DNA of 64,000 nt from Thioclava nitratireducens (GTDB lineage: Bacteria; Pseudomonadota; Alphaproteobacteria; Rhodobacterales; Rhodobacteraceae). Where the stretch lies: assembly GCF_001940525.2 (NCBI RefSeq), contig NZ_CP019437.1:3459501-3523500 (forward strand), written 5' to 3'. The notes beneath the pieces are model-generated. The model was not told where the DNA came from. It was given only the letters and a program-made list of their open reading frames with translations, and made no database searches. The stretch's first letter is position 1. The number at the start of each line of letters is the position of its first letter. Both the position numbers and the translations under genes were made by a program. Of this stretch, positions 1 through 64,000 are shown piece by piece.

Positions 1-276
1 CGCATCGGCGCGCGGCGGCGGATCGGTGATTTCTTCGATCACTGCGACATCGGGCGAATGCACCTGATTGACGCCCTGCAGCGCGTTCAGCTCAACCCCC
101 AACGCGTCTGCGGCACGGGCCCGATTGGTGCGCACCGCCTCGCTTTGGTCCGACGAACCGGGGCCGCAGTTGAGCCCGGCGAAAATGCCCGAGGACGCCC
201 CGCCCTTGCGGGTGAAGAAGCCGTGCTTCACCGCCCCCAAGGCGGGTGAGGTCAGAATTTCGAGCATCGTCGACAT
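1..276 (-). CDS. pgeF: PgeF-family laccase-domain protein (3' part lies outside the window)
   Basis: The first 92 codons of a minus-strand gene that runs off the left edge. The N-terminus carries the family pattern HGFFTRKGG near residues 18-26, followed by LNCGPGSS and the QVH segment around residue 74, which in this family supplies a zinc-binding His. YfiH/PgeF proteins act in the cytoplasm as copper- or zinc-linked purine nucleoside phosphorylase/oxidase enzymes (formerly polyphenol oxidase). The start at 276 gives MSTMLEIL; a second in-frame ATG lies at 267. The gene follows the methyltransferase stop by 16 nt, so it is probably the third gene of an lgt-methyltransferase-pgeF operon. The catalytic C-terminal half is not visible. 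Confidence 0.85.
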   Translation of the reverse strand, partial: MSTMLEILTSPALGAVKHGFFTRKGGASSGIFAGLNCGPGSSDQSEAVRTNRARAADALGVELNALQGVNQVHSPDVAVIEEITDPPPRADA

Positions 277-292
277 CGTGCCCCCCAATGGC

Positions 293-1375
293 TCAGTCGG
301 TGTTTGGGTCGAAGCCCGGCGGCAGCGGCGCATTCGGCGCCACCAGTGCGAGAGCTTGGAACAGGTGACCCATTTCCTCGGGATGGGTCAAGCGGCGATG
401 CGCGGCGATATGGGTCTCGCGCGCGGCCCCGGATAACGCCTGCGCGAGGCGCTGCGCCCGCGCCGTGATGCCCAGCCGCTCCAGCAGAAGGCCCTGCGCG
501 GTCATCGCCGACACCTTGGCCCCGACCCTTTGCGCCGCCTGCGCCAGAGGTTCGAAATCGACATGGGCGGTCAGGTCCGCCTCACCCGGTGTCGCGAAGG
601 GATCGACGGGTTCATGCGCCTTGAGGGCCTGAAACGTGTCGCCCTTGGAATGCCAGTTGCCATAGTCGATCAGCAACGCCGCGCCGCCGTGGCGCGCGAT
701 CCGCGCTGCGAGCCTTTCAGTGAAACTCACCGCAGCGGCACAGGTCTCGACCACATTGCCCGGCACGGTGTCAGCCATGCGCGGCTCCAGAGCCTCGAAA
801 CGCGTGGGCGGGGCGAGGCCGGGGGTCAGCGCGCCCTCGTCGGACAATCCGATCTGCCGCTCGGCCCAGCCCTGCTCGACCCGTTGGAACTGCCGGATCG
901 GCAGCGCGTCGAGAAACTCGTTCGCTACGAGGAACAGGGGGGAGTCTGGCAGGGCGTCGATGGTCTCATGCCACACCACCCGATGCGGCGCGAGCTTCTG
1001 CTTCTGAATCTCGCGCAGGGTCGGTGAGGCTTCGATCAGATGCACCTCTGCCGCGTCCACCATCCCGCGCACCGCCTTCATCGCGCGCAGCATATCGGCC
1101 ATCAGCGTGCCGCGCCCCGGCCCAGCCTCGGCCAAGATGAACGGCGCAGGCCGCCCTTGATCGAGCCATGCTTGCGCCAGACACAGGCCCAGCATCTCGC
1201 CGAACATCTGGGAAATCTCCGGCGCGGTGATGAAATCGCCCGCGCGCCCGAACGGATCGCGGGTCGCGTAATAGCCATGTTCGGGATGCAGCAGGCAGAC
1301 GCTCATATAGCGGTCGAGCCGCATAGGCCCCTCCGCCGCGATCTGCGCGGCAAGGATGTCGCCCAGCGGGGTCAC
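293..1375 (-). CDS. Class I SAM-dependent methyltransferase, MidA/NDUFAF7 (DUF185) family
   Basis: A 360-residue protein with the family N-terminus (DRYMSVCLLHPEHGYY), a SAM-binding loop AEAGPGRGT near residue 85 and the ANEFLDALP segment near 140. The mitochondrial relative NDUFAF7 methylates an arginine of complex I subunit NDUFS2; the bacterial substrate is not established, so only the methyltransferase fold is claimed. The frame stays open upstream into lgt, but the GTG at 1375 overlaps the lgt TGA stop as GTGA, which indicates translational coupling and fixes the start. It sits between lgt and pgeF in one operon. Confidence 0.85.
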   Translation of the reverse strand: MTPLGDILAAQIAAEGPMRLDRYMSVCLLHPEHGYYATRDPFGRAGDFITAPEISQMFGEMLGLCLAQAWLDQGRPAPFILAEAGPGRGTLMADMLRAMKAVRGMVDAAEVHLIEASPTLREIQKQKLAPHRVVWHETIDALPDSPLFLVANEFLDALPIRQFQRVEQGWAERQIGLSDEGALTPGLAPPTRFEALEPRMADTVPGNVVETCAAAVSFTERLAARIARHGGAALLIDYGNWHSKGDTFQALKAHEPVDPFATPGEADLTAHVDFEPLAQAAQRVGAKVSAMTAQGLLLERLGITARAQRLAQALSGAARETHIAAHRRLTHPEEMGHLFQALALVAPNAPLPPGFDPNTD

Positions 1376-2277
1376 GATGCTTTCGGCGCGCGCAGCGCGC
1401 GGATCACGAAATACAACCCCACCGCGATCATCGGCAGCGACAGCACCTGCCCCATCGTCAGCCCCCAACCGTCCGTGAAGCGGATCACGTGGCCATAGGG
1501 ATTGCCGAGGGTCACGAACTGCGGATCGCCCTGCCGGAACAGCTCCACGAAGGCGCGCGCGGCTCCGTAGCCCATCAGGAAGACGCCGAGGCTCAGCCCG
1601 GGACGCTTCAGCGAACGACCGAACTTCACCAGCCCCCAGAGGATCAGTCCCAGCAGCAGCCCTTCGAGCCCCGCCTCGTAGAGCTGCGAGGGATGGCGCG
1701 CGCAAGACCCGTCCACCTGCCCCGCGATCCCGAGGCAGGTCTGCGCCAGTTCACCGGGGAAGATCACGCCCCACGGCACGTCCGTCGGACGCCCCCAAAG
1801 CTCCGGCTTGATGAAGTTGGCGATCCGTCCGAGAAACAGCCCGATCGGCGCCACCAACGCCATCGCGTCGGCGAGTTGCAGCTTCGGCACGTGGTGACGG
1901 CGCGCGAACCACCAGCCTGCGACCAGGGTGCCCAGGAAACCGCCATGGAAAGACATGCCGCCCTGCCAGACTTTCACGATGTCGAGCGGATGCGCCAGAT
2001 ACCATGCAGGCTCGTAGAACAGGATGAAACCGAGCCGCCCGCCCAGCACCACACCCACGATCACCGCCGTCAGCAGGTCCTCGACCTTGCCCGGCGCCAT
2101 CGGCGCGCTGTTCGTCGGCCAGAGCGTATCGCGCTTCATCAGCGCCACGATGATCCGCCATCCCGCGATCAGCCCCGCGATATAGGCCAGCGCATACCAG
2201 CGGATCGGCAGGCCCAGACCGGGGATCGTAAGGGCGACCGGATCGAATTGCGGGAAGGGAATGGCCAGAGGCAGCAA
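1372..2277 (-). CDS. lgt: Prolipoprotein diacylglyceryl transferase
   Basis: A 301-residue inner-membrane enzyme that transfers diacylglycerol from phosphatidylglycerol to the lipobox cysteine of prolipoproteins, the first step of lipoprotein maturation. The Lgt signature is clear in GRIANFIKPELWGRPT around residue 140, followed by RHPSQLYEA near 200. The N-terminal IRWYALAYIAG and several hydrophobic segments fit the seven-helix family, and the length is typical. It is the first gene of a minus-strand operon and overlaps the methyltransferase by 4 nt. It is divergent from ubiK. Substrates in this window include the two small lipoproteins near 40 kb. Confidence 0.95.
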   Translation of the reverse strand: MLPLAIPFPQFDPVALTIPGLGLPIRWYALAYIAGLIAGWRIIVALMKRDTLWPTNSAPMAPGKVEDLLTAVIVGVVLGGRLGFILFYEPAWYLAHPLDIVKVWQGGMSFHGGFLGTLVAGWWFARRHHVPKLQLADAMALVAPIGLFLGRIANFIKPELWGRPTDVPWGVIFPGELAQTCLGIAGQVDGSCARHPSQLYEAGLEGLLLGLILWGLVKFGRSLKRPGLSLGVFLMGYGAARAFVELFRQGDPQFVTLGNPYGHVIRFTDGWGLTMGQVLSLPMIAVGLYFVIRALRAPKAS

Positions 2278-2400
2278 GGCGGTCTCCTGTCAGAAATCGC
2301 CGCGAGAAAGCCCTGCGCGGGCCGGGAAGTCAACCTTGCCAGCGGCACCGACGCGGCCCATATAGTCAGGGAAGCAGAAATTGACCGCAAGGGGATGCCA

Positions 2401-2649
2401 ATGCAGCCGCCCAACAAGATGTTCGACGAGATGTCCAAGCTTATGACCAACGCGATGGGCGTGGCCCAAGGCGCGAAGGACGAGGCCGAGACGGCGATGA
2501 AAAGCTGGATGGACCGGTGGCTCGCCGACCGCGACCTCGTGACCCGCGAGGAGTTCGACGCGGTCCGCACGATGGCGCAGAAAGCCCGCGAAGAGAACGC
2601 CGCGCTGAAGGCCCGCATCGAGGCGCTGGAAGGCAAGAAGGAAGGCTGA
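2401..2649 (+). CDS. ubiK: Ubiquinone biosynthesis accessory factor UbiK (BMFP/YqiC family)
   Basis: An 82-residue, highly charged helical protein. The N-terminal half is amphipathic (NKMFDEMSKLMTNAMG) and the C-terminal part is a coiled coil (AREENAALKARIEALE), the layout of the BMFP/UbiK family. UbiK partners with UbiJ and promotes aerobic ubiquinone synthesis at the membrane. The start is set at 2401 because AAGGGG at 2389-2394 lies 6 nt upstream of that ATG; an ATG at 2395 is in frame but abuts the ribosome-binding site. It is divergent from lgt and closed by a strong terminator. Confidence 0.88.
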   Translation: MQPPNKMFDEMSKLMTNAMGVAQGAKDEAETAMKSWMDRWLADRDLVTREEFDAVRTMAQKAREENAALKARIEALEGKKEG

Positions 2650-2670
2650 GGTCTTCGCGATGGAATTTGA

Positions 2671-2703
2671 AAACGCCCGGTCCGAATGGCCGGGCGTTTT
2701 TCG
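2671..2703 (+). terminator. Rho-independent terminator of ubiK
   Basis: The stem AACGCCCGG (2672-2680) pairs with CCGGGCGTT (2690-2698) around a 9-nt loop and runs into a T-rich tail. It lies 22 nt after the ubiK stop. Confidence 0.85.
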
Positions 2704-2880
2704 TTGGCCCCGTGCGGGGACGACCGGCCCCCGGGGACGGCGCATTGGCGATATCATCGCGCGTTCGGATATCATGCGGCATTGCAAGACAAAGCGCCAC
2801 GCCCCCCGCGACAAAGCGCCCTCTCGAGGGGCAGGCGCGGCCCTTTGTCAGATTTCCAGACACGTCACCACACAGCGAAA

Positions 2881-2902
2881 TGCCCGCGCCGAGGCGCGGG
2901 CA
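2881..2902 (-). terminator. Perfect GC hairpin downstream of phoH
   Basis: TGCCCGCGCC and GGCGCGGGCA form a 10-bp perfect inverted repeat with a 2-nt centre, 33 nt beyond the phoH stop. The following minus-strand bases are only weakly T-rich (ATTTCG), so this may be a weak terminator or an mRNA-end stabiliser. The rest of 2704-2934 holds nothing I can assign. Confidence 0.55.
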
Positions 2903-2934
2903 AATCACTAATTCTTCGCTAAAGCCTCCCGGCT

Positions 2935-3945
2935 TCAGGTACCTTCCGCCTGATCGTAGGCGTCGATGATCTTCGCGACCATCGGGTGACGCACCACGTC
3001 TTTCGCTGTGAAGTAGTTGAAGCTTATCCCCTCGACATGGCCGAGGATACGCTCGGCATCCTGCAGTCCCGAAGGCATCCCGCGCGGCAGGTCCACCTGC
3101 GATCGGTCGCCTGTAATCACCATCCGCGACCCTTGGCCCAGGCGGGTCAGAAACATCTTCATCTGCATGGTCGAGGCGTTCTGCGCCTCGTCGAGCACCA
3201 CGAAGGCGTTTGACAGCGTGCGCCCGCGCATGAAGGCGAGCGGCGCGATCTCGATCCGCTTCTCTTCCAGCAGCTTCGCGAGCTGCTTGGCGGGCAGGAA
3301 GTCGTTCAGCGCGTCGTAGAGCGGCTGCATGTAGGGATCGACCTTGTCCTTCATGTCGCCGGGCAGGAAGCCCAGACGCTCGCCCGCCTCGACGGCCGGA
3401 CGCGACAAGATGATCTTGTCGACATGCCCGCCGATCAGCATGGTCACGCCCACAGCCACGGCGAGATAGGTCTTGCCGGTGCCCGCCGGCCCGATCCCGA
3501 AGGCCAGCTCGTGCTCGAAGAGGTGCTTCACATAGGCCTTCTGCGCCTCGGTGCGCGGCTCGACCTGCTTCTTGCGGGTGCGAATCTCGAACTTGCCCGC
3601 CTCGAACATCTCGAGCTGCTCGTCCACCGTGGTCCCGGTGCCACCCAGATCGGCCATGCGCAGCGCGGCATCCACCTCTTCGGCGTCGATCTGCTTGTTC
3701 TGTTCCAAGCGCTGATACAGCTGATGCAGCACGGCGGCGGCCTGCGATTGCGCCTCCGGCTCGCCCACCACGGCCAGCTGATTGCCGCGCCGGAGGATGT
3801 GAACCTGCAGCTTGTGCTCTATCTGGGCCAGATTGCGGTCGAATTCACCGCAAAGATCGATCAGCAGCCGGTTGTTGGGGAACTCAAGAAGCGTCTCGTG
3901 AGCATCCTGAGAGCGAGGCGGGGGTGTGATCGCGCTGAAGCCCAA
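2935..3945 (-). CDS. phoH: PhoH-family ATPase (YbeZ type)
   Basis: A 336-residue cytoplasmic ATPase linked to RNA and ribosome metabolism. Walker A is GPAGTGKT near residue 150, Walker B is VVLDEAQN near 250, and the arginine-containing GDRSQVDLP follows near 275. The predicted start is TTG at 3945 (TTG GGC TTC AGC), supported by AGGGAGA 8 nt upstream; no in-frame ATG precedes it. In many alphaproteobacteria phoH follows miaB directly and is followed by ybeY. Here a secreted-protein gene separates miaB from phoH, and phoH is followed by a hairpin and the unrelated ubiK/lgt locus. Confidence 0.92.
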   Translation of the reverse strand: MGFSAITPPPRSQDAHETLLEFPNNRLLIDLCGEFDRNLAQIEHKLQVHILRRGNQLAVVGEPEAQSQAAAVLHQLYQRLEQNKQIDAEEVDAALRMADLGGTGTTVDEQLEMFEAGKFEIRTRKKQVEPRTEAQKAYVKHLFEHELAFGIGPAGTGKTYLAVAVGVTMLIGGHVDKIILSRPAVEAGERLGFLPGDMKDKVDPYMQPLYDALNDFLPAKQLAKLLEEKRIEIAPLAFMRGRTLSNAFVVLDEAQNASTMQMKMFLTRLGQGSRMVITGDRSQVDLPRGMPSGLQDAERILGHVEGISFNYFTAKDVVRHPMVAKIIDAYDQAEGT

Positions 3946-4454
3946 ATACAGAGTCTCCCTAGCTGGTTTGGTAAAGATATGGTGCCTGCCTTGGGGGATT
4001 CACGCAAGCACTGGTTTCCCGCCCTCCTAGGCGAGGTATCGAATTTCATCAAACTGAAACGAAAAAACCCAAGCGCGGTTCCGTCTGGTCACTTCGCCTG
4101 TTTTTTAGGCAAAGACGGGTCGATCTGGTGTGCAAGTCGCTGAGCGGGTCGAGCATCCGTGGCACGGTTGCCCCGCGCGACAACCCCGAATCGCCAAGCC
4201 GCCGAGGGCCCGTCAAAGACGCAGAATCGCGTGGGGAAAAGGCAAGCTTTACACAACCTTAGCGGGAAAACTGTCGCGGAAGGCTAAACATCCTCCATGT
4301 TTTTCCTGCCATTGTTTTCACATGCCCGGCAAATATCGACAAACTCTCGCCAATTTGGGTTCAATCTGGGCAAACTGCGGGCAGATGGTGCTCGGGTCGG
4401 AAGGATCACGAGCACCTATGTTATTCCGCTGCCCGATCAGGAGAGTCTCTGAAG
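3946..4454. other. Long intergenic region between phoH and the small secreted-protein gene
   Basis: About 510 bp between two divergent genes, so it should hold both promoters. It is less GC-rich than its surroundings. An open + strand frame starting near 4130 runs into the following gene in another frame but has no family resemblance and no ribosome-binding site, so I do not call it. I found no RNA gene, tandem repeat or clear sigma-70 site that I would defend. Confidence 0.5.
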
Positions 4455-4823
4455 ATGAAGACCATTGCAATCACCGCCGCCGCGCTGCTCACCGGTATGG
4501 CATTCGCTGGCGCCGCCCAGGCCGGTACGAGCTGCTACACCGGCCCGGTGGGGCGCGATCACGTCAACAACAAGACCGTCTGCGGCCCGACCCGCAAGCA
4601 ACAGATTCATATCGATTGCTTCCGTGGCCCTTGGCGCGAGACGATCTGGGATCACCCGCAGGGCAGCTTCGTCGATGACCTTGTGGCGTTCGGCTACGAT
4701 TACGGCGATGCGAACGGCCTCGCGACGCAAATCTGCAGAAACGAGAGCCTCGTGGGCAACCCGGAAGGTCTGCGCAAAGAGCTTCTGAAAGCGATCGCGA
4801 ACGATCCGCCCGGCCCGAACTGA
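4455..4823 (+). CDS. Small secreted protein of unknown function
   Basis: A 122-residue protein that I do not recognise. Residues 1-23 are a Sec signal peptide (MKTIAITAAALLTGMAFAG, cleavage likely after AAQA). The mature part has four cysteines (near residues 27, 43, 55 and 93), which allows two disulfides, and motifs such as CFRGPWRETIWDHP and a tyrosine/aspartate-rich centre. CAGGAGAG lies 9 nt before the ATG. The gene stands alone between phoH and miaB and ends in a bidirectional terminator. A periplasmic location is inferred. Confidence 0.75.
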   Translation: MKTIAITAAALLTGMAFAGAAQAGTSCYTGPVGRDHVNNKTVCGPTRKQQIHIDCFRGPWRETIWDHPQGSFVDDLVAFGYDYGDANGLATQICRNESLVGNPEGLRKELLKAIANDPPGPN

Positions 4824-4845
4824 TCGGCGAAGGCTTCCAAAAAGA

Positions 4846-4872
4846 AAGGGCCGCGGATGACGCGGCCTTTTC
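4846..4872. terminator. Bidirectional terminator between the secreted-protein gene and miaB
   Basis: GGCCGCG (4849-4855) pairs with CGCGGCC (4861-4867). The hairpin is flanked by an A-rich run on the left and TTTT on the right, so it can end transcription of both convergent genes. Confidence 0.75.
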
Positions 4873-4898
4873 AATTGATGCAGTGACGCGTTGCGCGC

Positions 4899-6221
4899 TC
4901 AGATCAACTCGCCCGCCAGCGAATTTGGCGCCGTACCGGTGATCCGCACCTTCGCCAGGACGCCGGGACCGAGCCCCTCGCCCGAGACATGGACCGCCTG
5001 CAGGTAATCGGATTTGCCGACCCACTGGCCGTCCAGACGACCGGGCTTCTCGAAGAGCACGTTCACTTCGCGCCCGATCATGCTCTCCTGACAGGCCCGC
5101 TGTTGCGAGGTCAGAAGCGCCTGAAGCTCTTGCAGCCGCGCGTCCGCGACCTCGGCAGGCACCGCGCCTTTCGCGCCAGCCGCGGGCGTGCCCGGGCGCG
5201 GCGAGTATTTGAACGAATAGGCCATGCCGTAATTGACCTCCCGGATCAGCGACATCGTGTCCTCGAAATCCTGATCGGTCTCGCCGGGGAAGCCCACGAT
5301 GAAATCGCCCGAGATCACGATGTCGGGGCGCGCGGCGCGGATACGCTCGATCAGGCGGATATAGCTCTCCGCCGTATGCTTGCGGTTCATCGCCTTGAGG
5401 ATCTTGTCCGATCCAGATTGCACCGGCAGATGAAGATAGGGCATCAGCTTCGGCTCGTCGCCATGGGCCGCGATGAGATCGTCTTCCATGTCATTCGGGT
5501 GCGAAGTGGTGTAGCGGATACGCTCCAGCCCGTCGATCTTGGCGAGCGACCGGGCGAGCCGCGCGAGCGACCAGTCACCGCCCTCTCCCTCGCCGTGATA
5601 GGCATTGACGTTCTGACCCAAGAGCGTGATCTCGCGCACGCCTTTCTCGACCAGCGCCTGCGCTTCCCGCAGGATTTTCTCTGCAGGGCGCGAAACTTCG
5701 GCCCCCCGCGTATAGGGCACCACGCAGAAGGCGCAGAATTTGTCGCAACCTTCCTGCACGGTCAGAAACGCAGTCGGGCGCGCCTGCACGGGGCGCGCGG
5801 GCAGATGGTCGAACTTGTCTTCCAGCGGAAACTCGGTCTCGACGGGGCGCGCGCCATTGTCGGTGCGGGCGACCAGTTCGGGCAGCTTGTGATAGCTTTG
5901 CGAGCCCACGACCAGATCCACCAGATCCGAGCGCCGCAAAATCTCGTCGCCCTCGGCCTGCGCGACGCAGCCCGCGACACCGATCTTCAGGTCGGGCTTG
6001 GCCTCCTTGAACGGACGCAGGCGCCCCAGATCGGAATAGACCTTCTCGGCCGCTTTCTCGCGGATATGGCAGGTGTTGAGCAGCACCATATCCGCTGCGC
6101 CCACATCGTCGGTCAGCTCATAGCCCTTGGCGCCCATCGCCTCGGCCATTCGCTCGCTGTCATAGACGTTCATCTGACAGCCATAGGTTTTGATATGCAG
6201 CTTTTTCGGAGCGTCGCTCAT
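4899..6221 (-). CDS. miaB: tRNA-2-methylthio-N6-dimethylallyladenosine synthase MiaB
   Basis: A 440-residue radical-SAM methylthiotransferase that adds the 2-methylthio group to i6A37 of tRNAs reading UNN codons. The N-terminal UPF0004 domain begins [15 protein letters not shown] and includes NTCHIREKA and VAGCVAQAE, giving three cluster-binding cysteines. The radical-SAM CxxxCxxC is CDKFCAFC near residue 157. A C-terminal TRAM domain ends the protein. The ATG at 6221 (MSDAPKK) is preceded by GAGGA; an in-frame start upstream at 6290 lacks family similarity. It is convergent with the small secreted-protein gene. Confidence 0.95.
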
Positions 6222-6372
6222 GCCAATCCTCGCGCGTCTTTCCAGCGGGCCTGATACAGCCAAACCGCCCTTTCCCGCAAGGTCGCGCATGGCGCGGGAC
6301 GTAAAGGCTTGATTTCATGCGGGCCTTCCCCGATCCTGCGCCCGAAGACCCCGCGAAAGGGCTAAATCGGGC

Positions 6373-7257
6373 ATGAAATATTCCTCGCTGATCGATTTCC
6401 TCACCCGTCAGAGCGCAGCGCTATCCAAAGGTCCGGTCGGCGTGATCCTAGCCGAGGACGGGGTCGAGTTGGAGAGCACGATCCGCCACCATATCGACCT
6501 CGGCTTCCCGGTGTTGCTGGTTCTGGGCCATGCCGCGATGGATCTGCCGGACGATCTGGCCGCCGACAGCCCGACGAAAATCCACCGCATCGATTTCGAG
6601 TTGAACCGCCGCGACGCAGCCCCTCTCGCGATCAACCCGATCATCGCTGCAGTACCCGGGGGCACCTGGCTCTATTACTGCTTCAACGCGGAATACCTGT
6701 TCTTCCCCTTCTGCGAGAGCCGCACGATCGGCGAGGTGCTGAGCTTCCACACCGAAGAACGCCGCGCCTCGATGCTGAGCTATGTGATCGACCTCTATAC
6801 CGGCGATCTGGAGGCGCATCCGAACGGCGTCGATACCGAGAACGCGATGTTCGACAAGGCGGGCTATTACGCGCTCGCCCGGCTCGATCCCGAAAACCAC
6901 GACCACCCGAAGGAGCGGCAGCTCGATTTCTTCGGGGGGCTGCGCTGGCGTTTTGAGGAGCACGTCCCCGCCGAGCGCCGCAAGATCGACCGGATCGCCC
7001 TGTTCCGCGCCAAACCCGGCCTGAAGCTGCGCCCCGATCACACGTTCAACGACGAGGAATACAACACCTATTCCTGCCCATGGCACCATAACCTGACCTG
7101 TGCGACCGCCTCGTTCCGGGTGGCGAAGGCGCTGAAGTTCAATCCCGGCTCGACCTATGACGTGCACAGCTTCACTTGGGTCAATTCCGAGCGCTTCAAC
7201 TGGTCGAGTCAGCAACTCATGGATCTGGGTCTGATCGAACCAGGCCAGTGGTTCTGA
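6373..7257 (+). CDS. Conserved-type protein, possible degenerate GT2-like glycosyltransferase
   Basis: A 294-residue soluble protein without signal peptide or membrane segment. The start (GVILAEDGVELESTIRHH, then LGFPVLLVLG) resembles the N-terminal pattern of Glyco_tranf_2_4-type proteins, and YYCFNAEYLFFPF near residue 103 lies where that family has its metal-binding Asp motif, here N-A-E. If the comparison holds, the usual DxD is missing. The C-terminus is rich in aromatic residues and includes CPWHHNLTC. It stands alone, divergent from miaB. The assignment is tentative; the gene itself is well supported by its length and codon use. Confidence 0.6.
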   Translation: MKYSSLIDFLTRQSAALSKGPVGVILAEDGVELESTIRHHIDLGFPVLLVLGHAAMDLPDDLAADSPTKIHRIDFELNRRDAAPLAINPIIAAVPGGTWLYYCFNAEYLFFPFCESRTIGEVLSFHTEERRASMLSYVIDLYTGDLEAHPNGVDTENAMFDKAGYYALARLDPENHDHPKERQLDFFGGLRWRFEEHVPAERRKIDRIALFRAKPGLKLRPDHTFNDEEYNTYSCPWHHNLTCATASFRVAKALKFNPGSTYDVHSFTWVNSERFNWSSQQLMDLGLIEPGQWF

Positions 7258-7333
7258 TCCGCCCCTCAAACTGATTCCGAACGGTTCCCCCGTTATCTCT
7301 GCGCGGGCGCAGAGCACCCTGCGCAATTCCCTA

Positions 7334-7364
7334 GTAAAAGAATCATCTTTACAATTCTGATAAT
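7334..7364 (+). promoter_or_regulatory. AT-rich putative promoter/operator before the hemP unit
   Basis: In this GC-rich window the stretch from about 7325 to 7380 is strikingly AT-rich. It holds an imperfect inverted repeat with GTAAA (7334-7338) and TTTAC (7348-7352) ends, and an extended -10-like TGATAAT at 7358-7364. The hemP unit follows, so an iron-responsive regulator such as Irr, RirA or Fur is a reasonable guess, but the site does not match a consensus I can vouch for. Confidence 0.35.
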
Positions 7365-7433
7365 TTCACTCAGGTTATTTCCATCAGCCAGTCGATCCCC
7401 GACGAGCCGCATATCGCGAGATGGAGACCGGAG

Positions 7434-7601
7434 ATGAAACGCCCCTCTTCCCCCGGCCCCCGATACCGGGCCGACACGCATGTTGATACCGACCCGCCGC
7501 TGAGCCTGCGCGACATCGTCGAGGCGCTGTGCAGCGGTTTCCCCCCGGGCCAAAGCGCGCTCGAAGCGACGCTCGACCGGATCGAGGGAGGCCAGAGATG
7601 A
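7434..7601 (+). CDS. Small protein translationally coupled to hemP
   Basis: A 55-codon frame that I do not recognise. GGAG at 7423-7426 lies 7 nt before the ATG, and its TGA (7599-7601) overlaps the hemP ATG (7598-7600) as ATGA. The product is Pro/Arg-rich at the N-terminus and has a likely helical C-terminal half (LRDIVEALCSGFPPG, then ALEATLDRIEGG). The overlap and ribosome-binding site argue for real translation. A role in haem or iron uptake is inferred only from coupling to hemP. Confidence 0.6.
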   Translation: MKRPSSPGPRYRADTHVDTDPPLSLRDIVEALCSGFPPGQSALEATLDRIEGGQR

Positions 7602-7747
7602 GCATCAATGAAAGCTTCGCCAACGCCCTGCCCGTCCATGACGCGGAGGTGCTGACCGGCAAGGGCAACCTCGCCCATATCGTGCTGGACGGTCAGGTCT
7701 ATACGCTGCGCATCACCAAGGCGGGCAAGCTGATCCTGACCAAATGA
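7598..7747 (+). CDS. hemP: Hemin uptake protein HemP
   Basis: A 49-residue protein with the HemP signature: a central GKGNLAHIVLDGQ segment and the C-terminal YTLRITKAGKLILTK. HemP proteins are small cytoplasmic factors, often iron-regulated, encoded with haem uptake systems; in several bacteria they are needed for expression of the haem receptor. Here no hmu/bhu transport genes are adjacent. The gene is coupled by ATGA to a 55-codon upstream frame and is followed by a strong terminator, so the unit is a two-gene transcript. Confidence 0.85.
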   Translation: MSINESFANALPVHDAEVLTGKGNLAHIVLDGQVYTLRITKAGKLILTK

Positions 7748-7787
7748 GCGCAACACTGCGCGCCCCGCACATCCCGAACGTCTGAAG

Positions 7788-7817
7788 CCGCCCGATCGTC
7801 CGTCGGGCGGTTTTTTT
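7788..7817 (+). terminator. Rho-independent terminator of the hemP unit
   Basis: CCGCCCGA (7788-7795) pairs with TCGGGCGG (7803-7810) and is followed by seven T residues. Confidence 0.9.
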
Positions 7818-7855
7818 CGTCTCGAAGACGCGTATCACAGTGATCTTGGGGAAAA

Positions 7856-7929
7856 TGGAGCGGGTGATGGGAATCGAACCCACGTCTTCAGCTTGGAAGG
7901 CTGCGGCTCTACCATTGAGCTACACCCGC
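7856..7929 (-). tRNA. tRNA-Gly (anticodon UCC)
   Basis: Read on the minus strand, the acceptor arms are GCGGGTG and CACCCGC, the D arm contains AGCTCAATGGTAGAGC, the anticodon loop is CTTCCAA with anticodon TCC, and the T arm is GTGGGTTCGATTCCCAT. CCA is encoded in the DNA at 7856-7858. It is separated from hemP by a terminator. Confidence 0.95.
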
Positions 7930-7965
7930 ACTCTGGCCTCTCCTTAGCGGTCCACGCCGCGCCAT

Positions 7966-8634
7966 TCAAGCGGGATTGGCAAACGGTTCGCGTAAACCCG
8001 CCCCGGAGGCGCGGTTCGAGTTCACCTCTTGGCCCACGCGCCACGCCTGCAGGATGCCCTCGGGCCTGGGCTGCATCAGTGTCGCCGCGCCATGGCCCTC
8101 CTCGCCCAGCCATTTCGCCCAGTCGGCTTCTTCGAGGACCAGCGGCTCGCGGTGATGGATCGGGGCGAGCGTCGGGCCTGCCGGCACCGTCACGATGGCG
8201 CAGGTCGTCAGCAACTCGCCGCCCTTCTCCCAGTCCTGCCAGAGCCCGCCGAACACCATCGGCGCCCCGTCCCTGCGCGAAACGTAGAAAGGCAGCTTCG
8301 CCTCCCCCTCGCGATGCCATTCATAGAAGCCATCCGCCGGGATCAGGCAGCGCCGCGACCGGATCGCCGCCCGGAAGGCGGGCTTCTCCGCCACCGTCTC
8401 CGAGCGCGCATTGATCAGCAATGGCCCGTCGGTCGGCGTCTTGTACCAATGCGGGATGAAGCCCCAGCGCATCGCCCGCAACTGCCGCTGCTCCTCACCG
8501 GAGACGCAGACCGGCAGGCTCTGGGTCGGGCAGATGTTGAACCGCTCGCCATCGGGCACGTCATTGCCGGGCACCGCCTTGAACAGACGCGCCATCGCAT
8601 CGACAGGAAGAGTGTTGGCCATACGTCCGCACAT
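7966..8634 (-). CDS. SOS response-associated peptidase (SRAP; YedK/HMCES family)
   Basis: A 222-residue protein that begins MCGR, with the Cys2 that in YedK/HMCES forms a covalent thiazolidine link to abasic sites in single-stranded DNA. Other family motifs are INARSETV near residue 75, PADGFYEW near 98 and the His-containing [10 protein letters not shown] near 156, where the usual form is HxRMP. The role is protection of abasic sites at stalled forks, followed by self-reversal or proteolysis. It is a single gene, divergent from the DUF952 gene. Confidence 0.92.
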
Positions 8635-8713
8635 GGCACAAAGCTATGCCGCCACGCGCGCGGCACAAGCCCCACGCTTGACCGGACGGCGCGTTTTCGG
8701 GCAAGGGAAAGCC

Positions 8714-9052
8714 ATGTTGATTTACAAAATCCTCCGTCGCCCCGAATGGGATGCATTTCGCGAAGCCGGGCACACGCTCGGCGCTCCGATCGACCTCGCG
8801 GACGGCTATATCCATTTCTCCACCGCCGATCAGGTCGTCGAAACGGCTGCGAAACATTTCGCGGGCGAATCCGATCTGGTGCTGGTCGCCTTCGACTCCA
8901 CCGCGATGGGCGCCGATCTGAAGTGGGAACCTTCGCGCCGCGATCAGCTCTTCCCGCATCTTTACCGCCCGCTGAATCTCAGCGAAGTCGTCTGGGACCA
9001 CGCCCTGCCCCTGGGCGCTGCGGGCCATATCTTCCCGAAGGAAATGTCGTGA
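8714..9052 (+). CDS. DUF952 domain-containing protein
   Basis: A 112-residue cytoplasmic protein of the DUF952 family ([39 protein letters not shown]). The conserved pattern around HFSTADQ and the arrangement of His and Arg residues resemble ADP-ribosyltransferase-like folds in related families, but no activity is established. AAGGGAAA precedes the ATG. It is coupled to pyrD: its TGA overlaps the pyrD GTG as GTGA. Confidence 0.85.
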
Positions 9053-10110
9053 CCACCCTGATCGAGCGTGCGGGCCTCGCGGTTTTTCACAAGATCGACC
9101 CGGAAAAGGCGCATTGGCTGTCGCTGCGCGCGCTGCGAATGGGACTCGCACCCCTGCCCGGCCCAATCACTTCGCCCCGGCTGAAGACCGATCTGGCGGG
9201 GATGTCGCTTCTGAACCCGGTGGGCCTTGCGGCCGGCTTCGACAAGAACGCCGAGGCCGTGCCGCAGCTGATGCGCGCGGGCTTCGGCTTCATCGAAGTC
9301 GGCGCCGCGACGCCGCGCGCGCAGGAAGGCAACCTGCCTCCGCGCCTCTGGCGGCTGCCCGCCGACCGCGCCGCGATCAATCGCTTCGGCTTCAACAATC
9401 AGGGCATGGAGCCGATCACAGAGCGGCTGGCAAAGCGCCCGCAGGGCATTCCGGTAGGCCTCAATCTCGGCGCCAACAAGGACGCCGCCGACCGCGCGAA
9501 AGATTTTGCGACCGTTCTGGCCCATGCCGGCCCGCATATCGATTTCGCAACGGTCAACGTCTCCTCGCCCAACACCGAGAAGCTGCGCGACCTGCAGGGC
9601 AAAGCCGCGCTGGCGGCTCTGCTGGCAGGCGTGATCGAGACCCGCGACGGCCTCGCGCGGCGTATCCCGGTATTCCTGAAAATCGCCCCCGATCTGAGCG
9701 CCGAGGAACTGGCCGAGATCGCCGAGGTCGCGCTGGAAAGCGGGATCGACGGGATCATCGCGACCAATACGACGCTTTCGCGCGAGGGGCTGACCTCGCC
9801 CAACCCCTCCGATCAGGGCGGCATGTCCGGCGCACCGTTGTTTGAGAAATCGACCCGCGTTCTGGCCCAGCTCTCGCGGCATACTGCGGGCGCCCTGCCG
9901 CTGATCGGTGTTGGCGGCGTGGGCTCTGCCGAGCAGGCCTACGAGAAAATCCGCGCGGGCGCCTCGGCGGTGCAGCTCTACACCGCGATGGTGTTCTCCG
10001 GCCTCTCGCTCGCTGCAGATATCGCACGCGGCCTCGACGCCCTTCTGGAACGCGACGGCTTCGCCAGCGTTTCCGAGGCGATCGGCACCGGGAGAGACAA
10101 ATGGCTGTAA
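9049..10110 (+). CDS. pyrD: Quinone-dependent dihydroorotate dehydrogenase (class 2)
   Basis: A 353-residue membrane-associated flavoenzyme that oxidises dihydroorotate to orotate with quinone as acceptor, the fourth step of pyrimidine synthesis. The FMN-binding [14 protein letters not shown] near residue 58, the catalytic Ser in [11 protein letters not shown] near 167, ATNTTLSR near 240 and [11 protein letters not shown] near 290 are all present. The N-terminal helix typical of class 2 enzymes is retained. The GTG start at 9049 overlaps the DUF952 stop; the 3' end overlaps arsC by 10 nt, so the three genes form one operon. Confidence 0.95.
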
Positions 10111-10430
10111 CGATCTGGCACAATCCGCGCTGCTCGAAATCGCGCGAGACGCTGAAACTTCTCGAAGCGCGCGGGATCGCGCCTGAGGTGCGCGACTACC
10201 AGAAAGAGCCGCCGACCATGGTCGAACTGCAGGACGCGCTGATGAAACTCGGCCAGCCCGCCTCCGCCCTGATCCGCTGGAAGGATACCGACCTCTCCAA
10301 GGAGGCCGGCGAAAACGAAATCCTCTCGGCGCTCACCGCCAACCCGAAGCTGATCGAGCGCCCCTTGGTGCTGACCGAGACTGCGGCCCGCATCGGCCGC
10401 CCGCCGGAAACCGTTCTCGAGATTCTCTGA
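10101..10430 (+). CDS. arsC: ArsC-family arsenate reductase (glutaredoxin type)
   Basis: A 109-residue thioredoxin-fold protein with the single active-site motif [12 protein letters not shown] (Cys near residue 11) and the Arg in ERPLVL near 86, as in glutaredoxin-dependent ArsC. The segment is close to the YffB/ArsC superfamily, so true arsenate reduction is probable but not certain, and there is no arsR, arsB or acr3 nearby. It overlaps the end of pyrD by 10 nt. An intergenic repeat follows. Confidence 0.85.
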
Positions 10431-10450
10431 CATCAGGGGCGCGGCCGCAC

Positions 10451-10507
10451 TTCGCCTTGGCCCAAATATCCCGGGGGATCTCCGGAGGAGATGGGGGCAG
10501 AGCCCCC
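10451..10507 (-). repeat. Intergenic palindromic repeat with two tandem hairpins
   Basis: On the minus strand, right after the exonuclease stop, GGGGGC-TCT-GCCCCC (10493-10507) and ATCTCC-TCC-GGAGAT (10478-10492) form two perfect hairpins with 3-nt loops. They are followed by CCCGGGATATTTGGGCCAAGG. A shorter copy sharing GGGATATTTGG and CAAGG occurs at 44139-44173. This looks like a dispersed REP-type element common in Rhodobacteraceae intergenic DNA and may also end transcription of the acetate cluster. Confidence 0.65.
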
Positions 10508-12603
10508 TACCCGTTCAGATCCTTGAGCAGCCGCCCGTGCTTGCGCAGCTCCGCCACCAATTCGCCGAACGTCCGCAACCCCCGCGCCTGCAGCGCCGGC
10601 AGCATCTTCAGGAAAGCATCCGCCGTCGCGACCGTATCGCCGATCGCGGTGTGGCGTGCCTCCTCGGGGATGGTGATGCCAAGCCTGTGGGTCAGCGCGT
10701 CGAGCGTGTGGCTCTCCGACTGCCCGAACACCACCGCCGACAGCAGCACCGTGTCGAGGATCGGATGATCGAACCGCTCTCCGATCGCGCCTTCCTTGCG
10801 ATGCAGGAATTCCATGTCGAAGGGCGCGTTATGCGCGATCAGCACCGCGCCCTCGGCGAAACGATGGAAGTCGCGCCCCACCTTGGCAATGTCGGGCGCG
10901 CCTTCGACCATCGCATTCGAGATGCCATGCACCTCGGTCGAGCCGGGCGGAATCGGGCGTTTGGGATCGACGAGCGTGTCGAAGACCTCGGTATCGATCC
11001 GCCGCCCGTTGACGATGCGCACAGCGGCGATCTGGACGATCTCATCGCCCTCGGTGGGCAGCAGGCCGGTCGTCTCGGTGTCGAACACGACATATGTCAG
11101 ATCGGTCAGTGGCGTGTCGGCGATCTCGGCGACGCGCTCGCGCGCAAGCAGGTCGAAATCGTAGACCACCGCGCGCGGCACCGGCTTCGGGCGTTTGGTG
11201 ACATGGCGCGCCTCGCGGAGCGGGATACACAGGCGCGCACGCGTGTCGCCCAGCTTCTCGGGCCAGATTTCGGCGGCATGGGTGGTGAGCACCCGGTGCC
11301 CGGTCACATCTTCCAGCCCGGTGTCGAGCGGTTCGGCAAGCCAGCGCTCCAGCTCTCCGATCGGAAGCGGAGCGCCTTCCCATTCCAGCGCGATCAGCGC
11401 GCCGGGACCGTCCTCTGTAATCTCCAGCCGGAAGTCGCGCCGGTCGGTCAGGCGACGCACCAGACCCGCCAGAAGCGCGACCATCTCGAACCCCTCGCAG
11501 CGCAGCATCAGTGCGGCCGTGACCGGGAGGATCGCTCCCCCTTCGGCGGCTACCCGCGCGGCCACCGCCTGCCCCAGATCGGAGGCGCGGATCATCGCGA
11601 GCGGCCACCAATCGGCGCGGTTCGCCTCGTGGCGCTCGAAAAATTCGTGGATCGCGGCGGAGAGGTGATGCGCCTCGGAATTGGCGGCCTCGCGAACCCG
11701 GTCCCGCTCCGAACCCGGAGCGGGCCCGTCGTCGGCGGTCAGGACCCCGATCAGCGATTGCAGCGCGGCGGCCGGGCGGCGGATGCGGTCGAACAGCTCA
11801 TCCATCAACTGCTCGCGCTGCGCATGAGCGGCCATGTCGCCCGAGACGTCGCGCAGCGTCAGCACGTAGCCCGGGCGCTTCGAGACGTAGTGATCCTCAC
11901 CCTCCGACAGCAGCCGCATCCGGGCGGCGAGCACGCGCCCCTCCGCCTTGGTCGAACACAGCAGATCCGAGGCCGCATCGGGGTCTTCCGTCGCAAGAAG
12001 ACGCTCATAGGCATGGGCGATGGGCGGCTGGTTGAGGTAATCGAAAACGCGCCGATCGAGCCCCGGCGCATGGGCCGAGCCCAAGAGCTCCACCGCCTGC
12101 CCGTTATAGAAGGCCAGCTGATGATCGGCGGTGCAGAGCAAAACGCCCACCGGCACATCCGACAGGAGCGCCTCGAGCCGCTCCTTCTCCTGCGCGAGCC
12201 GCGTCGTCTCGCGCTGAACGGCTTCGGTCAGGGCGTTGCGGGTCTCCGACAGGTGACGCGTGACGGAGGCCGCGGCGGGAGCCAGATCGCCCAGATGGCG
12301 CGCGATATCGACATCCATCTCGCCCTCGATCTCGGCGGTGGTGCGGGCGCGCAGCATCCCCGAGAGCCGCTCGATCGGTTTGGCCACGTTCTCGTCGAAC
12401 AGAAACCAGATCCAGGCGATCAGCCCAAGGATCGCGAAGCCCGCGACCGTGCCGCCGATCACCATAGCGTTCAGCAAATCGGGATCGCCAAGCCGGGTGA
12501 AGCCGAACCACAACCCCGCCACCAGCGCCGCGAGATTGCCGAGCGCGAGCGCGGCGAAGAACAGGAACACCCGGGTGCGCAGGGAGAGCCGGGTGAGATC
12601 CAT
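10507..12603 (-). CDS. Membrane PAS/kinase-like sensor fused to a DnaQ-type DEDDh 3'-5' exonuclease
   Basis: A 698-residue fusion. Residues 10-67 hold two membrane segments. A HAMP-like linker follows (about 70-145), then a PAS-like domain (about 146-255). The next region aligns with a histidine-kinase dimerisation box, but the segment DELFDRIRRPAAALQ (268-282) has Asp where the phospho-His should be. The following ATPase-like part shows no N or G boxes. The C-terminal domain (about 500-690) is an intact DEDDh exonuclease: D508/E510 in FDTETTG, D596 in HNAPFDMEF, H651/D656 in HTAIGD. The start ATG overlaps the receiver stop (TGATG). Exonuclease genes of this family accompany actP and DUF294 genes elsewhere, which suggests a role tied to acetate metabolism. 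Substrate and signal are unknown. Confidence 0.85.
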   Translation of the reverse strand: MDLTRLSLRTRVFLFFAALALGNLAALVAGLWFGFTRLGDPDLLNAMVIGGTVAGFAILGLIAWIWFLFDENVAKPIERLSGMLRARTTAEIEGEMDVDIARHLGDLAPAAASVTRHLSETRNALTEAVQRETTRLAQEKERLEALLSDVPVGVLLCTADHQLAFYNGQAVELLGSAHAPGLDRRVFDYLNQPPIAHAYERLLATEDPDAASDLLCSTKAEGRVLAARMRLLSEGEDHYVSKRPGYVLTLRDVSGDMAAHAQREQLMDELFDRIRRPAAALQSLIGVLTADDGPAPGSERDRVREAANSEAHHLSAAIHEFFERHEANRADWWPLAMIRASDLGQAVAARVAAEGGAILPVTAALMLRCEGFEMVALLAGLVRRLTDRRDFRLEITEDGPGALIALEWEGAPLPIGELERWLAEPLDTGLEDVTGHRVLTTHAAEIWPEKLGDTRARLCIPLREARHVTKRPKPVPRAVVYDFDLLARERVAEIADTPLTDLTYVVFDTETTGLLPTEGDEIVQIAAVRIVNGRRIDTEVFDTLVDPKRPIPPGSTEVHGISNAMVEGAPDIAKVGRDFHRFAEGAVLIAHNAPFDMEFLHRKEGAIGERFDHPILDTVLLSAVVFGQSESHTLDALTHRLGITIPEEARHTAIGDTVATADAFLKMLPALQARGLRTFGELVAELRKHGRLLKDLNG

Positions 12604-12992
12604 CAGGCCGTCTCCCCGTCGAGAATGCGGTGGACCTCCTCGCGCAATTCGCGCAGTTCGAAGGGTTTGGCGATGAACCCGTCAGCTCCGAGCGCGAGCC
12701 CCTTGCGGCGCTCCATCGCGGAGCCGCGCGCGGTCATCATCAGGATTTTCACATCGCCGAGGCCCTTGTCGGCGCGCACGCCTTCACAGATCTCGTAGCC
12801 CGACACTTCGGGCAGCATCACGTCGAGAAGGACCAGATCGGGGCGGGTCTCGCGGATCTTCTCCAGCGCGCCGCGCCCGGTGTCGATCCGGTCATGCTCG
12901 TAGCCCTCGCGACTCATCAGGTAGTCGAGCGCGATCGCGATATTGTCCTCGTCCTCCACGATCAGGACGCGATGTTTCCTCCCCCCCGGCAT
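12603..12992 (-). CDS. Single-domain response regulator (receiver only)
   Basis: A 129-residue CheY-like receiver without output domain. The phospho-acceptor is Asp57 in LVLLDVMLP; acidic residues E13-D16 bind Mg2+; the conserved Thr is in MMTARG and Lys in IAKPFE. It lies between the small membrane protein (4-nt gap) and the sensor-exonuclease (TGATG overlap). Since the adjacent sensor has lost the kinase histidine, phosphate must come from another kinase or a small phosphodonor. Confidence 0.92.
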   Translation of the reverse strand: MPGGRKHRVLIVEDEDNIAIALDYLMSREGYEHDRIDTGRGALEKIRETRPDLVLLDVMLPEVSGYEICEGVRADKGLGDVKILMMTARGSAMERRKGLALGADGFIAKPFELRELREEVHRILDGETA

Positions 12993-12996
12993 GGTT

Positions 12997-13533
12997 TCAT
13001 CCTCCTGCGCATACCGCTTTCAGCCCCGGGTCGTCGGGCGTGAGCTTCAGCCAACCGCCGCCCGAAAGCTCTCCGTCTTTCGACAGCGTGGCTCCGTTCA
13101 CCAGATCGGCGCGGCTGTCGGTCTTGCAGTCATAGACCGTCGGCACGGTCTGCAAATTCTGCCAGCGTCCGATCAGCAGCAGATCGGTCTCGACCAGTTC
13201 CGGCTTGCCCACGACAGGATGTTCCACCTTGCCGCCATCAACCGCCATGAAACGCGTGACCATCGGCACAAGGTAGGTCCAGGGCCGCCACGGCACGCTT
13301 TCGTCGATCTTCTGCAGCACGACGACCGTGTCGGGCATCTCGGAGCGCATTTCGGGAAACCACGAATATTCGCTCCAGATCGTATAGCCGATCAGCGCCG
13401 CGCCAATTGCTGCCGGCATCACCCATTTCGGCAGCTTCTCGCCGCGGATCCGCTTGCTCAGATGCGACAGCAGAAAGACCACGAGGGCGGCCAGCAGGCC
13501 CGCGGCGATGGTCGAGATGAAATCGTTCGTCAT
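12997..13533 (-). CDS. Small membrane protein of the acetate cluster, unknown function
   Basis: A 178-residue protein that I cannot place in a family. It has a TM segment at about residues 5-24 and a second at about 38-55, with a positively charged loop between (SKRIRGEKLPK). The C-terminal 120 residues (PDTVVVLQKIDESVPWRPWTY, VYDCKTDSRADLV) form a soluble domain with two cysteines, probably periplasmic. It starts 9 nt after the DUF294 gene and ends 4 nt before the receiver, so it is part of the same transcript. A role as sensor partner is inferred from position only. Confidence 0.75.
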   Translation of the reverse strand: MTNDFISTIAAGLLAALVVFLLSHLSKRIRGEKLPKWVMPAAIGAALIGYTIWSEYSWFPEMRSEMPDTVVVLQKIDESVPWRPWTYLVPMVTRFMAVDGGKVEHPVVGKPELVETDLLLIGRWQNLQTVPTVYDCKTDSRADLVNGATLSKDGELSGGGWLKLTPDDPGLKAVCAGG

Positions 13534-13542
13534 AAGCTCTCC

Positions 13543-15372
13543 TCAGCTCATCGCGCCTTTGCCGTGACCGGCGGCCGATTGCATGGTGCGCACCACCACG
13601 AAGGCATCGCGCAGATGCGAGCGTTCGAAATCGGACAGGTCCGACGGCGCAAGATAATTGTCGGGCTTGCGCCCCGAGCGCGCGAGATGCGCCTGGTTCT
13701 CCAGTCGCATCGATGCGATCAGGTCATAGGCCTCGACCAGATCGCGCGCACCGGAATGGCTCAGCACGCCTGCATGTTCCGCCTCGATCAGGCGCGCGCG
13801 GGTGTTCACCTCCGGCAGGCGGCCCTGCAGCGCGTAGATGCGCGCCAGATCGGTCACTGGCACCACGCCGTTATGCTTCATGTCGATATGATTGCGATGC
13901 TCGCCCGAGCGGATCGTGGCGAAACCCCGGATCAGGCCCAGCGGCGGGTGATGCTTGAGGCTGTTGGCGATCATATGCGCCACGAAGATCGAGTTCTTCG
14001 CCGCCTTCGCCAAGGTTTCTTCCTGCAACTGCTGGAACAGCCCCGCCCCGTTGCCGCCGATCGCGCGCAGGTCGAACATCACCGAGGCCAGCATCTGCGC
14101 CTCGGGGTTCGGCTTGGCGATCCAGCCGTTGAAATAGTCCCGCCAGACCCGGACCGGCTGACACCAGCGCGGGTTCGTCGCCATCATGTCGCCCGGGCAA
14201 TAGACGTAACCGCAGGCGTCCAGACCATCCGAGACGATCTTCGCGAACTGGCGGAAATACTCCATATCAGCCTGGGTCACCGCATCGTCGAGGATCAGGC
14301 AGTTGTCCTGATCGGAGACGCCTGTCTGCTCCTGTCGGCCCTGCGAGCCGCAGGCCATCCAGAGATAGGGCACAGGCGGCGGCCCCAGCGTCTCTTCGGC
14401 CATCTTCAGCAGCCGGCGCGTGACTGCATCGGCGATATCGGTGATCAGCCGCGTGATGACCTCATGGGCGTGATGCCCGCCCACGAGCTGCACCAGAAGC
14501 TGCGGAATGCGCGCAGTGACGGCGGCCATTTCCGGGACGGTCTCGGCGCCCGCCACATCGCGGATCAGCACGGCCGAACTTACGGCCTGAAAGCGGGTCA
14601 GATCGGTCTGGGTGATCATGCCCACGAAGCGCCCGCGATCGGTGATCGGCAGGTGCCCGACGCGCTTTTCCAGCATGACATGCAGAAGGTCCGTCCCCAG
14701 CCCGTCGGGCGTCAGCGTCACCGGATCGGGCGTCATCACCTCGCCTACCGGCGTGTCGGGTGCGCGGCCCTCGGCCAGAACCTTGTTCGACAGGTCGCGC
14801 ACGGTGACGATCCCAAGCAGCGAGCCATTCGCATCGGTCACGCCCAGAGAGGAGATATGTGCGTCGCGCATCTGCCGCGCGGCCTCGGTCACGGTGGTCT
14901 CGGGCGCGCAGCCCATCGGCTCCTGCGCCAGCAGATCAGCGATCTTCATCGTCGCGATGGAGTTGGTGCGGCTCTCGCCGCCGCGCACCCGGTTGAAGAA
15001 CCGCGCGAAGGCGGGGGTGTTCTGCGACAGCTCCCGGAATTCGTCGACTGGCAGTTCCAGCAGCACGGTCTCGGCGGTCGTGCGCGCGGTGGTCGCGGCG
15101 AGCCCGTCGCGCATCAGTCCGCGCTCACCGAATGTGTTGCGCGCACCGAGGATCGAGACCAGTGCCCCGTTCTGGTCGGTCACTTCGACCGATCCGCGCT
15201 TGATCAGATAGATGCCCTTGAGCGGCTCGCGATAGGAATAGACGGTCTGCCCGGCGGGCAACTCCCTGCGACGGAAGGAACTGGCGACACGCTCCAGCTC
15301 GTTGCGCGGCAGATTGTCGTAAGGGTGGACGCCTTCGAGAAATGCGAGGATCGGGGTCAGATCGGCGGCCAT
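13543..15372 (-). CDS. cNMP-binding/CBS/DUF294 nucleotidyltransferase-like regulatory protein
   Basis: A 609-residue soluble protein. A cyclic-nucleotide-binding-like domain spans about residues 10-130 (LIKRGSVEV, FGERGLM), a CBS pair spans 145-265 (SSLGVTDANGSLLGIVTVRD, VGHLPITDRGRFVGMI), and a GlnD-like nucleotidyltransferase domain begins near 338 with ACGSQGRQEQT and the metal-binding pair in SDQDN (D354, D356). DUF294_C follows. This architecture is widely encoded beside ActP-type symporters and a DnaQ-like exonuclease. Substrate of the transferase domain is unknown. The ATG at 15372 has AAGGAA upstream. Two strong hairpins separate it from actP. Confidence 0.92.
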   Translation of the reverse strand: MAADLTPILAFLEGVHPYDNLPRNELERVASSFRRRELPAGQTVYSYREPLKGIYLIKRGSVEVTDQNGALVSILGARNTFGERGLMRDGLAATTARTTAETVLLELPVDEFRELSQNTPAFARFFNRVRGGESRTNSIATMKIADLLAQEPMGCAPETTVTEAARQMRDAHISSLGVTDANGSLLGIVTVRDLSNKVLAEGRAPDTPVGEVMTPDPVTLTPDGLGTDLLHVMLEKRVGHLPITDRGRFVGMITQTDLTRFQAVSSAVLIRDVAGAETVPEMAAVTARIPQLLVQLVGGHHAHEVITRLITDIADAVTRRLLKMAEETLGPPPVPYLWMACGSQGRQEQTGVSDQDNCLILDDAVTQADMEYFRQFAKIVSDGLDACGYVYCPGDMMATNPRWCQPVRVWRDYFNGWIAKPNPEAQMLASVMFDLRAIGGNGAGLFQQLQEETLAKAAKNSIFVAHMIANSLKHHPPLGLIRGFATIRSGEHRNHIDMKHNGVVPVTDLARIYALQGRLPEVNTRARLIEAEHAGVLSHSGARDLVEAYDLIASMRLENQAHLARSGRKPDNYLAPSDLSDFERSHLRDAFVVVRTMQSAAGHGKGAMS

Positions 15373-15395
15373 GATCTTTTCCTTCGGGAAGTGGC

Positions 15396-15457
15396 GGCGC
15401 CCCCCCGGGGCGCCTGCCGGATTTTCGAGGGGCGGGACGAGGGCTCCCCCGTCCCGC
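15396..15457 (-). other. Two tandem intercistronic hairpins between actP and the DUF294 gene
   Basis: GGCGCCCC/GGGGCGCC (15396-15403 with 15407-15414) is a perfect 8-bp stem with a 3-nt loop. GCGGGACG (15432-15439) pairs with CGTCCCGC (15450-15457) and continues through a bulged A into GGG/CCC. Neither has a T-run on the minus strand, so mRNA stabilisation or processing is more likely than full termination. Confidence 0.65.
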
Positions 15458-15466
15458 GCCGCTGTC

Positions 15467-17206
15467 TCAGTGGTCGACTGCCGCACCGGCGCCTTTCGGC
15501 ACACGGATCGACTCGACGAGCTCCTGGATATCTTCCGGGGTCTCTTTCGTCGCGTTCGAGACGAAGTAGGCGACGATGAAGTTCAGGACCGCACCGATCA
15601 CGCCGAAGGACGTCGACTTGATCGAGAGGATCATCGGGTTCGCATCCGAGAACATGTTGGTGTCCGGGATGAAGAACCAGCCCTTGTGCAGGAAGATGTA
15701 GACCAGCGTGGTAATCAGGCCGGTCAGCATGCCCGCGACGGCACCGGTGTTGTTGATGCGCTTCGTGAAGATGCCCATCATCAGTGCCGGGAAGATCGAC
15801 GACGCCGCCAGGCCGAAGGCCAGAGCCACCGTCTGCGCAGCGAAGCCGGGCGGGTTCAGACCCAGATAGGTCGCGATCGCGATCGCAACGGCCATCGAGA
15901 TACGGGCGGCCAGAAGCTCGCCTTTTTCCGAGATGCCCGGGTTGATCTGCGACTTGATCAGGTCATGCGAGACCGCCGACGAGATCGCCATCAGAAGGCC
16001 CGCAGCGGTCGACAGAGCCGCAGCCAGACCACCGGCCGCCACCAGCGCGATCACCCAACCCGGCAGGTTGGCGATCTCGGGGTTGGCGAGGGTGATGATG
16101 TCGCGGTTCACGGTCAGTTCGTTGGTGTCGCCCGCATTGTACTCGATGCGACCGTCGCCGTTCTTGTCGTCGAAGGACAGAAGACCGGTCGCGGCCCAGT
16201 TGCGCACCCACGACAGGTTCTGATCGTTCTCGATCGCGGTCATCTCCACCGCCGGCTCGTTCACGCCATTGGGGTAGAAGGTCGAGATCAGGTTCAGACG
16301 CGCCATCGCACCCACAGCCGGAGCGGTGAGATAGAGCAGCGCGATGAACACCAGCGCCCAACCCGCCGAGGAGCGCGCGTCGGCGACCTTCGGAACGGTG
16401 AAGAAGCGCACGATGACGTGGGGCAGACCGGCGGTGCCGACCATCAGCGTCATGGTGAACAGGAACATGTTGAGCATCGTGTCATGCTGGCCGGTATAGG
16501 ACGCGAAGCCCAGATCGGAGACCAGACCGTTCAGCGTCGACAGGATCGGCTCGCCGGTGTTCACGTCGTTCGAGAACAGGCCCAGGCCCGGGATCGGGTT
16601 GCCGGTCAGCTGCAGCGAGATGAAGATCGCCGGGATCGTGTAGGCGATGATCAGCACGACGTACTGAGCCACCTGCGTGTAGGTGATGCCCTTCATGCCG
16701 CCCAGAACCGCGTAGAGGAACACGATCGCCGCGCCGATGAAGAGGCCGGTGGTGTTGTCGACTTCGAGGAAGCGCGAGAACGCGACGCCCACGCCGGTCA
16801 TCTGACCGATAACGTAGGTGATCGACGCCACGATAAGGCAGACCACGGCCACGGTGCGCGCGGTTTGCGAGTAGAAACGGTCGCCGATGAATTCCGGCAC
16901 TGTGAACTTGCCGAACTTGCGCAGGTAAGGCGCAAGCAGCATGGCCAGCAGCACGTAGCCGCCAGTCCAGCCCATCAGGTAGGCCGAGGTGTCGTAGCCG
17001 CCAAAGGCGATGATGCCCGCCATCGAGATGAACGACGCGGCCGACATCCAGTCAGCGCCCGTAGCCATGCCGTTGACGACCGGGTGAACGCCGCGACCGG
17101 CGGCGTAGAATTCCGACGTGGAACCCGCACGGGCCCAGATCGCGATGCCGATGTAGAGCACGAACGTCGCGCCAACCACCAGCAGGTTGAGGGTAAACTG
17201 ATCCAT
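15467..17206 (-). CDS. actP: Sodium:solute symporter of the ActP (VC_2705) subfamily
   Basis: A 579-residue inner-membrane SSS-family symporter for acetate or another short monocarboxylate. Conserved features include GADWMSAASFISMAG near residues 50-64, the helix segment LPHVIVRFFT near 261-270 and QTVALAFGLAASSIFPAL near 440. About 13 TM segments are visible. An extracytoplasmic loop carries an EF-hand-like DDKNGDGRIEYN (346-357) that lacks the final acidic ligand. It is preceded 21 nt upstream by its small DUF4212 partner. Acetate is inferred from the linked acs; pyruvate or propionate are possible. Confidence 0.92.
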   Translation of the reverse strand: MDQFTLNLLVVGATFVLYIGIAIWARAGSTSEFYAAGRGVHPVVNGMATGADWMSAASFISMAGIIAFGGYDTSAYLMGWTGGYVLLAMLLAPYLRKFGKFTVPEFIGDRFYSQTARTVAVVCLIVASITYVIGQMTGVGVAFSRFLEVDNTTGLFIGAAIVFLYAVLGGMKGITYTQVAQYVVLIIAYTIPAIFISLQLTGNPIPGLGLFSNDVNTGEPILSTLNGLVSDLGFASYTGQHDTMLNMFLFTMTLMVGTAGLPHVIVRFFTVPKVADARSSAGWALVFIALLYLTAPAVGAMARLNLISTFYPNGVNEPAVEMTAIENDQNLSWVRNWAATGLLSFDDKNGDGRIEYNAGDTNELTVNRDIITLANPEIANLPGWVIALVAAGGLAAALSTAAGLLMAISSAVSHDLIKSQINPGISEKGELLAARISMAVAIAIATYLGLNPPGFAAQTVALAFGLAASSIFPALMMGIFTKRINNTGAVAGMLTGLITTLVYIFLHKGWFFIPDTNMFSDANPMILSIKSTSFGVIGAVLNFIVAYFVSNATKETPEDIQELVESIRVPKGAGAAVDH

Positions 17207-17227
17207 ATCCCTCTCTCCTCCCTGAGA

Positions 17228-17485
17228 TTACTCTTCGACGCCGTGCTCGCGGTCCAGTTTGTTCATCCGCCACGCATAGGTGAAGATGAGCACCAGGAAC
17301 ACGAGGATCGAGCCTTGCTGGGCGAACCAGAAGCCGAGATCAGTGCCGCCAATCTTGATGCCTGCCAGCATCGGGCGCAGCAGGATGCCGAAGCCGAAGG
17401 ACACGATGAACCAGATCACCAGAGAGATCTGGATGGTCCGGATATTCGCCTTCCAATAGGCGTTGGACGAGGATTTGTCCGCCAT
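17228..17485 (-). CDS. DUF4212 small subunit of the symporter
   Basis: An 85-residue membrane protein with two TM segments (about 18-36 and 50-70), an N-terminal YWKANIRTIQISL and the central GFGILLRPMLAG that mark DUF4212. Such proteins are encoded directly upstream of VC_2705-type symporters and are thought to be a small accessory subunit, analogous to YjcH beside ActP in enterobacteria. The ATG at 17485 is supported by AGGGAG upstream; in-frame codons further upstream belong to the leader. Confidence 0.9.
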   Translation of the reverse strand: MADKSSSNAYWKANIRTIQISLVIWFIVSFGFGILLRPMLAGIKIGGTDLGFWFAQQGSILVFLVLIFTYAWRMNKLDREHGVEE

Positions 17486-17515
17486 GAGACTAACTCCCTT
17501 TAGTTTCTCTCCAGA

Positions 17516-17534
17516 CGGGCCCCTCATGGGCCCG
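17516..17534 (-). other. Intercistronic hairpin between adk and the DUF4212 gene
   Basis: CGGGCCC (17516-17522) pairs perfectly with GGGCCCG (17528-17534) around a 5-nt loop. It lies in the 63-bp gap after adk. No T-run follows on the minus strand, so it may set the 5' end or stability of the transporter mRNA rather than stop transcription. Confidence 0.6.
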
Positions 17535-17548
17535 CCCCTCCCCAAAAA

Positions 17549-18241
17549 TCAGGCCGAGACGCGCTCTACGATCGACCCAAGGCCCGAGGCGATCTCGTCG
17601 ATGGAGCCCATCGCGTCGATTTCCTCGAGAACACCGAGCGCCTTGTAATGGGCGATCAGCGGTGCCGTTTGCGCGTGATAGGCCTCCAACCTGGCGCGCG
17701 CCGTCTCGGCATTGTCGTCGGCCCGGCGCTTGAATTCCGTGCCGCCGCATTTGTCGCAAACGCCCGCGACCGCGGGCTGTTTGAACTCGTCGTGATACCC
17801 CTCGCCGCATTTGGCGCAGGTGTAGCGGCCGGCGACGCGGGCGATCATCGCCTCGTCGTCGACCTCCAGGCTGATCGCCGCGGTCACCGACTGGCCGTTC
17901 TCCTCCAGAAGCCTGTCGAGCGCCGCAGCCTGCCCGGCGGTGCGCGGGAACCCGTCGAGGATCACCCCTTTAGCAACGTCCGGTTCCGCCATGCGATCTT
18001 GCAGGATCGCCAGAACGATCTCGTCCGAGACGAGACCGCCCTCCTCCATCACCGCTTTCGCGGCGAGGCCCGCCTCGGTGCCCTGCGACACCGCGGCCCG
18101 CAGAAGATCGCCCGTCGAGAGCTGCACGAGGCCGAACCTCTCTTCGAGCATCCGCGCCTGCGTGCCCTTGCCCGCGCCCGGCGGGCCGAGAAGGATCAGA
18201 ACCGCAGGCTTGGTCCGCGTCATGGTCGTGCTGTCGGCCAT
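17549..18241 (-). CDS. adk: Adenylate kinase with zinc-type LID
   Basis: A 230-residue enzyme for AMP + ATP = 2 ADP. The P-loop is GPPGAGKGT near residues 19-27; STGDLLR and GFPRT follow. The LID carries four cysteines as CAKC and CDKC, a zinc-binding form. It is coupled to acs: its ATG overlaps the acs TGA (TGATG). An internal ATG at codon 7 is closer to the usual adk N-terminus but lacks a ribosome-binding site. Since Acs releases AMP, Adk encoded next to it is functionally sensible; alphaproteobacteria normally have another adk in the ribosomal-protein operon, so this may be a second copy. Confidence 0.93.
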   Translation of the reverse strand: MADSTTMTRTKPAVLILLGPPGAGKGTQARMLEERFGLVQLSTGDLLRAAVSQGTEAGLAAKAVMEEGGLVSDEIVLAILQDRMAEPDVAKGVILDGFPRTAGQAAALDRLLEENGQSVTAAISLEVDDEAMIARVAGRYTCAKCGEGYHDEFKQPAVAGVCDKCGGTEFKRRADDNAETARARLEAYHAQTAPLIAHYKALGVLEEIDAMGSIDEIASGLGSIVERVSA

Positions 18242-20208
18242 CACTTGTTCCCGCGATTTTCGATCAACTCATCGACGACCGACGGGTCGGCCAGCGTCGA
18301 GGTGTCACCCAGGCTGCCGAAATCGTTCTCGGCGATCTTGCGCAGGATGCGGCGCATGATCTTGCCCGAACGGGTCTTCGGGAGGCCCGGCGCCCATTGG
18401 ATGATGTCCGGTTTCGCGATCGGACCGATCTCGGTGCGGACCCACTTCTCGAGCTCCTTGCGCAGCTCGTCGGAAGGTTCGACATCGTTCATCAGCGTGA
18501 CATAGGCGTAGATGCCCTGCCCTTTCAGCTCGTGCGGGTAGCCCACCACGGCAGCCTCGGCCACGGCCTGGTGCGCGACCAGCGCGGACTCGACTTCCGC
18601 CGTGCCCATGCGGTGGCCCGAGACGTTGATCACGTCGTCGACGCGGCCGGTGATCCAGTAGTAACCGTCGCTGTCGCGGCGGCAACCGTCACCGGTGAAG
18701 TAATAGCCTTTGTACTGGCTGAAATAGGTTTCCTGGAAGCGCTCGTGATCGCCCCAGATGGTGCGCATCTGGCCCGGCCAGCTGTCCGAGATGCAGAGCA
18801 CGCCTTCGGTCTCGGTTTCGTCCTGCTTCACCGCAGTCTGCGGGTCGAGCACGACCGGCTTCACGCCGAAGAACGGACGGGTCGCCGAGCCGGGCTTGGT
18901 GGGCGTCGCGCCCGGAAGCGGGGTCAGCATGTGACCGCCGGTCTCGGTCTGCCAGAACGTGTCGACGATCGGGCATTTGCCCTTTCCGACATACTTGTCG
19001 TACCAGGCCCAGGCCTCGGGGTTGATCGGCTCGCCGACCGAGCCCAGCACCTTGAGAGCGGACAGATCGTATTTCTCGACCCATTCCGGCCCCTGCCCCA
19101 TCAGCGAGCGGATCGCGGTGGGCGCGGTGTAGAACTGGTTGACCTTGTGTTTCTCGCACACGGCCCAGAAACGGCCCGCGTCCGGATAGGTCGGCACGCC
19201 TTCGAACATGACGGTCGTCGCACCATTCGCGAGCGGCCCGTAGACAATGTAGCTGTGACCGGTGACCCAGCCGACATCCGCGGTGCACCAGAACACGTCG
19301 CCGTCGTGATAGTCGAACGTGTATTGATGCGTCATCGCGGCATAGACCATGTAGCCGCCGGTCGTGTGCACGACGCCCTTCGGCTTGCCGGTCGAGCCCG
19401 AGGTGTAGAGGATGAAAAGCGGATCTTCCGCGTTCATCGGACGCGCCGGACAATCGGGCGAGACGTTCTCCATCATCGCCTTCACGTCGACATCGCGCCC
19501 GTCGATCCAGGTGGTCTGGTCGCCGGTATGCTTCACCACGAGGCAGCGCACCTTGTCCGAGCAGTGCAGCAGCGCGGCGTCGGCATTGGCCTTGAGCGGC
19601 GTGCGGCGACCACCGCGCGGCGCGGTGTCGGCGGTGATCACGACTTTCGCGCCCGAGTCATTGATGCGGTTCGCCAGCGCGTCGGGCGAGAAGCCCGCGA
19701 AGACGATCGAGTGGATCGCGCCGATGCGCGCGCAGGCGAGCATCGCGTAAGCCGCTTCGGGGATCATCGGCAGGTAGATCACGACGCGGTCGCCGCGCAT
19801 CACGCCCTGGCTCGAAAGCACATTGGCGAAGCGGTTCACCTTCTCGGAAAGCTCCTTGTAGGTGATGTGCTGCGCCGGGGTTTCCGGATCGTCAGGCTCG
19901 AAGATGATCGCGGTCTGGTCGCCGCGCGTCGCAAGGTGGCGGTCGATGCAGTTCACGCTGGCGTTCAACACGCCGTCCTCGAACCACTTGATATCGACAT
20001 GGCCGAAGGTGAAATCGGTGTTCTTCACCTTGGTATACGGCGTGATCCAGTCGAGGCGCTTGCCCTCGCGGCCCCAGAACTTCTCCGGGTCGGTGATCGA
20101 TTCCTTGTACATCTCGCGATATTTCGCAGCGTCGGCATGGGCGTTCTCGAAGCCCGGCGGGACCTCTTTGACCTCTGGAACCTGAGTCACCTTGTCTTGC
20201 GCAGTCAT
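18241..20208 (-). CDS. acs: Acetate--CoA ligase (AMP-forming acetyl-CoA synthetase)
   Basis: A 655-residue ANL-superfamily enzyme converting acetate, ATP and CoA to acetyl-CoA, AMP and PPi. Typical motifs are the P-loop-like [11 protein letters not shown] near residue 265, [11 protein letters not shown] near 410, YYFTGDG near 500 and the C-terminal [11 protein letters not shown] with the catalytic Lys that protein acetyltransferases inactivate in other bacteria. The ATG at 20208 (MTAQDKV) has GGGAGGA 7 nt upstream. It is the first gene of the acetate cluster and overlaps adk. Confidence 0.97.
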
Positions 20209-20356
20209 GAGTTTCCTCCCAGCAATTTCGCCTTGCGGCACGGCGTGTCCGCATGTCGCCCGCGTCATGGTGCAGGCCCTCTACCCCGCGCCACTGTAAC
20301 TCAAAGGTTAAGATTCATGTAACCCCCTTTATACGCTGAATTTTTTTGTAAACTTT

Positions 20357-20384
20357 TTGACACCGATTGCGCTAACGCTGTAAA
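20357..20384 (+). promoter_or_regulatory. Candidate sigma-70 promoter reading toward the HugZ-like gene
   Basis: A perfect -35 TTGACA (20357-20362), a 16-nt spacer and a -10-like TGTAAA (20379-20384). It would give a leader of over 240 nt, so a nearer promoter could also exist. Confidence 0.35.
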
Positions 20385-20581
20385 TGCACGGAAATGAGGC
20401 AGAAAATAGTCACGCTTAATCAAGCGCTTGCCTGTAGCGTTTCATGCGCGCGGAGCCCGCATCTGAAAATCGACCTCATGGTTAAAAGCGGGCGGCAACC
20501 AAGAAGAGGGAACATGGCACCCACGGGGTGATTCGGTACGCAATCTGTCGTCACGTCACCCTAAGGCCGACGACGTCGATT

Positions 20582-20620
20582 GCGGACGGCGCGGCTGAGT
20601 CCTAGCATTAGGACGTCCGC
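20582..20620 (+). promoter_or_regulatory. Nested inverted repeat just upstream of the HugZ-like gene
   Basis: The inner palindrome GTCCTAGCATTAGGAC (20599-20614) has 6-bp arms and a 4-nt centre. Immediately beyond it, GTCCGC (20615-20620) matches GCGGAC at 20582-20587, so the two stems nest. The ribosome-binding site GAGGAG begins at 20621. It could be an operator or an RNA structure that controls translation. Confidence 0.45.
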
Positions 20621-20632
20621 GAGGAGTCGCCC

Positions 20633-21130
20633 ATGCCGCAACCAACTCCAACGACCGACCCAATTCGCCCGACGGATGACGAGGCCCGCGCCTTGGCGCA
20701 ACGCCTGATCCGCGAGGCCCGGTTCGGGGCGCTCGGCACGCTCGACCCGGATACGGGCGCGCCGGTCGTGACCCGCGTCGCCCTCGGGCCCGGCCCTCAG
20801 GGGGAACTGTTAATCTTCGTATCCAGCCTCGCGGCGCATACGACAGCCCTTCTGCGGGATCGCCGCGCGGGTCTGCTGTTGGGAGAGCCCGGCCCGAAAG
20901 GCGATCCGCTCACCCATCCGCGCCTCTCGCTGCAGGTCGAAGCCCATGCCGTCGAACGCGACAACCCCGCCTTCCCGACGATGCGCGACCGCTGGCTCGC
21001 CGATCATCCGAAATCGAAGCTTTATATCGACCTGCCCGATTTCTTTTTCTTCGATCTCCGCCCGACCTCGGCCAGCCTCAATGGCGGCTTCGGCCGCGCT
21101 TTTCGCCTGATGCCTGCGGACCTGACATGA
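20633..21130 (+). CDS. HugZ-like pyridoxamine 5'-phosphate oxidase-fold protein
   Basis: A 165-residue protein with a split-barrel flavin-binding fold: LIREARFGALGTLDPDTGAPVV near residue 25, LIFVSSLAAHTTALLRD near 60 and HPRLSLQVEA near 103. Relatives include HugZ/HutZ haem-degrading proteins and general PNPOx-like flavoproteins. The C-terminal haem-binding extension of HugZ is absent, so haem breakdown is not assured. CGAGGAG lies 9 nt upstream of the ATG. It is divergent from acs and convergent with the beta-helix protein gene; a GC-rich inverted repeat (21134-21163) follows. Confidence 0.78.
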   Translation: MPQPTPTTDPIRPTDDEARALAQRLIREARFGALGTLDPDTGAPVVTRVALGPGPQGELLIFVSSLAAHTTALLRDRRAGLLLGEPGPKGDPLTHPRLSLQVEAHAVERDNPAFPTMRDRWLADHPKSKLYIDLPDFFFFDLRPTSASLNGGFGRAFRLMPADLT

Positions 21131-21214
21131 AAACGGCGCGCAAGACTTTCATCCCACGCGCCGCATCGCCAATCCGTCCGCCCCGGCCCGGATCGGCACA
21201 GCCCAAGCACCCCG

Positions 21215-23506
21215 TCAGATCGGGTTATCCATCCGCAGCGTGACTTGCAGCCGCCCCTTCGCCGCCTCCGGCCAGTTCACCGTGATCTGGTTCTTGGCCG
21301 CGCCCTGCTCCACCGCGACATAGGGCATTGCGTCGATCCGCGCGCCCGAGCTATCTCGCACCATCCCCTCGGCGATCAGGCCTTGAACATTGCGCGCCCA
21401 GCCCGCGAAGGGCAGGTACTCGCTCGCATCCGCCGTCCAGACCGTTTGCGCAGCCGACTGGTTCACCTCGACCATCACCGGGTTCTGCGATATCTCTTTG
21501 ATCCCGTTGAACATATTCCCTTCGAACACCACATTACGCACCCGCGAGCGGTCGATATCGGCAAAGCTCGTATCGATTTTCTCGATCCGGTCGACACTGC
21601 CGTTGAGCGACTTGAACACGTTGTTCGTCACGCTCAGCCCTTGGATGAAATGCCCCGGCCCATAGGGCTTTATCGAGAGCCACGTGAACCAAGGCGCGAC
21701 GTTGATGCACACGCAGGTATTGCCCGTCACGGTCAGCCCGCCAAAGCTGTACTCGCTCGCGAAATCCGGCTCGGCATCGTGTTCATTCGTCCATTCGATG
21801 ACCGAGTTATCGATGTAATTTCCGGTCACCGCCGATTGCACATTGGTCTGCGTGAAAACGAGCCCCGCAACGCGCACGCCGCTGGTTTCCTCGTCGCCCT
21901 GAAACCAGTGATTACCGACGATCAGATGCCCAGAGCCATTCAGCACGAAGGCCGTTCCGAAGCGCACGAAGCGTGAGTCGCGGATCTTGCTGTCATTGGC
22001 GTTGACGTTCAGCACCATCGACTTGCGATCCTGCGCGGGCACCAGCATCTCGTCCGACAGGAACTGACAGCCATCGATCAGCAGGTCCTGGCACCCGCGC
22101 CCGATTGAGGTGATCGCGCGATCCTTGGGCCGCACCACATAGCTGTCGCGGATCTGGAACATCTGCCCGTCGGGCGCCAGCATGATGCAGCTCGCCGCGC
22201 CATTGCAGAGGAATTCCACATTGGCGATGTTGAACCGGTCCAGCTTCTCCATCCCGGAGAAATCCAGCACATATTGGTGACGTGTGAAGGTATAGGTCCG
22301 CGTCCCAGATCCGCCATAAAGCGGCTGCGAGAGATACAGCGTCTGCGCGCCGTTATTCTTCGACCTCACATAGACTTCGCGCCCGACGCCGGTGCCGGTG
22401 ATCCGCGCGCCAACGGGAATATTGGCGATATTGGCGACCGAGGTCAGCTGCATCGACTGGCTCACCGAATAGGTCGCCTGCGACGTCACCACATCATCGT
22501 CCCAACCAGATCCCGCGATCACGTTGATCTGCCCATTCTGCAGAACCCGGCGGTTCGAAAAGCTCGACAGGTCCGGCGCGATCTCCTCGATGCGGATCGG
22601 TTCGGTCACCTCGACGCGACGCCCTTTCAGATCCAGCACGTTATGATCGGTATATCCGAACAGCGCCTGCAGCGCCTTCTTGAACCCAGCCAGCTCATCG
22701 CCGAACGCCGCCGCATAGGTCGGGAAGTCGAAAGACGACATCAGCGCCAGCTTCGCCGCCACCGGCATTACCAGCGTGCCCACGAACTCTACCGGCGACG
22801 AGATCGAGATCGAGCTGCCCAGATAATAATTCCCCTCCGAGACGAGGACCTTGCGCCCGTTCGCCGCCTGATCGGCCGCATTGAAGGCCGCGACGTTGTC
22901 CGTGACGCCATCCCCGACCGCGCCGTAATCCTTCACATCGACCCAGCCCATCAGCTCGCGCAGGAAGGCCTCGGTCACATCCTCGATCTCGATATCGTCG
23001 ATGCGCACGACCCCGCCAGTCGCGCCCGTCAGGTCCAGCCCGAAATGCCCGTAAATCGCATCCAGCCCCCACGACATATCGACACCGTCGCGCGAGCCGG
23101 TGCCCACGATCGCAGAAACCTCGACCACCTCACCATAGCTTTGCAGCGCCACCGTCGGCCCCACCTCGACCACGCCGCTCACGTGGCTACCCGATCCCGT
23201 CACCGCATAGCCTGCAATCCTCACCTCAGGCAGGTTGCCGCTCACCGCCTTCACCCGCGCCCGGATGCGCAGATAGGCGCCCGGCAGGATCGGCGTGTCG
23301 CCCATGTAGCGCAGTTTCTGCACCGTCTGCATCTTGAGCATTTCCAGACAACCGCCGAAATCCGCATCCGCCGGAACCAGCACGGCATTGCCCGAGCTCT
23401 CATAGGTCGTGGAGCCCGGCGTGCCATCTTCACTCGACCATTGATCCAGCCCTTCGGCGAATGCGGGCGGGGTCAGCACCAGCCCTTCGGTAATCGCGAC
23501 GTTCAT
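21215..23506 (-). CDS. Right-handed beta-helix protein, GH28-related/pectate-lyase superfamily type
   Basis: A 763-residue protein. Residues about 190-240 carry DVKDYGAVGDGVTDNVAAFN, the usual entry of Pectate_lyase_3/GH28-related beta-helices. Residues 1-190 form a beta-rich module resembling a carbohydrate-binding or tail-attachment domain. Short repeated strands (VTGNYIDNS, VTGNTCVCINV, VTNNVFKS) from about 560 are beta-helix rungs. There is no signal peptide or membrane segment, which fits a phage- or GTA-type spike better than a Sec-secreted lyase. The ATG at 23506 has GAGAGGA upstream. No phage structural genes lie nearby. Catalytic residues are not identifiable. Confidence 0.75.
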   Translation of the reverse strand: MNVAITEGLVLTPPAFAEGLDQWSSEDGTPGSTTYESSGNAVLVPADADFGGCLEMLKMQTVQKLRYMGDTPILPGAYLRIRARVKAVSGNLPEVRIAGYAVTGSGSHVSGVVEVGPTVALQSYGEVVEVSAIVGTGSRDGVDMSWGLDAIYGHFGLDLTGATGGVVRIDDIEIEDVTEAFLRELMGWVDVKDYGAVGDGVTDNVAAFNAADQAANGRKVLVSEGNYYLGSSISISSPVEFVGTLVMPVAAKLALMSSFDFPTYAAAFGDELAGFKKALQALFGYTDHNVLDLKGRRVEVTEPIRIEEIAPDLSSFSNRRVLQNGQINVIAGSGWDDDVVTSQATYSVSQSMQLTSVANIANIPVGARITGTGVGREVYVRSKNNGAQTLYLSQPLYGGSGTRTYTFTRHQYVLDFSGMEKLDRFNIANVEFLCNGAASCIMLAPDGQMFQIRDSYVVRPKDRAITSIGRGCQDLLIDGCQFLSDEMLVPAQDRKSMVLNVNANDSKIRDSRFVRFGTAFVLNGSGHLIVGNHWFQGDEETSGVRVAGLVFTQTNVQSAVTGNYIDNSVIEWTNEHDAEPDFASEYSFGGLTVTGNTCVCINVAPWFTWLSIKPYGPGHFIQGLSVTNNVFKSLNGSVDRIEKIDTSFADIDRSRVRNVVFEGNMFNGIKEISQNPVMVEVNQSAAQTVWTADASEYLPFAGWARNVQGLIAEGMVRDSSGARIDAMPYVAVEQGAAKNQITVNWPEAAKGRLQVTLRMDNPI

Positions 23507-23736
23507 CTGCAATCCTCTCGTCCATTTTCCACCCGCGCGCGCCCCGCGCATCGCTCCATGCGCCTTGGAACCCGCCGAAAGCGCCCGCGCTTCGGCCCGA
23601 AAAGAGCTAGAAGGAAAGATTAAAGAAGACCTGATACCTCCGCGCGCCGCGCCGCCTCTCCCGCTTCGCAGATGACAGCGTCATGCGCCTGTCATATCCT
23701 CGCGCCACATCGGGAGTGCAGCCGAGAGGAGCGCAG

Positions 23737-24591
23737 ATGGTCTACGCCATATCCCCCGACGACAAGACCCCAACGAAAGCCCTTCGCCGCATCGCGCGCA
23801 GCGAGCTTGGAACGGCCATCAAACTGGCTGGGAAACCCGATCCTTCGGTTCACGCCCTGCGCAAGGCGATCAAGAAGACCCGCGGCCTGATCCGTCTCTT
23901 CGCGCCGCAATTCGCGGATTTTCACAATGAAAACGAGACCTTGTCCGAGGCTGCCCGCGGCATATCCGGCCTGCGAGACGACGAGGTGATGCGCGCCTCG
24001 TTGATCCGGCTGGGGCGCGAAGGGCCCGATCTTGATGGCGCCTCGGCGGCCCGCACCATGCTCGAAGCACTCCCCGCAACCCCGCCCCCGAAGGAAGGCG
24101 ATATTTCGACATTCGTCAAACGCGTCACGGAAATCCGCAAACGCGCAAAGGATTGGGAGGTCAGCGCAAAGGGCTGGCCCGCCTATGAGACCGGATTGCA
24201 CGAGACCCTGAAAGATTGCCGCAAGCGTCTGAAAACCGCCCAGAAATCACACGCTGGCGCAGACCTCCACCATTGGCGGACGCGGGTGAAGCAGCACTGG
24301 TATCACACCCGCCTGCTCGCCCCAATCTGGCCCGAGATGCTGCACCCACGCGAAGACGCGCTCGACACTCTGGGCGAGTTGATCGGAGATCATCACGACC
24401 TGCATGTGCTCGAGATGCGGGTGCCCGAGCATCTCGATCCCGAAAGGGCCGAGGCGTTGCTTGCATTGATCCGCACCGAATCTGCCCGGCTCGAGGCCGA
24501 AGCCTTCACTCTCGGCGCCAAGATATTCGCCGAGCCCCCCGAGCCGCTCTGCGACCGCTGGGGGGCTTGGTTCGAACTCTGGAAAGCCTAG
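23737..24591 (+). CDS. CHAD domain-containing protein
   Basis: A 284-residue, almost all-helical basic protein. CHAD features are the conserved His/Lys segments [16 protein letters not shown] near residue 40, [16 protein letters not shown] near 180 and [14 protein letters not shown] near 212. CHAD domains bind inorganic polyphosphate and localise to polyphosphate granules in several bacteria. GAGAGGAG lies 6 nt upstream of the ATG at 23737; an in-frame start at 23683 lacks such a site. The stop overlaps the convergent lysS stop through the shared CTAG. Confidence 0.88.
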
Positions 24592-26234
24592 GCGACCAGT
24601 TCGCCCGCCAGCGCCCGCTCGATCAGCGCGACGGTCTCATCGACACCGTAAAGCGCGATGAACCCGCCGAAGCGGGGACCTTGGCTCTGACCCAGGAGTA
24701 CCTCGTAGAGCGCCTTGAACCAATCGCGCAGGTTGGCGAATTCGTGGTTCTTGCCGACCGCGAAGACGACCGATTGCAGGAACTCGTCACTGTGGAAATC
24801 GGCCTCCGGCAGCGGCTCGTCGTTGCCTGCCGCCGCGTTCTTGCGCGCGATCTGATCGAGCGCCGCCTCTTCCGATTTCAGCGCCTTGGCCAGATCTTCC
24901 AGCGCCGCCCGCTCTTGCTCGGAGGGCGCGCGGAAGACCAGCGTGGGCTTCACGAAGTCCTCGAAATACTTCAGCGCGAAGCCTGCCGCCTGATCGAGGT
25001 CCGGATTGCCTTCCGGGCTCGCCTCGGGCGCATAGCGCTTGATGAAACCCCACAGCCCTTCCTTCTCGGTCGCGCCTGCGACGCTTGCGAGATTGAGCAA
25101 CATCGCGAAAGGCACCACCATCCGGCTCTCGGGCGGATTGCCGCCATGGATGTGCCAGACCGGGTTGTTCACCTGCTGCTCGATCGGCTGATCGGGATAG
25201 GCCCGCAGCTGCTGGTGATATTCGTCCACCGCCTTCGGGATCACGTCGAAATGCATCCGCTTCGCGGTCTTCGGCTTGAGATACATGAAGTAGCTCAAGG
25301 ACTCCGTCGCGGCATAGGTCAGCCACTCGTCGATCGAAAGGCCGTTGCCCTTCGACTTCGAGATTTTCTCGCCATTCGCGTCGAGGAACAGCTCGTAGGT
25401 GAAGTGTTCCGGCGCACTCCCGCCGAGGACGCGGCAGATACCATCATAGATCGGCGTGTTGGTCGAGTGATCCTTGCCATACATCTCGAAATCGACGCCG
25501 AGCGCGGCCCAACGCATCCCGAAATCGGGTTTCCACTGCAGCTTCACGTTGCCACCGGTGACCGGCAGCGTCCATTCGCGCCCTTCCTCGTCGTCGAAGG
25601 TCACGGTGCCGTCGCGCGCGTTGACCTCCTTCATCGGAACATACAGCACGCGGCCCGTCTCGGGATGGATCGGCAGGAAGCACGAATAGGTCTGCTGACG
25701 CTCTTCGCGCAGCGACTTCAGCATGATTTCCATGATCTGATCATATTCCTGGGCCGATTTCATCAGCATCTCGTCGAACCGGCCCGACTTGTAGTAGTCG
25801 GTCGCGCTCGCGAATTCGTACTCGAAGCCGAACGTATCGAGGAAACGGCGCAGCATCGCGTTGTTGTGGTTGCCGAAGCTGTCGAAATCGCCGAACGGAT
25901 CGGGCACCGAGGTCAGCGGCTTCTGCTCGTGCTGGCGCAGCATGTCCTGATTAGGCACGTTGCTCGGCACCTTGCGCATCCCGTCCATATCGTCCGAGAA
26001 GCACAGAAGCTTCGTCGGGATATCCGAGATCACCTCGAAAGCGCGACGGATCATCGTCGTGCGCGCAACCTCCCCGAACGTGCCGATATGCGGCAGCCCC
26101 GACGGCCCGTAGCCCGTTTCGAACAGGACGTAGCCCTTCTCCGGATCGCGTTTCTCGTAACGCTTCAGCACCCGGCGGGCTTCCTCGAAGGGCCAGGCCT
26201 TGGATTTCATCGCAGCGTCACGCAAGCTCGTCAT
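24588..26234 (-). CDS. lysS: Lysine--tRNA ligase, class I
   Basis: A 548-residue class I LysRS, the archaeal type that also occurs in many alphaproteobacteria. The HIGH motif is PHIGTFGE near residue 47 and the KMSKS motif is [10 protein letters not shown] near 290. An SC-fold/alpha-helical cage domain completes the protein. The ATG at 26234 (MTSLRD) is preferred because GAGGT lies 6 nt upstream; the alternative ATG at 26246 overlaps that site. It is convergent with the CHAD gene and divergent from the TerB-like gene. No class II LysRS is in the window. Confidence 0.95.
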
Positions 26235-26339
26235 TGCATACCTCATGAAGGCGCCCCGTGCGCCCGGTCGCGCCTGACCTATTGAAGCGAAGGGGGACAG
26301 TCAATAATTAGCACTCGAACACCATCAAGGAGCTCCGAC

Positions 26340-26762
26340 TTGCCAGACGTTCTCTCCTCGCTTTCGCCCCAAGACGCGCTCGTCGCCGTGATGGTCGCTG
26401 TGTCCGCCGCCGATGAGGACGTGCCGACCTCGGAACTCGTCGCCATCGAGCGGATCGTGAACCACATGCCGATCTTCGCGGGCTACGATTTCGACCGCGT
26501 CTCCCGGGTCTCGCGCTCTGTGTTCACACTGTTCGAAGAGGAAGACGGGCTCGAAGCGCTGTTCGGCCTGGTCCGCGATGCGCTGCCCGAGCATATCTTC
26601 GAGACCGCCTATGCGCTGGCCTGCGACGTAGCTGCGGCCGATGGCACGATCCGACAGGCCGAGTTGCGTCTGCTGGAGGAGATCCGCGGCGAGCTGGCGA
26701 TCGACCGGCTGCACGCCGTCGCCATCGAATGGGGCGCGAAAGTGCGTCACGTCACGCTCTGA
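26340..26762 (+). CDS. TerB-family (tellurite-resistance-like) protein
   Basis: A 140-residue all-helical acidic protein with two TerB-type repeats: DALVAVMVAVSAADEDVPTS near residue 12 and YALACDVAAADGTIRQAE near 90, each ending in the acidic loop that binds metal in this fold. Despite the name, stand-alone TerB-like proteins are not shown to give tellurite resistance. The start is TTG at 26340, supported by CAAGGAG 7 nt upstream. It is a single gene, convergent with dacB. Confidence 0.82.
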   Translation: MPDVLSSLSPQDALVAVMVAVSAADEDVPTSELVAIERIVNHMPIFAGYDFDRVSRVSRSVFTLFEEEDGLEALFGLVRDALPEHIFETAYALACDVAAADGTIRQAELRLLEEIRGELAIDRLHAVAIEWGAKVRHVTL

Positions 26763-26816
26763 TCCTCGGCGGCACTTCGGGCGGGAACGCGGCATGTTCA
26801 CCGCCCGGATCGCGCC

Positions 26817-28244
26817 TCACCCGTAAATCCCGGCCCAACGTTCCAGTAGCTGGCTCTGCAGGATTTTCGACGCACGCACCCATTGCACCTGCCCCGGCGG
26901 GCGCGGTGCGGAGCCCGCGCGCCGGCGACGGTCGAGATCGGCGGTGAAGATCGCAAACACAAGCTCGGTGCCATCCGGCGCGGTCATGTAGCCCGCCAAG
27001 GTCGAGACGAAATTGAGCGTCCCGGTCTTGGCATCGACGCTGAACGGCTGCGATTTCGAGGCCCTACCCGTCGCATCGCGCAGCTTGAAAGGTTTCATCA
27101 AGCTGCGCAGCCCCATCGGTGCGCCAAGATTGCGCAGCGCCGCGACCATGTCCTGCGGCGAAATCTCGGCATCGGCGCGCAACCCGGAATGGTCGGTGAA
27201 CCGGGCCGAGCGTGCGCCCGTGCGCTGCTGCAGCCATTGGGTCATGGCCTGCCCCGATTGCATCAGGGAACTACCCGCGCCCAGCCGTTTGCTGACCGTC
27301 ATGCCCACCGCCTCGGCGGTGATATTGGTCGAGTATTTCATCATCGCGCGCAGCACTGGCACAAGCGGATCGCTGTCATGGCTTACCAGAACCGTGCCGC
27401 CGGGCGGGTTGCGGGCCTCTTCCGGCGCGGGCAGCGGCGTGCCCTGTGCGCGGGCCAGCGTCTGGAACACGTCGCCCGCATAGGCCGCGGGATGGCGCAC
27501 CGGCAACCAACGGCTTCCGCCACGCCCCAAAGCCGCCGAGGCGACCGTCCAATGCTCTACCCCGCCGCGATCCGAATAGGTGAACGTGGGTGAGGACCGC
27601 TTCGCGATCGAGGCTTTCGCTGTATAGGCCTGAGGCTGCACGTCGCGCCCACGCGCGTCCATGCTCAGCGCCCAGCCGCCCCCGGAGCGACGCCATTGGA
27701 AATGCACGCGATTGAAATTCAGCATCAGCCCGGAGATCGACGGGTTGTAGCCTGCGAAAATCGGCTGATCATTTGCGATCTCGCTCTTGTACGGAAGCGC
27801 GCCGGCCCAGGTCAGGAACCGCCCCGTGACGCCCTGCACCCCCTTGGCTGCGAGCGACTTCGCCATCGCATTGAGATCGTCGGTCGTCAGCGTGGGATCG
27901 CCACCGCCCGCGAGGATCAGATCACCCTGAATCCGCCCGCCAGAGATTGGCCCCGTCGCGATCAACTGCGTACCGAAGCGGAAATCCCCGCCCAGTTGCT
28001 CCATCGCGTAAATCGAAGTGATCGATTTGAGCGCGGAGGCGGGCGGCATCGCTTGGCCGGGATTGCGCTGTTCAAGGATCTGGCCCGTTTTCAGATCTGC
28101 CACGACATAGCCGACATCGCCGCTCAGCCCCGCCATCCGAACCAGTTCGGCGGCTGCGGGCGCCTGACCCAAAACCGTTTTCGGAGTGACGAAAAGCGCG
28201 GCGCCACCCAGCAATGCAAAGCGACGCGATATCGTTAGCGGCAT
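26817..28244 (-). CDS. dacB: D-alanyl-D-alanine carboxypeptidase/endopeptidase (PBP4, peptidase S13)
   Basis: A 475-residue penicillin-binding protein that trims and cleaves peptidoglycan cross-links in the periplasm. The active-site Ser70 is in SALK (70-73), the SxN motif is YSTN near residue 300, and KTG is in DAKTGTLN near 420. The N-terminus SRRFALLGGAA with a following hydrophobic stretch fits a twin-arginine signal, which would be unusual for a PBP but cannot be told from a Sec signal here. It lies 50 nt after nadD in the same orientation. Confidence 0.93.
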   Translation of the reverse strand: MPLTISRRFALLGGAALFVTPKTVLGQAPAAAELVRMAGLSGDVGYVVADLKTGQILEQRNPGQAMPPASALKSITSIYAMEQLGGDFRFGTQLIATGPISGGRIQGDLILAGGGDPTLTTDDLNAMAKSLAAKGVQGVTGRFLTWAGALPYKSEIANDQPIFAGYNPSISGLMLNFNRVHFQWRRSGGGWALSMDARGRDVQPQAYTAKASIAKRSSPTFTYSDRGGVEHWTVASAALGRGGSRWLPVRHPAAYAGDVFQTLARAQGTPLPAPEEARNPPGGTVLVSHDSDPLVPVLRAMMKYSTNITAEAVGMTVSKRLGAGSSLMQSGQAMTQWLQQRTGARSARFTDHSGLRADAEISPQDMVAALRNLGAPMGLRSLMKPFKLRDATGRASKSQPFSVDAKTGTLNFVSTLAGYMTAPDGTELVFAIFTADLDRRRRAGSAPRPPGQVQWVRASKILQSQLLERWAGIYG

Positions 28245-28294
28245 GGCGATTCCCCCTCGGCGTTAGCCCGAGCGTAGCGCGCCCTGCGCCGTCT

Positions 28295-28912
28295 TCAAGC
28301 AGGCGTCGATGCCCCCCAGCCGCCTTTCTCGCGAATTTCCGTGGAGGAAATCGACGACATCGGGATGTTTACGAAACACCAGCGTGGCGCTGGCCCGTCG
28401 AGCAGGCGCTGCGAGGCAACCGCGGGCAATTCGGCCTGCGCATAGATGCGCGCCGCGCGCGCCCAACGGCCCGGCATCCGCCAGCCCGGACGCGCCAGAA
28501 CGCCGATCGACACGCTTTCTATGATCGTCCGCCAATGGTCCCAGCGATCGAGCTGTACGAGGTTATCCGCTCCCATCAGCCATGCGAAATTCACACCGGG
28601 ATAGAGCGCACGCAGCGCGGTGATCGTGTCGGCGGTGTAGCGGGTACCGAGCCGCGCTTCGATATCTGTCACCACGACCCGAGGGTTTCCCCCGAGGATG
28701 GCCCGTGCACTCGCGATCCGCTGATCGAGCGGTGCAGGCCCATGCGCCTTGAGCGGGTTGCCGGGGCTCACGACCCACCAGACCCGGTCGAGGTTGAAAC
28801 GGCGCAGCGCCTCGCGCGTGATCAGCACGTGACCTTCATGCGCAGGATCGAACGACCCGCCCAGAAGACCGATGCGCTGTCCGGCGCGGGCAAATGGGAA
28901 ACCTTGTCTCAT
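28295..28912 (-). CDS. nadD: Nicotinate-nucleotide adenylyltransferase
   Basis: A 205-residue enzyme that makes nicotinic acid adenine dinucleotide from NaMN and ATP. The nucleotidyltransferase motif is GLLGGSFDPAHEGHV near residues 15-29, with SPGNPLK near 48 and the C-terminal SSTEIREK near 190. In many genomes nadD is next to rsfS or proA; here it follows the diguanylate cyclase by 27 nt and precedes dacB by 50 nt, so co-transcription with the H-NOX pair is likely. Confidence 0.94.
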   Translation of the reverse strand: MRQGFPFARAGQRIGLLGGSFDPAHEGHVLITREALRRFNLDRVWWVVSPGNPLKAHGPAPLDQRIASARAILGGNPRVVVTDIEARLGTRYTADTITALRALYPGVNFAWLMGADNLVQLDRWDHWRTIIESVSIGVLARPGWRMPGRWARAARIYAQAELPAVASQRLLDGPAPRWCFVNIPMSSISSTEIREKGGWGASTPA

Positions 28913-28939
28913 GCGCTGCCCTTACCCGAAGGCGACCGG

Positions 28940-30169
28940 TCAGGAAAAGAGCGTTTTATGCGTATCAGACGCCGAGTTAGGCGGTCGCGGGCGCCTGCGA
29001 TCAACCTTTTCGGACGATCTCGACCCGAAACGAAGGCATCCGCGCCCTGCTGCCTTCGCCGCATAGGTTGCCCGGTCGACATCGCTCTGCAGCGCCCCGA
29101 TCACAAGCTTCTCGTAGTCGCGTGACGAAACCGCGCCGACCGATCCGGACACCAGGCACTCCTGGCCCTGATACCATTTCGGTGTCTCGATCTGTTCGAT
29201 AATCCGCGCCGCAAGAGCTCTGACCTCCGCGTAACTCGGAGCGCCCCGCAGCAGCACGAGAAATTCGTCGCCGCCCATGCGCGCAACAAGATCGTCCTCG
29301 CGAACGCTTCCGCACAGGTTGCGGGCCACAAGTTGCAACACGTAATCCCCTGCCGCGTGGCCCCGACTGTCGTTGATCGCCTTGAAGTGGTCGAGGTCGA
29401 TCTGCAGCAAAGCGAAATGCGCCGCGTCATTCGTCGCGTGATCGACTGCCTGCGCAAGCGCCTGCGCCATTGCGCGGCGGTTGGCGAGTTTCGTCAGCGG
29501 ATCGGTCAGCGCCTGTTTCTCTGCCGCTTTGCGGGCCTGATCGAGCCGCCCGGTCAAGGCTCGCAATTCTTCCATCACGAGCGATTTGGCTTCTTCCAGG
29601 TAAAGCATTTCCATCGCGAGATCCGCGGCGGAGAAGTCGCGTTCTGTCAGGTCGAACTCCGCCACGAGTTCACGCAGGTGAATACCGAAGCTGAAATTGA
29701 GGAGCATATCGCCCGCAGTCGCGCCTGCAGATGTCTGCGCAGATAGCCCCACATGGCTGACGAGCGCGCCACGCAGGCTCACCTTAGGATGCATGCGCAG
29801 GGTGACATGCAGTACCTCCTCCGCCATCAGCGCACCAAGCGAACGCCCGCAGCGACCGGCCTGACCATCGCAATCGCTTGTCTCGCAATTCCTGCACAAG
29901 GTGTCCGTGCAAAGACGACCTGTCGCCCCTCGTCGCGCGACCGCGAAAAATCGTGTGAACGGCGCGCCGAGGATCTGCGCCTCGGGCACACCGAGCACTT
30001 TGCGCAACGTGCGGCCGACGCCAAGGATGCGCGCCCGCTCATCTATCCAGAGAAACATCGGCAAAAGCCCGGTCAGGAGGGGCAGCCAATAGGCCTGGCC
30101 GCCCCGGTCAGGCGGCGGCACAGTCGGTGCAGCCCTCGGGGCAACAGTGGTTTTGGCCGGTGCGCCCAT
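28940..30169 (-). CDS. HNOBA/PAS-GGDEF diguanylate cyclase partner of H-NOX
   Basis: A 409-residue protein. The N-terminal HNOBA-type PAS domain (about 25-175) includes PMFLWIDERARILGVG, the usual H-NOX-interacting fold. It is followed by a signalling helix (about 185-222) and a GGDEF domain with intact GGDEF (299-303) and an RxxD inhibitory site (REDD, 290-293), so it should make c-di-GMP with product feedback. An insert in the PAS domain has five cysteines (87, 92, 95, 100, 107). The ATG at 30169 overlaps the H-NOX stop (TGATG). In Dinoroseobacter an H-NOX is reported to control such a cyclase in response to NO; a similar role is inferred. Confidence 0.9.
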   Translation of the reverse strand: MGAPAKTTVAPRAAPTVPPPDRGGQAYWLPLLTGLLPMFLWIDERARILGVGRTLRKVLGVPEAQILGAPFTRFFAVARRGATGRLCTDTLCRNCETSDCDGQAGRCGRSLGALMAEEVLHVTLRMHPKVSLRGALVSHVGLSAQTSAGATAGDMLLNFSFGIHLRELVAEFDLTERDFSAADLAMEMLYLEEAKSLVMEELRALTGRLDQARKAAEKQALTDPLTKLANRRAMAQALAQAVDHATNDAAHFALLQIDLDHFKAINDSRGHAAGDYVLQLVARNLCGSVREDDLVARMGGDEFLVLLRGAPSYAEVRALAARIIEQIETPKWYQGQECLVSGSVGAVSSRDYEKLVIGALQSDVDRATYAAKAAGRGCLRFGSRSSEKVDRRRPRPPNSASDTHKTLFS

Positions 30170-30780
30170 CACACCTCTCCAGTCATGTGCGCTAGGGCGA
30201 ATTGACGCGCCTCGGCATGGGCGGCGTCGAGCAGTTGGATTCTCACCACCTCTTCCGCCGGCTCGAATATCCGCGGGTCGCGGCCTGCCCTGCGTTGCGG
30301 CATTTCAATAAGCGCGAGGCTGCCATAGTCATCTGCCATCGCACGCAGAATACCCGCCAGCACCGCCCCCCAGCCCGGCACGTCCCCGATGACGCGAAGA
30401 CGAAACTGGCCCGACTCGGTGGCAACAAGATGAAGATGCGGCAGCTCGAGATCGGGCAACGCCATTCGCGCGCGGTCGTGCAACTCGTTCAGCGAATTCA
30501 GGAACCCGCGGTAATCGCACCCGCCATAGCGCAACAGGCGCCGCACGGCTTCGCGCGTGCACAGATGCGCACCAAGGTCCTCGAGCAACTCGGACCGTTC
30601 ACGCCCCAACGCGTCGCAAGCGGTATCAATCAGCCGCAAGGTTTGCGCATCGGCATATTGCAGCAGCGGTTCATAGCCTTCACTCGGCAGCTCCGCGCAC
30701 CGCCTAACACGCGCGCAGAGCGCCGCCCCGTGGGTGTCGGTCAGGAAGTTTTCGATAGAGCGGTTGATCAAGCCGAGCAT
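30169..30780 (-). CDS. H-NOX (haem NO-binding) domain protein
   Basis: A 203-residue soluble sensor. The start MLGLINRSIENFL fits the family, and the proximal haem ligand is His101 in LNSLNELHDRA. The YxSxR motif that holds the haem propionates should lie near 127-133, but the sequence there is RLRVIGDVPGW, without the Tyr, Ser or Arg. Haem may therefore be bound differently or weakly. It has a good ribosome-binding site (GGAGGG) and is coupled to the GGDEF gene, its expected partner. It is probably a nitric-oxide sensor. Confidence 0.85.
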   Translation of the reverse strand: MLGLINRSIENFLTDTHGAALCARVRRCAELPSEGYEPLLQYADAQTLRLIDTACDALGRERSELLEDLGAHLCTREAVRRLLRYGGCDYRGFLNSLNELHDRARMALPDLELPHLHLVATESGQFRLRVIGDVPGWGAVLAGILRAMADDYGSLALIEMPQRRAGRDPRIFEPAEEVVRIQLLDAAHAEARQFALAHMTGEV

Positions 30781-30840
30781 GTGCCCTCCTTCCCGCCACG
30801 CTAGCGACGAGAAGTTAACAAAGCTCCAAAATCGCTCGGC

Positions 30841-32574
30841 TCAGCGCGAGAGCGGCAACAGGCGCAGCCCACCGGCCTCGAGCGACATGATCCCGCTTGG
30901 GACGACTTTCATCTCGCCGCGCTTGATGGCGGCGATGACAGGTGCCAGATCGACGCGGAAGCGCGGTTCGCCCTGCGCGTCGACCACGCTACCCCACCCG
31001 ATCGAATCCCAAGCGCCATCCGACTGGCGCAGAACGTAGATCGCATCGCGATCGGGCAGATGCAGCAGGACCATCGCCTCGTCGCCGGGTACATCTTTCA
31101 GGAAATCGGCCTCGATCAGAGCGCAGTTCGCCGCCGCGCCCTCGCCAGAGGCGCAAAGCCCCGACGCGACTTCCGGAGCCCGCGCGCGGATCGCATCGAG
31201 CAACGCATCCTCGGGCGGCGTTGCTCCGGGCGGCAGCACGAGATCCCGGCGCAACTGGGCGCGCGCAGCACTATCCCCTTCGCCCCCATCCGCCGACGGG
31301 CGCAGACGCGCCAAGGCGGTCGCGAGCGCTCGATCATCACCGGCTTGGGCCTCCAGCTCCGAGTAGGCCGACTGCCCGGCAAGCCCCCATTGGTTTTTCA
31401 AGGCGTAGAGCGGCAGGGCCCCCGCAGTGATCCGCCCGTCGCGATAGAGCGCCAGTTGCGAGCGCGCGGCGATGGCATTCGCATCCAGCACTGGCGTCAG
31501 CCACGCCAGAGCCGCGAGAAACAGCACGCCCGCCATCGCGATATTGATCCGCCGCAGGCGCGCCATCCAGCCGCGCCCCAGCAGGACAGAGCCGGCATAT
31601 CCCAGTGCATATCCCGCGAGCAGCACGATCAGCACTGCCTGCGCCACGCGCCCTGGCGTCCAGCCCTGCGCCGTGACGCTTTGCCAGCCGGTCCAGGCCG
31701 CTGCGCCGACCAGCACGGGCAGCGCCAGCGCCAGCCCCTGAGCCGACAGCCGCAAAACCCGGGCCCGCACTGCGCTGTGATCGTCGCGCTCCACGCCGAT
31801 CGAGATCAGCGTCACAGCGGCCACGGCCATCGCCAGCAGCGTCTCGATTTGCGAGAACCCGATCAGCGAGACCTGCCCGCGGCGCGCAATGAACCCGGCC
31901 ACGAAGATCACGGCGACCAGCAGGACGGGCGGCAACAACAGCCTGAGAAGCCGCAGTATGAGGGTAGGAGAGATCATCTCCTCCAACTCGGTCACCACCG
32001 CCAGCCCGAGCCCGAGAATGCCGCCCGACACGGAGAAGGCGAATAGTTTCTGGCGCAGAAGCTGACGCAGGAAATCGAGGTCTACGCTTTCGAGCAGGCG
32101 CGCCGAGAGATAGAGGACGAGCCAGACCATCCCGAGGAAAATACACGCGGCGGCATAGCGCACGACGATATTCCATGCATGAAGAAACAGCGCTGGATAG
32201 TCGTTCCACGCGAGACCGCCACCCCGCGCCACGGCCATCGCGAAGGGCATCGGCAGCGTCGCCAGAACCGCGAGCGCGAGCATCTCGAACGGCATGAATC
32301 CCGCCAGCGACTCGGTCGGAGAATAGCCGAGCGATGCCCACCAGCCGAGCAGCGCGACCGGAATCGCAATCAGCGCCGCCGCACCGAAGGCCTTGCGCCA
32401 GCCGATCTCGCCCAGCATCGCCAGCGCGGTCGCGAAGAACACCGTTCCCAGAACCGAGACGCCGAATTGCCCGTGGGCGTCGAGCGGCAGCGCCGTCTGC
32501 AACTCGCTATCGAGAGCCCAGAAGAACACGCCCGCCAGTAGCCCGAGCAGAATATGTTGCAAACGTAGTTGCAT
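30841..32574 (-). CDS. DUF4153 domain-containing membrane protein
   Basis: A 577-residue inner-membrane protein with about ten TM segments in residues 5-375 and a soluble C-terminal domain of about 200 residues. The DUF4153 pattern includes the N-terminal LQHILLGLLAGVFFW and the central LYLSARLLESVDLDFLRQL. The C-terminal domain has two cysteines (GLCASGEGAAANC), probably periplasmic. Function is not established. GAGAGGGA precedes the ATG. It lies between the HAD phosphatase (53 nt) and H-NOX (60 nt) on the same strand. Confidence 0.82.
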   Translation of the reverse strand: MQLRLQHILLGLLAGVFFWALDSELQTALPLDAHGQFGVSVLGTVFFATALAMLGEIGWRKAFGAAALIAIPVALLGWWASLGYSPTESLAGFMPFEMLALAVLATLPMPFAMAVARGGGLAWNDYPALFLHAWNIVVRYAAACIFLGMVWLVLYLSARLLESVDLDFLRQLLRQKLFAFSVSGGILGLGLAVVTELEEMISPTLILRLLRLLLPPVLLVAVIFVAGFIARRGQVSLIGFSQIETLLAMAVAAVTLISIGVERDDHSAVRARVLRLSAQGLALALPVLVGAAAWTGWQSVTAQGWTPGRVAQAVLIVLLAGYALGYAGSVLLGRGWMARLRRINIAMAGVLFLAALAWLTPVLDANAIAARSQLALYRDGRITAGALPLYALKNQWGLAGQSAYSELEAQAGDDRALATALARLRPSADGGEGDSAARAQLRRDLVLPPGATPPEDALLDAIRARAPEVASGLCASGEGAAANCALIEADFLKDVPGDEAMVLLHLPDRDAIYVLRQSDGAWDSIGWGSVVDAQGEPRFRVDLAPVIAAIKRGEMKVVPSGIMSLEAGGLRLLPLSR

Positions 32575-32627
32575 GCGTCCCTCTCCTGTCCTTGCGCGAG
32601 GCTCTCGCGCGCATCCGACGCGTCTCG

Positions 32628-33332
32628 TCAGCCCGCGCGCTGAGCGAGCCAGTCGGGAAGCCCCCCGATATGATCGAGCACGGCATCGGCCAGCGGAGCA
32701 AGATCGTCCCGCATCGCTGGCCCGCTCAATACGCCGATCGCGATCATCCCCGCCGCGCGCGCCGCGTGCAGATCATGCTGGCTGTCTCCGACCATCACCA
32801 CCTCCGCCGGGTCCAGACCGAGCGAGTCCGCAAAGGCCAGAAGCGGGCTCGGCGTGGGTTTCGCGCCATGCCCGCTGTCATAGCCGATGATCAGGTCGAA
32901 AAGATCGGTGATGCCCGCCTGCGCCGCATGCGCGCGCGCCGAGGACTCGGCGTCGTTCGTGCAAATACCCAAATGCAACCCGCGCGCGCGCAGATCAGAC
33001 AGAAGCTTGCTCAGCGGCACCGGCTCCACCAGCGGCACATCATGCGCTGCGCGCTCCAGCTCGATTACCAGGTCGTCGAGCGTGCGCCCCGGCAGATGCG
33101 GCAGCAACAATTCTGCCGCCTCCCGGACCGTGCCCGCGATCACCGGCGAGTGCGGCTCGAACTCCACCCGCTCGAGGTCGAACCCGATCGCCTCGGCAAG
33201 CCGCGCGGCCTGACTGGTGTCTTCGGCCAACGCCTCGATCTGCAGCTTCGCCCAAGCGCCCCATGTCGCGTCGAAATCGAAAAGCGTGCCATCCTTGTCG
33301 AACAGCACCGCCCGTATCTTGCCGCCTGCCAT
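32628..33332 (-). CDS. HAD-family hydrolase, phosphoglycolate phosphatase-like
   Basis: A 234-residue HAD phosphatase. Motif I is LFDKDGTLFDFD (nucleophile Asp near 11), motif II is ICTNDAES near 124, motif III Lys is in GAKPTPS near 157, and motif IV is MVGDSQHD near 180. The helical cap between motifs I and II is the C1 type of Gph-like enzymes. The substrate (phosphoglycolate or another phosphate ester) cannot be fixed from sequence. It is 46 nt downstream of the DUF3572 gene. Confidence 0.88.
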   Translation of the reverse strand: MAGGKIRAVLFDKDGTLFDFDATWGAWAKLQIEALAEDTSQAARLAEAIGFDLERVEFEPHSPVIAGTVREAAELLLPHLPGRTLDDLVIELERAAHDVPLVEPVPLSKLLSDLRARGLHLGICTNDAESSARAHAAQAGITDLFDLIIGYDSGHGAKPTPSPLLAFADSLGLDPAEVVMVGDSQHDLHAARAAGMIAIGVLSGPAMRDDLAPLADAVLDHIGGLPDWLAQRAG

Positions 33333-33378
33333 CTGCGATCCGCCCTCCCTTTGCGGGCAGATTGCCCAAAGCGGGGCG

Positions 33379-33657
33379 TCAGGTCCAGTGGCGCAGATCG
33401 CCGCGCCCGAGAACCGCGCGGGCCTGCATCAGCGCCTCGGGCTGCACCCCGAGGTCCTGCGCGCAATCCAGAACCACCTGATCGTCCTGCAGGACATGGT
33501 CGAGAACCCCTGCGAGGAAGTCCGGATCGCTCGCCTGCGCACGCAAATCATCCGCGCTCGCCCCGGAATTGGCGAGGAATGCACCGATCAACTCTTCACG
33601 GCTGACGAGCCAACCGAGGGTCTGCAATGCGAGCGTGTGAGCGTTTTCTTGCCGCAT
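33379..33657 (-). CDS. DUF3572 domain-containing protein
   Basis: A 92-residue helical protein of the alphaproteobacterial DUF3572 family (ALQTLGWLVSREELIGAFLA near the start, VLDHVLQDDQVVLDCAQ in the middle). No function is known. It is divergent from the PleD-type gene, with 143 bp between them; that gap has a minus-strand TTGACC and TAACAA at a short 15-nt spacing, a weak promoter candidate. In many alphaproteobacteria DUF3572 genes neighbour pleD, as here. Confidence 0.85.
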   Translation of the reverse strand: MRQENAHTLALQTLGWLVSREELIGAFLANSGASADDLRAQASDPDFLAGVLDHVLQDDQVVLDCAQDLGVQPEALMQARAVLGRGDLRHWT

Positions 33658-33800
33658 GGCGGATCCTTCTCTGTCAGGGGAAACGCTTTGTTAACCTATA
33701 GATCGCTAAGGTCAAGAAAAGGCGCGTCCAGAAGCTCGCGCATTCGCGATCGCCCTGCCGCAAACCGGAGGACGCAAGAGGTTGTAAGGAGTAGCCTGGA

Positions 33801-35195
33801 ATGCCGGGAACTATCCTCATCGTTGATGACGTGGCGACCAATCGCATCGTGCTGAAGGCGAAGCTGACCGGTGCGCGCTACAACACGCTGCAAGCTGCGA
33901 GCGCAGCAGAGGCGCTCGCCCTCGCCACAACGGAACGGCCTCGCCTGATCCTGCTCGACATCACCCTGCCCGACATGACAGGGGAGGCTGTCATCAAACG
34001 GCTGCGGAACGATCCACAGACACGGCGCATCCCGATCATCGCGATGACGCAGCGCGACATTCCGGAGCTGCGCGTGGCGCTGCTGGCGGCCGGGGCGAAC
34101 GATGTCCTCGTCAAACCTTTCGACGAACTCGTGCTGCTCGCACGTCTGCGCAGCCTGATCCGCGCCCATGCCGGCGACGAGGATTCGGCCCTGCGCGAAC
34201 AAACCTGCCGGGCACTCGGTTTCGCCGAGGCCGCGAATGAATTCGCACCTCCCGCCCGGATCGCGATGATCGCCCCCGACCCGACCGAGGGGATGCGCTG
34301 GAAAGCCGCGCTCGCACCGCGGCTCGAGGCCAGTCGGATCCTGTTGACCAGTTACGAACAGCCCTGCGGCGGCGACCCCGCGCGCCGCCCCCCCGATCTC
34401 TTCGTGATCGGCGCGGATCTCGTGCATCGCGGGGACGGGCTGCGGCTGATGTCGGAATTGCGCTCGCATCCAGAAACGCGCCACGCAGCGATCCTGATCG
34501 CGTGCATGCCCGAAGCCTCGGAGACGCAAGCGAGCGCGCTCGATCTAGGGGCGGACGACCTTCTGCCCTCGGATATCTCCACGCCACTCGCAGCACAGGA
34601 AACGGCACTCCGGATCGGCGCGCAGCTGCGCCGCAAGCAGCTCTCCGATCAACTTCGCCTCTCGGTCGATGAAGGCTTGCGTCTCGCGCTGGTCGATCCG
34701 CTGACCGGGCTCCACAATCGCCGCTACGTCAATGCGCATCTGGCTCGCATGTCCGAACGCGCGCGCAGCACCGGCCGCGGCTACGCGGTGATGCTGCTCG
34801 ATCTCGATCGCTTCAAATCGGTGAACGACACCTATGGCCACGGCGCGGGGGACGAGGTGCTGACCAATATCGCCCGCCATCTGCGCCGCAGCCTCCGCGA
34901 CGTCGCCCTGATCGGGCGCATCGGCGGCGAGGAGTTTCTCGTGGCGCTGCCGGACAGCTCGCTCGATGAGAGCTATCGGATCGCGGAACGGCTCCGACGT
35001 GATATCGAGGAGACGACAATCACGCTTCCGGACGGAAGCAAAATGCAGGCCACGATCTCGATCGGCCTCGCATTCGGCGGCACCCGTCGCGACGACCCAC
35101 AGCATCTTATCGACGAGGCCGATGCAGCCCTTCTCTGCGCCAAGGGAAGCGGCCGGAACCAGGTCTCGCTCGCCCCTCACACGAACGCAGCGTGA
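33801..35195 (+). CDS. pleD: PleD-type response regulator with GGDEF diguanylate cyclase
   Basis: A 464-residue protein with two receiver domains and a GGDEF domain. Receiver 1 (1-122) has the phospho-acceptor Asp53 in LLDITLPDM and Lys in VLVKPFD. Receiver 2 (about 152-270) is degenerate. The cyclase has GGEEF at 375-379; the four residues at the inhibitory-site position are RDVA instead of RxxD, so product feedback may be reduced. In Caulobacter PleD controls the swarmer-to-stalked transition through c-di-GMP. AAGGAG precedes the ATG. Confidence 0.92.
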   Translation: MPGTILIVDDVATNRIVLKAKLTGARYNTLQAASAAEALALATTERPRLILLDITLPDMTGEAVIKRLRNDPQTRRIPIIAMTQRDIPELRVALLAAGANDVLVKPFDELVLLARLRSLIRAHAGDEDSALREQTCRALGFAEAANEFAPPARIAMIAPDPTEGMRWKAALAPRLEASRILLTSYEQPCGGDPARRPPDLFVIGADLVHRGDGLRLMSELRSHPETRHAAILIACMPEASETQASALDLGADDLLPSDISTPLAAQETALRIGAQLRRKQLSDQLRLSVDEGLRLALVDPLTGLHNRRYVNAHLARMSERARSTGRGYAVMLLDLDRFKSVNDTYGHGAGDEVLTNIARHLRRSLRDVALIGRIGGEEFLVALPDSSLDESYRIAERLRRDIEETTITLPDGSKMQATISIGLAFGGTRRDDPQHLIDEADAALLCAKGSGRNQVSLAPHTNAA

Positions 35196-35298
35196 CGCCT
35201 GCAAACAGCATCACGCCACGCATGATGATGAGACGAGCCGAAACTCTTCACCATTTCAGCTAGCGGCCAACTCCGACGCGCCGGCCATCGCACCGGCC

Positions 35299-35805
35299 TC
35301 AAGGCTTGTCCTGACGATCCCTGTCGCGGTCTTTCTTGTGCCGGTCGAACCGCGCCGCGCCCTCGCGCAGACGCTCGGCGAAGCTGTGGCGGGCCGCCGG
35401 GCTCATTGCGTCGAGCCTGTCGAGGATCAGCCGCTCGCCGATATCGACCCGCTGCACGGTCCGCGCCTTGTGCCGCTCGAGCAGCTTGGCCACCTGATCG
35501 CGATCCCACGGCTCCGCGTCGATCGCGCTGATCAGCGCCGCCATATCGCTGCGCGCCTGCCGCCGCATGTCGCGGAATTCGGAGCCACGCGCCTGCGCCG
35601 CCTTGCGCAGCGCGTCGCGGTCTTCGGGGCTCAGAGCTCCGGTGAAGGCGCCAAGGCTGACATCGCCCACGACCGGGCGCGGCGGATGCCGCTCATGGCC
35701 AAGCCAGCCGCCGATGAAAAATCCCAGCAGCAGCAGGTTCAGCACCGCGGACGCTATCAGCGCCCAACGCAACCCCCGGCCGTTTCGCGTCTCGGCAATC
35801 GCCAT
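35299..35805 (-). CDS. Periplasmic heavy-metal-sensor-like protein (CnrX/Spy/CpxP type)
   Basis: A 168-residue protein with one N-terminal TM anchor (about 13-33) and a helical periplasmic domain. The domain has LSPEDRDALRKAAQARG, a metal-sensor-type helix hairpin and an LTxxR-like MSPAARHSFAERLREG near residue 133. GGAGGG precedes the ATG, which overlaps the stop of the preceding gene (TGATG). By analogy with cnrYXH it may sense a metal or envelope stress and act on the anti-sigma protein encoded just upstream. Confidence 0.8.
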   Translation of the reverse strand: MAIAETRNGRGLRWALIASAVLNLLLLGFFIGGWLGHERHPPRPVVGDVSLGAFTGALSPEDRDALRKAAQARGSEFRDMRRQARSDMAALISAIDAEPWDRDQVAKLLERHKARTVQRVDIGERLILDRLDAMSPAARHSFAERLREGAARFDRHKKDRDRDRQDKP

Positions 35806-36227
35806 CAGAACCCTCCTTCATCGACGAAGGCGAAGGTATCGCCTTCGGGTAGCAGGTTGACCGTGCCGAGGCTTTCGGTCGTGCTGCTGGCGTAAAACGG
35901 GCTGAGCGCGCCGATCTCGTCTGCGCCCACAAAGCCGATCCAGACCCCGGCCAGCGCCGCCGTGACGAGGCCGCCCATCGGGGCCCAGCCGCCGAACGCG
36001 CCGCGAAGCGCGTCCCAGATACCGGCTAGGACATCGGGTGCTTCGGACCCATCCGCCGGGGCCTGGCGCGCAAAGGCTGCTTGCTCCGCCTCGGCATCGG
36101 CCAAAACCCGGGCAAGGAAGCCCTCGCCTGGCTCGGCCCCGCCTGCCGCGCGCGCTTCGCTGAAAAGCTGCTCCAGCGCCGCGTCGTCGAATGCGTCCGG
36201 CTCGCGATCCATGCGTTTGTCAGTCAT
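35805..36227 (-). CDS. Membrane anti-sigma factor candidate
   Basis: A 140-residue protein with a cytoplasmic acidic N-terminal region (FDDAALEQLFSEARAA), a single TM segment (about 84-105) and a short extracytoplasmic tail. This layout fits a small anti-sigma factor, although no family motif such as the zinc His-Cys box is present. The ATG at 36227 lies inside the end of the ECF sigma gene (8-nt overlap), and the stop overlaps the sensor-like gene, so the three are tightly coupled. The anti-sigma role is inferred from position and topology. Confidence 0.7.
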   Translation of the reverse strand: MTDKRMDREPDAFDDAALEQLFSEARAAGGAEPGEGFLARVLADAEAEQAAFARQAPADGSEAPDVLAGIWDALRGAFGGWAPMGGLVTAALAGVWIGFVGADEIGALSPFYASSTTESLGTVNLLPEGDTFAFVDEGGF

Positions 36228-36804
36228 CGCCAAACCCCAATTTCTCTCGCTGCCCCCGAAGCAGCTTGCTCAAAGCGCGCTTTCCCCGCGCTGTCAGACT
36301 TTCTACGGCTTCGACGCCGGTTTCCATCGCGGCAGCGATCTCGGGATTGGACAAACCGTCGATATGTCGCAGTGTCACCGCGATCCGCTGTCGTTCCGGC
36401 AATTGCTCCAGCGCGGCTTCCAGCGCCGCCACGCGGTCGCGCGCGATCAACTCGTCCAGAGCGCTCGCCCGGTCATCGGCCACCTCGGGCGCCTCGTCCA
36501 ACCCCACGCCGCGGCGCTTGCGCAGCCGGTCCGTCGCGAGATTGGCAACCACCCGGTAAAGCCATGTCGAGACCTTGGCCTCGCCGGCCCGCCATTCCGG
36601 CGCGATCTTCCAGAGCCGCAAAAGCCCCTCTTGCGCGACATCCTCGGCCTCGGCCGCGTCGCGAAGATAGCGATAAGCGAGCCGGTAGGCCAACGGCCCG
36701 AAGCGCAACGTCAAAGCCCGCGCTGCCGCCGGGTCGCCCTGCGCGTATAGCTCCAGCAGAGCCTCGTCCGAAGCCTCGTTCATCGCATCCAGTGCCATCG
36801 TCAT
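36220..36804 (-). CDS. ECF-type RNA polymerase sigma factor
   Basis: A 194-residue sigma-70 family factor with only regions 2 and 4. Region 2 has AYRYLRDAAEAEDVAQEGLLRLW (about 43-65) and the promoter -10 segment KVSTWLYRVVANLATDRLRK (about 77-96). Region 4 has QLPERQRIAVTLRHIDGLS and the helix-turn-helix EIAAAMETGVEAVESLTARG. The next two genes encode a membrane protein and a metal-sensor-like protein, giving an ECF/anti-sigma/sensor trio. The EF-hand gene lies 94 bp upstream and may be a target. Confidence 0.92.
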   Translation of the reverse strand: MTMALDAMNEASDEALLELYAQGDPAAARALTLRFGPLAYRLAYRYLRDAAEAEDVAQEGLLRLWKIAPEWRAGEAKVSTWLYRVVANLATDRLRKRRGVGLDEAPEVADDRASALDELIARDRVAALEAALEQLPERQRIAVTLRHIDGLSNPEIAAAMETGVEAVESLTARGKRALSKLLRGQREKLGFGDD

Positions 36805-36898
36805 TCCGTCAAAGGCCTAGCCTGCTTTCCCTACGCATGCAATTTGACATGCGACCGGGGCGCACTGCTGCGCCCCGGCTCTTTGTACTGCTCGAAAC

Positions 36899-37786
36899 TC
36901 AGTTCGCGGATCGGCCCGAGCCGTCGGCCGGACCGTTGCCCGGCCCCTGACCTTGCCCTTGGCCAGCACCGCTGCCCGGTTGCATCGGCGGCGTGCCCTG
37001 AGGGCCTTGACCGTTCGGGCCCTGCCCCATCGGACCATCCCCTAGCATCATCCGGCCATAGCCGGGGCCATATTCGTCGCGGTCGTCGTCCCAGCCCATG
37101 CGGTCATGGCCGTAGCGATCCCCTTTGCCCATGCGGTCGTACCCATGGTGATCGCCCTTGCCCTTCCGGCCATGCTCGTAGCGGTCGTGCATCCGCTGCA
37201 TGAACCTCTTGGCCATCTGCATCTCGTCGGCGCTGACCGCCCCGTCGCCGTTACGGTCCATCCTCTCGAACATGCGCGTCGGCATCGGGTGGGCCATCAG
37301 TTCGGCGGCCGACAACTCGCCATCGCCATTGCTGTCCTGCGCAGCGAAACGCGCCTTCACGCGGGCCTCGATGCGGGTCTTGACCTTCGCCATCTCGAAA
37401 TTGACGAGTTCTTCTTGCGAGACCATGCCGTCGCCATTCGCGTCGAGCGCCTGCGCGTCGGCGGTGCGCTTGGCTTGAATCTCGTCCATCGTCACCTGAC
37501 CGTCGCCATTGCTGTCGAAACGGCTGATGTCGAAGCCGAAGCCGCGTCCGCCCCGACCGTCCATCGCACCGGGCTGCATGGTCTGCCCCATACCGTTGAC
37601 CGGGCCATTACCTTGGCCAGCGCCGGGACCGTTACCCGGTCCGTTAGCTGGCCCCTTCCCCGGCATCGCCTGTTGCCCCTGCATCTGGTTGCCGGTCTGG
37701 TTCTGCGCCACCACCGGCATTGCGAGGGTGATCGCGCTCCCTGCGAGGATCGCCGCGACGAGGGTCTGCCTGTTCATGACTTTCAT
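36899..37786 (-). CDS. Secreted EF-hand calcium-binding protein with low-complexity flanks
   Basis: A 295-residue protein with a Sec signal peptide (about 1-27, cleavage after VVA) and four EF-hand loops: DSNGDGQVTMDE, DANGDGMVSQEE, DSNGDGELSAAE and DRNGDGAVSADE between about 90 and 200. The EF block is preceded by a Gly/Pro/Asn/Gln-rich stretch (about 28-70) and followed by a His/Asp/Gly-rich and then Gly/Gln/Pro-rich tail. It should bind calcium, or other metals, in the periplasm. The ATG at 37786 has AGGAG upstream. It lies in the same orientation upstream of the ECF sigma gene. Confidence 0.88.
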   Translation of the reverse strand: MKVMNRQTLVAAILAGSAITLAMPVVAQNQTGNQMQGQQAMPGKGPANGPGNGPGAGQGNGPVNGMGQTMQPGAMDGRGGRGFGFDISRFDSNGDGQVTMDEIQAKRTADAQALDANGDGMVSQEELVNFEMAKVKTRIEARVKARFAAQDSNGDGELSAAELMAHPMPTRMFERMDRNGDGAVSADEMQMAKRFMQRMHDRYEHGRKGKGDHHGYDRMGKGDRYGHDRMGWDDDRDEYGPGYGRMMLGDGPMGQGPNGQGPQGTPPMQPGSGAGQGQGQGPGNGPADGSGRSAN

Positions 37787-37974
37787 AAGAAACTCCTGTT
37801 CTCGCTCCCACGGCACGTCTCGCGCCGTCGATGTCTGTCCCAACGCGGCACGCGCAGCATTCCGTCGCGAATCTCACACACCCGTGATAGACCCGCCGGA
37901 CTTTCCATCCGCTCCGGCTGCCGCCATACTGCCCGGCAAACGGGCGGAGAGAGACCGCCACAAGGGAGAGCGCA

Positions 37975-38376
37975 ATGCAGTCGCATGACGAATATCACGA
38001 TGACCGCCCGCTGGGCCGCTCGATCGGGCGAGGCCTGCGCTGTCTCTGTCCGGCCTGCGGCAAGGGGCGGATCTTGCACAGCTATCTCAAGGTGCGCGAC
38101 ACTTGCCCGTCCTGCGGCGAGGACCTCTCGCACCAGCGCGCCGATGACGGCCCGGCCTATCTGACGATCCTGATCGTGGGCCATCTCGCGATCCCGATGA
38201 TGGCGGCCTATTTCATCGCTTTCCGTCCCGGCCCGTGGGAGATGATCTGGATTTTCGGCATCGGGTCGATGGTGCTCTCGGCGATCCTGTTGCCGCTGAT
38301 GAAAGGGATGCTGGTAGGCATCCAATGGTCGCGCCGGATGCATGGTTTCGGCGAGGGCGAGATCGTTCATGACTGA
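37975..38376 (+). CDS. DUF983 domain-containing membrane protein
   Basis: A 133-residue protein with a zinc-ribbon-like pair CPACGKG and CPSCGED at about 30-50 followed by two TM segments (about 62-82 and 90-110). This is the DUF983 architecture, common in alphaproteobacteria and often near cytochrome oxidase genes, but the function is not established. AGGGAGAG precedes the ATG. It overlaps the NUDIX gene by 8 nt, so the two are co-translated. Confidence 0.9.
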   Translation: MQSHDEYHDDRPLGRSIGRGLRCLCPACGKGRILHSYLKVRDTCPSCGEDLSHQRADDGPAYLTILIVGHLAIPMMAAYFIAFRPGPWEMIWIFGIGSMVLSAILLPLMKGMLVGIQWSRRMHGFGEGEIVHD

Positions 38377-39076
38377 CACCAAGCCCTCGGAGGACAAAAC
38401 TGCGCTGCGCGATGCGGCGAGCGTGATCGTCCTGCGCCGTGACGGGACGACAGCTCCTCGTGTGCTAATGGGTCAGCGCGGCGCTGGGGCCGCGTTCATG
38501 CCTTCGAAATACGTCTTTCCGGGCGGTGCGCTCGACGCTACCGATTGGGAGGTGCCCTTCGCGTCTCCGCTGCCCGCGCCCGATCATGCGCGGCTCGAGG
38601 CCGATGCGCCCGAAGGGATCGGTGCGGCCCTCGCCGCCGCCGCCCTCCGCGAGTTGTGGGAAGAGACCGGGCTCGTGCTGGGCGAGAAAAACGCCTGGCC
38701 CGGCGCGGTGCCCGCCGATTGGCAGGGCTTTGCCGATCTGGGCTTTCTGCCCTCGGCGGCCGATCTGCGTTTCGTGTTCCGCGCGATCACGCCGCCAGGC
38801 CGTCCGCGCCGCTTCGATGCACGGTTTTTCCTCATCGACGCGGACGCAATCCAAGGCGATCTCGACGATTTCTCGCGGGCCTGCGACGAGCTCTCGCATC
38901 TGCATTGGGTGCCCCTGCCGGAGGCGCGCGCGCTGAACCTACCGTTCATCACCGAAGTCGTGCTGGCCGAGATCGCGGCGCTGATCACCACCGATCACGC
39001 GCTTGGCGCGCCGCATTCGGTGCCGTTCTTCGATAATCGTGGATCGCGATCGGAGTTCCGGCGGATCGGGCTCTAA
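38369..39076 (+). CDS. NUDIX hydrolase
   Basis: A 235-residue NUDIX enzyme. The NUDIX box is split: PGGALD near residue 50 and AAALRELWEETGL near 90, with an insertion of about 25 residues as in the NUDT19/RNPP group of acyl-CoA- or nucleotide-cleaving members. Substrate cannot be assigned. The start ATG at 38369 lies within the end of the DUF983 gene. The TAA stop overlaps the stop of the convergent DMT transporter gene. Confidence 0.88.
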   Translation: MTDTKPSEDKTALRDAASVIVLRRDGTTAPRVLMGQRGAGAAFMPSKYVFPGGALDATDWEVPFASPLPAPDHARLEADAPEGIGAALAAAALRELWEETGLVLGEKNAWPGAVPADWQGFADLGFLPSAADLRFVFRAITPPGRPRRFDARFFLIDADAIQGDLDDFSRACDELSHLHWVPLPEARALNLPFITEVVLAEIAALITTDHALGAPHSVPFFDNRGSRSEFRRIGL

Positions 39077-39975
39077 CGCCCCGCCAGCACAATCACGATC
39101 AGCGACACCACGACGAGCGCGATGCCCACCCCTTCGCGCTTGTGCAGCCGCTCGTGGAAGACCAGCGCCGAGGCAAGCAGCGTGAAGACGATCTCCACCT
39201 GTCCCAGCGCGCGCACGAAAGCCGCGTTTTGCAGCGAGAAGGCAGTGAACCAGCCCGCCGAGCCCAGAACGCCGGTGATCCCCACGAGCACCGTGCGCCG
39301 CCACGCGCCGAACACGCGGGTCAATTCGCCCGGCTCGCGCAACCGCAGATACAGCCCCATGCCGAGCGATTGCGCGAAGGTCGCGCAGGCCAGCGCGACG
39401 ATGGCGCGAGCGAAGAAGTCGAGCGGCTCAAGCTCCAGCGTCGCGCCGCGATAGAAGATCGAGGACAGGCCGAACAGCGCCCCTGCCCCCACGCCGTAAA
39501 GCGCCGCACGCGGGTTGAAGCCGCCTTCGGGCGGCTTGGTCAGGAACAGCACCCCCGCCAACCCGATCGCAATTCCGATCCAGCCGATGGGTCCGACGAA
39601 CTCGCCAAGGATGATCGCGGAGAACAGGGCGACCTGCACCGTTTCGGTCTTGGTGAAGGCCACGCCCACCGCGAAGTTGCGCAAGCCGAACAGCGCGACC
39701 GTCAGGAAGGTCGCCGCCACCTGCGCCGCGCCGCCCGCTATGACGAAACCCCAGAAAGGGCCACTTAGATGCGGCCATGGCGTGGCGGTCGCCGCCAGAA
39801 AGCCCAGCGCCGTCACCGCCGCGAGCGGGAAGCCGAACAGGAAGCGTGAAAACGTCGCGCCACCGACCGAGAGTTGCGCTCCCGCCAACAGCTTTTGCAG
39901 CATGAATCGGATGGTCTGCACGGCGGCCGCGAACAGCGTCACCCAAACCCAGAGATGCGCCGGCGCGTCGGTCAC
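39073..39975 (-). CDS. DMT-superfamily (EamA) transporter
   Basis: A 300-residue membrane protein with ten predicted TM segments arranged as two EamA repeats. The second repeat includes PRAALYGVGAGALFGLSSIFYRGA and ends in a Lys/Arg loop before the last helix. The substrate (metabolite or drug export) cannot be told. Its ATG overlaps the lipocalin stop by 4 nt, making it the last gene of an aldo/keto-reductase, lipoprotein, lipocalin, transporter operon. Confidence 0.88.
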   Translation of the reverse strand: MTDAPAHLWVWVTLFAAAVQTIRFMLQKLLAGAQLSVGGATFSRFLFGFPLAAVTALGFLAATATPWPHLSGPFWGFVIAGGAAQVAATFLTVALFGLRNFAVGVAFTKTETVQVALFSAIILGEFVGPIGWIGIAIGLAGVLFLTKPPEGGFNPRAALYGVGAGALFGLSSIFYRGATLELEPLDFFARAIVALACATFAQSLGMGLYLRLREPGELTRVFGAWRRTVLVGITGVLGSAGWFTAFSLQNAAFVRALGQVEIVFTLLASALVFHERLHKREGVGIALVVVSLIVIVLAGR

Positions 39976-40478
39976 TTGCCGACCCGCGTCATGTCATAGC
40001 CGTTGAAGTCCATGACGTCGCGCGCCGCCTTGATCAGATCGGGCCGGGGCGGGGTCTGCCGCGACAGGATCATCCCCCAACGGCCCGACGGCGTGCCGAG
40101 CACAGCCACCCGATAATCGAAATCGACCCAGAGCACCCAGATCGGCTCACCGCCGAACGCGTCCTTCGCCAGAAGCCGCCCGCCCGGTCCGGTGAGCGTG
40201 ACCGTCTCGTCGACGGCAGCCGGTGTAATTGCGCAATTCGTGCCGCGCAGGCGATAGGCACTCTTGCCGTCCCAAGCCCAGTTCTGCGTGCCAGTGCAAC
40301 CCGGAACCCCGCTTTCGACCACATGCCATTCGCCGCCGAACCGCTCCGGATCGAACAGCGAGGCCGAAGAGATCAGCGCCCCCCGCTTGCGGAGCGAGGC
40401 GGTCTCCGGCTGAGGCCCACAGCCCGCGAGGGTCAGCGCGAGCATGCCGCCCAGTGCGGCGATCTTCGCCCAGCTCAT
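39972..40478 (-). CDS. Lipocalin-family outer-envelope lipoprotein (Blc-like)
   Basis: A 168-residue lipoprotein. The lipobox is LTLAGC near residue 20, followed by the lipocalin GxW segment FGGEWHVVES near residue 50 and barrel strands with AYRLRGTNC and WVLWVDFDYRVAVLG. Bacterial lipocalins bind fatty acids or lysophospholipids. The start ATG at 40478 overlaps the stop of the preceding lipoprotein gene (ATGA), which favours it over the in-frame ATG at 40487. It is part of a four-gene operon. Confidence 0.85.
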   Translation of the reverse strand: MSWAKIAALGGMLALTLAGCGPQPETASLRKRGALISSASLFDPERFGGEWHVVESGVPGCTGTQNWAWDGKSAYRLRGTNCAITPAAVDETVTLTGPGGRLLAKDAFGGEPIWVLWVDFDYRVAVLGTPSGRWGMILSRQTPPRPDLIKAARDVMDFNGYDMTRVGK

Positions 40479-40825
40479 TGCACGCATAGTTGCATCGGGT
40501 AGCCCGCCTCGCTCATCACGTCGTTACAGCCCAGAAGCGGTGTTACCGGAGCGCAGGTCTTGGAGCGCGCGAGGCATTCGCCCTCGCATTCGCTGCCCGC
40601 CTGGCAGCTCTTGCCGCTATCGGAGGTCATCTTCACGCAGATGAACGCCCCGTCGCGCGCGACCCAGTTGCCGCCGCGCGCGACGCATTCGAATTTACCG
40701 GCATCGATCTTTTCCTGCCCGACCAGCGGCAGCTGCTCTGCCGTATCGCCCCCGTCCGTGGTGCCGAAAGGCTTGCAGGCCGCGAGGGCGAGTGCGGCAC
40801 CCAGAAGGATCGACGCCGCCCGCAT
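40475..40825 (-). CDS. Small cysteine-rich lipoprotein, unknown function
   Basis: A 116-residue lipoprotein with lipobox ALAAC near residue 17. The mature part has eight further cysteines (KFECVARGGNW, FICVKMT, KSCQAGSECEGECLARSKTC, GCN, LCVQ), which suggests a disulfide-bonded domain. I do not recognise a family name with confidence. The ATG at 40825 overlaps the aldo/keto reductase stop (TGATG), and the stop overlaps the lipocalin start (ATGA). Confidence 0.8.
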   Translation of the reverse strand: MRAASILLGAALALAACKPFGTTDGGDTAEQLPLVGQEKIDAGKFECVARGGNWVARDGAFICVKMTSDSGKSCQAGSECEGECLARSKTCAPVTPLLGCNDVMSEAGYPMQLCVQ

Positions 40826-41871
40826 CAATAGGGCATCGGGTAGTGCTTATGGAGCTCCGCGATCTTGTCGAGCAGCTCCTTCGGCAGTTCCACCCCTTCC
40901 GCGTCGAGGTTAGGTTTGAGCTGGTCGACCGAAGTCGCGCCGACGATCGGGATCACCGGGAAGGGACGGCTCATCACCCAGGCGATCGCCATCGTGACCG
41001 GGTGCAGGTCGAACTCCTTGGCGAGCGCCACATAGCGGTCCGCGATCTCGAAAGCGCGCGGATTGGCCCGCCCGCCGAGATTGTTGACCAGCGACCGACG
41101 GGTATTCTCGGGGATCACGTCGCCGGAATATTTGCCCGTCAGGATACCGGCCGCGAGCGGCGAATAGGCCAGCAGCGTCACCTTCTCCTGTTGGCCGAGC
41201 TCGCCGAGATCGAGATCATAATAGCGGCACATCAGCGAATACTCGTTCTGGATCGACTCGACGCGCGGCCCCTTACCCGCCGCAGCCAGTGCCAGCCATT
41301 GCGCGGTGCCCCAGGCGCTCTCGTTCGACAGACCGAATTCGCGGATCTTGCCTTCCTGGCGCAGCGCCTCGAGCGTCTCCAGACAGGCGCTCATATCGTC
41401 GAGCACCTCCTGCTTCGAGGGCTGCTTCGACGGATCGAAGCGCCACGTCTTGCGGAAGTGATAGGAGCCGCGATTGGGCCAGTGGAACTGGTAGAGGTCG
41501 ATGTAATCCGTCTGCAGCCGGGTCAGCGAGTCCGTCACAGCCTGCCGGATCCGGGTCGGGCTGATTACCGGGCCTCCCTCGATCGCGTGCGAGCCTTCGC
41601 CGGTGATCTTCGTCGCCACCACGAGATCGTCGCGCTTGCCGCGCTTGGCCAGATAAGTGCCCACGATCTGCTCGGTCCGGCCCAAAGTCTCGGCCTTGAC
41701 CGGGTTCACCGGATACATTTCCGCGGTGTCGAGGAAATTGATCCCGCGGTCGAGCGCGAAGTCGATCTGATCGTGGCCCTCGGCCTCGGTGTTCTGGCTG
41801 CCCCAAGTCATCGTTCCGAGGCATATCTCGGACACCATGATCCCGCTTTGACCAAGTTCCAGCTTGCGCAT
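40825..41871 (-). CDS. Aldo/keto reductase (Tas-like)
   Basis: A 348-residue TIM-barrel NAD(P)H-dependent oxidoreductase. The catalytic tetrad is in NFLDTAEMY (Asp, Tyr near 50), ATKITG (Lys near 86) and YQFHWP (His near 128). The C-terminal cofactor pocket is IPIVGATSVDQLKPN. The MYPV and GRTEQIVG segments match the Tas/YghZ subgroup. Physiological substrate unknown. First gene of the operon that continues with two lipoproteins and a DMT transporter. Confidence 0.92.
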   Translation of the reverse strand: MRKLELGQSGIMVSEICLGTMTWGSQNTEAEGHDQIDFALDRGINFLDTAEMYPVNPVKAETLGRTEQIVGTYLAKRGKRDDLVVATKITGEGSHAIEGGPVISPTRIRQAVTDSLTRLQTDYIDLYQFHWPNRGSYHFRKTWRFDPSKQPSKQEVLDDMSACLETLEALRQEGKIREFGLSNESAWGTAQWLALAAAGKGPRVESIQNEYSLMCRYYDLDLGELGQQEKVTLLAYSPLAAGILTGKYSGDVIPENTRRSLVNNLGGRANPRAFEIADRYVALAKEFDLHPVTMAIAWVMSRPFPVIPIVGATSVDQLKPNLDAEGVELPKELLDKIAELHKHYPMPY

Positions 41872-41951
41872 TCCCGCGCCCCCTCTGTCATTTGATGTTG
41901 CGCGGACCCTGCCACCGGGCCGCGGGAAGGTAAAGGCCCCTGACCCGCTCG

Positions 41952-42392
41952 TTACTCGACCCGATCCAGGTAGTCGGCGTAGCCCTCGGCCTCCATGTCT
42001 TCATAGGGCACGAAGCGCAGCGAGGCGGAGTTGATGCAGTAGCGCAGACCGCCCTGATCGCGCGGCCCGTCGGGGAACACATGGCCCAGATGGCTGTCGC
42101 CATGTTTCGAGCGCACCTCGACGCGCGTCATCCCGTGGCTGGTATCGGTCAGCTCCACGACATGATCGTCGATCAAGGGCTTGGTGAAGGACGGCCAGCC
42201 GCAGCCCGCGTTGTATTTGGTCGAGGAGGCGAAAAGCGGCTCGCCCGAGACCACGTCGACATAGATGCCCTTGGCGGAGTGGTCGTCATATTCGCCCGTG
42301 AAGGGGCGCTCGGTGCCGTTTTGTTGCGTGACGCGGTATTGCTCGGGGGTGAGTTTCGCGATCGCGTCGTCGGATTTCTGCCATTTGCTCAT
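41952..42392 (-). CDS. msrB: Peptide-methionine (R)-S-oxide reductase
   Basis: A 146-residue enzyme that reduces methionine-R-sulfoxide in proteins. The catalytic Cys119 is in [11 protein letters not shown], with GCGWPSF near 63-69 (Cys64 possibly resolving) and [11 protein letters not shown] near 100. The two CxxC zinc pairs of zinc-type MsrB are absent: the positions read [13 protein letters not shown] and [10 protein letters not shown]. It is a single gene with no msrA nearby. Confidence 0.95.
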
Positions 42393-42512
42393 GATGGGTC
42401 TCCCTTTCGCGCCTGATCTAGGCGGCGGCGGCCGCGAGAAAAGCCCTGCCGCCGCGTTTCACTCGCATGTTTTACGGCGCGCGCCTACCATCCGGATCAG
42501 GAGGAGTTTGCC

Positions 42513-44135
42513 ATGACCACGCCCGATCCCCGCGCCGATCTGCCCACCCATCACGTCGAGAACCAGCCGCCCGCGCGCGGCGACGTCGATTTGTTCGGCG
42601 CGGATGCGCCTCTGCGCGAGGCCGTCGCGCGGGCGGGCGGTCAGACAGATACGCTCTCGGATTACGGCCGGACCCTCGGCACGACCGAGATGCGCGAAGC
42701 CGGGCGCGACGCGAACCGCTACCTGCCGGAGCTGCGGCTGTTCGACATGGGTGGACGACGGCTTGACGAAGTGCGCTTTCACCCCGCCTATCATCGCTTC
42801 ATGGAGGCTGGAATCGGCGCGGGCTACGCCGCGCTGCCGTGGGAAGGCGCGAAGGGCGGCCACCCCACCCACGCCGCGATGGTCTATCTCGCGAGCCAGG
42901 TCGAGCCCGGCAGCTGCTGTCCGATGACGATGACCTATGCCGCGGTGCCCGCGCTCGAGGCCACGCCCGAGATCGCCGCGATCTGGCGCCCGAAACTGAC
43001 CGCGCGCAGCTACGATCCGCGCGTGCTGCCGGTGGGCGAGAAGACCGGCGCGACGCTCGGCATGGCGATGACCGAGAAGCAGGGCGGCTCGGACGTGCGC
43101 GCGAACACCACCCGCGCCGAGCCGGCGGACGGGCATTGGCGGCTGACCGGCCACAAGTGGTTCTGCTCCGCGCCGATGTCGGACGGGTTCCTGACGCTGG
43201 CGCAGACCGACAAGGGACTGAGTTGTTTCCTCGTCCCGCGCTGGCTGGAAGGCGAGCGCAACGCGATCCGAATCCAGCGGCTGAAGGACAAGCTGGGCAA
43301 TCGCTCCAACGCGTCCTCCGAGATCGAATATGAGGGCGCGTTGGCCCATCTTCTGGGCGAGGAAGGCAGGGGCGTCGCCACGATCATCGAGATGGTGCAT
43401 CACACCCGACTCGACACCGCGCTCGCGCCTGCGGGGCTGATGCGCGCGGCGATCTCCGAGGCGCATCACTGGGCGACGCATCGCGCCGCCTTCCAACGGC
43501 GCCTGATCGACCAGCCGCTGATGCGCGCGGTGCTGGCCGACCTGACGCTGGATTGGGAAGGCGCGCTGACGCTGGGGATGCGCGTCGCGCAGGCCTTCGA
43601 CAGCGCCCGCCCCGAGGATCGCGCCTTCGCCCGGATCGGCGTGGCGCTGGCGAAATATTACGGCAACAAACGCTGCCCCGTGGTGACCTACGAGGCGATG
43701 GAGGTGCTGGGCGGCATCGGCTACGTCGAGGACACGCCGATGCCGATGCTCTACCGCGAGGCCCCGCTGAACGGCATCTGGGAAGGCTCGGGCAACGTGA
43801 TCTGTCTCGACATCCTGCGGACCCTCGCGAAAGAGCCGCTGGCGGCGGAGATGCTGAGCGCGGAGCTGGACGCGGCGCGCGGCACCGATCCGCGCTATGA
43901 CGCGGCGCTGGCCGATCACCTCGCCCGCTGGCCTGCGCTCCCACCCGAGGCCGAGGTGCGCTGGTTCGCGGAACGGCTCGCGCTGCTCCTGACCGCGTCG
44001 CTGCTGATCCGAAATGCACCTGCTGCGGTGAATGACGCCTTCGTCGCGACGCGGCTTGCGGGCGAGGGGGGCCGGACCACCGGCGCGATGGCGGGCAGCG
44101 ATGTCTCTGCTATCCTGGACCGGATCGCTGGCTGA
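42513..44135 (+). CDS. AidB-like acyl-CoA dehydrogenase-family flavoprotein
   Basis: A 540-residue flavoprotein of the AidB branch. The FAD-binding segment MAMTEKQGGSDVRANTT near residues 185-201, the LGEEGRGVATIIEMVHHTRLD segment near 285 and QVLG-type EVLGGIGYVEDTPMP near 410 fit, as does the length. In E. coli AidB is part of the adaptive response to alkylation and binds DNA, but here there is no ada or alkB, and acyl-CoA dehydrogenase activity is not excluded. AGGAGGAG precedes the ATG. Confidence 0.88.
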   Translation: MTTPDPRADLPTHHVENQPPARGDVDLFGADAPLREAVARAGGQTDTLSDYGRTLGTTEMREAGRDANRYLPELRLFDMGGRRLDEVRFHPAYHRFMEAGIGAGYAALPWEGAKGGHPTHAAMVYLASQVEPGSCCPMTMTYAAVPALEATPEIAAIWRPKLTARSYDPRVLPVGEKTGATLGMAMTEKQGGSDVRANTTRAEPADGHWRLTGHKWFCSAPMSDGFLTLAQTDKGLSCFLVPRWLEGERNAIRIQRLKDKLGNRSNASSEIEYEGALAHLLGEEGRGVATIIEMVHHTRLDTALAPAGLMRAAISEAHHWATHRAAFQRRLIDQPLMRAVLADLTLDWEGALTLGMRVAQAFDSARPEDRAFARIGVALAKYYGNKRCPVVTYEAMEVLGGIGYVEDTPMPMLYREAPLNGIWEGSGNVICLDILRTLAKEPLAAEMLSAELDAARGTDPRYDAALADHLARWPALPPEAEVRWFAERLALLLTASLLIRNAPAAVNDAFVATRLAGEGGRTTGAMAGSDVSAILDRIAG

Positions 44136-44138
44136 GAC

Positions 44139-44173
44139 TGCGGAAGCCTCCGGCGGGGATATTTGGATCAAGG
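44139..44173 (+). repeat. Short copy of a dispersed intergenic repeat
   Basis: The stretch contains GCCTCCGGCGGGGATATTTGG followed by ATCAAGG. It shares GGGATATTTGG and CAAGG with the longer element at 10451-10507. The element starts 4 nt after the aidB stop and runs into the ribosome-binding region of the cupin gene. Confidence 0.55.
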
Positions 44174-44188
44174 AGAAGGAGGGGCGCG

Positions 44189-44677
44189 ATGAGCGAAGAC
44201 CGATATCTGATCCGGGCCGATGAGATCGCGGCGATGGAGGGGCTGGCCAAGACGCATTTCCTCAACCCGAATGCTCGGCGGATCAACAAGAGCCTTGGCG
44301 ATGCGACGGGGCTGACCGGGATCGGGGTGCATATCATCGAAGTGGAGCCCGGCTGCGAGACCACCGAGTTTCACCGCCACCACCACGAGGACGAGGCGAT
44401 CTTCGTGCTCAGCGGCGAGGCGACCGCGCGGATCGGCGAAGAGCGTCACGCGATCGGGCCGGGCGATTTCATCGGCTACCGCGCGGGCGGCGCGGCCCAT
44501 ACGATCGAGAATACCGGATCGGAGATGTTGCGGCTGCTCGTGGTGGGCCAGCGCCTACCCCATGACGTGGGCGACTATCCTGACAAGGCCAAGCGGCTCT
44601 ACCGCAATGCGGGGATGCCGTGGCAGATCGTGGATGTCGACGCGATCACGGAGGTCAAGGCGGGGGCGAAGAAGTGA
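44189..44677 (+). CDS. Cupin-domain protein
   Basis: A 162-residue single-domain cupin. The metal-binding motif 1 is EFHRHHHEDEAIFVLSGE near residues 55-72 and motif 2 is GDFIGYRAGGAAHTIEN near 92-108. Such cupins often bind Mn, Fe or Zn and act on sugars or amino-acid derivatives; no substrate is evident. Ribosome-binding sequence GGAGAAGGAGG precedes the ATG. It is convergent with ychF, with only 16 bp between the stops. Confidence 0.88.
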   Translation: MSEDRYLIRADEIAAMEGLAKTHFLNPNARRINKSLGDATGLTGIGVHIIEVEPGCETTEFHRHHHEDEAIFVLSGEATARIGEERHAIGPGDFIGYRAGGAAHTIENTGSEMLRLLVVGQRLPHDVGDYPDKAKRLYRNAGMPWQIVDVDAITEVKAGAKK

Positions 44678-44693
44678 CGCCCCCAGCCGAGGT

Positions 44694-45791
44694 TCACGCG
44701 TTGAACAGGAAGTGCAGCACGTCGCCGTCTTTGACTTCGTAGGTCTTGCCCTCGACGCGGAACTTGCCGGCCTCTTTCGCGCCCGCTTCGCCCTTGTTGG
44801 CGACGTAGTCGTCGTAGGAGACCGTCTCGGCGCGGATGAAGCCGCGTTCGAAATCGCCGTGGATGACGCCCGCCGCCGCCGGGGCCAGCGTGCCCTTGCG
44901 GATCGTCCAGGCGCGGGCTTCTTTCGGGCCGACGGTGAAATAGGTCTGCAGGCCCAGCAGGTCGTAGCCCGCGCGGATCAGGCGGTCGAGACCGGCCTCT
45001 TCCAGCCCCATCTCTTCGAGGAACATCTCGGCTTCCTCGGCGTCGAGCTGCGAGATTTCCTCTTCGATCTTGGCCGAGATCACCACGGTGCCCGCGCCCT
45101 GCTCGGCGGCCATCTTGGCGACCGCTTCCGATTTCGAGTTGCCGGTCGCGGCGGAGCCTTCCTCGACATTGCAGACATAGAGAACCGGCTTGGCGGTCAG
45201 CAGCTGCAGCATGTTCCACGCCTTGCGGTCGTCCTCGGACACCTCGACGGTTCGCGCGGGGCGACCGGCTTCCAGCGCCTCTTTCGCCTGCTCCAGAAGG
45301 CGCATCGCTTCCTTGGCTTCCTTGTCGCCGGATTTCACCTTGCGGGCGAGGTTCGCGATACGCTTCTCGAGGCTTTCGAGATCGGCGATCATCAGTTCGG
45401 TCTCGATGGTTTCGGCATCGGCCACCGGATCGACGCGGCCCTCCACATGGGTCACGTCGCCGTCTTCAAAGCAGCGCAGCACATGGGCGATCGCATCGAC
45501 TTCGCGGATATTGGCGAGGAACTGGTTGCCCAGCCCCTCCCCTTTCGAGGCGCCTTTCACGAGGCCGGCGATATCGACGAAGGTCATACGGGTCGGGATG
45601 ATCTCTTTCGAGCCTGCAATCTGGGCCAGCGTGTCGATCCGCTCATCGGGAACGGCCACTTCGCCGACATTCGGTTCGATCGTGCAGAAGGGAAAATTCG
45701 CCGCCTGCGCGGCCGCCGTCTTGGTCAGCGCGTTGAAGAGGGTGGATTTACCCACGTTCGGCAGACCCACGATACCCATCTTGAAACCCAT
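44694..45791 (-). CDS. ychF: Redox-regulated OBG-like ATPase YchF
   Basis: A 365-residue cytoplasmic P-loop protein of the Obg/TRAFAC class that prefers ATP and binds ribosomes. The G domain has GLPNVGKST (G1, near residue 9), FVDIAGLVKGASKGEGLGN (G3, near 70) and CNVEE in place of the G4 NKxD. A coiled coil (about 130-175) and a C-terminal TGS domain (about 280-363) follow. Length is typical. Confidence 0.97.
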   Translation of the reverse strand: MGFKMGIVGLPNVGKSTLFNALTKTAAAQAANFPFCTIEPNVGEVAVPDERIDTLAQIAGSKEIIPTRMTFVDIAGLVKGASKGEGLGNQFLANIREVDAIAHVLRCFEDGDVTHVEGRVDPVADAETIETELMIADLESLEKRIANLARKVKSGDKEAKEAMRLLEQAKEALEAGRPARTVEVSEDDRKAWNMLQLLTAKPVLYVCNVEEGSAATGNSKSEAVAKMAAEQGAGTVVISAKIEEEISQLDAEEAEMFLEEMGLEEAGLDRLIRAGYDLLGLQTYFTVGPKEARAWTIRKGTLAPAAAGVIHGDFERGFIRAETVSYDDYVANKGEAGAKEAGKFRVEGKTYEVKDGDVLHFLFNA

Positions 45792-45906
45792 TTCGCCCTC
45801 CTGTTTGTGGCTGCGCGCTTCTTATTCATTGGCCGCCCCCGGTGCAAGCGCGCGCGAGGGCCGGAATCGTGATAGGCTGGCCTTCGTGTTCAGGGAGGTG
45901 ACCGCG

Positions 45907-46323
45907 ATGAGTTTCGAACCCTACATCCACTTTCAAGGAAACTGCGAAGAGGCGATGCGTTTCTATGCCGACCTCTTCGGCACCGAGCCCCCCTTGCTCA
46001 TGCGTTATGGCGACATGCCCGAGGCCAGCGAAGGCATGAGCGATAGCGGCAAGGCGCGGATCATGCATGCGCTGATCAAGCTCGGAGATGGCGCGCTGAT
46101 GGCATCGGATTGGCCCGAGGGTCGCGATCGTCCGCAAAGCTCGGTTTCGATCTCGCATGTCTCGGACAGCCGGGAGGCCGCGAAGGCGATCTTCGAGCGG
46201 CTGATGGATGGGGCCGAGGAGGTCATGATGCCTTTCGACGACACGTTCTGGGCCGACGGGTTCGGAATGCTGCGTGACCGTTTCGGAACGGCGTGGATGA
46301 TCAACGGCCCCTCGAAGATGTAG
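45907..46323 (+). CDS. VOC-family (PhnB/glyoxalase-like) protein
   Basis: A 138-residue protein with the PhnB-like glyoxalase fold: PYIHFQGNCEEAMRFYADLFG at the start, HALIKLGDGALMASD in the middle and the C-terminal WADGFGMLRDRFGTAWMIN. Members of this group are often unassigned metal-binding proteins or mis-named 3-demethylubiquinone methyltransferases. GGAGGT precedes the ATG at 45907. It is divergent from ychF and followed by trpA after 116 bp. Confidence 0.85.
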   Translation: MSFEPYIHFQGNCEEAMRFYADLFGTEPPLLMRYGDMPEASEGMSDSGKARIMHALIKLGDGALMASDWPEGRDRPQSSVSISHVSDSREAAKAIFERLMDGAEEVMMPFDDTFWADGFGMLRDRFGTAWMINGPSKM

Positions 46324-46439
46324 GCGCGGTCCGTCGCCGCAGTATGCGCGGGCCGTCGTGGCATTCGATCACGCGCGCGAGGCATTGATTTTCCCGCCCT
46401 CTTCGCGCAAACCGCTTCGGGACCAGCCGGAGGGACGCC

Positions 46440-47231
46440 ATGACTCGCATCGACGCCAAATTCGCCAGCCTCAAGGAAGAGGGCAAGAAAGCCTTCGTCT
46501 CTTATATCATGGCGGGCGACCCGGATCTGGAAACCTCGCTCGAGGTGATGAAAGGCCTGCCGGCGGCAGGCGTCGACATCATCGAGCTGGGCGTACCCTT
46601 CACCGATCCGATGGCCGACGGTCCGACGATCCAGCTGGCGGGGCAGCGCGCGCTCGACGGCGGGCAAACGCTGCAGAAGACGCTCGACATGGCGGCGGAA
46701 TTCCGCAAGACCGACGACACCACGCCGATCGTGCTGATGGGCTATTACAACCCGATCTATTCGCGCGGCGTGGATCGCTTCCTCGAAGATGCGAAGGCCG
46801 CGGGCATCGACGGGCTGATCGTGGTCGACCTGCCGCCGGAAGAGGATGAGGAGCTTTGCATCCCCGCGCAGGCTGCCGGGATCAACTTCATCCGCCTAGC
46901 GACGCCGACGACCGACGACAAGCGCCTGCCCAAGGTTCTGCAGAACACGTCCGGTTTTGTCTATTACGTCTCGGTGACGGGGATTACCGGCTCTCAGGCC
47001 GCGCAGGCGACCGAGGTCGGCCCGGAAGTCGCACGGATCAAGGCCAAGACCGATCTGCCGGTGATCGTTGGTTTCGGCATCACGACGCCCGAGGCGGCCG
47101 AGACCATCGCGGGCGTGGCCGATGGCTGCGTCGTGGGCTCGGCCATCGTGAAAGAGATCGCCGAGGGCAAGCCGGTGGCCGAGGTTCTGGACTTCGTGAA
47201 AGGCCTCGCGGGCGGCGCGCACTCGGCGTAA
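46440..47231 (+). CDS. trpA: Tryptophan synthase alpha subunit
   Basis: A 263-residue TIM barrel that cleaves indole-3-glycerol phosphate to indole and glyceraldehyde 3-phosphate. The catalytic residues Glu49 (IIELGVPF) and Asp60 (PMADGP) are present; the phosphate-binding GFGITTPE and GSAIV loops lie at the C-terminus. GGAGGGACGCC precedes the ATG. trpB is not adjacent, so the two subunits are encoded apart, or further away. Confidence 0.96.
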
Positions 47232-47251
47232 GTCGCCGCGCCGCGACTGGC

Positions 47252-48046
47252 TCAGGGCTTCATGCGATAGCCAATGCGCAGCCAGTACCAGCCGAGTCCC
47301 AGAACCACGATCAGCGCCACGCCGATCACCGCCAGACCGTGCCACGGTGACGCATCGGACACGCCCAAAAATCCGAAGCGGGCCATGTCGATCAGGTAGA
47401 AGACCGGATTGTAATGGGTCAGGATCTGGAAGGCCGGCGGCAACGCCTTGGCCGAGTAGAAGGTTCCCGACAGGAACGACAGCGGCGTGATGATGAAGTT
47501 GGTTATCGCCGCCATCTGGTCGAACTTGTCGGCAAACACCGCCGCCAGAATGCCCAGCCCGCCAAGGAAGGCAGCGCCGAAGACGACTGCGGCCAGCGCC
47601 CAGAGCGGATGTGCGACACCCTGCCCCAGCACGACAAACAGCCCGATCCAGATCACGACCGCCACGATCAGCGCGCGCGCTACCGCGCCGGTCAGATACC
47701 CCACGAGGATTTCCCACGGCGCAAGCGGCGGCATCAGCGTGTCGACGATATTGCCCTGCACCTTCGCGATCACGATCGAGCTGGACGTATTGGCAAAGGC
47801 GTTTTGGATCACCGTCATCATCAGGATGCCCGGCGCAATGAAATGCAGAAAATCGACGCCGAGCACGTCGGCCCGATTGCGCCCGAAGGCCAGCGCGAAG
47901 ACGGTCAGGAACAGCCCGGCGGTGATCAGCGGCGCCAACACCGTCTGCTGCCAGACCGCGAGAAAGCGGCGAATCTCGCGCCAGCCCAACATCCGCAGGC
48001 CCATCCAGTTTACCGCGCCAAAACGGCGCACACCGATCTCGTACAT
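47252..48046 (-). CDS. ABC-2 type transporter permease
   Basis: A 264-residue membrane protein with six TM segments and the ABC-2 motif region around NFIITPLSFLSGTFYSAKALP (about 185-205). These permeases export polysaccharide, lipids or drugs with a separate ATPase subunit. No ATPase gene is adjacent (neighbours are trpA and gcrA), so the partner must be encoded elsewhere. It is convergent with trpA (20 bp between stops) and divergent from gcrA. Confidence 0.88.
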   Translation of the reverse strand: MYEIGVRRFGAVNWMGLRMLGWREIRRFLAVWQQTVLAPLITAGLFLTVFALAFGRNRADVLGVDFLHFIAPGILMMTVIQNAFANTSSSIVIAKVQGNIVDTLMPPLAPWEILVGYLTGAVARALIVAVVIWIGLFVVLGQGVAHPLWALAAVVFGAAFLGGLGILAAVFADKFDQMAAITNFIITPLSFLSGTFYSAKALPPAFQILTHYNPVFYLIDMARFGFLGVSDASPWHGLAVIGVALIVVLGLGWYWLRIGYRMKP

Positions 48047-48178
48047 CCTGATACTCCCGTTGTTGACCGCTCCCTACACGCTCGCGGCCCGCAGCTCAAC
48101 GCAGCGAGCGCACAGCCGGTTTCCCGCTTGCGCACGCGCCCGAACCGCCTCGTAGCCCTTGAAAAGCGGGCCCCGCGA

Positions 48179-48206
48179 TTGTATCTCTGCGCTCTCCCGC
48201 TAAAAT
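48179..48206 (+). promoter_or_regulatory. Candidate gcrA promoter
   Basis: A -35-like TTGTAT (48179-48184), a 16-nt spacer and a -10-like TAAAAT (48201-48206), 60 nt before the gcrA start. I saw no GANTC site right next to it. Confidence 0.4.
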
Positions 48207-48266
48207 AGGGATTGAAACTGGAATGGCCTGCAAGACGGACTTGCAGGAAACCAAGGAAGGATGCCC

Positions 48267-48869
48267 ATGTCCTGGACCGATGAACGCGTCGAATTGCTCA
48301 AGAAGATGTGGACCGAAGGCCAATCGGCCAGCCAGATCGCGAAAGAGCTGGGCGGTGTGACGCGCAACGCGGTGATCGGCAAGGTGCATCGCCTCGGCCT
48401 GTCGAACCGCACCGGCGGCGCAGCAGAGCCCGCGAAACCCGAGCCGAAAGCCAAGCCCGAGAAGGTCGAGGCGAAACCCGAGAAGCCCGCCGCGCAGCCC
48501 GCGGCCGAGGCGCCGGACCCCAAACCTGCCGCGAAACCGGCGAGCCCCGCGCCCGCTCAGGCCGCAGCCCCTTCGGCCGCGCCCGCACGCAAGGCGATCA
48601 TCCCCGCCGGCCAGCCGCTGCCGCCGCAGCCGTCGGCCAACGAGATCGACCCGGCCGCGCTGGCCAAGGTCGGCGAGGTCGAGAAACACGCCAAGAAGCT
48701 TGGCCTGATGGAGCTGACCGAGCGCACTTGCAAATGGCCGATCGGCGACCCTGCGACCGAGGAATTCTGGTTCTGCGGCCTGCCGAGCCAATCCGGTAAG
48801 CCTTATTGCGAGGCCCATGTCGGCGTCGCCTTCCAGCCGATGAGCTCGCGCCGCGACCGTCGCCGCTGA
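48267..48869 (+). CDS. gcrA: Cell-cycle regulator GcrA
   Basis: A 200-residue sigma-70-associated transcription factor that stimulates promoters carrying methylated GANTC in alphaproteobacteria. The N-terminal DNA-binding domain is nearly canonical (MSWTDERVELLKKMW, SASQIAKELGGVTRNAVIGK). A Pro/Ala/Lys-rich linker (about 58-130) follows, then the sigma-binding C-terminal domain with ERTCKWPIGDP, EFWFCGLP and PYCEAHVGVAFQP. The start is at 48267 because AAGGAAGG lies 6 nt upstream; an ATG at 48261 is too close to it. Terminator follows. Confidence 0.97.
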   Translation: MSWTDERVELLKKMWTEGQSASQIAKELGGVTRNAVIGKVHRLGLSNRTGGAAEPAKPEPKAKPEKVEAKPEKPAAQPAAEAPDPKPAAKPASPAPAQAAAPSAAPARKAIIPAGQPLPPQPSANEIDPAALAKVGEVEKHAKKLGLMELTERTCKWPIGDPATEEFWFCGLPSQSGKPYCEAHVGVAFQPMSSRRDRRR

Positions 48870-48891
48870 GGCCGCTTCCCCCGTGATATCG

Positions 48892-48922
48892 AAGGGCGCC
48901 CCGCGAGGCGCCCTTTTCTTTT
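48892..48922 (+). terminator. Rho-independent terminator of gcrA
   Basis: AAGGGCGCC (48892-48900) pairs with GGCGCCCTT (48907-48915) around a 6-nt loop, then TTCTTTT. Confidence 0.9.
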
Positions 48923-49019
48923 GAACCGGTCACACACGCCGCAATCCCGCCGCCCCAACCGACGCTGCCTCGATGCGAGGGGCTTTTCGGGGCGCCCTGC
49001 AAAGGCTATATCGCGCGCC

Positions 49020-50405
49020 ATGAGCACGAACCCTCCGAACCTGCGTCCCGATCTCGCGCCCCGCGCGCGCATCACGGATGCCCCCCGCCCCGGTCAGCCG
49101 CTGATCGGGATGGTCTCGCTTGGCTGTCCGAAAGCGCTGGTCGACAGCGAACGCATCCTGACGCGACTGCGCGCCGAGGGCTACGCGATCTCGCCCGATT
49201 ACGCGGGCGCGGATGCTGTCATCGTGAACACCTGCGGTTTTCTCGACAGCGCCAAGGCGGAAAGCCTCGAGGCGATCGGCGAGGCGCTGAACGAGAACGG
49301 TCGGGTCATCGTAACTGGCTGCCTCGGTGCCGAGCCCGAATATATCACCGGCACGCACCCGTCCGTGCTCGCAGTGACCGGGCCGCATCAATACGAGCAG
49401 GTTCTCGACGCGGTCCATGCGGCCGTGCCGCCCGATCCCGATCCCTTCGTCGACCTTCTGCCCGCCGCGGGCGTGAAGCTGACGCCGCGCCATTACAGCT
49501 ATCTCAAGATTTCCGAGGGCTGTAACCACAAGTGCAAGTTCTGCATCATCCCTGACATGCGCGGCCGCCTCGTCAGTCGTCCGGCCCATGCGATCGTCCG
49601 CGAGGCCGAGAAGCTGGTCGGTGCGGGCGTGCGCGAATTGCTGGTGATCTCGCAGGACACCTCCGCTTACGGCGTCGATATCAAACATGCCGAAGAGCGG
49701 GGCCACCGCGCGCATATCACCGATCTCGCCCGCGATCTGGGGTCGCTCGGCGCATGGGTGCGGCTGCATTACGTCTATCCCTACCCGCATGTGCGCAATC
49801 TGATCCCGCTGATGGCGGAAGCACAGGAGAACGGTGGCGGCGTGCTGCCTTACCTCGACATCCCGTTCCAGCACGCCCATCCGGACGTGCTCAAGCGGAT
49901 GGCACGGCCCGCGGCCTCGGCCAAGACGCTCGACGAGATCGCGGCATGGCGCGCGGCTTGCCCGGATATCACGCTGCGCTCGACCTTCATCGTCGGCTAT
50001 CCCGGCGAGACCGAGGACGAGTTCCAGTACCTGCTCGACTGGATGGACGAGGCGAAGCTCGATCGCGTCGGCTGCTTCCAGTACGAGAATGTCGAGGGCG
50101 CGCGCTCCAACACCCTCCCCGATCATGTGCCCGACGAGGTCAAGCAGGACCGCTGGAACCGCTTCATGGAGAAGGCGCAGGCGATTTCCGATGCGAAGCT
50201 GCAGGCAAAGGTGGGCTCCGTGCAGCAGGTGATCGTGGATGCTGTCGATGCCGAAGGCGCCACTTGCCGTACCAAGGCAGATGCTCCCGAGATCGACGGC
50301 AACCTCTTCATCGATGAGGATTTCGAGAATCTCAACCCCGGTGATATCGTGACGGTCGAGGTCGACGAGGCCTCGGAATACGATCTCTGGGGACGACTCG
50401 TTTGA
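49020..50405 (+). CDS. rimO: Ribosomal protein S12 methylthiotransferase RimO
   Basis: A 461-residue radical-SAM methylthiotransferase that modifies Asp89 of ribosomal protein S12. The UPF0004 domain has [12 protein letters not shown] near residue 33, [10 protein letters not shown] near 70 and VTGCLGAE near 99. The radical-SAM cluster motif is CNHKCKFC near 166. A TRAM domain with a Glu/Asp-rich start ([15 protein letters not shown]) ends it. SLGCPK is diagnostic for RimO versus MiaB, which is also in this window. No clear ribosome-binding site precedes the ATG. Confidence 0.96.
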
Positions 50406-50872
50406 TCCGCATTTTCGCCCTGTCCGCCTTGCTTTTCGGCCTGCTCCCGCTCGCGGCGCAGGCTGGCGAGTGCGCCATCGATGCCGCGCAGGGGCGAGAG
50501 ATCGCGCAGGCAACCTCGCAACAGCGACAGGCGCAGGGCCTCAACGCGCTCGCGATGGACCCGCAATTGACACAGGCAGCCGCGGCACAGGGCTGCGACA
50601 TGGCCCGGCGCGGCTTCTTTGCCCACACGGGCTCCGACGGGTCGACCCCACTCACGCGCGCGGAGCGCGCGGGCTTTCACGCCTGCCTGATCGCCGAGAA
50701 TGTTGCGATGGGCCAACGCGATCCGGGCGAGACCTTCGACGCCTGGATGAAGTCGTCCGGCCATCGCCGCAACATCCTGCTACGCGGCGTGACGCGGATC
50801 GGCGTGGCGGTCGTCCCCAAGCGCGACGGCAAGGGCTCGTGGTACGTGATGGTGCTCGCCAAGCCCTGCTGA
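50402..50872 (+). CDS. CAP/SCP-domain secreted protein
   Basis: A 156-residue protein with a Sec signal peptide (about 1-21, cleavage after AQA) and a CAP domain: [22 protein letters not shown] near residue 53, [28 protein letters not shown] near 100. The His residues that form the CAP cavity are present. Function of bacterial CAP proteins is mostly unknown. The start is TTG at 50402, overlapping the rimO stop (TTGA), so the two are coupled. Its stop lies 5 bp from that of the convergent channel gene. Confidence 0.87.
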
Positions 50873-50877
50873 GACGC

Positions 50878-51639
50878 TCAGGTTATCCCTTCGGTGTCGA
50901 TATGGATGACCTCGCCGCAATGCTTGCAATGGACCGCATCGGCATCGTGCAGTTTCAGCCCGCAGGTCGGGCATTCGTGACGCACCTTCGTTGGCCGGAA
51001 CAGAACCTGAGCGAGCCGCAGGAACAGCGTCACCCCGAAGATCATGATCGCGACCGAGATCATCCGCCCCCATTCGCCCTTGGGGGTGATGTCGCCGAAG
51101 CCCGTCGTCGTCAGCGTGGTGACGGTGAAATAGAGCGCGTCGGCGTAATTTTTGATCTCCGGGTTGATCCGCACCTGCGTCGAATAGATCAGCCCGGTCA
51201 TGACGAAGAGGAAAACCAGAAGGTTGATCGCCGCGACGATAATCTCTTCGTGGTGCCGGAATAGAGAGAAATCCGCCCGCAGCCGGGCGAGCAATTGGTA
51301 GGTGTGCAACAGCCGCAGCGTCCGCAGGATTCGCAGAAAGCCCAACCCCTGCCCCGCGATCGGCGCAAGGAAGGAGCCGATCGCGATCAGGTCCGCCCAG
51401 GTCGGCGCGCGGGTCCAGAACCGCACCTTCTCGCCCGAGATCGCGTAACGGGCGAGGAAATCCGCTACGATCACGACGCCGATCACGGCATCGATCGCGC
51501 CTATGGTGCTGGAATGCGGAAAGAACGAGGTCACGATGACGAAGACGATCGTCAAGAGGTCGAAAATCAGAAGCCCGTAGCGGAAGACATGCGCCCGGTG
51601 GCTCTCGCCCTCGTAATAATGCCTTAGCGTTTCGAGCAT
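50878..51639 (-). CDS. Voltage-gated-type potassium channel with C-terminal zinc ribbon
   Basis: A 253-residue six-TM ion channel. S4 has the positively charged FLRILRTLRLLHTYQLLARLR near residue 101-121. The selectivity filter is TTTGFGD near 177-183, where GFGD replaces GYGD, still seen in K+ channels. The cytoplasmic C-terminus is a short zinc-ribbon-like module CPTC and CKHC (cysteines near 223, 226, 238, 241). The start at 51639 is supported by GGAGAG upstream; an in-frame ATG at 51651 is an alternative. Single gene. Confidence 0.87.
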   Translation of the reverse strand: MLETLRHYYEGESHRAHVFRYGLLIFDLLTIVFVIVTSFFPHSSTIGAIDAVIGVVIVADFLARYAISGEKVRFWTRAPTWADLIAIGSFLAPIAGQGLGFLRILRTLRLLHTYQLLARLRADFSLFRHHEEIIVAAINLLVFLFVMTGLIYSTQVRINPEIKNYADALYFTVTTLTTTGFGDITPKGEWGRMISVAIMIFGVTLFLRLAQVLFRPTKVRHECPTCGLKLHDADAVHCKHCGEVIHIDTEGIT

Positions 51640-51699
51640 GTTCTCTCCCATAGGTCCCGCTCAGGGATACAGGCTTTGACCGCCCTGTCAAAGCGCATG

Positions 51700-51728
51700 A
51701 AAAAGGCGGCCCTGAAGGACCGCCCCTT
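51700..51728 (-). terminator. Terminator of the larger repeat-motif secreted-protein gene
   Basis: On the minus strand GGGGCGGTCC pairs with GGGCCGCC with one bulge, followed by TTTTT at 51700-51704. Confidence 0.7.
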
Positions 51729-51751
51729 TCGTCAAGTCAGGCGATGTCAGG

Positions 51752-52303
51752 TCAGGAAGCCTTCGGCGCGAAGTGCATCGTCGTGGGTTGCGACGAAGCG
51801 CCTTGGGTCACGATGAAATGGGCGTCGCCATAGTTGCCGCGCTGCACGTCATGCTGGATGCGCTGAAGCTGGGCAACGGTGTAGTTGTCGGGGTTGAGCC
51901 CAAGCTGCGAAGCCATCTGGGTCTTGCCCGGCGTGGTCTTGCCGAGGCCGGGACCGCCCGGATGCCGGTCCGCGTGGCTGCGGTAGTAGGCCAGCTTGGC
52001 AGTATCGCCCTTGCGCGCTGCGTGGAGCATTTTCTGCAACTCTCCCACCGAATATTGCGTGGGATCGACATTGTTGAGACCGGCGAAGGTTTGCAACTCT
52101 GCGGCAACTTGCGCTCTGCCCTGATTGGTCGCGTTGACGACCATCGATGACCCTTGGGTTTGCGGCGTCATCGAAGGCGCGATGACACCCAGGTCCGAAT
52201 TATTGTCAGGCCCGTTATAGGTCGTGGCGGCCGAAGCGAGTCCGGCGGAGCCTGCCGTGAGGGCGAGCGCTGCGATAGCAGTAGTCAGAAGATTGCGGGT
52301 CAT
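51752..52303 (-). CDS. Secreted protein with two copies of an LNP-Y-T-x-x-L repeat
   Basis: A 183-residue protein without a family name I can give. Residues 1-25 form a Sec signal peptide (cleavage after ASA). Two related segments of about 40 residues follow: 65-108 (NVDPTQYSVGELQKML) and 129-166 (LGLNPDNYTVAQLQRIQ). It shares IAPSM near residue 41 and the TPGK-x-Q-x-A-x-QLGLNP block with the neighbouring gene at 52579, so the two are paralogues. Each gene has its own terminator. A periplasmic or extracellular place is inferred. Confidence 0.78.
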   Translation of the reverse strand: MTRNLLTTAIAALALTAGSAGLASAATTYNGPDNNSDLGVIAPSMTPQTQGSSMVVNATNQGRAQVAAELQTFAGLNNVDPTQYSVGELQKMLHAARKGDTAKLAYYRSHADRHPGGPGLGKTTPGKTQMASQLGLNPDNYTVAQLQRIQHDVQRGNYGDAHFIVTQGASSQPTTMHFAPKAS

Positions 52304-52530
52304 GATGAAATCCTTTCATCAGCAGGTTGATTTTCCGCGGCACCGTCTGGCGCCGATGACCCCGACTTATGAACCCAATCATCGCACAAAAGGCCGTTTC
52401 GGCCCGCTCCCATGTTTACTCAAACACATATACACAGGGAACTCTCGCCCGTTCCAGACGCCGTGAAGTATTTGGAATACATGTGAAAACCAATTTTATC
52501 GAAAGAAAATGACAGGTTCGCACAAATAGA

Positions 52531-52556
52531 AACGGCCCCCGCGAGGGAGCCGTTTT
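52531..52556 (-). terminator. Terminator of the smaller repeat-motif secreted-protein gene
   Basis: AACGGC (52531-52536) pairs with GCCGTT (52549-52554), with CCC/GGG inside. On the minus strand it is followed by TCTATTT. Confidence 0.7.
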
Positions 52557-52578
52557 CGGTCAGAACACTGCGTCGACC

Positions 52579-52911
52579 TTACGCGTCACGGCCCATCACG
52601 GGCTGCGGCGCCACGTCGACCGGCTGACGGTTGGTGTGGTTGATGACGTATTTCGCCTCGTCGCGATTGCCGTTGCGCAGCGCGTTCTGGATGCGGAACA
52701 GCTCGGCGGTGGTGTATTCGGCCGGGTTCAGACCGAGTTGGGCCGCGATCTGGGCCTTGCCGGGGGTCACTTCGCCAACAGCCGAGCCTTTGCTGGCCGA
52801 CGAGCTTTGCGACATCGAGGGCGCGATGGAGCCGTAGCCGTCACCGCCGGCAGCAGCCAGCGACGTGCTCAGGGCGAGGGCGAGGACGGAAGTCGTGATA
52901 AGCGTTTTCAT
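52579..52911 (-). CDS. Secreted protein with one copy of the LNP-Y-T-x-x-L repeat
   Basis: A 110-residue protein with a signal peptide (about 1-21, cleavage after AAA), a Ser-rich linker with IAPSM, and one repeat at 54-91 (LGLNPAEYTTAELFRIQ, then NGNRDEAKYVIN). It is paralogous to the gene at 51752, which lies 275 bp downstream on the same strand. I do not recognise a known family. The upstream region to 53193 shows no further gene. Confidence 0.78.
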   Translation of the reverse strand: MKTLITTSVLALALSTSLAAAGGDGYGSIAPSMSQSSSASKGSAVGEVTPGKAQIAAQLGLNPAEYTTAELFRIQNALRNGNRDEAKYVINHTNRQPVDVAPQPVMGRDA

Positions 52912-53193
52912 GGTTACTCTCCTATACGAATACGCATGTTGTTCTTCTCACCGAGAGCGAAGCGACAGGGGGAAGCGTCTGTGCCCTCGGCGATGACGCT
53001 GATCTAGGATCGTTCGCATTCGCAGTAAACTGGCGATTTCAAACACAGTTCTGCGCATCTGCGCACCTTGAAAATTGACAGTTCCGCGACAGAAGCGGCA
53101 GGCTCGCCCGTAGGCTCCCGCCACGCCCCCTTTCCCTATCCCGGCTTTCCGCATAGAAGGCGCCCAAACCCCTTATTCCATACGAGGTCGACT

Positions 53194-54849
53194 ATGGCGT
53201 CCTATCAATATGTCTATCACATGGATGGTGTCTCGAAGACCTATCCGGGTGGCAAGAAATGCTTCGAAAACATCCGCCTGAATTTCCTTCCCGGCGTGAA
53301 GATCGGCGTCGTGGGCGTAAACGGCGCGGGTAAGTCCACGCTGCTGCGCATCATGGCCGGCATCGACAAGGATTTCTCGGGCGAGGCCTGGGCCGCGAAA
53401 GGCGCGAAAGTCGGTTACCTCCCGCAGGAGCCCGATCTGGACCCGGCGCTGAACGTGCGCGGCAACGTCATGGAAGGCGTGGCCGCCAAGAAGGCCAAGC
53501 TGGAGCGTTTCAACGAGCTGGCGATGAACTACTCGGACGAGACCGCCGAGGAGATGGCCCAGCTGCAGGACGAGATCGACTCGGAGAACCTGTGGGATCT
53601 CGACAGCCAGGTCGACGTCGCGATGGAGGCCCTGCGCTGCCCGCCGGACGACGCCGATGTCGAAACCCTCTCAGGCGGTGAGCGCCGCCGGGTCGCGCTG
53701 TGCAAGCTGCTGCTCGAAGCGCCCGACATGCTCCTGCTCGACGAACCGACCAACCACCTGGACGCGGAAACCATCGCGTGGCTGCAAAAGCACCTGATCG
53801 AATACAAGGGCACGATCCTCTGCGTCACGCACGACCGTTACTTCCTCGACGACATCACCTCGTGGATCCTCGAACTCGAGCGCGGCCGCGGCATCCCTTA
53901 CGAGGGCAACTACTCCGCATGGCTGGAGCAGAAAGCCAAGCGCCTCGAGCAGGAAGCCCGCGAAGACAAGGCCAAGCAGAAGGTCCTCGAGAAGGAACTT
54001 CAGTGGATCCGCGCCGGCGCGAAAGCCCGTCAGGCGAAGTCCAAAGCGCGTATCTCGGCCTATGAAAAGATGGCGGACCAGTCCGAGCGCGAGCGCGTCG
54101 GCAAGGCCCAGATCATCATCCCGAACGGCCCGCGTCTGGGCGGCAAGGTGATCGAGGTCGAGGGCATCTCGAAACACTACGGCGACAAGCAACTGATCGA
54201 GGATCTCTCCTTCTCGATCCCGCCGGGCGCCATCGTCGGCGTGATCGGCCCGAACGGCGCCGGTAAATCCACGCTGTTCCGCATGATCACCGGTCAGGAC
54301 AAGCCCGACACCGGCGAGATCACCCTCGGCGAGACCGTCAAGCTCGCCTATGTCGACCAGTCGCGCGACGCGCTGGATGCGAACAAGACCGTCTGGGAGG
54401 AAATCTCCGGCGGGGCCGAACTCATCGAACTGGGCGACGCGCAGGTCAACAGCCGTGCCTATTGCGGCGCGTTCAACTTCAAGGGCGGCGACCAGCAGAA
54501 GAAGGTGGGTCTCCTCTCGGGTGGTGAGCGCAACCGCGTCCACATGGCCAAGCTGCTGAAAGAGGGCGGCAACGTGCTGCTGCTCGACGAACCGACCAAC
54601 GATCTGGACGTCGAAACCCTGCAGGCGCTGGAAGCCGCGATCGAAGACTTCGCCGGCAACGCGATCATCATCTCGCACGACCGCTTCTTCCTCGACCGCC
54701 TCTGCACCCATATCCTCGCCTTCGAGGGCGACGCCCATGTGGAATTCTTCGAGGGCAACTTCGAGGATTACGAAGAAGACAAGATCCGTCGCCTCGGCCC
54801 CGATGCCGTCGAGCCGAAGCGGGTGAAGTATAAGAAGTTCAGCCGGTAA
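53194..54849 (+). CDS. ettA: Energy-dependent translational throttle protein EttA (ABC-F)
   Basis: A 551-residue ABC-F ATPase that binds the ribosomal E site and gates the first elongation steps by ATP/ADP level. Two ATPase domains: Walker A GVNGAGKST and GPNGAGKST; signatures LSGGERRRVAL and LSGGERNRVHM; Walker B LLLDEPTNHLD and LLLDEPTNDLD. The P-site tRNA interaction linker is at about 240-310 with KAKQKVLEKELQWIRAGAKA. No TM segments. GAGGT precedes the ATG at 53194. A very strong terminator follows. Confidence 0.96.
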   Translation: MASYQYVYHMDGVSKTYPGGKKCFENIRLNFLPGVKIGVVGVNGAGKSTLLRIMAGIDKDFSGEAWAAKGAKVGYLPQEPDLDPALNVRGNVMEGVAAKKAKLERFNELAMNYSDETAEEMAQLQDEIDSENLWDLDSQVDVAMEALRCPPDDADVETLSGGERRRVALCKLLLEAPDMLLLDEPTNHLDAETIAWLQKHLIEYKGTILCVTHDRYFLDDITSWILELERGRGIPYEGNYSAWLEQKAKRLEQEAREDKAKQKVLEKELQWIRAGAKARQAKSKARISAYEKMADQSERERVGKAQIIIPNGPRLGGKVIEVEGISKHYGDKQLIEDLSFSIPPGAIVGVIGPNGAGKSTLFRMITGQDKPDTGEITLGETVKLAYVDQSRDALDANKTVWEEISGGAELIELGDAQVNSRAYCGAFNFKGGDQQKKVGLLSGGERNRVHMAKLLKEGGNVLLLDEPTNDLDVETLQALEAAIEDFAGNAIIISHDRFFLDRLCTHILAFEGDAHVEFFEGNFEDYEEDKIRRLGPDAVEPKRVKYKKFSR

Positions 54850-54878
54850 GTTCCGACACACACTTCGAACGAAAAGCG

Positions 54879-54914
54879 AAAGCGCAGAGCATAACCATGC
54901 TCTGCGCTTTTCTC
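54879..54914 (+). terminator. Strong terminator of ettA
   Basis: AAAGCGCAGAGCAT (54879-54892) pairs perfectly with ATGCTCTGCGCTTT (54897-54910) around AACC, followed by T-rich sequence. A 14-bp perfect stem. Confidence 0.92.
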
Positions 54915-55040
54915 TGTTGCTTAAACGCAGTGTTTCTAGGCCACGGCACCTCGCCCCTCGCGCGCCACCTTCCCCAGTTCCCTATTGCCATCTATAGTGT
55001 CTGGTAAGGGACAAGACACAAGACAAAGCGGGGATGGGAC

Positions 55041-55850
55041 TTGGCGCATATCATCGTGATGGGCAACGAAAAGGGTGGGTCGGGGAAGTCCACCACCTCG
55101 ATGCATGTGGCGACCGCCTTGGCGCGGATGGGATGGAAAGTCGGGGCGCTCGATCTCGATCTGCGGCAGCGCAGCTTCGGGCGCTATATCGAGAACCGGC
55201 TGGCCTATATGGATCGCGAGGGGCTCGATCTGCCCTGCCCCGATTATCGCGAACTGCCCGAGGTGGACGCCTCGACGCTGGGTCCGGGCGAGAACCCCTA
55301 TGACCACCGTCTGTCTACCGCCGTGGCCGAGATGGAGCCGTCCTGCGATTTCATCCTGATCGACTGCCCCGGCTCGCATACGCGGCTGTCTCAGGTCGCC
55401 CATTCGCTGGCCGATACGCTGGTCACGCCGCTCAATGACAGTTTCATCGATTTCGACCTGCTGGCGCGGATCGATCCGGTGACGTCGAAGGTGATCGGCC
55501 CCTCGATCTATTCCGAGATGGTCTGGTCGGCGCGGCAGCTGCGCGCGAAGGCGGGTCTGAAGCCGATCGACTGGATCGTGCTGCGCAACCGCGTGGGCGC
55601 CCAGCAGATGCACAACAAGCGCAAGGTGGGCGCGGCGCTCGAACAGCTCTCGAAGCGCATCGGGTTCCGCGTCTCGCCCGGCTTCTCCGAACGGGTGATC
55701 TTCCGCGAGCTGTTCCCGCGCGGGCTGACGCTTCTGGACCTGAAGGACCTCGGCGTCGAGAGCCTCAACATCTCCAACGTGGCGGCCCGTCAGGAAGTGC
55801 GCGACCTGATGAAGGAGCTGGACCTGCCCGGCGTCGCGGTCGACTTCTGA
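55041..55850 (+). CDS. mipZ: Division-plane ATPase MipZ (ParA/MinD family)
   Basis: A 269-residue ParA-like ATPase. The deviant Walker A is GNEKGGSGKSTT near residue 8-19, followed by LDLDLRQRSFGRYIENR, Walker B-type ILIDCPGSHTRLS near 105 and VLRNRVGAQQMHNK near 180, all typical of MipZ, which binds ParB and blocks FtsZ near the poles in Caulobacter and Rhodobacter. The start is TTG at 55041; ATG codons nearby are out of frame. Strong terminators on both sides make it a single-gene transcript. Confidence 0.94.
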   Translation: MAHIIVMGNEKGGSGKSTTSMHVATALARMGWKVGALDLDLRQRSFGRYIENRLAYMDREGLDLPCPDYRELPEVDASTLGPGENPYDHRLSTAVAEMEPSCDFILIDCPGSHTRLSQVAHSLADTLVTPLNDSFIDFDLLARIDPVTSKVIGPSIYSEMVWSARQLRAKAGLKPIDWIVLRNRVGAQQMHNKRKVGAALEQLSKRIGFRVSPGFSERVIFRELFPRGLTLLDLKDLGVESLNISNVAARQEVRDLMKELDLPGVAVDF

Positions 55851-55882
55851 GGCCCTCTCCCGGCGCGAAAAGCGGAAAAAAC

Positions 55883-55918
55883 AAACGCCCGCTGGGAATG
55901 ACCCTCGGGCGTTTTGTC
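55883..55918 (+). terminator. Rho-independent terminator of mipZ
   Basis: AAACGCCCG (55883-55891) pairs with CGGGCGTTT (55906-55914) and TTTTGTC follows. Confidence 0.85.
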
Positions 55919-55952
55919 ACTGGCACTGGTCTTGCACTAAGGCGCGCGGCTC

Positions 55953-56093
55953 TTACTGAGGCTTCGGCATCTCGGCGAAGGGCGAGACGCGGCTGCGGCG
56001 GGGCGCGGGCATCGCGCCAAGGGCCTTCATCCTCACTTCGATCCGGTCCTCCCGACGCTTGAAGAAGCTGAAAAGGGCAATCAGGCGGCTCAT
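55953..56093 (-). CDS. 46-residue basic small protein, unknown function
   Basis: A short minus-strand frame with a good ribosome-binding site (GGAG, 7 nt before the ATG) and a natural TAA stop. The product begins with a short hydrophobic stretch (LIALFSFF), then KRREDRIEVRMKALG and a basic Pro-rich tail ending in FAEMPKPQ. I do not recognise it. The amphipathic/basic N-terminus could bind membranes. Supported by start signal and codon use, but not proven. Confidence 0.5.
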   Translation of the reverse strand: MSRLIALFSFFKRREDRIEVRMKALGAMPAPRRSRVSPFAEMPKPQ

Positions 56094-56216
56094 TCCGTGT
56101 CTCCTTTGCATCGACGCCGTTCTGGCGTCACCCTTTCAGATTTCCGCTCAATTGAGGCGCTTACGTGGCGGGCTGTGGATATGTCGGTGGCGTTGTCGGG
56201 ACGCTTTCACGGCCTG

Positions 56217-56966
56217 TTACGCGGCGGCAAAGCTGTCGCAATTTGCGACCGGGTCGCGGGCGCGCCGGCGACCGAGCCAGCCAAGCCCCACGAAAAGCCC
56301 CAGCCCAGCCAGCATCATCCAGACCGAGGCGGGCAGCGGCACCGTCGCGGGCGTCTCGACCATCATCGCGATCTCGTCCAGCGAGGCGTTCATATAGTAG
56401 TAATTCGTCTCGACATCGAACTGGATTCCCAGCGTCGAGCCCACCCCGGCCTGCAGGTAGCTGGTCAGGTCGTAGCTCAGCGCCGTCGCACCCTGTGTCG
56501 TCGCATCGCCCGGCTGCGTCGCGAAAATCTGCGAGATCACCGCCCCCGCGTTGTCGATCAGGCTCACGCGGAACTGCTGGTTCGGGTCATCGTATCCCAA
56601 GAGGTAATGGTTCACGATCTGATAGGTGAAGTTGAAGCTGGCGCTGATCACCTGATCGGGCACCGCGAAGAATTGCGTCAACGTCGATACACCGTAGCCG
56701 GTCTGCTCGTTCATCACGTCGTAATTGCCCGAAATCGGATCGACGCGCCGCGTCGGCCCGCGCGGGTTGAACCGCCCGTTATTGATCTGGAAGTCATCGG
56801 CGAAGGCGGTGCTCGATGTGCTCCAGCCCGAGAGGTTACCGGTCTCGAAATCACCGTTCGTGATCAGGTCCACGGTCACCGCCTGCGCGGCGGAACTGTA
56901 CAGAACGCTCGCCACAAAGAGGGCAAGGGCGCGTTTCACGAAACGGGCAATGGTAATCCGGAACAT
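56217..56966 (-). CDS. VPLPA-CTERM sorting-domain exoprotein
   Basis: A 249-residue protein with a signal peptide (about 1-29, cleavage after AQA), a DUF642/carbohydrate-binding-like beta domain starting NLITNGDFETG-type (ITNGDFETGNLSGW near 36-49), and a C-terminal sorting signal: VPLPA at 209-213, a TM helix and the basic cluster RRRAR at 232-236. Such proteins are processed by an exosortase (XrtD type) and exported with exopolysaccharide. Twelve extra residues follow the Arg cluster. No exosortase is in the window. The ATG at 56966 has only a weak ribosome-binding site. Confidence 0.82.
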   Translation of the reverse strand: MFRITIARFVKRALALFVASVLYSSAAQAVTVDLITNGDFETGNLSGWSTSSTAFADDFQINNGRFNPRGPTRRVDPISGNYDVMNEQTGYGVSTLTQFFAVPDQVISASFNFTYQIVNHYLLGYDDPNQQFRVSLIDNAGAVISQIFATQPGDATTQGATALSYDLTSYLQAGVGSTLGIQFDVETNYYYMNASLDEIAMMVETPATVPLPASVWMMLAGLGLFVGLGWLGRRRARDPVANCDSFAAA

Positions 56967-57157
56967 CGTTACACTCGATCTCAATGGTGCCGATCCGTCC
57001 TTGCGAATGCGGCTTCTTTGACTTTCTTTAACCATTGAAATCGGAACCTACTTGGGCCGGTCGGGGGCAATTTCGCGATGCACCGCCACGATGTCTCCAT
57101 AATCGAAGCGCCGCCCCTGAGGGCGGCGCAATGGGTGGCAGCGATCTGAAGGGGCAC

Positions 57158-59047
57158 TTACTGTGCCCAGTCCCACGGCACGGTAAACTCGCCCAGCTTA
57201 TGGGCCAGCGCGTCCTGATCGCAGTCGCCAGTGGTCGCGACATGCGCCACCAGACCGCGTTTCTTGTCCTCTGTGACCGAAATCACATGCGCGTTGATGC
57301 CGGCGTTTTCCAGCTCGCCATTGAGCACCCGCATGATCGCCTTCTTGCGTAGGTCGGGCTTGAAGATCTTGCCCACCGCCGTCTTCGGCAACTCGTCCAT
57401 CACCTCCAGGTATTTGGGGATCGCGGCGCGCTCGTGTATATTCGCTTTCGCGTGCTCCATCAGCTCCTCGTTGGTCACTTCGGCATCCGCCACCAACTCG
57501 ACATAGGCGCAGGGCAGCTCTCCCGCGAAACTGTCCGGCTGGCCGATCGCGCCCGCGAAAGCGACGGCCGGGTGGCTCAGCAGCGCGTCCTCGATCTCTG
57601 CCGGGTCGAGATTGTGCCCGCCCCGGATGATCAGATCCTTCGCGCGGCCCGTGATCCAGAGATAGCCGTCCTCGTCGATGCGGCCCAGATCGCCAGTACG
57701 CAGGAAACGCTCCTCGGCGAACAGATCGTGGTTCTTGTCCGGCTCGGTATAGGTCGAGCCCTCGAAGACGCCCGGATTGGCGACGCAGATCTCGCCGACC
57801 TCGTCACGTCCGCATTCGTCGAACGTGCCGTTGCGCTTCTTGAGGATGCGCACATGGGTGTAGGGCATCGGAATCCCGACGGAGCCCACCTTCTTCATCC
57901 CGTCCACCGGATTGACCGACACCAGGCAAGTCGCTTCGGTCAGGCCGTAGCCTTCCGCGATCTCGACCCCGGTCGCCGCCTTGAAGCGGTTGTAGAGCTC
58001 GATCGGCAGCGGCGCAGAGCCCGAGAGCGCGGTCCGCAGCGAGGAGATATCGGCATCGACCTTGCGCTGCACCATCGCCGAGACCGCAGTGGGCACGGTG
58101 ATGAGGAAGGTCACCTGCCAGCGCTCGATCAGCTTCCAGAAATTGTCGAACACCCCCTCCCCACGATAGCCCGCAGGGGTCGGGAAAATGACATGCGCGC
58201 CCGAGGCGATGGCCGACATCAGGATCGGATAGGCCGCGAAGACATGGAACAGCGGCAGCGGGCACATCATCACGTCGTCCTGCTTGAACAGGAGCCGACC
58301 ACCGAGCCAGCCATTGTAGATCATGCCGGAATATTTGTGCTGCGCGACCTTGGGCATGCCGGTGGTGCCGCCAGTGTGGAAATAGGCCGCGACGCGATCC
58401 TCGTTGGGATCGTCGAACATCAGCCTGTCACCGGGCATCTTCGCGGCTTCGCCGTTGAAGCTCATCACCTTCGCGTTGTGCTTCACCTCGGTCTTGGGAC
58501 GCACGAAGGGCACGATCCAGCTTTTCGGCGGCGAGAGGTAGCGGTTGAGATCGACTTCGAGCACAGCCTCGACATTCGGCGCAAGCCGCACGGCTTCAGC
58601 CGCCTTCTGCGCCACGTCCGTCTTCGGGAACGCCTTCAGGGTGACGAGAACCTTCGCCTTGGTTTCGCGCAGGATCGCGCCGATCTGCTCGGGCTCGAGA
58701 AGCGGGTTGATCGGGTTCACGATCCCGGCCGTGGCCCCCGCAAGCAGCACCGTCGCGGTCTCCAGCGAATTCGGAAGCAGATAGGCCACCGTGTCGGTCG
58801 GCCCGACGCCCAGATGGCGCAGCAGGTTCGCGGCCTGCGTGACCTTGCCGTGCAGTTGCGACCATGTCAGCGTCTCCGCCTTGTCGGTCGGGCCGGACAT
58901 GATCTGGAATGACAGGGCCGGACGATCGCGATGGGCCTTGGCGGTCTCGCTGAGAAAACCGTAAAGCGTTTCGGGGCGGTTGCGCGCCTCCCAGGGTTTC
59001 TCGGCCTCGACCGCATCACGGTCGGCAACTGTCGCGAATTTCTGCAT
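57158..59047 (-). CDS. AMP-dependent acyl-CoA synthetase
   Basis: A 629-residue ANL-superfamily ligase that activates a carboxylic acid, probably a medium or long fatty acid, to its CoA thioester. Motifs are FHTGGTTGMPKVAQH near residue 220-234, EGYGLTEAT near 365, RTGDLGRIDEDGYLWITGRAKDLI near 440-463 and the C-terminal Lys in LPKTAVGKIFKP near 560. It differs clearly from the Acs at 18-20 kb. GGGAGGAG precedes the ATG at 59047. A monocistronic gene. Confidence 0.92.
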   Translation of the reverse strand: MQKFATVADRDAVEAEKPWEARNRPETLYGFLSETAKAHRDRPALSFQIMSGPTDKAETLTWSQLHGKVTQAANLLRHLGVGPTDTVAYLLPNSLETATVLLAGATAGIVNPINPLLEPEQIGAILRETKAKVLVTLKAFPKTDVAQKAAEAVRLAPNVEAVLEVDLNRYLSPPKSWIVPFVRPKTEVKHNAKVMSFNGEAAKMPGDRLMFDDPNEDRVAAYFHTGGTTGMPKVAQHKYSGMIYNGWLGGRLLFKQDDVMMCPLPLFHVFAAYPILMSAIASGAHVIFPTPAGYRGEGVFDNFWKLIERWQVTFLITVPTAVSAMVQRKVDADISSLRTALSGSAPLPIELYNRFKAATGVEIAEGYGLTEATCLVSVNPVDGMKKVGSVGIPMPYTHVRILKKRNGTFDECGRDEVGEICVANPGVFEGSTYTEPDKNHDLFAEERFLRTGDLGRIDEDGYLWITGRAKDLIIRGGHNLDPAEIEDALLSHPAVAFAGAIGQPDSFAGELPCAYVELVADAEVTNEELMEHAKANIHERAAIPKYLEVMDELPKTAVGKIFKPDLRKKAIMRVLNGELENAGINAHVISVTEDKKRGLVAHVATTGDCDQDALAHKLGEFTVPWDWAQ

Positions 59048-59216
59048 TATTCTCCTCCCGGGGCCGCCGCGATCCTCCACTGACGGGCCACGCGCAGGAT
59101 GCGGCAAAAGCGCCCGCCACGGCAAGAGTTACGCCGCCGCCAAAACGTCACGTCACGCAAAATCTGACGTGGGGAAACAAGCGTCCGGGTTCAAGGTGGA
59201 AAGGCGCGAACGCCTC

Positions 59217-60998
59217 TCACGCTCCTTCGGTGAATTGCAGCTTCGCCAGTTCCGCATAAAGACCACCCTCGGCCACGAGACTGTCATGCGTACCTTGCGC
59301 GACGATCTTGCCTTCCTCGAAGACGACGATACGGTCGGCCTTTTTCACGGTGGCCAGACGGTGCGCCACGATCACCGTGGTGCGCGTCTTGGCCAGCTGA
59401 TCGACCGCCGCCTGCACTTCGCGTTCCGAGGCTGCATCGAGCGCCGAGGTCGCCTCGTCCAGAAGCAGGATCGGTGCGTCGCGCAGGATCGCGCGAGCAA
59501 TCGCGATACGCTGCTTCTGCCCGCCCGAAAGCATCACGCCGCGCTCGCCGACATAGGTGTCGAACCCGTCGGGTAGAGCCTCGAGGAAGTCATAGGCATG
59601 GGCCGCGCGCGCAGCCTCCTCGACCTCGCGGTCGGTCGCATCGGGACGCCCAAAGCGAATATTGTCGCGCGCCGAAGCCGCGAAGACGACCGGATCCTGC
59701 GGCACAAGCGCGATCGCCTGACGGAAATCATGCCGCGCCATGTCGCGCAGGTCGTAGCCGTCGATCATGACTTTGCCGGTTTCGGGATCCCAGAACCGCT
59801 GGATCAACTGCACGACGGTCGTCTTGCCCGCGCCCGAGGGCCCGACCAGCGCGACCGTCTCGCCCGGCGCGATGTCGAGATCGACATGGTCGAGCGCGGA
59901 GGCCTGCGGCCGCGACGGGTAGTGGAAGCTCACATCCTCAAACCGGATCGCGCCGGTCGCCGGCATCGGCAGCGGCACCGGATGCTCGGGGTCTTTCACC
60001 GAGTCCTCGCTTTGCAGCAGCTCCACCAGACGCTCGGTCGCGCCGGCCGCCCGCTGCAATTCGGACCAGATTTCCGACAGCGCCCCGACGGAACCCGCGA
60101 CCATCACCGCGTAGATCACGAATTGCACCAGTTCGCCCACGCTCATCTCGCCCGCGCGCACGTCGCGCGCGCCGATCCAGAGCACGCCCACGACGCCGGC
60201 GAAGACAAGGAAGATCACGATCACGGTCATCACCGCCCGCGTGCCGATCCGTTTCTTGGCGGAGAGGTAGGCTTTCTCGGTGACGTCGGAGAATTTCTCG
60301 CGGGTGATCGCCTCATGGGTGAAGGCCTGCACGGTCTGCGCCGCCAAAAGCGACTCCGAGGCCGAGCCCGAGGAATTCGCGATCCAGTCCTGGTTCTCAC
60401 GGCCCAGCACCCGCAGGCGGCGGCCCAGAACCACGATCGGAACAACGACCACCGGCACGACCAGCAGCACCAGCCCGGTCAGCTTGGCCGAGGTGAAGAG
60501 CAGCATGATCAACCCGCCGATCAGGATCAGCACGTTGCGCAGCGCGACCGAGACGGACGAGCCGATCACCGAGAGGATCAGCGTGGTGTCGGTGGTGATG
60601 CGCGAGATGATTTCGCCGGTCAGGATGCGCTCGAAGAAGGCGGGGCTCATCGAGATCACCCGGTCGAACACCGCCTTGCGGATATCGGCCACGACCCGTT
60701 CGCCGAAGCGCGTCACGAGGTAGTAGCGCAGCCCCGTCCCGATCGCGAGCAGACCCGCGATGACCAGCGCGGCGAAGAAATACTGATCCAGCAGCGCCGC
60801 GCCCTTCTGGAATCCGTCCACCACGCGGCGCACCGCGAGCGGCAGGATCAGCGAGATCGTGGCGGTGGCGATCAGCGCCAAGAGCGCCCCGAAGGCCAGC
60901 CCCTTGTAAGGTGCGATGAAGGGGCCGAGCCCCTTGAGCGCGCCGATCTTCTTCGTCTTGGGCCGGTCATCGGCCGGTCCCGTCGGTCTGCGAGCCAT
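59217..60998 (-). CDS. ABC exporter, fused TM-ATPase (MsbA/LapB-like)
   Basis: A 593-residue half-transporter with six TM segments (about 30-315) and a C-terminal ATPase: Walker A GPSGAGKTT near residue 385, Q-loop ALVPQDPVVFAAS, signature LSGGQKQRIAIARA near 490 and Walker B ILLLDEATSALD. It acts as a homodimer in the inner membrane; lipid, peptide or drug export are all possible. The ATG at 60998 (MARRPTG) has AAGGGGGA upstream. No periplasmic partner gene is linked. Confidence 0.92.
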   Translation of the reverse strand: MARRPTGPADDRPKTKKIGALKGLGPFIAPYKGLAFGALLALIATATISLILPLAVRRVVDGFQKGAALLDQYFFAALVIAGLLAIGTGLRYYLVTRFGERVVADIRKAVFDRVISMSPAFFERILTGEIISRITTDTTLILSVIGSSVSVALRNVLILIGGLIMLLFTSAKLTGLVLLVVPVVVVPIVVLGRRLRVLGRENQDWIANSSGSASESLLAAQTVQAFTHEAITREKFSDVTEKAYLSAKKRIGTRAVMTVIVIFLVFAGVVGVLWIGARDVRAGEMSVGELVQFVIYAVMVAGSVGALSEIWSELQRAAGATERLVELLQSEDSVKDPEHPVPLPMPATGAIRFEDVSFHYPSRPQASALDHVDLDIAPGETVALVGPSGAGKTTVVQLIQRFWDPETGKVMIDGYDLRDMARHDFRQAIALVPQDPVVFAASARDNIRFGRPDATDREVEEAARAAHAYDFLEALPDGFDTYVGERGVMLSGGQKQRIAIARAILRDAPILLLDEATSALDAASEREVQAAVDQLAKTRTTVIVAHRLATVKKADRIVVFEEGKIVAQGTHDSLVAEGGLYAELAKLQFTEGA

Positions 60999-61124
60999 GA
61001 ATTCCCCCTTGCTTGACGACGGGTTTAGGCGGCGGGGGCATTGCGGGCAAGCCTCGATTGGCAAAGCCTGCGGGACGCGCATGCCCGGACGGCCTCACGA
61101 TAGCTCACATTTTCGCAGGAAGGC

Positions 61125-61206
61125 TACGGGCGGCCGGACTCGAACCGGCACGGGCAATGCCCAAGGGATTTTAAGTCCCGTGTGTCTACCATTCCACCAC
61201 GCCCGC
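61125..61206 (-). tRNA. tRNA-Leu (anticodon UAA)
   Basis: On the minus strand the acceptor starts GCGGGCG and ends CGCCCGT, so the first pair is G-U. The D arm has GTGGAATGGTAGAC, the anticodon stem-loop is GGGACTTAAAATCCC with TAA, there is a long variable arm (TTGGGCATTGCCCG), and the T arm is GCCGGTTCGAGTCCGGC. It is a class II tRNA of 82 nt; CCA is not encoded. Confidence 0.93.
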
Positions 61207-61257
61207 AGCGCGCTCTGGCTAGCGCGGGCGCGGCGACTTGGCAAGGCCGCTGGGCGC

Positions 61258-62034
61258 TCAACGCCCCTCGAATTTCGGCGCGCGCTTCTCGAGGAACGCC
61301 GTCACGCCTTCGCGGAAATCGTGACTCTGACCGAGGCTGCCCTGCAGCTCCGCTTCCAGTTCCAGCTGGGTCGACAGATCATTGCTGTAACCTTCGCGCA
61401 GCGAGCGCTTCACCGCGCGATAGGCCGCCGTCGGACCATTGGCCAGATGCGCCGCCCGGGTGCGCCAGTGGTGGTCGAAATCGACCTCGGCGATGGCCTC
61501 CCAGATCATGCCCCAATCGGCCGCCTGCCGCGCCGTGATCTTGTCGGCAAACAGAGCCATGCCCATTGCGCGGGCAAAGCCCACCTGACGCGGCAGCCAA
61601 TAGGTGCCGCCCGCATCCGGCATCAGCCCGATCCGCGTGAAGGCCTGAATGAAGCTCGCCGCTTCCGAGGCGATCACCACATCCGCGGCCAGCGCAATAT
61701 TCGCACCCGCCCCTGCCGCAGGCCCGTTCACCGCGGAGACCACGGGCAGCGGGCTCTCGTAGATCGCTTTGAGCATCGGCTCGTACTCGTCGCGCAGCAC
61801 CCGCTCCAGATCGAGCCCGGCCGCCGAGACGCCATCGCCCAGATCCTGCCCCGAGCAGAAGGCGCGGCCCGCGCCGGTCAGCACGATCACCCGTGCCTCA
61901 TCCTCGGCGCGTTTCACCGCCTCGAGGATTTCCGCGCGCATCTGCGCGTTAAGCGCGTTCATTACATCGGGCCGGTTGAGCGTGATCACCGCGACCTGCT
62001 CTTCGACCTCGTAACGGATAACCTTGAACACCAT
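61258..62034 (-). CDS. Enoyl-CoA hydratase/isomerase family protein (PaaG-like)
   Basis: A 258-residue crotonase-fold enzyme. The oxyanion-hole segments are AFCSGQDLGDG near residue 59 and VNGPAAGAGANIALAADVVIA near 103; the acid residue segment IGLMPDAGGTYWLPR lies near 131. The close resemblance is to PaaG, 2-(1,2-epoxy-1,2-dihydrophenyl)acetyl-CoA isomerase, but no other phenylacetate genes are in the window, so a general beta-oxidation role is possible. It lies 104 bp downstream of the thiolase gene, same strand. Confidence 0.88.
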   Translation of the reverse strand: MVFKVIRYEVEEQVAVITLNRPDVMNALNAQMRAEILEAVKRAEDEARVIVLTGAGRAFCSGQDLGDGVSAAGLDLERVLRDEYEPMLKAIYESPLPVVSAVNGPAAGAGANIALAADVVIASEAASFIQAFTRIGLMPDAGGTYWLPRQVGFARAMGMALFADKITARQAADWGMIWEAIAEVDFDHHWRTRAAHLANGPTAAYRAVKRSLREGYSNDLSTQLELEAELQGSLGQSHDFREGVTAFLEKRAPKFEGR

Positions 62035-62138
62035 CTGGAAAACGCGCCTCCCTCTTTGTCGCGCGCCCACGATAACGCGGGTCACGCGAAGGGAAAGCGG
62101 AACGGGGCGTCACACGCGCAACGCCCACACCGATTTAT

Positions 62139-63314
62139 TCAGAAGATCTCGAACAGGCCCGCAGCCCCCTGCCCGCCGCCGATGCACATCGACACGACGC
62201 CGTAGCGCGCACCGCGGCGCTTGCCTTCCAGCAGGATATGGCCCGCCATGCGCGCGCCCGACATGCCATAGGGATGGCCGATCGAGATCGCGCCGCCATT
62301 GACGTTGAGCTTATCGTCGGGAATGCCCAGCCAGTCGCGGCAATAGAGAAGCTGCGAAGCGAAGGCCTCGTTGATCTCCCACAGGTCAATATCGTCGATG
62401 GAGAGCCCCGCACGCTCCAGCAGGCGCGGAATCGCGAAGACCGGACCGATGCCCATCTCGTCAGGCGCACAGCCCGCAACCGCCATGCCCCGGAACGCGC
62501 CCAGCGGCGCCAGCCCACGCCGCGCGGCTTCCTCGGCGGACATCACCACGCAGGCGGACGCGCCGTCGGAGAGCTGGCTCGCATTGCCTGCGGTCACGCA
62601 CTTGTCGGGGCCCAGCACCGGCTTGAGCCCTTGAAGCCCCTCCAGCGTGGTCTGCGGACGGTTGCATTCGTCGCGTTCCAGCCGCACCGACTGCTCCGAG
62701 ACGTCGCCCGTGGCGTTGTCCTTCACCAGCTTCACCGCCTCGACCGGCACGATCTCGGCATCGAAGCGACCGGCCTCCTGCGCGGCGGCGGTGCGCGTCT
62801 GGCTTTGCAGCGCATAGGCATCCTGCGCCTCGCGGGTTACGCCATAGCGTTCGGCCACGACCTCCGCCGTCTCGATCATCGACATGTAATAGGCGTCGGG
62901 CACGCCGGGGCTGCGGTAGCGATAGCCGTTCCAATGCTCGTTCTGCACCAGCGAGATCGAGTCGAGCCCGCCCGCAAGCGCCACGTCCATCTCGCCCGTC
63001 ATCACGCCATGAGCCGCCGCCGCGATCGCGTTGAGGCCCGAGGCGCATTGCCGGTCCAGCGTGACGCCCGCCACGGAGTCGGCCAGGCCCGACGCCTGCG
63101 CGATATGGCGCGCCACGTTGACGCCGGTGGAGCCCTGCGTGAGGGCCGAGCCGAAGATCGCATCGGCGATCTCGCCGCCCTCAAGGCCTGCACGGGAGAC
63201 GGCCGCGCGCACGGCATGAGCGGCCAGCGCCGGGCCTTCGAGATTGTTGAACGCGCCGCGATAGGCCTTGCCGATGGGCGTGCGGGCGGTGGAGACGATG
63301 ACAGCGTCGCGCAT
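62139..63314 (-). CDS. Acetyl-CoA C-acyltransferase (thiolase)
   Basis: A 391-residue thiolase. The acyl-accepting Cys90 is in [11 protein letters not shown], the His is in [16 protein letters not shown] near 345, and the second Cys is in [13 protein letters not shown] at the C-terminus. It cleaves 3-ketoacyl-CoA or condenses acetyl-CoA; chain specificity is not clear. The ATG at 63314 has GAGGA 6 nt upstream. The M20 peptidase gene ends 8 nt upstream, so the two are co-transcribed. Confidence 0.94.
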
Positions 63315-63322
63315 GGGTATCC

Positions 63323-64000
63323 TCAGATGGTTTCGAGCCCGCACCAGTCCGCGATGAACAGGGCGGTGCTCTGGGTGATGCGACGGATGCTTTCCAGCTC
63401 GACGCGCTCGTTGAAGCCGTGGATCGCCTCGGCACGCGGCCCGTAGACCAGCGCGGGCGTGTCGGCATAGAGCCCGAAGAAACGGGCATCGGTGGTCGCG
63501 GTGATCGCCACGCGGTCGAGATCACTCTCGTTGACGCTGCGATGCGCCCCTTCGAGAGCACCAATCGCGGCCTTCGCCGTGGCGGAGTGGTCGTCGGAAA
63601 GCGCATAGCCCTCGGCCATGAAGCCGTGCCAGACGATCTCGGGCAGCGAGTTCTTCAGGAAGGCGTTATTGCGCGCGGCGTCCATGATGGTCTCGGTGAT
63701 CTCGGCACGCGCGGCGGCGATATCCTGACCCGGATAGATCGCGATGCGCATGTCGAAGATGCACCAGGCCGGGACGGAGGACGCCCAATCGCCTCCCTGG
63801 ATCTTGCCGATATTGAGGTTGATCGGATGATGGACGTGGGCGAAATCCCCGTGCCGATAACCCGGCGCGTTCCAGCGCTCCTCCAGCCCGTGCAGCGCCT
63901 CGATCAGCGGGATTGCGGCCTCGATCGCATTGGCGCCGGTGCCAGCATAGGCCACATGTGTGGGCAGCCCCTTCAGGTGCACCTGCGCCCAGACCACGCC
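63323..64000 (-). CDS. M20-family metallopeptidase/deacylase (N-terminal part outside the window)
   Basis: The last 225 codons of an ArgE/DapE-type zinc hydrolase; the gene continues past the right edge. Visible are the dimerisation-domain segments [21 protein letters not shown] and [18 protein letters not shown], and the C-terminal catalytic part TDARFF and the metal-binding His in [15 protein letters not shown]. The first metal ligands (HxDVVP type) lie outside. Substrate unknown; it is 8 nt upstream of the thiolase gene. Confidence 0.88.

Follow-up and report, generated by a model that had tools for sequence, protein, structure and literature searches.

A PAS sensor with a decayed histidine kinase core and a DEDDh exonuclease, possibly controlled by a single-domain response regulator

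Here we describe a membrane protein of Thioclava nitratireducens in which a PAS sensor and a dead histidine kinase core are joined, within one reading frame, to an apparently live DEDDh exonuclease, a picture supported alike by profiles, by a structural model and by residue counts across the fusion family. The gene lies in the window (the whole 64,000-nucleotide stretch of DNA analysed here) and shares an operon with a single-domain response regulator (RR), a DUF294 nucleotidyltransferase and a solute symporter pair. The first-pass annotation of this DNA had already arrived at a sensor with a dead kinase, and this part is borne out; it had missed the conserved RR, DUF294 and symporter-pair partners. 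Our preferred reading, to which we assign a probability of roughly one half (0.52), is that a membrane DEDDh exonuclease would be set by its PAS domain and by docking of the RR on the pseudokinase, and would act together with the DUF294 protein in organic-acid use. New in this work are the joint loss of RR and kinase core, the decay of the DHp helices where the RR is missing, the existence of exonuclease-DUF294 fusions in other Alphaproteobacteria and a possible counterpart in PP_0353 of Pseudomonas putida.

The fusion gene (10507..12603, reverse strand, as are all of its parts given below) encodes 698 residues. Two transmembrane helices open the protein: residues 8-38 (12490..12582), a helix in the full-length model and hydrophobic in sequence, and residues 41-90 (12334..12483), which in the model run on into a HAMP-like linker. 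They are followed by a PAS domain (residues 141-253, 11845..12183; weak PAS_4/PAS_8 profile matches), a DHp-like helix pair (residues 254-329, 11617..11844) with the acceptor site D272, a docking-type R275 and P277, a CA-like domain of Bergerat fold that lacks N and G boxes (residues 333-467, 11203..11607) and the DEDDh exonuclease (residues 503-673, 10585..11097) with D508, E510, D596, H651 and D656. The same single-frame architecture had been proposed from the letters at first pass, and structure prediction of the full protein (60 sequences; mean pLDDT 85) agrees with it: two long helices with a very short intervening loop lead into a helical linker, then a PAS fold, two long helices, an alpha/beta domain and a C-terminal RNase_T-type domain. 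The loop between the transmembrane helices is too short to accommodate a periplasmic sensor domain. PAS_4 and PAS_8 are matched by 45 and 47 of 60 fusion members (Pfam, E <= 1), and in profile comparison the PAS domain matches those of WalK and CovS; the linker has no HAMP profile support among the 25 Pfam families shown for 60 members.

Profile and structure comparisons identify the middle of the fusion as a decayed histidine kinase fold, composed of a two-helix DHp and a Bergerat CA domain. In HisKA domains, the acceptor His, the Glu at +1 and the Thr or Asn at +4 are the positions for kinase and phosphatase chemistry. Among 211 distinct fusions, none of the 164 having a residue at the acceptor position has His there; Asp (100) and Glu (41) together account for 141/164, and Tyr is not found at the site. 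The window protein carries D272, the Asp-for-His replacement described at first pass, and its +1 and +4 positions are altered as well (R273 and R276). The missing N and G boxes, likewise pointed out earlier, are a property of the whole family: the N-box pattern occurs in 0/211 fusions, and scattered matches to the G1 (9/211) and G2 (3/211) patterns never fall at the expected place in the CA domain (in locus L175, a G1-like stretch lies near residue 449, away from it). When compared with HisKA and HATPase profiles, the region is a degenerate DHp-CA fold without acceptor His and boxes; the window protein has no HisKA or HATPase match in Pfam at E <= 1, and neither family is among the 25 shown for 60 fusion members. 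An intact HisKA histidine elsewhere in the protein, named beforehand as the finding that would speak against a dead kinase, was not found in the window protein, where even a loose H-box pattern is absent; the pattern occurs in 4/211 fusions, always outside the DHp helix. A live histidine kinase-nuclease ancestor was considered too, and by pattern there is none in the fetched class and phylum loci.

The exonuclease domain matches PF00929 (E 3.5e-36), and the five DEDDh residues reported earlier for the window protein are kept in 211/211 distinct fusions. Judged from its sequence, the domain is predicted to carry out 3'-5' nuclease catalysis, and its activity is probably located at the membrane. 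The nearest solved relatives are the proofreading domains of PolC and DnaQ, which have the DEDDh fold and the five catalytic residues in common with it, and some sources name the fusion DNA polymerase III subunit epsilon. DnaQ and PolC are polymerase-associated, whereas the window exonuclease is fused to a sensor, occupies a separate branch and falls below the dnaQ_proteo cut-off (114.5 of 222.7 bits), which L002, a separate gene of the window genome, passes with 278.5 bits. A quick-method exonuclease tree places the sensor fusions in a single group (support 82), separate from a DnaQ cluster (support 99) in which L302 and L306 also pass the dnaQ_proteo cut-off; DUF294-fused exonucleases form another group (support 93), and L182, L185 and L186 sit on long branches without a placement. 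Two further loci, L183 and L184, have DnaQ-side exonucleases at the C-terminus of frames of 715-766 codons; the first 480-530 codons match no other Pfam family at E <= 0.1, and these frames may include non-coding upstream sequence.

The fusion is present in several classes of Pseudomonadota, and its nearest named relatives belong to Thioclava, within the Rhodobacteraceae. An assembly join or chimera, the artefact against which the first-pass annotation had cautioned, is ruled out by the recurrence of the full frame in many unrelated genomes; both halves belong to a single gene in many independent genomes. At the search threshold, the N-terminal profile matches 44/385 genomes of the class, where L108-L122 and L130 are the fusions in addition to that of the window, and many of the weaker matches are ordinary histidine kinases with H-boxes. 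The phylum search gives matches in 365/398 genomes, most by exonuclease domains alone, together with full-length fusions in several families outside the window's class. One of these outside groups has named records of Magnetococcales, some annotated as histidine kinase; Acidiferrobacterales and Competibacteraceae lie further off. A core-less form, in which transmembrane helices, PAS domain and exonuclease follow each other in open frames of 467-566 codons, is found at L025, L026, L116, L117, L121, L122 and L130. L002, L012, L032, L063 and L102 were left out of the 94-row set. In P0258, a protein named acetate-CoA ligase on a 6.5 kb contig, the first ~310 residues are those of the fusion family and the sequence then continues in mid-ligase; we set this ligase fusion aside as probably an assembly join.

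Immediately upstream of the fusion gene, a gene for a single-domain RR of 129 residues (12603..12992, reverse strand; Response_reg, E 4e-26) ends in a stop that overlaps the fusion ATG (TGATG). Further upstream and on the same strand are the small membrane protein P178, which matches no family above cut-off (12997..13533), a cNMP-CBS-DUF294-DUF294_C nucleotidyltransferase identified by Pfam and carrying the motif GSQGRQEQ...DQD (13543..15504; the listed start of this reading frame may lie too far upstream), a VC_2705-type sodium/solute symporter (15467..17206; TIGR03648, 821 bits) and a DUF4212 symporter small subunit (17228..17545; TIGR03647 and PF13937), upstream of which adk follows on the same strand. 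ActP models match the VC_2705-type symporter only below their cut-offs (NF006903: 190 of 750 bits). The window has an RNase_T gene, a CBS/DUF294 gene and an adjoining solute symporter of the ActP superfamily, and the neighbourhood of DUF294 and symporter recurs outside the window's family (L167, L168, L189, L190 and L195). P178 lies between DUF294 and RR in nearly all operons of the window's family, even where the RR is gone, and is possibly a further part of the system. At L290, which holds a core-bearing fusion, none of the usual operon genes was detected upstream.

The relation between RR and kinase core was followed in a sample of 198 genomes of the window's family, one per genus, drawn from a larger group. 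A strong exonuclease match is present in 85/198, the window's own genome included; the other 84 loci were fetched with their flanks, and 82 genera were left once L240, whose N-terminal part is missing, and the partial L271 had been dropped. Core and RR are both present in 32 of these, the core alone in 7, neither in 43 and the RR alone in 0, such that an upstream single-domain RR accompanies 32/39 core-bearing and 0/43 core-less genera; the fetched regions, taken over their whole length, gave no RR in the 43 core-less genera or in the 7 that have the core alone. The DHp motif RxPxx[ANSG][LMI] is present in 25/32 proteins with an RR and in 0/7 without, and Arg at +3 in 31/32 with an RR versus 1/7 RR-less proteins that retain all or part of the core. 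When 25 loci from further families and classes are included, Arg at +3 (by a loose motif) is seen in 51/52 loci with an adjacent RR and 4/55 without, and the RR gene lies directly upstream in 52/62 core-bearing loci of this wider set. The RRs keep the phosphorylation site and look fully phosphorylatable: in an alignment that includes the window and takes the best match at each locus, provided that it scores above 60 bits, D57 and K109 are conserved in 136/136, T/S87 in 135 and D14 in 134. The co-loss of RR and core suggests that the kinase core still works as an input that reads the RR. The earlier claim that kinase phosphotransfer is lost is supported, whereas the view of the core as merely output-less is called into question.

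The Fisher p value of 2.6e-16 for the RR/core pattern ignores kinship, and 41 of the 43 genera without the core belong to a single clade. On the first tree, the core changes three times and the RR four times. Among the 82 genera, independent pairs differing in the core are concordant in 2/2 cases, and those differing in the RR in 2/4, the other two being without difference (p 0.5). In the wider set of 107 rows, about four pairs are concordant, none is discordant and two are without difference (p 0.125), and the two sets agree in the direction of the pairing. As for exceptions, L195 and L169 have the core with no RR detected, L198 has its RR 4.6 kb away on the other strand, and L202 and L203 have no core but do have an RR next to DUF294. 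Since independent losses are few and such exceptions exist, the pairing is suggestive and not proven. RR control is also not essential to the nuclease, because 43 genera do without both core and RR.

DivL of Caulobacter is a pseudokinase with a Tyr acceptor whose core binds and senses DivK~P and shows neither kinase nor phosphatase activity; the residues required for DivK~P binding include R553, at +3 from Y550, and alphaproteobacteria without DivK are often without the DivL DHp-CA (PMC4211667). The DivL-DivK pair has in common with the window fusion a PAS input, a DHp-CA fold, a non-His acceptor, an Arg at +3 and a phosphorylatable single-domain RR as partner, and the tendency of kinase core and RR to vanish together, suggestive in the window family, resembles that of DivL and DivK. 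DivL has Tyr and keeps its N/G boxes, whereas the window family has mostly Asp or Glu and has lost the boxes, and DivL acts on the kinase CckA, whereas the window protein carries a fused DEDDh exonuclease. The fusion was rejected as a DivL orthologue, the Tyr acceptor and the histidine kinase boxes both being absent. GdpP/YybT resembles the fusion in layout, with two transmembrane helices, a PAS domain, a degenerate signalling-enzyme domain and then a phosphodiesterase. In GdpP these last two are a degenerate GGDEF and DHH/DHHA1, whereas the window fusion has a degenerate histidine kinase and DEDDh, plus an RR; a GdpP-type phosphodiesterase was discarded, as the window protein has no DHH/DHHA1 match in Pfam at E <= 1. 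Among the open-licence papers listed by our literature searches, no title or abstract opening describes the window fusion. Overall, the fusion appears to be a kinase repurposed in the manner of DivL, with a nuclease as its output and its own RR, the closest kinds known being DivL and GdpP-like layouts.

We infer that the fusion would be a membrane-anchored 3'-5' exonuclease with two inputs, a cytoplasmic PAS domain and the single-domain RR. Signal flow would be reversed relative to a two-component system, passing from the RR through the pseudokinase to the nuclease. The RR would be phosphorylated elsewhere, either by another kinase or by acetyl phosphate; the window genome has ackA and pta matches, which permit acetyl phosphate as an RR input. 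By analogy with DivL, the RR would bind the pseudo-DHp helices around D272/R275 and shift the attached nuclease. The nuclease in turn would cooperate with the operon's DUF294 nucleotidyltransferase when short organic acids, for example acetate or pyruvate, are taken up or used. If true, this would be another kinase core turned RR receiver, outside the cell-cycle pathway and with the enzyme directly attached, and a regulated nuclease would gain a defined switch.

Two other accounts of the core have to be weighed against RR docking. The core could be only a scaffold for dimerisation or relay between PAS domain and nuclease, with the RR serving another partner and their joint loss reflecting one historical deletion. 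The seven loci in which the core is absent and PAS is fused straight to the nuclease fit this account, as do the single clade of 41 core-less genera and the RRs kept without a core at L202 and L203. We nevertheless find it somewhat unlikely, because proteins without an RR show a decayed DHp surface motif even where the CA fold is kept, because the RR-less decayed state needs three changes on the tree, two of them forced by well-supported branches, and because of the RR gene lying directly upstream in most core-bearing loci of the wider set. Alternatively, the core might keep a phosphotransfer role, for instance as an RR phosphatase or with the phosphate on another residue, which would suit the strong preference for Asp or Glu at the acceptor and an RR that looks fully phosphorylatable. 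The changes at His, +1 and +4, the positions that serve this chemistry in HisKA domains, and the disappearance of the N and G boxes argue against such a role, making it very improbable.

The DUF294 nucleotidyltransferase is a likely partner of the fusion nuclease under the preferred, RR-controlled reading. By Pfam, the proteins at L177, L178, L180 and L181 begin with a DEDDh exonuclease and continue as CBS-DUF294-DUF294_C, and L179 has the same architecture by profile only; all five keep the DEDDh residues and the nucleotidyltransferase motif. The architecture is common in Hyphomicrobiales, and among the 120 matches listed of 2955, all carry RNase_T, CBS and DUF294, as the query would predict. 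These proteins unite a related DEDDh exonuclease with the nucleotidyltransferase, for which the window has a gene of its own. Unlike the window fusion, they have no membrane, PAS or kinase parts, and their exonuclease sits at the N-terminal place that the cNMP domain takes in the window DUF294 protein. Unfused exonucleases adjoin DUF294 at L182, L185 and L186. With DUF294 matches under 120 bits left out, the strict nucleotidyltransferase pattern is found in 82/83 and 85/104 DUF294 neighbours (L236 is without it), and a looser pattern in the rest of the 104 except three proteins cut by contig ends. DUF294_C has been grouped with GlnD/GlnE (PMC3710099).

Physiological evidence on a comparable gene pair comes from pseudomonads. 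P. putida KT2440 shows no defect on 20 mM acetate when PP_0353 (RNase_T) or PP_0354 is deleted; on pyruvate, deletion of PP_0353 delays growth and that of PP_0354 does not, and an actP-I mutant is impaired too (PMC9927547). PP_0354 is a CBS-domain protein and an MxtR/ErdR target, PP_0353 belongs to the MxtR/ErdR regulon, and their P. aeruginosa homologues adjoin actP; a transposon study cited in the same paper suggests a role of PP_0353 at 5 mM acetate, and the authors leave the mechanism open, speculating on mRNA decay (PMC9927547). Pflu5625, a CrbS/R target with cAMP-binding, CBS and nucleotidyltransferase domains, shows a negligible effect on acetate when mutated (PMC5715377). In the excerpts of PMC9927547 on which we draw, the RNase_T gene PP_0353 stands beside the CBS-domain gene PP_0354, as in the window layout, and in some pseudomonads also beside actP; these excerpts describe PP_0353 without mention of the PAS, transmembrane and kinase-core parts that the window fusion has. 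By domain and neighbourhood, PP_0353 is a possible counterpart of the window nuclease, and the symporter operon together with the PP_0353 literature points to an acid-related role of the fusion. The absence of a PP_0354 phenotype argues against nuclease and DUF294 acting jointly, or at any rate lends this no support.

The nuclease could instead be a general enzyme of nucleic-acid turnover or repair, placed in a symporter operon without functional link. Its nearest solved relatives, PolC and DnaQ, and the polymerase-subunit name given by some sources would agree with this, as would the lack of a common phenotype for the P. putida nuclease and its CBS-domain neighbour (PMC9927547). Against such a general role, the protein fails the dnaQ_proteo cut-off that another gene of its genome, L002, passes, the tree separates the exonuclease from the DnaQ cluster, the DUF294 and symporter neighbourhood recurs outside the family, and exonuclease-DUF294 fusion is common in Hyphomicrobiales; we judge it decidedly unlikely. 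A more specific form of the preferred reading, in which RR-controlled nuclease and DUF294 protein act together, is an eraser-writer pair. DUF294, answering cNMP/CBS ligands, would add nucleotides to a protein or an RNA 3' end, and the RR-gated membrane exonuclease would remove them; a signal of two-component origin would thereby govern a nucleotide mark tuning organic-acid uptake. This version is speculative and, as it stands, unlikely. If it were true, loss of the eraser would harm growth and loss of the writer would not, as with PP_0353 and PP_0354 on pyruvate, a result that fits unlinked functions equally well. More broadly, the unexplained pyruvate phenotype of PP_0353 turns into testable questions on a nuclease-nucleotidyltransferase pair found in many Pseudomonadota.

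Two observations concern the naming and spread of the exonuclease-CBS-DUF294 proteins. One source names them DNA polymerase-3 subunit epsilon/CBS. At L309, in a genome of the window's own family, the exonuclease groups with this type, and Rhodobacteraceae may therefore hold both arrangements.
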